11,980 nt of DNA, from assembly GCA_012839145.1 (NCBI GenBank), contig DUNY01000224.1, positions 1 to 11,980 on the forward strand, read 5' to 3'. The notes beneath the pieces were generated by a model that made no database searches, had not been told where the DNA came from, and saw only the letters and a list, made by a program, of their open reading frames with translations. Position 1 is the first letter of the stretch, and each line of letters starts with the position of its first letter. Origin of the DNA: Thermoanaerobacterales bacterium. Its GTDB lineage: Bacteria; Bacillota; Thermosediminibacteria; Thermosediminibacterales; Tepidanaerobacteraceae. A program made the translations under genes and the position numbers. Of the stretch, positions 1-11,980 are shown in pieces.

Positions 1-107
1 AAATGCATAGAATATTATATAATTATATAAAATTATTATAGCCAAACAAGAATAACCGGTTAACAAAAATGTATATTTAAGTAATAAAAATACCTTGGAG
101 GTGTAGT
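1..107 (+). promoter_or_regulatory. AT-rich leader upstream of fdhA
   Basis: This stretch has stops in every frame and no gene. Bases 10-40 are almost pure A/T with several TATAAT-like hexamers, so a promoter is plausible, but no convincing -35 box can be paired with one. TAACCGGTTA at 53-62 is a perfect 10-bp palindrome and the only GC-containing symmetric element here; it could be an operator, but I cannot assign a regulator. The fdhA ribosome binding site GGAGGTG lies at 97-103, four bases before the ATG. Confidence 0.3.
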
Positions 108-2801
108 ATGTTTTTGTATATAGACGGACGTAAATGTGAAGCTCAGTCCGGCCAGACAATTATGGAGGTGGCGCTACAAAATGGAATAGAAATACCACAC
201 CTTTGTTACGACAAGCATCTCAGCATTGTGGGCGCTTGCAGAATGTGCTTGGTTGAAGTGGAAGGAAGCAACAAACTGGTTACATCCTGTTCGACTCCAG
301 TGGCGGAAGGAATGAAAGTAACCACACAAAGCCCCAAGCTTACTGAAACCAGAAAAATGATTATTGATCTTCTGTTGTCAGATCATCCATTAGATTGCAT
401 AACCTGTGAAGCCAATGGAAAATGCGAGCTTCAAAAACTTGCATATGAATATGGCATTACAAAGTCAAGCTTTGACACCGAACAAGATCCAAGATTTATA
501 ATACAAAGTGAAAATCCATTTATCGAAGTTGATCCGAATAAATGTATTTTATGTGGTAAATGTGTCAGAGTGGATAATGAAGTGCAGGCCTGTGGGGCTA
601 TAAATATCTCGTATCGAGGATTCGATGCTAAAGTTTCCACTCCCTTTGACCAGGGCTTGGATGGTGAATACTCTTCATGCGTATTTTGCGGTCAATGTGT
701 AGAAATGTGCCCTACCGGTGCTCTAACATATAAACCGGCAAAAGGTAAAGGAAGGGATTATGAATTTAATAAAGTAGTAACAACATGTCCTTACTGTGGA
801 GTAGGTTGCCAGTTAGAATTACGGGTAAAAGATAACCATGTAATCCAGGTAGGCTCAGTGTATGATGAAGCGAATCCTAACTCAATGGGTGAAACTTGTG
901 TAAAAGGGCGCTTTGGATATGATTACATCAATCATCCTGATAGACTGAAAAATCCTTTAGTTAAAAGAAACGGAAAATTTGAGGAAGTGTCTTGGGATGA
1001 AGCTCTGGAATATACAGCTCAGAGACTAGGAGAAATAAAAGACAAATATGGTAGTGATGCTATAGCGGGTCTCAGTTCATCAAAATGTACCAATGAAGAA
1101 AATTATCTGATGCAAAAATTCATGCGGGCGGTGATAGGCACAAATAGCATAGACAACTGTGCCCGATTGTGACACTCCTCCACAGTGGCAGGTCTTGCCA
1201 CAGCTTTTGGATCAGGTGCGATGACTAACTCCATCGATGAAATAGAAGGCTCGAATATAATATTTGTCATAGGTTCAAATCCTACTGAAAACCACCCGGT
1301 TATCGGAAGTAAGATAAAGCGAGCCCTTAGGAAGGGGGCTAAACTTATCGTAGCTGACCCTCGGGATATTGAATTATCCAATATGGCCGATATATGTTTA
1401 CATCAAAAACCGGGCACTGATGTAGCTTTAATCAATGGTTTAATTCATGTCATGATAAAAGAAGGATTATATGATAAAAAGTTTGTAGAAGAAAGAACAG
1501 AAAACTTTGATATCATGGCCAGTGTTATAGAAGATTATACACCGGAAAAAGTTGAACAGACCACAGGTGTTCCTGCTGAAGATATAATAAAAGCTGCTCG
1601 GCTATTCGCTTCCGAGGACAAAGGTGCCATATATTATGCCATGGGTATTACACAGCACAGTAATGGCACCGATAACGTATTAGCCTTGGCAAATCTTGCA
1701 ATGGTTACCGGGAATGTAGGAAGAGAAAGCACCGGAGTCAACCCTCTACGAGGTCAAAACAACGTGCAGGGTGCCTGCGATATGGGAGCACTGCCTAATG
1801 TTTACCCTAGCTATCAATCGGTGACTAACCCTGATATAAAAGAAAAATACGAAAAAGCATGGGATGTTAAACTGTCGGATAAAACCGGCTTAACAGCAGT
1901 AGAAGTATTCAACCAAGCCGGTAAACAGATAAAAGCAGTATATATTTTAGGAGAAAACCCGGTAATGTCCGATCCTGATCAAAACCACATAATTGAAGCT
2001 CTCAAGTCCTTGGATTTTCTGATAGTTCAGGACATATTCCTAACAGATACCGCCCAATATGCAGATGTAGTGTTACCGGGTGTTAGCTTTGCTGAAAAAG
2101 ACGGAACCTTTACCAACACTGAACGGCGTGTTCAAAGAGTGCGAAAAGCTGTTACGCCCCAAGGAAATGCCCGGGATGATTGGAGAATAATATGCGATTT
2201 GGCGAAGCTTATGGGATACGAAATGGATTACTCTTCACCTTCTGAAATAATGGATGAAATAGCAAAGGTCACACCTAGCTATGGGGGAATCAGCTATAGT
2301 AGATTAGAAGAATCCAGTCTTCAGTGGCCATGTCCCGATGCGACTCATCCGGGAACAAGGTTTTTACATGCAAATGGCTTTGCCCGTGGTCTGGGTAAAC
2401 TACATCCAATTTCCTATCGACCACCACAAGAAGAACCGGACGAGGAATATGACTTTCTGTTAATGACCGGCAGAATGTTGTACCACTACCATACCGGAAC
2501 CATGACGAGGCGCTCTAAAGCACTGAATGAGCATCGACCTGATGCATATGTAGAAATTAATTATGTAGACGCAAAACGGCTAGGTATAGAAGAAAAAAGT
2601 AGAGTTAGGGTTACTTCAAGACGGGGAGAAGTGGAAACTTATGCTATGGTAGGAGATAGAGTTAAAGAGAGACAGCTTTTCATGCCTTTCCACTATGCGG
2701 AAAGCCCGGCAAATCGCTTGACCAATGCAGAAGCTCTGGATCCTGTTGCCAAAATTCCGGAGTATAAAGTAAGTGCCGTAAAATTGGAGAAGATTGTTTA
2801 A
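108..2801 (+). CDS. fdhA: Selenocysteine-containing formate dehydrogenase, catalytic subunit
   Basis: Catalyses reversible formate/CO2 interconversion at a Mo/W-bis-molybdopterin guanine dinucleotide centre; cytoplasmic, since no signal peptide or twin-arginine motif is visible. The reading frame is continuous over 897 residues if UGA at 1170-1172 is read as selenocysteine (Sec355). Its context, [15 protein letters not shown], matches the FDH active site, with the catalytic His directly after Sec. Domains in order: N-terminal [2Fe-2S] (C33, C44, C47, C61); His-Cys [4Fe-4S] site (H93, C97, C100, C106); two ferredoxin-type clusters (about 146-162 and 191-201); Fe4S4/MGD domain (C227, C230, C234, C264, K266); molybdopterin oxidoreductase core; dinucleotide-binding domain from about 780 ([19 protein letters not shown]). 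This NuoG-like N-terminus is typical of NAD(P)- or ferredoxin-linked clostridial FDHs of about 890-900 residues. The ATG has a GGAGGTG site. Six bases separate the CAA-free TAA region from the focA start zone, so the two are co-transcribed. No NuoF/NuoE-like partner gene is in the window. Confidence 0.95.
1170..1172 (+). other. UGA selenocysteine codon (Sec355 of FdhA)
   Basis: The in-frame TGA sits exactly at the active-site position that is Sec or Cys in formate dehydrogenases, followed by His. The same reading frame continues uninterrupted for 542 codons with clear FDH homology. Conventional gene calling would split the gene here into a 354-residue piece and a piece starting at the in-frame GTG at 1185. 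Confidence 0.93.
1173..1203 (+). promoter_or_regulatory. Bacterial SECIS element (SelB-binding mRNA hairpin)
   Basis: Directly after the UGA, GTGGCA (1185-1190) pairs perfectly with TGCCAC (1196-1201) around the five-base loop GGTCT (1191-1195). The loop matches the GGUCU of the Escherichia coli fdhF SECIS. The loop begins 19 bases after the UGA, the same offset I count in the fdhF sequence as I remember it. C1183-G1203 can add a pair beyond an A-A mismatch. The hairpin is inside the coding sequence, as expected for bacteria, and would recruit SelB with Sec-tRNA. Confidence 0.85.
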
Positions 2802-2815
2802 GGAGGTATACAACA

Positions 2816-3664
2816 ATGAGTAATTTTCTAAGTCCAAAGGAGACAGCAGAAGCTTTTGATGGTGTATCTATTGGTAAGGCAAGCAATTCTGCATCTAACC
2901 TGTTTATTTTAGGAATTCTTGCAGGTTTATTTATAGCCTTCGGAGGTTTTGCAGCACAGACCATATCTCACAGTATCGAAAACACCGGACTGGCCAAATT
3001 TGCCAGTGGCGCAGTTTTCCCGGTAGGTCTGATGCTTGTAGTAATTGCAGGGGCAGAGCTTTTTACGGGGAATAACCTGATTATAATTGGGTACATGGAT
3101 AAGAAAATAACATTTAGCCAACTTCTACGCAACTGGATTATTGTATATGCAGGAAATTTTGTTGGCTCGATTTTCATTGCCTTTATGGTGAGTCAAAGTG
3201 GACTTTTAAGCACAAGTGGTGGACTGCTAGGGGCAACGGTAATAAAAGCGGCTATAGGCAAAGCATCCTTACCCTTTTCCGAAGCTGTAGTCAGAGGAGT
3301 ATTATGCAACATTATAGTGGTGTTGGCTGTTTGGATGGCAATTGCAGCCAAGGATATTGCAAGCAAAATCCTTGCAATATGGTTCCCCATTATGCTCTTT
3401 GTAATGTCAGGATTCGAGCACAGTATTGCAAATATGTATTTTATACCGGCAGGTATACTTGCTAAAGCTAATACTACCTACCTAGAAGCCGGTAAAATCA
3501 CAGCGGAATCTTTAAGTAAATTAAATCTGGGCGGCCTTTTTGCCAATTTAATTCCCGTGACTTTGGGAAATATTATTGGTGGAGCAATAATTATAGGATT
3601 ATCTTATTGGTATGTTTATAGATACACTCCTTCCCAAAACTCCCAAGCTGTTGTTAAAAAGTGA
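2816..3664 (+). CDS. focA: Formate/nitrite transporter family channel (FocA/FdhC-like)
   Basis: Predicted integral membrane protein of 282 residues, the normal length for the FNT family of pentameric anion channels with six membrane segments. The family signature GAELFTGNN is present, with the channel Thr at about T84, and SGFEHSIANMYF carries the conserved pore His at about H202. Position immediately after fdhA, with AAGGAGGT (2800-2807) overlapping the fdhA stop, argues that formate is the substrate. Direction is not determined by sequence: it could import formate for oxidation or export it. Nitrite (NirC) or hydrosulfide channels belong to the same family, but nothing in the neighbourhood supports them. 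The symbol focA is used here in the family sense; fdhC is also used in clostridia. Confidence 0.9.
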   Translation: MSNFLSPKETAEAFDGVSIGKASNSASNLFILGILAGLFIAFGGFAAQTISHSIENTGLAKFASGAVFPVGLMLVVIAGAELFTGNNLIIIGYMDKKITFSQLLRNWIIVYAGNFVGSIFIAFMVSQSGLLSTSGGLLGATVIKAAIGKASLPFSEAVVRGVLCNIIVVLAVWMAIAAKDIASKILAIWFPIMLFVMSGFEHSIANMYFIPAGILAKANTTYLEAGKITAESLSKLNLGGLFANLIPVTLGNIIGGAIIIGLSYWYVYRYTPSQNSQAVVKK

Positions 3665-3682
3665 CGATTAAAGACGCTCTAT

Positions 3683-3713
3683 AAAGAGGAGTTTGGTTTC
3701 CGAACTCCTCTTT
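3683..3713 (+). terminator. Strong hairpin after focA (terminator or attenuator)
   Basis: AAAGAGGAGTT (3683-3693) pairs perfectly with AACTCCTCTTT (3703-3713). The stem extends inward through a T-G wobble and two G-C pairs to a TTT loop, giving about 14 bp. Only TTTAATAG follows rather than a long T tract, so termination may be partial. It lies between the structural genes (fdhA-focA) and the maturation genes (mobA-fdhD), where it could lower expression of the latter or protect the upstream mRNA. Confidence 0.65.
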
Positions 3714-3735
3714 AATAGAATAAGGAGAGGGAACC

Positions 3736-4359
3736 TTGAAACAGTTTGATACGGCTATCATAATTGCCGGAGGAAGAAGTACCCGAATGGGTTATGATAA
3801 AGCTTTTATGAAAATAGGGAATACTTCATGTATTGAGTTGATCATTCAAAAACTTAAAGGGCATTTCAACGAAATAATTATTGTTTCAGATAAACCAAAT
3901 AAGTATAGAATTAACAATGTAAAATCAACTCATGATGAGATAAAAAATGCAGGCCCCATAGGCGGGCTCCATGCAGGGTTGAAGATTTCAAGCAGCTTTT
4001 ATAACTATCTTATTGCTTGTGATATGCCAGTCTTGTCCGATGAATTAATAACTCATATGAAAAACCTAATATTACTACAACCGGATATAATTGCGTGTAA
4101 AAACAAAGGCTTCATTGAGCCTTTTCATGCGGTTTATGGTAAGCATTTGACTAAGAAAATCGAATACGAAATAAAAAGCGGTGAATACAGTCTATTTAAT
4201 TTAATGTCAAAATCAAAAACCGAAATAATATCCTATGATACAATCATAAAAATATGTAAAAATACAAGTGTTTTCACTAATTTAAACACCCGACAGGAAT
4301 TGGATAGATATATAAGTAAAGAGGTGGGATTTTCCGATGAACGTTACGCAAATAGTTGA
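3736..4359 (+). CDS. mobA: Molybdenum cofactor guanylyltransferase
   Basis: Transfers GMP from GTP to molybdopterin to make the guanine dinucleotide cofactor needed by FdhA; soluble, cytoplasmic. At 207 residues it has the usual length. The N-terminal nucleotide-binding signature AGGRSTRMGYDK (residues 11-22), GPIGGLHAG (73-81), the Mg-binding Asp in ACDMP (D96), and EPFHAVYG near the middle are all present. The start chosen is TTG at 3736, preceded by AAGGAGAGG (3722-3730); no ATG lies near this site in frame. The C-terminal third is AT-rich and weakly conserved, as is common. It overlaps fdhD by 23 bp, implying one transcript and possibly translational coupling. No mobB is seen nearby. Confidence 0.9.
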   Translation: MKQFDTAIIIAGGRSTRMGYDKAFMKIGNTSCIELIIQKLKGHFNEIIIVSDKPNKYRINNVKSTHDEIKNAGPIGGLHAGLKISSSFYNYLIACDMPVLSDELITHMKNLILLQPDIIACKNKGFIEPFHAVYGKHLTKKIEYEIKSGEYSLFNLMSKSKTEIISYDTIIKICKNTSVFTNLNTRQELDRYISKEVGFSDERYANS

Positions 4360-5107
4360 TATCATCCGCGGCAATGACGGCGCATTTCAGCAGATGAAAG
4401 ACAAAGTGATCAAGGAATTTCCACTTACAATCACGATAAACGGTCAAGACTTGATAACCTTGGTATGTTCACCCATGCATCTTGATGAACTAGTTGCAGG
4501 TTACTTATCAAGTGAAAGACTGATTAAAGATAAGAATGATATCCATAGCATTAAATATTCGGGTAATAGTGTGTTTCTTACTATTGGTCACGATACAAAG
4601 TCACTATCAAACAAAGGGCCCAAAATAATTACTAGCAGTTCGGGAAAGATTTCAGGTGATGTTGATATAAAAGGAATTCACTTAAATGAGAACATAAAGG
4701 TAATGTATAGCACTATTTATGAAACTGCAGATATTCTTTCAAGAAGTTCAGAGTTGTTCAAGGATACCGGAGGAGTACACAGTGCACTTTTATCTGATTA
4801 TAATATGGATTTTACTCTTTTTAGGGAAGATATCGGGCGACATAACGCAGTTGATAAAATAATAGGCTTCATGGTGCTCAATAATATTTTACCTAAACAT
4901 AAAATCCTACTTACAAGTGGAAGAGTATCATCAGAAATACTATTAAAAACCGCTCGATGTGGTATACCAATTTTAGTTTCTCGCTCAGCTCCAACGGATC
5001 TTTCAATAAATCTTGCAAATCGGTTAGGTATTACACTAATAGGTTTTGTGCGAGGGAAAAGGATGAACATCTATACCTACGAAAGAAGGATAGATATGAC
5101 AAATTAG
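4337..5107 (+). CDS. fdhD: FdhD formate dehydrogenase sulfurtransferase, atypical active site
   Basis: FdhD moves sulfur from a cysteine desulfurase to the molybdenum cofactor so that formate dehydrogenase becomes active. The 256-residue product has the family hallmarks: CSPMHLDELVAGYLSSERL near residue 44, TGGVHSALL, the signature FREDIGRHNAVDKIIG, TSGRVSSEI, and SRSAPTDLSINLA. The ATG at 4337 follows AAGAGGTGG and lies inside the end of mobA. Odd: in the loop where family members carry TSxCG or CxxC (E. coli Cys121/Cys124), the sequence reads ITSSSGKISG, with codons AGC AGT TCG at 4634-4642 (S100-S102), so the sulfur-relay cysteine appears replaced by serine. Remaining cysteines are C44 and one in ARCGIPIL. 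The rest is intact, so it is unlikely to be a decayed gene. The loop alignment is from memory. Confidence 0.9.
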   Translation: MNVTQIVDIIRGNDGAFQQMKDKVIKEFPLTITINGQDLITLVCSPMHLDELVAGYLSSERLIKDKNDIHSIKYSGNSVFLTIGHDTKSLSNKGPKIITSSSGKISGDVDIKGIHLNENIKVMYSTIYETADILSRSSELFKDTGGVHSALLSDYNMDFTLFREDIGRHNAVDKIIGFMVLNNILPKHKILLTSGRVSSEILLKTARCGIPILVSRSAPTDLSINLANRLGITLIGFVRGKRMNIYTYERRIDMTN

Positions 5108-5114
5108 GACTATA

Positions 5115-5135
5115 CCCGGCGACGCCGGGGTTTTT
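5115..5135 (+). terminator. Rho-independent terminator of mobA-fdhD
   Basis: CCCGGC (5115-5120) and GCCGGG (5124-5129) form a perfect GC stem with a GAC loop. A G and TTTTT (5131-5135) follow. It starts eight bases after the fdhD stop and separates the formate module from the rnf operon. Confidence 0.88.
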
Positions 5136-5320
5136 AATATTTGCTAAGGTATTTATAATTTATACAATGGAATATTATAAGGTTTTATATTATAATAAGA
5201 AAAGAAACCCAGTATAGTGTATACTTTATACTTTGTAAAAAGAAGTTTTTACAAAATAAGAGGTTTTTCACAACTGGTGTCGAAATATATTTAGGTTAGC
5301 TCAAAGGGAGAGGTGAAATA
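5136..5320 (+). promoter_or_regulatory. rnf promoter/operator region with two inverted repeats
   Basis: The region is AT-rich and non-coding between the fdhD terminator and rnfC. It holds AGTATA-GTG-TATACT (5211-5225), a perfect 6-bp inverted repeat with a further TATACT at 5227-5232, and TTTGTAAAAA-GAAG-TTTTTACAAA (5232-5255), a perfect 10-bp inverted repeat. A related half, GTTTTTCACAA, recurs at 5263-5273. These are placed as operators would be. A possible promoter is TTTTCA (5265-5270) with TATTTA (5288-5293) at 17-base spacing, but it is weak. TTCACAA (5267-5273) equals a Rex half-site without a properly spaced partner. The rnfC ribosome binding site (GGGAGAGGTG) lies just upstream of the ATG. 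Confidence 0.5.
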
Positions 5321-6640
5321 ATGCTTAAAACCTTCAAAGGAGGGATACATCCTCCGTATAATAAAAACCTTACCAATTTCAAACCTATCGAAAAAGCTAT
5401 CTTGCCTAAGAAGGTTATAATTCCAATGGGTATGCACATAGGTGCTCCATGTGAGCCTCTAGTCAAAGTAGGAGATACGGTTAAAAAAGGTCAAAAGATT
5501 GGTGAAGCAAAGGGCTTTGTATCAGTGCCTGCTCATGCCAGTATATCAGGAAAAGTAACGGCAGTAGAACCAAGGCCCTGGCCGGGTGGAGGTCTAATGA
5601 TGTCGGTAGTTATCGAATCCGACGGAAAGGATGAACTATTTGAAGGTGTCAAACCTTCTAAGTCACTTAGTGACCTTTCACCCGATGAGATAAAAAACCT
5701 TATACGGGAAGCGGGAATAACGGGACTGGGCGGTGCAGGCTTTCCTACCCAAGTCAAGCTATCCCCTCCGCCGGAAAAGAGTGTGGACACTATTATTGTA
5801 AATGCAGCTGAATGTGAACCTTACATTACGGCTGACCATCGGCTTTTGTTGGAACGGCCGGATGATGTGGTATTAGGCCTTGAAGCCATTATGAAGGCAA
5901 CGGGTGTTAAAAGGAGCTTTATTGGCATTGAAAACAATAAGCTTGACGCAGTGGAATCAATCCAGAAAGTTGTTCAAGGTAAAGAAGGCATTGAAGTAGT
6001 GATCTTGGCCACCAAGTATCCACAAGGTGGTGAGAAACAGCTGATAAAGGCTGTCACCGGCAGAGAAGTTCCTTCAGGCGGATTGCCCATGGACGTTGGA
6101 GTTATTGTGAATAATACCGGAACATGTGCCGCTATTGCCAATGTATTAAAAACAGGGTTACCTTTGATTGAAAGGATAACAACAGTGACCGGTTCGGGAA
6201 TAAGGGAGCCTAAAAACCTTTTAATAAGAATCGGGACTCCGTTAATTGATATTATCGAGCAGTGTGGCGGTTTCAAAGGCAGACCAGGCAAAGTCCTGAT
6301 GGGAGGACCGATGATGGGGCTTGCTCAATCCCAATTAGAAGCACCAGCTATTAAGGGGACTTCAGGACTATTGGTTTTAGAAAAGGCTGATGTGCGATTA
6401 TATGAACCATCACCGTGTATACGATGCGCAAGATGTGTTGATGTATGTCCTATAAATCTTTTACCAACCACTCTTGCTAAATTTGCTGAGAAAAATATGT
6501 GGGTTGAAGCAGAAAGTTATCATGCGATGGATTGCATAGAATGCGGCTGCTGCTCTTTTGTATGCCCTGCTCATATACCTTTGACCCAGCATATAAGAAT
6601 TGCTAAGAGTCATATTATAGCATTAAGAAAGAAAAAATGA
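5321..6640 (+). CDS. rnfC: Rnf complex subunit C (NADH/FMN-binding, two [4Fe-4S])
   Basis: Peripheral cytoplasmic subunit of the ferredoxin:NAD+ oxidoreductase that handles NAD(H) through FMN. The 439-residue length is normal for Firmicute RnfC. An N-terminal lipoyl/biotinyl-like region is followed by the NuoF-like nucleotide/FMN-binding signature GLGGAGFPTQVKL (about 135-147), then AECEPYITAD and GGLPMDVGVIVNNTGT. The C-terminus carries two ferredoxin motifs: C366, C369, C372, C376 (CIRCARCVDVCP) and C405, C408, C411, C415 (CIECGCCSFVCP). The ATG is preceded by GGGAGAGGTG. It is the first gene of the rnf operon; an 83-bp spacer separates it from rnfD, longer than the other gaps. Confidence 0.96.
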   Translation: MLKTFKGGIHPPYNKNLTNFKPIEKAILPKKVIIPMGMHIGAPCEPLVKVGDTVKKGQKIGEAKGFVSVPAHASISGKVTAVEPRPWPGGGLMMSVVIESDGKDELFEGVKPSKSLSDLSPDEIKNLIREAGITGLGGAGFPTQVKLSPPPEKSVDTIIVNAAECEPYITADHRLLLERPDDVVLGLEAIMKATGVKRSFIGIENNKLDAVESIQKVVQGKEGIEVVILATKYPQGGEKQLIKAVTGREVPSGGLPMDVGVIVNNTGTCAAIANVLKTGLPLIERITTVTGSGIREPKNLLIRIGTPLIDIIEQCGGFKGRPGKVLMGGPMMGLAQSQLEAPAIKGTSGLLVLEKADVRLYEPSPCIRCARCVDVCPINLLPTTLAKFAEKNMWVEAESYHAMDCIECGCCSFVCPAHIPLTQHIRIAKSHIIALRKKK

Positions 6641-6723
6641 ACAAAAAAAGAGACTTTCAACTTAAGCTAAAATGTCTATTATATAATGTGTCAATGAAGT
6701 AACTAGATGGGAGGCAGTTATGG

Positions 6724-7647
6724 ATGGATGAATACAGGTTAATAACCACATCTTCTCCTCACCTACATTCAGGAGAAAGTATTTCAAGAATAATGTTCAG
6801 TGTAGCAATAGCGTTGCTATTGCCTACCTTTGCTGGGATATATTTTTTTGGTTTTCGCGCTTTAAGCCTTGTTATTATAACAAGTCTTGCAGCAGTGTTA
6901 ACAGAAGCTATATTTCAGAAACTTAGAAACAAGCCTATCACAATAGCGGACGGCAGTGCTTTGGTGACGGGCATGCTGCTGGCTCTAAATCTACCACCAG
7001 GCCTACCTTATTGGATGGCTGTTGTGGGTGCCGTAGTGGCAATATCTCTGGGCAAACAAATTTATGGAGGTTTAGGCGCAAATCCTTTTAATCCTGCTCT
7101 TATCGGCAGAGTGTTTTTGATGATAACATTTACAACTCCCATGACCACTTGGATTAACCCGATCGATGGCATGACAGGAGCAACCCCGCTTTCACTTATG
7201 AAGATGGAGGGGATATCCACAGACTATACAAAGCTTTTGTTAGGAAATAGCGGCGGTTCTTTGGGAGAAACGTCTGCTTTACTTATTATTATTGGCGGAC
7301 TATACCTTATATATAAGGGGTATGTTGATTGGACTATACCTGCAAGTTATTTAGGAAGTGTGGCATTATTTGTAGCAATTTTAGGTCAGGATCCAGTTTT
7401 TCATCTTTTATCGGGAGGTCTTATGCTGGGAGCATTTTTTATGGCTACGGATATGGTAACAACGCCGCTAAGCAAGTTTGGTAAAGTAATTTTTGGTATA
7501 GGTGCGGGCGTATTTACAGTGTTAATAAGGGTGTATGGTGGGTACCCTGAAGGTGTATCTTTTTCCATTCTACTTATGAATGCTTTTACCCCGCTGATTA
7601 ACCGATTCACTGTACCCAAAATATATGGGGAGGTGAAAGCCAGATGA
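6724..7647 (+). CDS. rnfD: Rnf complex membrane subunit D (covalent FMN)
   Basis: Polytopic membrane subunit of 307 residues, homologous to NqrB, that is part of the ion-translocating core. Several hydrophobic helices are visible from residue 22 onward. The flavinylation motif TGATPLSL is present at 151-158, with T154 the expected attachment point for phosphoester-linked FMN, added by ApbE (not in this window). DGSALVTGMLLALNLPP and GGLGANPFNPALIGRVF are conserved stretches. Three overlapping ATGs occur at 6720, 6724 and 6728; only 6724 is in the coding frame, and it follows GGGAGG at 6709-6714. The stop overlaps the rnfG start by four bases (ATGA), so the two are translationally coupled. Confidence 0.96.
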   Translation: MDEYRLITTSSPHLHSGESISRIMFSVAIALLLPTFAGIYFFGFRALSLVIITSLAAVLTEAIFQKLRNKPITIADGSALVTGMLLALNLPPGLPYWMAVVGAVVAISLGKQIYGGLGANPFNPALIGRVFLMITFTTPMTTWINPIDGMTGATPLSLMKMEGISTDYTKLLLGNSGGSLGETSALLIIIGGLYLIYKGYVDWTIPASYLGSVALFVAILGQDPVFHLLSGGLMLGAFFMATDMVTTPLSKFGKVIFGIGAGVFTVLIRVYGGYPEGVSFSILLMNAFTPLINRFTVPKIYGEVKAR

Positions 7648-8186
7648 ATCAGTATGCCAGAATGATTATAGTACTAATGATTATATCTATTGCATCAGGA
7701 GCCGTGCTAGCTTTATCCTATGAAATTACCAATCCTACGATTCAAGAACAGGCAAGACAAAAATTAGAGCAGTCGGTGTTGACTGTGATCCCCGGAGCTA
7801 CTAAGATGGAAGAAATTCAAAAAGAAGACATGATCGTATATATAGGGTTAGATGATGAGGGGAATAAAAAGGGTATTTCATTTGAAGCTACAGGCTCAGG
7901 CTTCAACGGTCCTATAGAAATAATGGTAGGGTATAATCCAATAGAGGGTAATTTATTAGCAATAGAAATCCTATCTATGAGTGAGACACCAGGCCTTGGA
8001 GCCAAGATAAAAGAAGAGGCTTTCACAAGTCAGTTTAAAGGAAAGTCCTCAGAAGAAGAATTCGCTGTAAAAGAAGATGTGCAGGCTATTTCAGGAGCAA
8101 CTATATCTTCCACGGCTGTTGCTAATGCAATCAAAACTTCACTGGACAAAATAGTTAAAATATATCCCGTGGGAGGCGATCTTTAG
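7644..8186 (+). CDS. rnfG: Rnf complex subunit G (membrane-anchored flavoprotein)
   Basis: Single-span membrane protein of 180 residues, homologous to NqrC, with one N-terminal helix (about residues 7-26) and an extracytoplasmic FMN-binding domain. The flavinylation motif is SGATIS at 150-155, so T153 should carry covalent FMN. The upstream segment reads VQAISGAT, with Gln where Asp is often seen (VDAISGAT); I recall Gln in some clostridial homologues. SMSETPGLGAKI (110-121) is the conserved FMN-binding stretch. GGGAGGTGAAAGC precedes the ATG, which overlaps the rnfD stop by four bases; rnfE begins two bases after its stop. Confidence 0.95.
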   Translation: MNQYARMIIVLMIISIASGAVLALSYEITNPTIQEQARQKLEQSVLTVIPGATKMEEIQKEDMIVYIGLDDEGNKKGISFEATGSGFNGPIEIMVGYNPIEGNLLAIEILSMSETPGLGAKIKEEAFTSQFKGKSSEEEFAVKEDVQAISGATISSTAVANAIKTSLDKIVKIYPVGGDL

Positions 8187-8188
8187 TC

Positions 8189-8800
8189 ATGCAAATAATT
8201 AAGGACTTTGTTAACGGTTTATGGAATGAAAATCCAATATTTAGGATGGTTATTGGTATTTGTTCTGCATTGGCTGTAACCACTGCCGCAAATAACGGTA
8301 TTGCAATGGGTTTGGCACTGACGTTTGTATTGACATGTTCGAGCATATTAGTTTCACTACTTAGAAATGTAATTCCGTCAAAAGTAAGAATACCCTGCTA
8401 TATTATTGTAGTTGCTACTTTTACTACCGTTGTTGATCTTTTTATGAAGGCATATTTTCCTGCCTTATACGAAGTATTGGGGATATTTATTCCTTTAATA
8501 GTAGTAAACTGCATTGTCTTAGCACGAGCAGAAGCCTTTGCCTCAAAGGTCGGTGTAGCCAGAGCCACAGCTGATGCTCTAGGAATGGGTCTTGGATACA
8601 CATGGGCTATTACTCTAATTAGTATGATAAGAGAGCTGTTGGGAGCAGGCACTTTATTTGGATACCAGGTTATGGGTGATGGTTTTACACCTTGGATTAG
8701 TGCGATTCTGCCTCCTGGGGCTTTTATAGTTATGGGTATCCTTGTAGGCTTGATTAACATGATTAATAGAAAAACAGTTAAAGATACTGATTGCCATTAA
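8189..8800 (+). CDS. rnfE: Rnf complex membrane subunit E
   Basis: Integral membrane subunit of 203 residues, homologous to NqrD, with about six membrane helices. It pairs with RnfA in an antiparallel arrangement. The cysteines C25 (GICSALAVTTAANN) and C108 (PLIVVNCIVLARAEAFA) are the positions which, in the Nqr/Rnf family, coordinate an intramembrane iron centre together with two from RnfA. ADALGMGLGYTWAI and REL(L)GAGTLFG are further family stretches. The start is ATG 8189, with GGGAGG at 8171-8176 inside the end of rnfG. An additional Cys at 50 and one at 70 are not known ligands. Confidence 0.95.
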   Translation: MQIIKDFVNGLWNENPIFRMVIGICSALAVTTAANNGIAMGLALTFVLTCSSILVSLLRNVIPSKVRIPCYIIVVATFTTVVDLFMKAYFPALYEVLGIFIPLIVVNCIVLARAEAFASKVGVARATADALGMGLGYTWAITLISMIRELLGAGTLFGYQVMGDGFTPWISAILPPGAFIVMGILVGLINMINRKTVKDTDCH

Positions 8801-8805
8801 AGGAG
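8799..8805 (+). promoter_or_regulatory. Ribosome binding site fixing the rnfA start
   Basis: AAAGGAG at 8799-8805 is ten bases before ATG 8816 but only one base before the in-frame GTG at 8807. The GTG is therefore too close to be the start, and RnfA begins MAKELFF. Confidence 0.75.
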
Positions 8806-8815
8806 CGTGGTAACA

Positions 8816-9406
8816 ATGGCAAAGGAATTGTTTTTTATTATAGTTGGTTCAGTGTTTGTAAATAACTTCGTGTTATCAAGATTTTTAGGGCAATGCCCGT
8901 TTTTAGGAGTTTCAGGCAAAACCGAAACCGCTGTAGGTATGGGTATGGCTACAACCTTTGTTTTAACTATGACAGCGGTAGCAGCCTATTTTCTACAAAA
9001 CTATGTACTTGCACCCTTTGGCCTAGAGCCATTTTTACAAATAGTATCATTTATTTTAGTCATTGCATCATTAGTGCAGCTAGTGGAAATGGTAGTGTTA
9101 AAAATCAGCCCGGCTTTATATAATGCTTTTGGTATTTTTCTACCTTTGATTACTACTAATTGTATAGTGATGGGTGCCGCCCTTTTAATACCGATGAACA
9201 ATTACAATCTTATCAAAAGCATTGCCTTAGGATTGGGAGCGGGCATAGGCTTTACTTTAGCGTTGGCTTTAATGTCAGGTATTCGCGAAGATTTAGAGTT
9301 TGCTGATGTGCCTGAGGCTTTAAGAGGCCCAGCTATAGTGTTTATAACAGCAGGATTATTATCTATGATATTTATGGGATTCACAGGACTTGTTCCATTA
9401 GGATGA
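8816..9406 (+). CDS. rnfA: Rnf complex membrane subunit A
   Basis: Integral membrane subunit of 196 residues, homologous to NqrE, with about six helices. Characteristic segments are FVNNFVLSRFLGQCPFLGVS with C27, SPALYNAFGIFLPLITTNC with C116, and GLGAGIGFTLALALMSGIRE. C27 and C116 correspond to the iron-coordinating cysteines shared with RnfE. A start at GTG 8807 would add three residues but is sterically incompatible with the AAAGGAG site. It lies 15 bases after rnfE and 19 bases before rnfB, within one operon. Confidence 0.95.
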   Translation: MAKELFFIIVGSVFVNNFVLSRFLGQCPFLGVSGKTETAVGMGMATTFVLTMTAVAAYFLQNYVLAPFGLEPFLQIVSFILVIASLVQLVEMVVLKISPALYNAFGIFLPLITTNCIVMGAALLIPMNNYNLIKSIALGLGAGIGFTLALALMSGIREDLEFADVPEALRGPAIVFITAGLLSMIFMGFTGLVPLG

Positions 9407-9425
9407 AAGACTACAGGAGGCGAAT

Positions 9426-10466
9426 ATGATGGCAAATAGTATACTTACTTCCATACTGAGCATGGGTGGCTTGGGCCTGGTGTTAGGTGGAGGGCTTGCC
9501 CTTGCGTCCAAGAAGCTGGCCGTAGAAACAGACCCTAGGGCGGATGCCATAGTTGAAGCACTGCCCGGAGCCAACTGTGGTGCATGCGGATATCCTGGTT
9601 GTTCAGGACTAGCAAAATCAATTACGGAAAATAAGGCACCGGTAAATGCGTGCCCAGTTGGGGGAGCATCGGTTGCTGAAAAAATAGCGAAGATAATGGG
9701 AGTCACTGATATAGGTAGCACAGATGATAAAAAAATAGCCCGTGTTTTGTGTCAAGGAGGCAAATCCGAAGCCAAGGTCAAATCTGAGTATCACGGTATA
9801 AAAACCTGTAAGGCTGCATCTATGGTAAACAGCGGTCCCAAGAGCTGTTCCTTTGCATGCATAGGGTTTGGCGACTGTGTAAAAGTATGCCCCGTTGACG
9901 CCATAACTCTAGAGGATAATGGCCTACCCGTTATTGATGAAGGAAAATGCACTGGTTGCGGCCTTTGTGTAAAAGAATGCCCGAAAATGGTTTTAGCTTT
10001 AACTTCTAACAAGAATGAAGTTCATGTTCGGTGCAGAGCCACTATGAAGGGAAAAGACACCAGAGCTGTGTGCAATATCGGATGCATAGCATGTAAGCTA
10101 TGTGAAAAAGTGTGCCCCTTTGATGCCATACATGTTAAAAACAATGTAGCGGCGATCGACTATGAAAAATGCCGCAATTGCATGCTTTGTGTGGAAAAAT
10201 GTCCCACCAAATCAATAACGTCGGCATTTGCTGCGCGCAAAAAAGCCGTTATTGTAGAAGAAAAATGCATCGGTTGTACAATCTGTGCAAAAAATTGCCC
10301 GGTAAATGCTATTACCGGTGAATTAAAAAAGGTGCATGTGGTAAATCAGGACCTATGTATCGGTTGTGGTATTTGTCAGGAAAAGTGTCGTAAAGATGCA
10401 ATTGAAATGGTGCGAAACGGCCATGAAAAACTTGATGAATGCAGTGCATGCGCTGCCTCAAAATAG
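9426..10466 (+). CDS. rnfB: Rnf complex subunit B, long multi-ferredoxin form
   Basis: Electron-entry subunit that accepts electrons from reduced ferredoxin; 346 residues with an N-terminal membrane anchor (about 6-28). The Fe-S domain NCGACGYPGC with C51, C54, C59 and C76 is followed by six ferredoxin-type motifs: CSFACIGFGDCVKVCP, CTGCGLCVKECP, CIACKLCEKVCP, CRNCMLCVEKCP, CIGCTICAKNCP and CIGCGICQEKCR. Seven [4Fe-4S] clusters are thus predicted, against about three in proteobacterial RnfB. Long forms are known from acetogens and clostridia. The last motif has Arg instead of Pro after the final Cys, and two more cysteines sit in the tail (ECSACAASK). AGGAGG at 9415-9420 serves ATG 9426 or the adjacent ATG 9429. 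It is the last gene of the operon, followed by a strong terminator. Confidence 0.95.
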   Translation: MMANSILTSILSMGGLGLVLGGGLALASKKLAVETDPRADAIVEALPGANCGACGYPGCSGLAKSITENKAPVNACPVGGASVAEKIAKIMGVTDIGSTDDKKIARVLCQGGKSEAKVKSEYHGIKTCKAASMVNSGPKSCSFACIGFGDCVKVCPVDAITLEDNGLPVIDEGKCTGCGLCVKECPKMVLALTSNKNEVHVRCRATMKGKDTRAVCNIGCIACKLCEKVCPFDAIHVKNNVAAIDYEKCRNCMLCVEKCPTKSITSAFAARKKAVIVEEKCIGCTICAKNCPVNAITGELKKVHVVNQDLCIGCGICQEKCRKDAIEMVRNGHEKLDECSACAASK

Positions 10467-10482
10467 CAAAAACAATGATGTT

Positions 10483-10531
10483 TCCTCCTGTTTACTTTAA
10501 AAACATGCTAATTTAAACAGGAGGATTTTTT
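10483..10531 (+). terminator. Rho-independent terminator of the rnf operon
   Basis: TCCTCCTGTTTA (10483-10494) pairs perfectly over 12 bp with TAAACAGGAGGA (10514-10525) around a 19-base loop. Six T residues follow (10526-10531). It begins 17 bases after the rnfB stop. Confidence 0.9.
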
Positions 10532-10931
10532 ATTACTGACAGATGAAGCCCGATGAAGTAGTTACTAGTTACTTTATATAATTTATACAGCCTGTAGAAC
10601 ACCAAGTCATACTCATTATCAAAGCTGTTGAGAACAAATCCCATAGCTTTGCCGTATACACAAGAGATAGAAAACTATCAAGGGGAAGCCAAAGGTTTTG
10701 CCAGAAAGCTCGTTACTGAAGTTAGAATAAAAAAGGAGTATAATCGAGAAAATAGAAATAATAAAATATGGGGAGAGCAAAGACTGATATGAAGAAGAGG
10801 TTTTCATGGTCTGCCAAGAGAGATACAAAAAAGCAAAAGCCTCATAGATGGGATAAGAGGAGCGCTAAAAAAGGTAAAGATCTTCTAAAAAGTATAGAAA
10901 ATGCCGTAAAAAAGGTCTATACAAAAAATAT
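10532..10931 (+). other. Gap without a convincing gene; possible gene debris
   Basis: About 400 bases with no recognisable product. One plus-strand frame is open from 10592 to 10876 except for a TGA at 10790-10792. It would encode a charged product containing NPIALPYTQEIENYQGEAKG and later REIQKSKSLIDGIRGALKK. A second frame gives a Lys/Arg-rich peptide of 61 residues from ATG 10768, or 54 from ATG 10789 (MKKRFSWSAKRDTKKQKPHR). GGGGAGAG at 10769-10776 could serve ATG 10789, but the composition looks like A-rich DNA read as lysine codons. A TATAAT at 10577-10582 has no good -35 partner. This could be a decayed coding sequence; I do not recognise a family. Confidence 0.3.
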
Positions 10932-10986
10932 AAGGAGCTGTTCTACCAACTAATTTTAGCGGTAAGGTATGCGGCAGCTCCTTTTT
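10932..10986 (+). terminator. Terminator-like hairpin with T tract
   Basis: AAGGAGCTG (10932-10940) pairs perfectly with CAGCTCCTT (10975-10983), and the T run continues to 10986. The 34-base interior is long for a simple terminator but has some internal pairing potential (CTACC with GGTA). It ends the debris region on the plus strand, which suggests that something upstream was or is transcribed. Confidence 0.55.
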
Positions 10987-10991
10987 GGACT

Positions 10992-11017
10992 AAATAAAGC
11001 GGGTCAAAGCGACCCGC
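10992..11017 (-). terminator. Terminator downstream of the cotJC fragment, minus strand
   Basis: GCGGGTC (10999-11005) and GACCCGC (11011-11017) form a perfect 7-bp GC stem with a five-base loop. Read on the minus strand, it is followed by TTTATTTA (10998 down to 10991). It lies about 115 bases beyond the cotJC stop and is the best candidate for its terminator. Confidence 0.5.
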
Positions 11018-11130
11018 AGGTGCTACAATAATAGTATTAACAAAACTCAGGGTGATTATTCCATTTACACTAATAAATGTTCATAACCATAAGCAGATAA
11101 ACTACACAAAAACAGTACTGTAAATTTTTC
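11018..11130. other. Short spacer, nothing recognised
   Basis: This AT-rich stretch lies between the minus-strand hairpin and the cotJC stop codon. I see no open reading frame, repeat or RNA structure that I would call. Confidence 0.4.
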
Positions 11131-11529
11131 TTAAAAAACATGTTTTTTGTTTAGATATTCCCTCACTAGCATCAGGGTCTCACCAAAACGCTGAAAGTGC
11201 ACCACTTCCCGCTCTCTTAAAAATGAAAGAGTTGCAATTACACCCGAATCATCAGTGAGATTGATGAGATGTTCATAGGTAGTTCTAGCTTTTTGTTCCG
11301 CAGCCATATTTTCATGTAAGTCGGTTATAGGATCTCCTGTCGACTGTATATATGCGGCCGTCCAGGGCACTCCAGCTGCATCATGAGGGTAAAGAGCATT
11401 ATCGTGCTGGGCATAATGATCCCCCATACCGGCTCTTCTCATTTGTTCGGGAGTAGCTCCATCAGTTAATTTATAAATTAATGTTCCTATTATTTCCCAA
11501 TGAGCAAATTCTTTAGTTCCAATATGTTG
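11131..11529 (-). pseudogene. cotJC: 3' part of cotJC, a spore-coat manganese catalase, interrupted
   Basis: The minus strand encodes the last ~130 residues of a CotJC-type manganese catalase, starting abruptly at IGTKEFAHWEIIGTLIYKLT and ending at the natural C-terminus (NKKHVF). From memory, Bacillus subtilis CotJC (about 189 residues) has the equivalent LLTD-IGTEEFAHLEM near residue 60, so roughly the first 59 residues are missing. Di-manganese ligands of the family are kept here (Glu and His of KEFAH, Glu of AAEQKA, His of REREVVH). The first ligand Glu lies in the missing N-terminal part, so this piece alone should not form the metal site. No start codon with a ribosome binding site exists at the 5' end; ATG 11442 is internal. 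Upstream, the frame meets TGA 11530-11532, the stop of an inserted recombinase gene. There is no decay within the fragment, which hints at recent interruption or preserved function. Confidence 0.85.
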
Positions 11530-11535
11530 TCAGTG
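11520..11535 (-). other. Putative att junction of the element within cotJC
   Basis: Catalase homology begins at Ile (codon at 11521-11523) and recombinase coding ends at 11530-11532, so the recombination point should lie within a few bases of this interval. The minus-strand sequence here reads CACTGACAACATATTGG. The exact core dinucleotide cannot be fixed without the other end of the element or an uninterrupted allele. Confidence 0.5.
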
Positions 11536-11980
11536 ATCTTGAGGCAATTTAGGATTTATAACCAACTCAAAATCATCTACTTTGCCGCTCCAACGGCCGC
11601 CCTCTTCCTTGGTATAAATTACTTTATCCAATATCTCTTTCAGCAATTCATTTTTATCTTTTGCTGATTCAAGTTTATTGTATATATTTAAAACCTTTTC
11701 CCATCTGGGAATTATACTTTTCTTCTTTTCTTCTACGGAAAAAATATTCTTTAACTTAGTCTCTAATTCATCTTTACTCGCTTTTGCAGTATTTATTTTG
11801 CTTTCTATGTTTTGGGACCTTTTTATAAAAGTATCTGTAGAATAAACGCCCTGTTCGACGAGATCATGCAAACTATTTAGCTGCTTATTCAGGGTCTCAA
11901 GTTCTTTTCCAATATCTTTAATGGATTGTTTTATTATTTCTGTATCAAAACATATTTTTTTATTCTCTTGTATTTTAATT
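11524..11980. mobile_element. One end of an integrated element inserted in cotJC
   Basis: Everything beyond the catalase break, at least to the window edge, belongs to the inserted element, marked by its serine recombinase at the boundary. Size, cargo and the other att end are outside the window. It could be a prophage, an integrative conjugative element or a skin-like remnant; only the recombinase is visible. Confidence 0.7.
11530..11980 (-). CDS. Large serine recombinase, C-terminal part (runs off window)
   Basis: The minus-strand frame is open from the window edge to TGA 11530-11532, giving about 149 residues of the C-terminal region. The long Lys/Glu-rich helical segment with LHDLVEQGVYSTDTFIKRS fits the coiled-coil region of large serine recombinases, and the ending GGRWSGKVDDFELVINPKLP is a common C-terminus in these enzymes from Firmicutes. 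The catalytic N-terminal resolvase domain and zinc ribbon lie outside the window. Such enzymes integrate and excise prophages, integrative elements and skin-type elements at specific att sites. It is co-oriented with the cotJC fragment, and its stop codon is in the catalase reading frame. Codon use is AT-rich. Confidence 0.85.
   Translation of the reverse strand, partial: IKIQENKKICFDTEIIKQSIKDIGKELETLNKQLNSLHDLVEQGVYSTDTFIKRSQNIESKINTAKASKDELETKLKNIFSVEEKKKSIIPRWEKVLNIYNKLESAKDKNELLKEILDKVIYTKEEGGRWSGKVDDFELVINPKLPQDH

Follow-up and report, generated by a model that had tools for sequence, protein, structure and literature searches.

A handful of genes are known to lose an inserted DNA element by programmed excision as the cell sporulates. 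In the sigK skin of Bacillus and Clostridioides difficile, a sporulation gene is split by an element that encodes a large serine recombinase (LSR), and in C. difficile the gene for the skin recombinase CD1231 directly precedes the 3′ half of sigK (available part of PMC5025042). Other sporulation genes are interrupted by intact or defective prophages or by a non-phage island; these elements, namely SPbeta in spsM, gin in gerE, vfbin in spoVFB and yin in yabG, carry an LSR and, where studied, a recombination directionality factor (RDF) (available parts of PMC5595907, PMC10747680 and PMC6957869). The gene cotJC, listed as a sigma-E gene in the available part of PMC3416734, is not among their targets, and in the portions of PMC5595907, PMC10747680, PMC6957869 and PMC13141910 that were available there is no mention of cotJ. 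In the available part of PMC11222575, a C. difficile gene resembling cotJC is placed beside prophage phi027 and is not described as split. No interruption of cotJC was found in the open-access literature searched, and a preliminary description of the DNA analysed here names no earlier case either.

The locus described here resembles the sigK skin in that a sporulation gene is split by an LSR element and, as in C. difficile, the recombinase lies directly upstream of the 3′ half of its target. In contrast to the sigK skin, the target is a coat Mn-catalase-like gene and not a sigma factor, there are several insertion addresses and repeated splitting, and excision from cotJC is predicted from sequence. 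The gene emerges as a recurrent target across Clostridia and Bacilli.

A cotJC 3′ part adjoins a large serine recombinase

The window, by which we mean the whole stretch of 11,980 nucleotides that was analysed (contig DUNY01000224.1 of a Thermoanaerobacterales bacterium), belongs to a genome, G000, of 2.58 Mb in 493 contigs that is 89% complete. A Pfam Mn_catalase (PF05067) match on its minus strand (11131-11529, E 6.5e-37) starts at profile position 61 and adjoins the C-terminal frame of an LSR that is read in the same direction (Table 1), which bears out the split that had been proposed from the letters of the window. The preliminary description started the cotJC sequence at IGTKEFAHWE; EFAHWE is indeed part of the gene, which resumes at Glu65, but the letters IGTK belong to the att arm of the element, and crossover at GA would restore IGTEEF. 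The metal ligands of CotJC are presumably Glu35, Glu65 and His68.

Table 1. Features of the split cotJC locus (positions in the window unless a contig is named)
Feature	Position	Strand	Remarks
rnf operon	5321..10466	+	convergent neighbour of cotJC; order kept beside intact cotJC in G010, G006 and G002
cotJC 3′ part, codons 65-190 and stop	11131..11511	−	frame intact; 126 residues, EFAHWE...KKHVF; from translation
Core AAGAATT, common to attR here and attL on C265	11507..11513	−	from junction comparison
Putative crossover dinucleotide GA, bases 1-2 of the Glu65 codon	11510..11511	−	centre of the attP palindrome; predicted from sequence
Element-derived attR half, left arm of the implied attP	11511..11535	−	palindromic with the arm at C265:2850-2874
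LSR, C-terminal 149 aa	11530..11979	−	56% identity with G009 recombinase residues 380-525
65-aa ORF, candidate RDF	C265:2891-3088	−	16 bp past attL; locus L004

The N-terminal part of the LSR is found on another contig of the same genome (C80:3-1151, minus strand), where it matches residues 11-379 of the homologue in G009 at 76% identity. Base 1 of C80 and base 11980 of the window overlap by only 6 bp; because C80 and the window cover residues 11-379 and 380-525 of that homologue, they are most likely adjacent, and the recombinase, if these contigs do adjoin, is most likely intact across them. A search of the genome gave a Resolvase-family match on C80 only, and the LSR domains were verified by family search on the full-length G009 homologue. 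Among 26 genomes of the class, recombinases at least 55% identical were found in G000 and G009 only. YokA of SPbeta (PDB 9dxh) is related to the window's LSR (E 3.4e-56), which has a different small ORF nearby. Past the recombinase, C80 encodes a protein that matches no Pfam family, a PucR-type regulator and, by eye, the start of an oxidoreductase-like gene.

The 5′ part lies on another contig and joins in frame in silico

A missing 5′ part of about 59 codons had been predicted, and an intact one of about 65 codons is present, placed on a separate contig (C265:2657-2854, plus strand; profile positions 1-67) behind cotJA and cotJB. The PF05067 search of G000 gave two places only, the window and C265, and the expectation that there would be no intact second cotJC held in this 89% complete genome. 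The attL site lies where the 5′ part of cotJC ends, at about 2849-2874 of C265, and attR lies at 11507-11535 of the window. The two arms of the implied attP are palindromic at 19 of 25 positions, a value that none of 10,000 shuffles of one arm reached. When the halves are joined at AAGAATT by script, an ungapped CotJC of 190 aa results, 93% identical over residues 1-190 to the best intact reference. The script picks the best join and several cores, across the loci joined in this way, have only 4 bases, so the in-frame outcome arises partly by construction; the gap-free match to intact CotJC is independent support for the joins. In silico, the locus thus shows what is seen at skin-type elements: an interrupted mother-cell gene, an LSR beside an att site, and matching cores with an in-frame join.

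Relatives carry an uninterrupted gene

Three members of the same family (G010, G006 and G002) have an intact cotJC that converges on this rnf operon, and therefore the 3′ flank in the window is ancestral and the gene was split in place. The DNA upstream of cotJA on C265 matched none of their cotJ regions among the best matches listed. G009 has the same split, with the 3′ part beside a recombinase that is 76% identical to that of G000 and the 5′ part on a separate contig, and in its congener G005 cotJC is uninterrupted. Collinearity between G009 and G005 extends for 6.4 kb (95%) past the 3′ half and across cotJA, cotJB and the 5′ part of cotJC (734 bp, 97.5%), though not past cotJA; their similarity ends at codon 65 and picks up again on the other contig. 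Two proteins of the G009 element match T4SS coupling-protein and TraG/VirB4-like P-loop families, and this element is therefore ICE-like. In this respect it resembles ICEs with serine integrases; unlike them, the G000 element, which is incomplete on the contigs that hold its ends (C265 and C80), shows no conjugation gene there by eye.

The far end in G000 runs into core genes

Past attL, C265 carries the 65-aa ORF and then about 1.6 kb in which no convincing gene is seen, followed by tRNA-Gln, tRNA-Glu, rnr and an amidase, CwlD-like, whose match falls below the family cut-off; the tRNAs and rnr are reached within 2.2 kb. In two relatives with complete genomes, the distance between rnr and cotJC is about 300 kb (G005) and 868 kb (G010). 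No shared repeat that would explain the joining of C265 to the tRNA locus was found. The two cotJC halves sit on different contigs, and it is likely that the element of G000 has been rearranged internally or that the assembly is in error. The anatomy foreseen for a skin-like excision was recovered in part: the 5′ part, the att arms and the in-frame join are present, but the far end carries unrelated genes, which the preliminary description had named as evidence against its reading, and this counts against a simple element in G000. The same contig bears a THF riboswitch (L004:1640-1742, minus strand) upstream of an apparent ECF-type transporter gene.

Split cotJC genes recur beside related recombinases

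A scan of contigs by alignment of three LSRs yielded at least 167 confirmed loci, the best 80 of which were analysed. Of these 80, 29 have a cotJC match no more than 600 bp from the end of the LSR, and in 27 a split cotJC adjoins the LSR, broken at codon 65 in 25 cases and at codon 78 in two (L132 and L142); in the remaining two (L117 and L159) cotJC is complete from about codon 4 onward, or stops near codon 177. With 27 of 80 loci showing it, and with the attP palindrome (0/10000 shuffles), the pairing of LSR and split cotJC is, as judged from the sequences, not a product of chance. By eye, the frames adjoining other recombinases include a truncated sigK (8/80), a LysM/GH18-like gene (11/80) and an asparagine synthetase (4/80). 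When one example of each was checked with HMMs, SigK and asparagine synthase were clear, and LysM scored above and GH18 below the Pfam cut-off.

On a tree of 83 LSRs (the 80 loci, G000 and two further relatives), the cotJC labels need 11 changes, at least 7 of them on starred branches, and are clustered (0/500 shuffles as low), the root being arbitrary. G000 groups with G009 and L083 at 100/97. Rows labelled sigK occupy one region, mixed with a few others.

Whole elements and genes in three or four pieces

PF05067 was searched in 19 genomes of the LSR loci. The 5′ and 3′ pieces of cotJC lie on one contig, on the same strand and in the correct order in Papillibacter (5.75 kb), Thermoflavimicrobium (7.9 kb), Thermoactinomyces (15.8 kb), Caproiciproducens (98 kb), Paenibacillus lacisoli (50 kb) and Paenibacillus 598K (42 kb), and further in G069, G070, G071, G072 (2.0 kb), G074, G077 (with stops in the 3′ piece) and G079. 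Direct orientation around one element on one contig is seen, for example, in G062, G064, G066-G068, G070 and G074. The pieces are on separate contigs in G061, G076 and G078, and the search of G075 gave the 3′ piece only. An additional family match of near full length is present in G065, G067 and G068, where these are larger or other catalases, and in G075, G078 and G079. Two inserts at codon 65 contain little beyond the recombinase, measuring about 2.0 kb at L161/L222 (one of the 27 loci) and 1.5 kb at L149 (outside the 27).

Several genes are split more than once. In Anaerovorax odorimutans DSM 5092, codons 1-34, 28-68, 65-136 and 134-190 of cotJC lie on three contigs, and the PF05067 search found no whole copy. 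The gene is in three pieces in Intestinimonas (L218) and likewise in G333 and G185, and Ruminococcus L149 has pieces 1-8, about 8-34, 30-68 and 63-175. The recombinases of the inserts at codons 31, 65 and 135 differ clearly in sequence, with about 26 to 28% identity between types, and those of the codon-135 type in Anaerovorax, G221, G244 and G185 are 64 to 66% identical. Insertion addresses at codons about 31, 65, 78 and 135 are used in at least two loci, and those at about 8, 57 and 100 once or in few. When windows are ranked by DNA conservation, those at codons 31, 65 and 135 belong to the top 9, 4 and 2%; for the seven addresses jointly, P is 0.118. Of 18 junctions joined by script, 17 are continuous in frame, including L222 and L130, which diverge from CotJC further on; at codon 31 of Intestinimonas, the best join carries extra residues. 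Codon 176 is not claimed as an address, as it is merely where alignments stop in four loci. At two Ruminococcus loci and one in a Lachnospiraceae MAG (L159, L117 and L149), the recombinase is directly upstream and cotJC begins at about codons 3 to 8; a 5′ cotJC remnant and palindromic arms are visible at L149.

An even sample across the phylum comprises, G000 apart, 298 genomes, of which 197 have an Mn-catalase match. Both ends of a split cotJC are present in at least 13 sampled genomes (G053, G109, G111, G132, G173, G185, G198, G221, G244, G265, G285, G326 and G333), a lower bound, as 28 genomes were listed individually, with G173 counted without inspection of contig edges; three of them (G109, G173 and G265) have a further near full-length match. 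Apparent splits in G032 (profile 1-84 and 66-196) and G004 were rejected as contig-edge artefacts, the pieces of G032 lying at contig ends, and those in G007 and G011 as small deletions or frameshifts. A break near codon 135 in G265 was also rejected, being two overlapping contig ends, and the codon-65 split of that genome stands. Neither G327 nor G293 was counted as split, nor was G019, where the 3′ piece lies beside what looks by eye like a DUF499-like/methylase-like island with no match to the window's recombinase. That genome has, at L076 (C120:1218-1586 and 10969-11103), a cotJC 3′ piece that starts from the same codon and a shorter second 3′ copy at the contig end.

Selection on the pieces

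Two genomes of one genus, G221 and G244, have the codon-135 split in common. Their recombinases (517 aa each, 91.5% identical) differ with dS 0.90 and dN 0.041, and the three cotJC pieces with dN 0.052, 0.040 and 0.021 and dS 1.24, 0.87 and saturated, so that omega is 0.04 to 0.05 for the first two. Because recombinase and cotJC pieces are alike in dS, the split was probably inherited by common descent; because omega is near 0.04, the broken gene appears to be still in use. These values argue that the pieces are under purifying selection, as would be expected if the gene is rebuilt. This evidence for retention comes from another genus and another cotJC site than those of G000.

For the halves of G000 compared with G010, omega is 0.028 and 0.017, against 0.046 and 0.033 for the intact pair G002 and G010, all at high dS. 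The apparent lack of decay is consistent with such rebuilding and does not date the insertion; between the recombinases of G000 and G009, dS is saturated. In a codon-65 test within genus g158 (G244, G265 and G285), the recombinases are 54 to 61% identical, with dS saturated or above 1.7. L104 and L108, which have a codon-65 split in common, have recombinases that are 62% identical (dN 0.275) and pieces with dN 0.15 and 0.10 at dS 0.67 and 0.74, a higher ratio for cotJC than in G221 and G244. Of 14 genomes tested, 13 have SpoIVA; it was missed in G072, the carrier of a 2.0-kb recombinase-only element; in G000 the SpoIVA ATPase is present.

A small ORF and promoter patterns

The 65-aa ORF next to attL belongs to a family with the motif GNTxIxIxDD. 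An iterated profile finds this family in 48 of the 80 LSR loci (the best 80 of at least 167), a count that is not independent because the profile was built from these same loci. Of 51 hits, 48 lie upstream of the recombinase, 46 of these on the opposite strand. Beyond the 80 loci, 11 others occur in 1.08 Mb, each within phage or element DNA of the same type, and several of them are second copies of the same places. The ORF is missing from 11 of the 27 loci with a split cotJC, the whole elements L113, L121, L130 and L161 among them. Its structure model is weak (pLDDT 67), and structure comparison gave no significant fold match. Known RDFs can be as short, with CD1234 at 53 aa (available part of PMC10747680) and Skr at 64 aa (available part of PMC6957869). 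On balance, we put the chances that the 65-aa ORF is an RDF at about even; conserved as it is beside many recombinases, it represents a candidate family of directionality factors.

In a scan for mother-cell promoters upstream of 28 cotJC-linked recombinases, the -10-like CATANNNTA occurs in 8 of 28, against 2.6 expected. The full sigma-K pattern is found in none of these 28, and the full sigma-E pattern in one, against 0.9 expected.

Excision, residence or remnant

The best explanation for these observations, and one that we consider probable from the comparison of sequences, is a skin-like excision at codon 65 that rebuilds cotJC. An element has integrated site-specifically at this codon, and its LSR ends directly before the 3′ part; in the mother cell, the recombinase and a directionality factor, for which the 65-aa ORF is the candidate, would recombine attL with attR at GA; and excision would rebuild the 190-aa CotJC with no heritable loss, because the mother cell dies. 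The relatives suggest that this recombinase family repeatedly settles in mother-cell sporulation genes, among which cotJC is the commonest address recognised in the best 80 of at least 167 loci. Recurrence at codon 65 in 25 of 80 LSR loci, together with the apparent purifying selection on the congeners' pieces at another site, favours a skin-like rearrangement. It is unlikely, in our view, that these are ordinary ICEs or phages that have settled in a dispensable coat gene, with cotJC lost, excision serving transfer only, and the halves intact because insertion was recent. The conjugation-type genes of the G009 element point that way, as does the integrase of Paenibacillus phage phiIBB_P123, which is 56% identical to the G009 recombinase, and in genomes that keep a second near full-length copy (G075, G078 and G079) the split copy could simply decay. 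In C. difficile, moreover, mutants of two cotJC homologues lost catalase activity and had no significant coat defect (cited in the available part of PMC11222575), and the catalase activity of CotJC is described as apparently unimportant for coat assembly in the available part of PMC3533761. However, residence of this kind fits poorly with tiny inserts inside cotJC that hold little but a recombinase, with a split common to congeners that keeps omega near 0.04 over a dS near 0.9, with genes in three or four pieces that remain open and, one junction excepted, joinable in frame, and with related recombinases beside truncated sigK, where interruption is programmed in other species.

For G000 itself, it is conceivable, if on the whole doubtful, that the split is a broken remnant, produced by rearrangement in the element or by an error of MAG assembly or binning, whose halves simple excision cannot rejoin; this would be compatible with programmed excision in the relatives. 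The left end of the element is joined to the tRNA-Gln/rnr locus, which lies so far from cotJC in G005 and G010, the stretch between the 65-aa ORF and the tRNAs lacks convincing genes, and the genome is fragmented and incomplete, all of which speaks for such a remnant. Yet both att sites and both cotJC halves are still intact, and a serine recombinase would also rejoin inverted sites by inversion, for which the attP x attB reaction of CD1231 on plasmids may be compared (available part of PMC5025042). Returning to skin-like excision, a broader version of it would have cotJC serially split by several LSR lineages at fixed addresses, with the mother cell needing several excisions, and the codon-65 family specialised on mother-cell genes (cotJC, sigK, SleL-like LysM/GH18 and AsnO-like), the sigK skins being one branch; we find the arguments for and against this broader version about equally strong.

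If true, a serially split cotJC would be a bacterial counterpart of ciliate gene assembly, and multiply split genes would raise the question of what coordinates several excisions within a single terminal cell. Direct tests are possible in Anaerovorax odorimutans DSM 5092, in Papillibacter cinnamivorans DSM 12816, where one split copy was the only one found, and in Thermoflavimicrobium dichotomicum DSM 44778. The recombinase-only inserts and the apparently inherited split in congeners also make the persistence of such interruptions testable.

Other genes beside related recombinases

As in the sigK skin, recombinases that nest among the cotJC-linked ones on the tree adjoin a truncated sigK at a fixed site. 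These recombinases, which share about 41 to 45% identity with the query, have as neighbour a sigK truncated near DPIGxDKEGNE at L040 (G031), L133, L134, L137, L140, L143, L148, L151 and L158. A truncated LysM/GH18-like gene, which we take to be SleL/YaaH-like, lies downstream of the recombinase at L106, L109, L112, L118-L120, L124-L126, L136 and L141. Its 5′ pieces end near LLMTYEWGYT and differ with dN 0.03 at dS 0.64 between L109 and L112, and with dN 0.43 at dS 2.0 between L118 and L119. A split asparagine synthetase (AsnO-like) is represented by 3′ parts at L097 and L098 and by 5′ parts at L103 and L107 that end near SGECADE, the one at L107 being confirmed by HMM.

At L228, in Paenibacillus phage phiIBB_P123, a member of the small-ORF family lies about 1.2 kb from the integrase. 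The presence of both genes in this phage suggests that phages use the same recombination unit.
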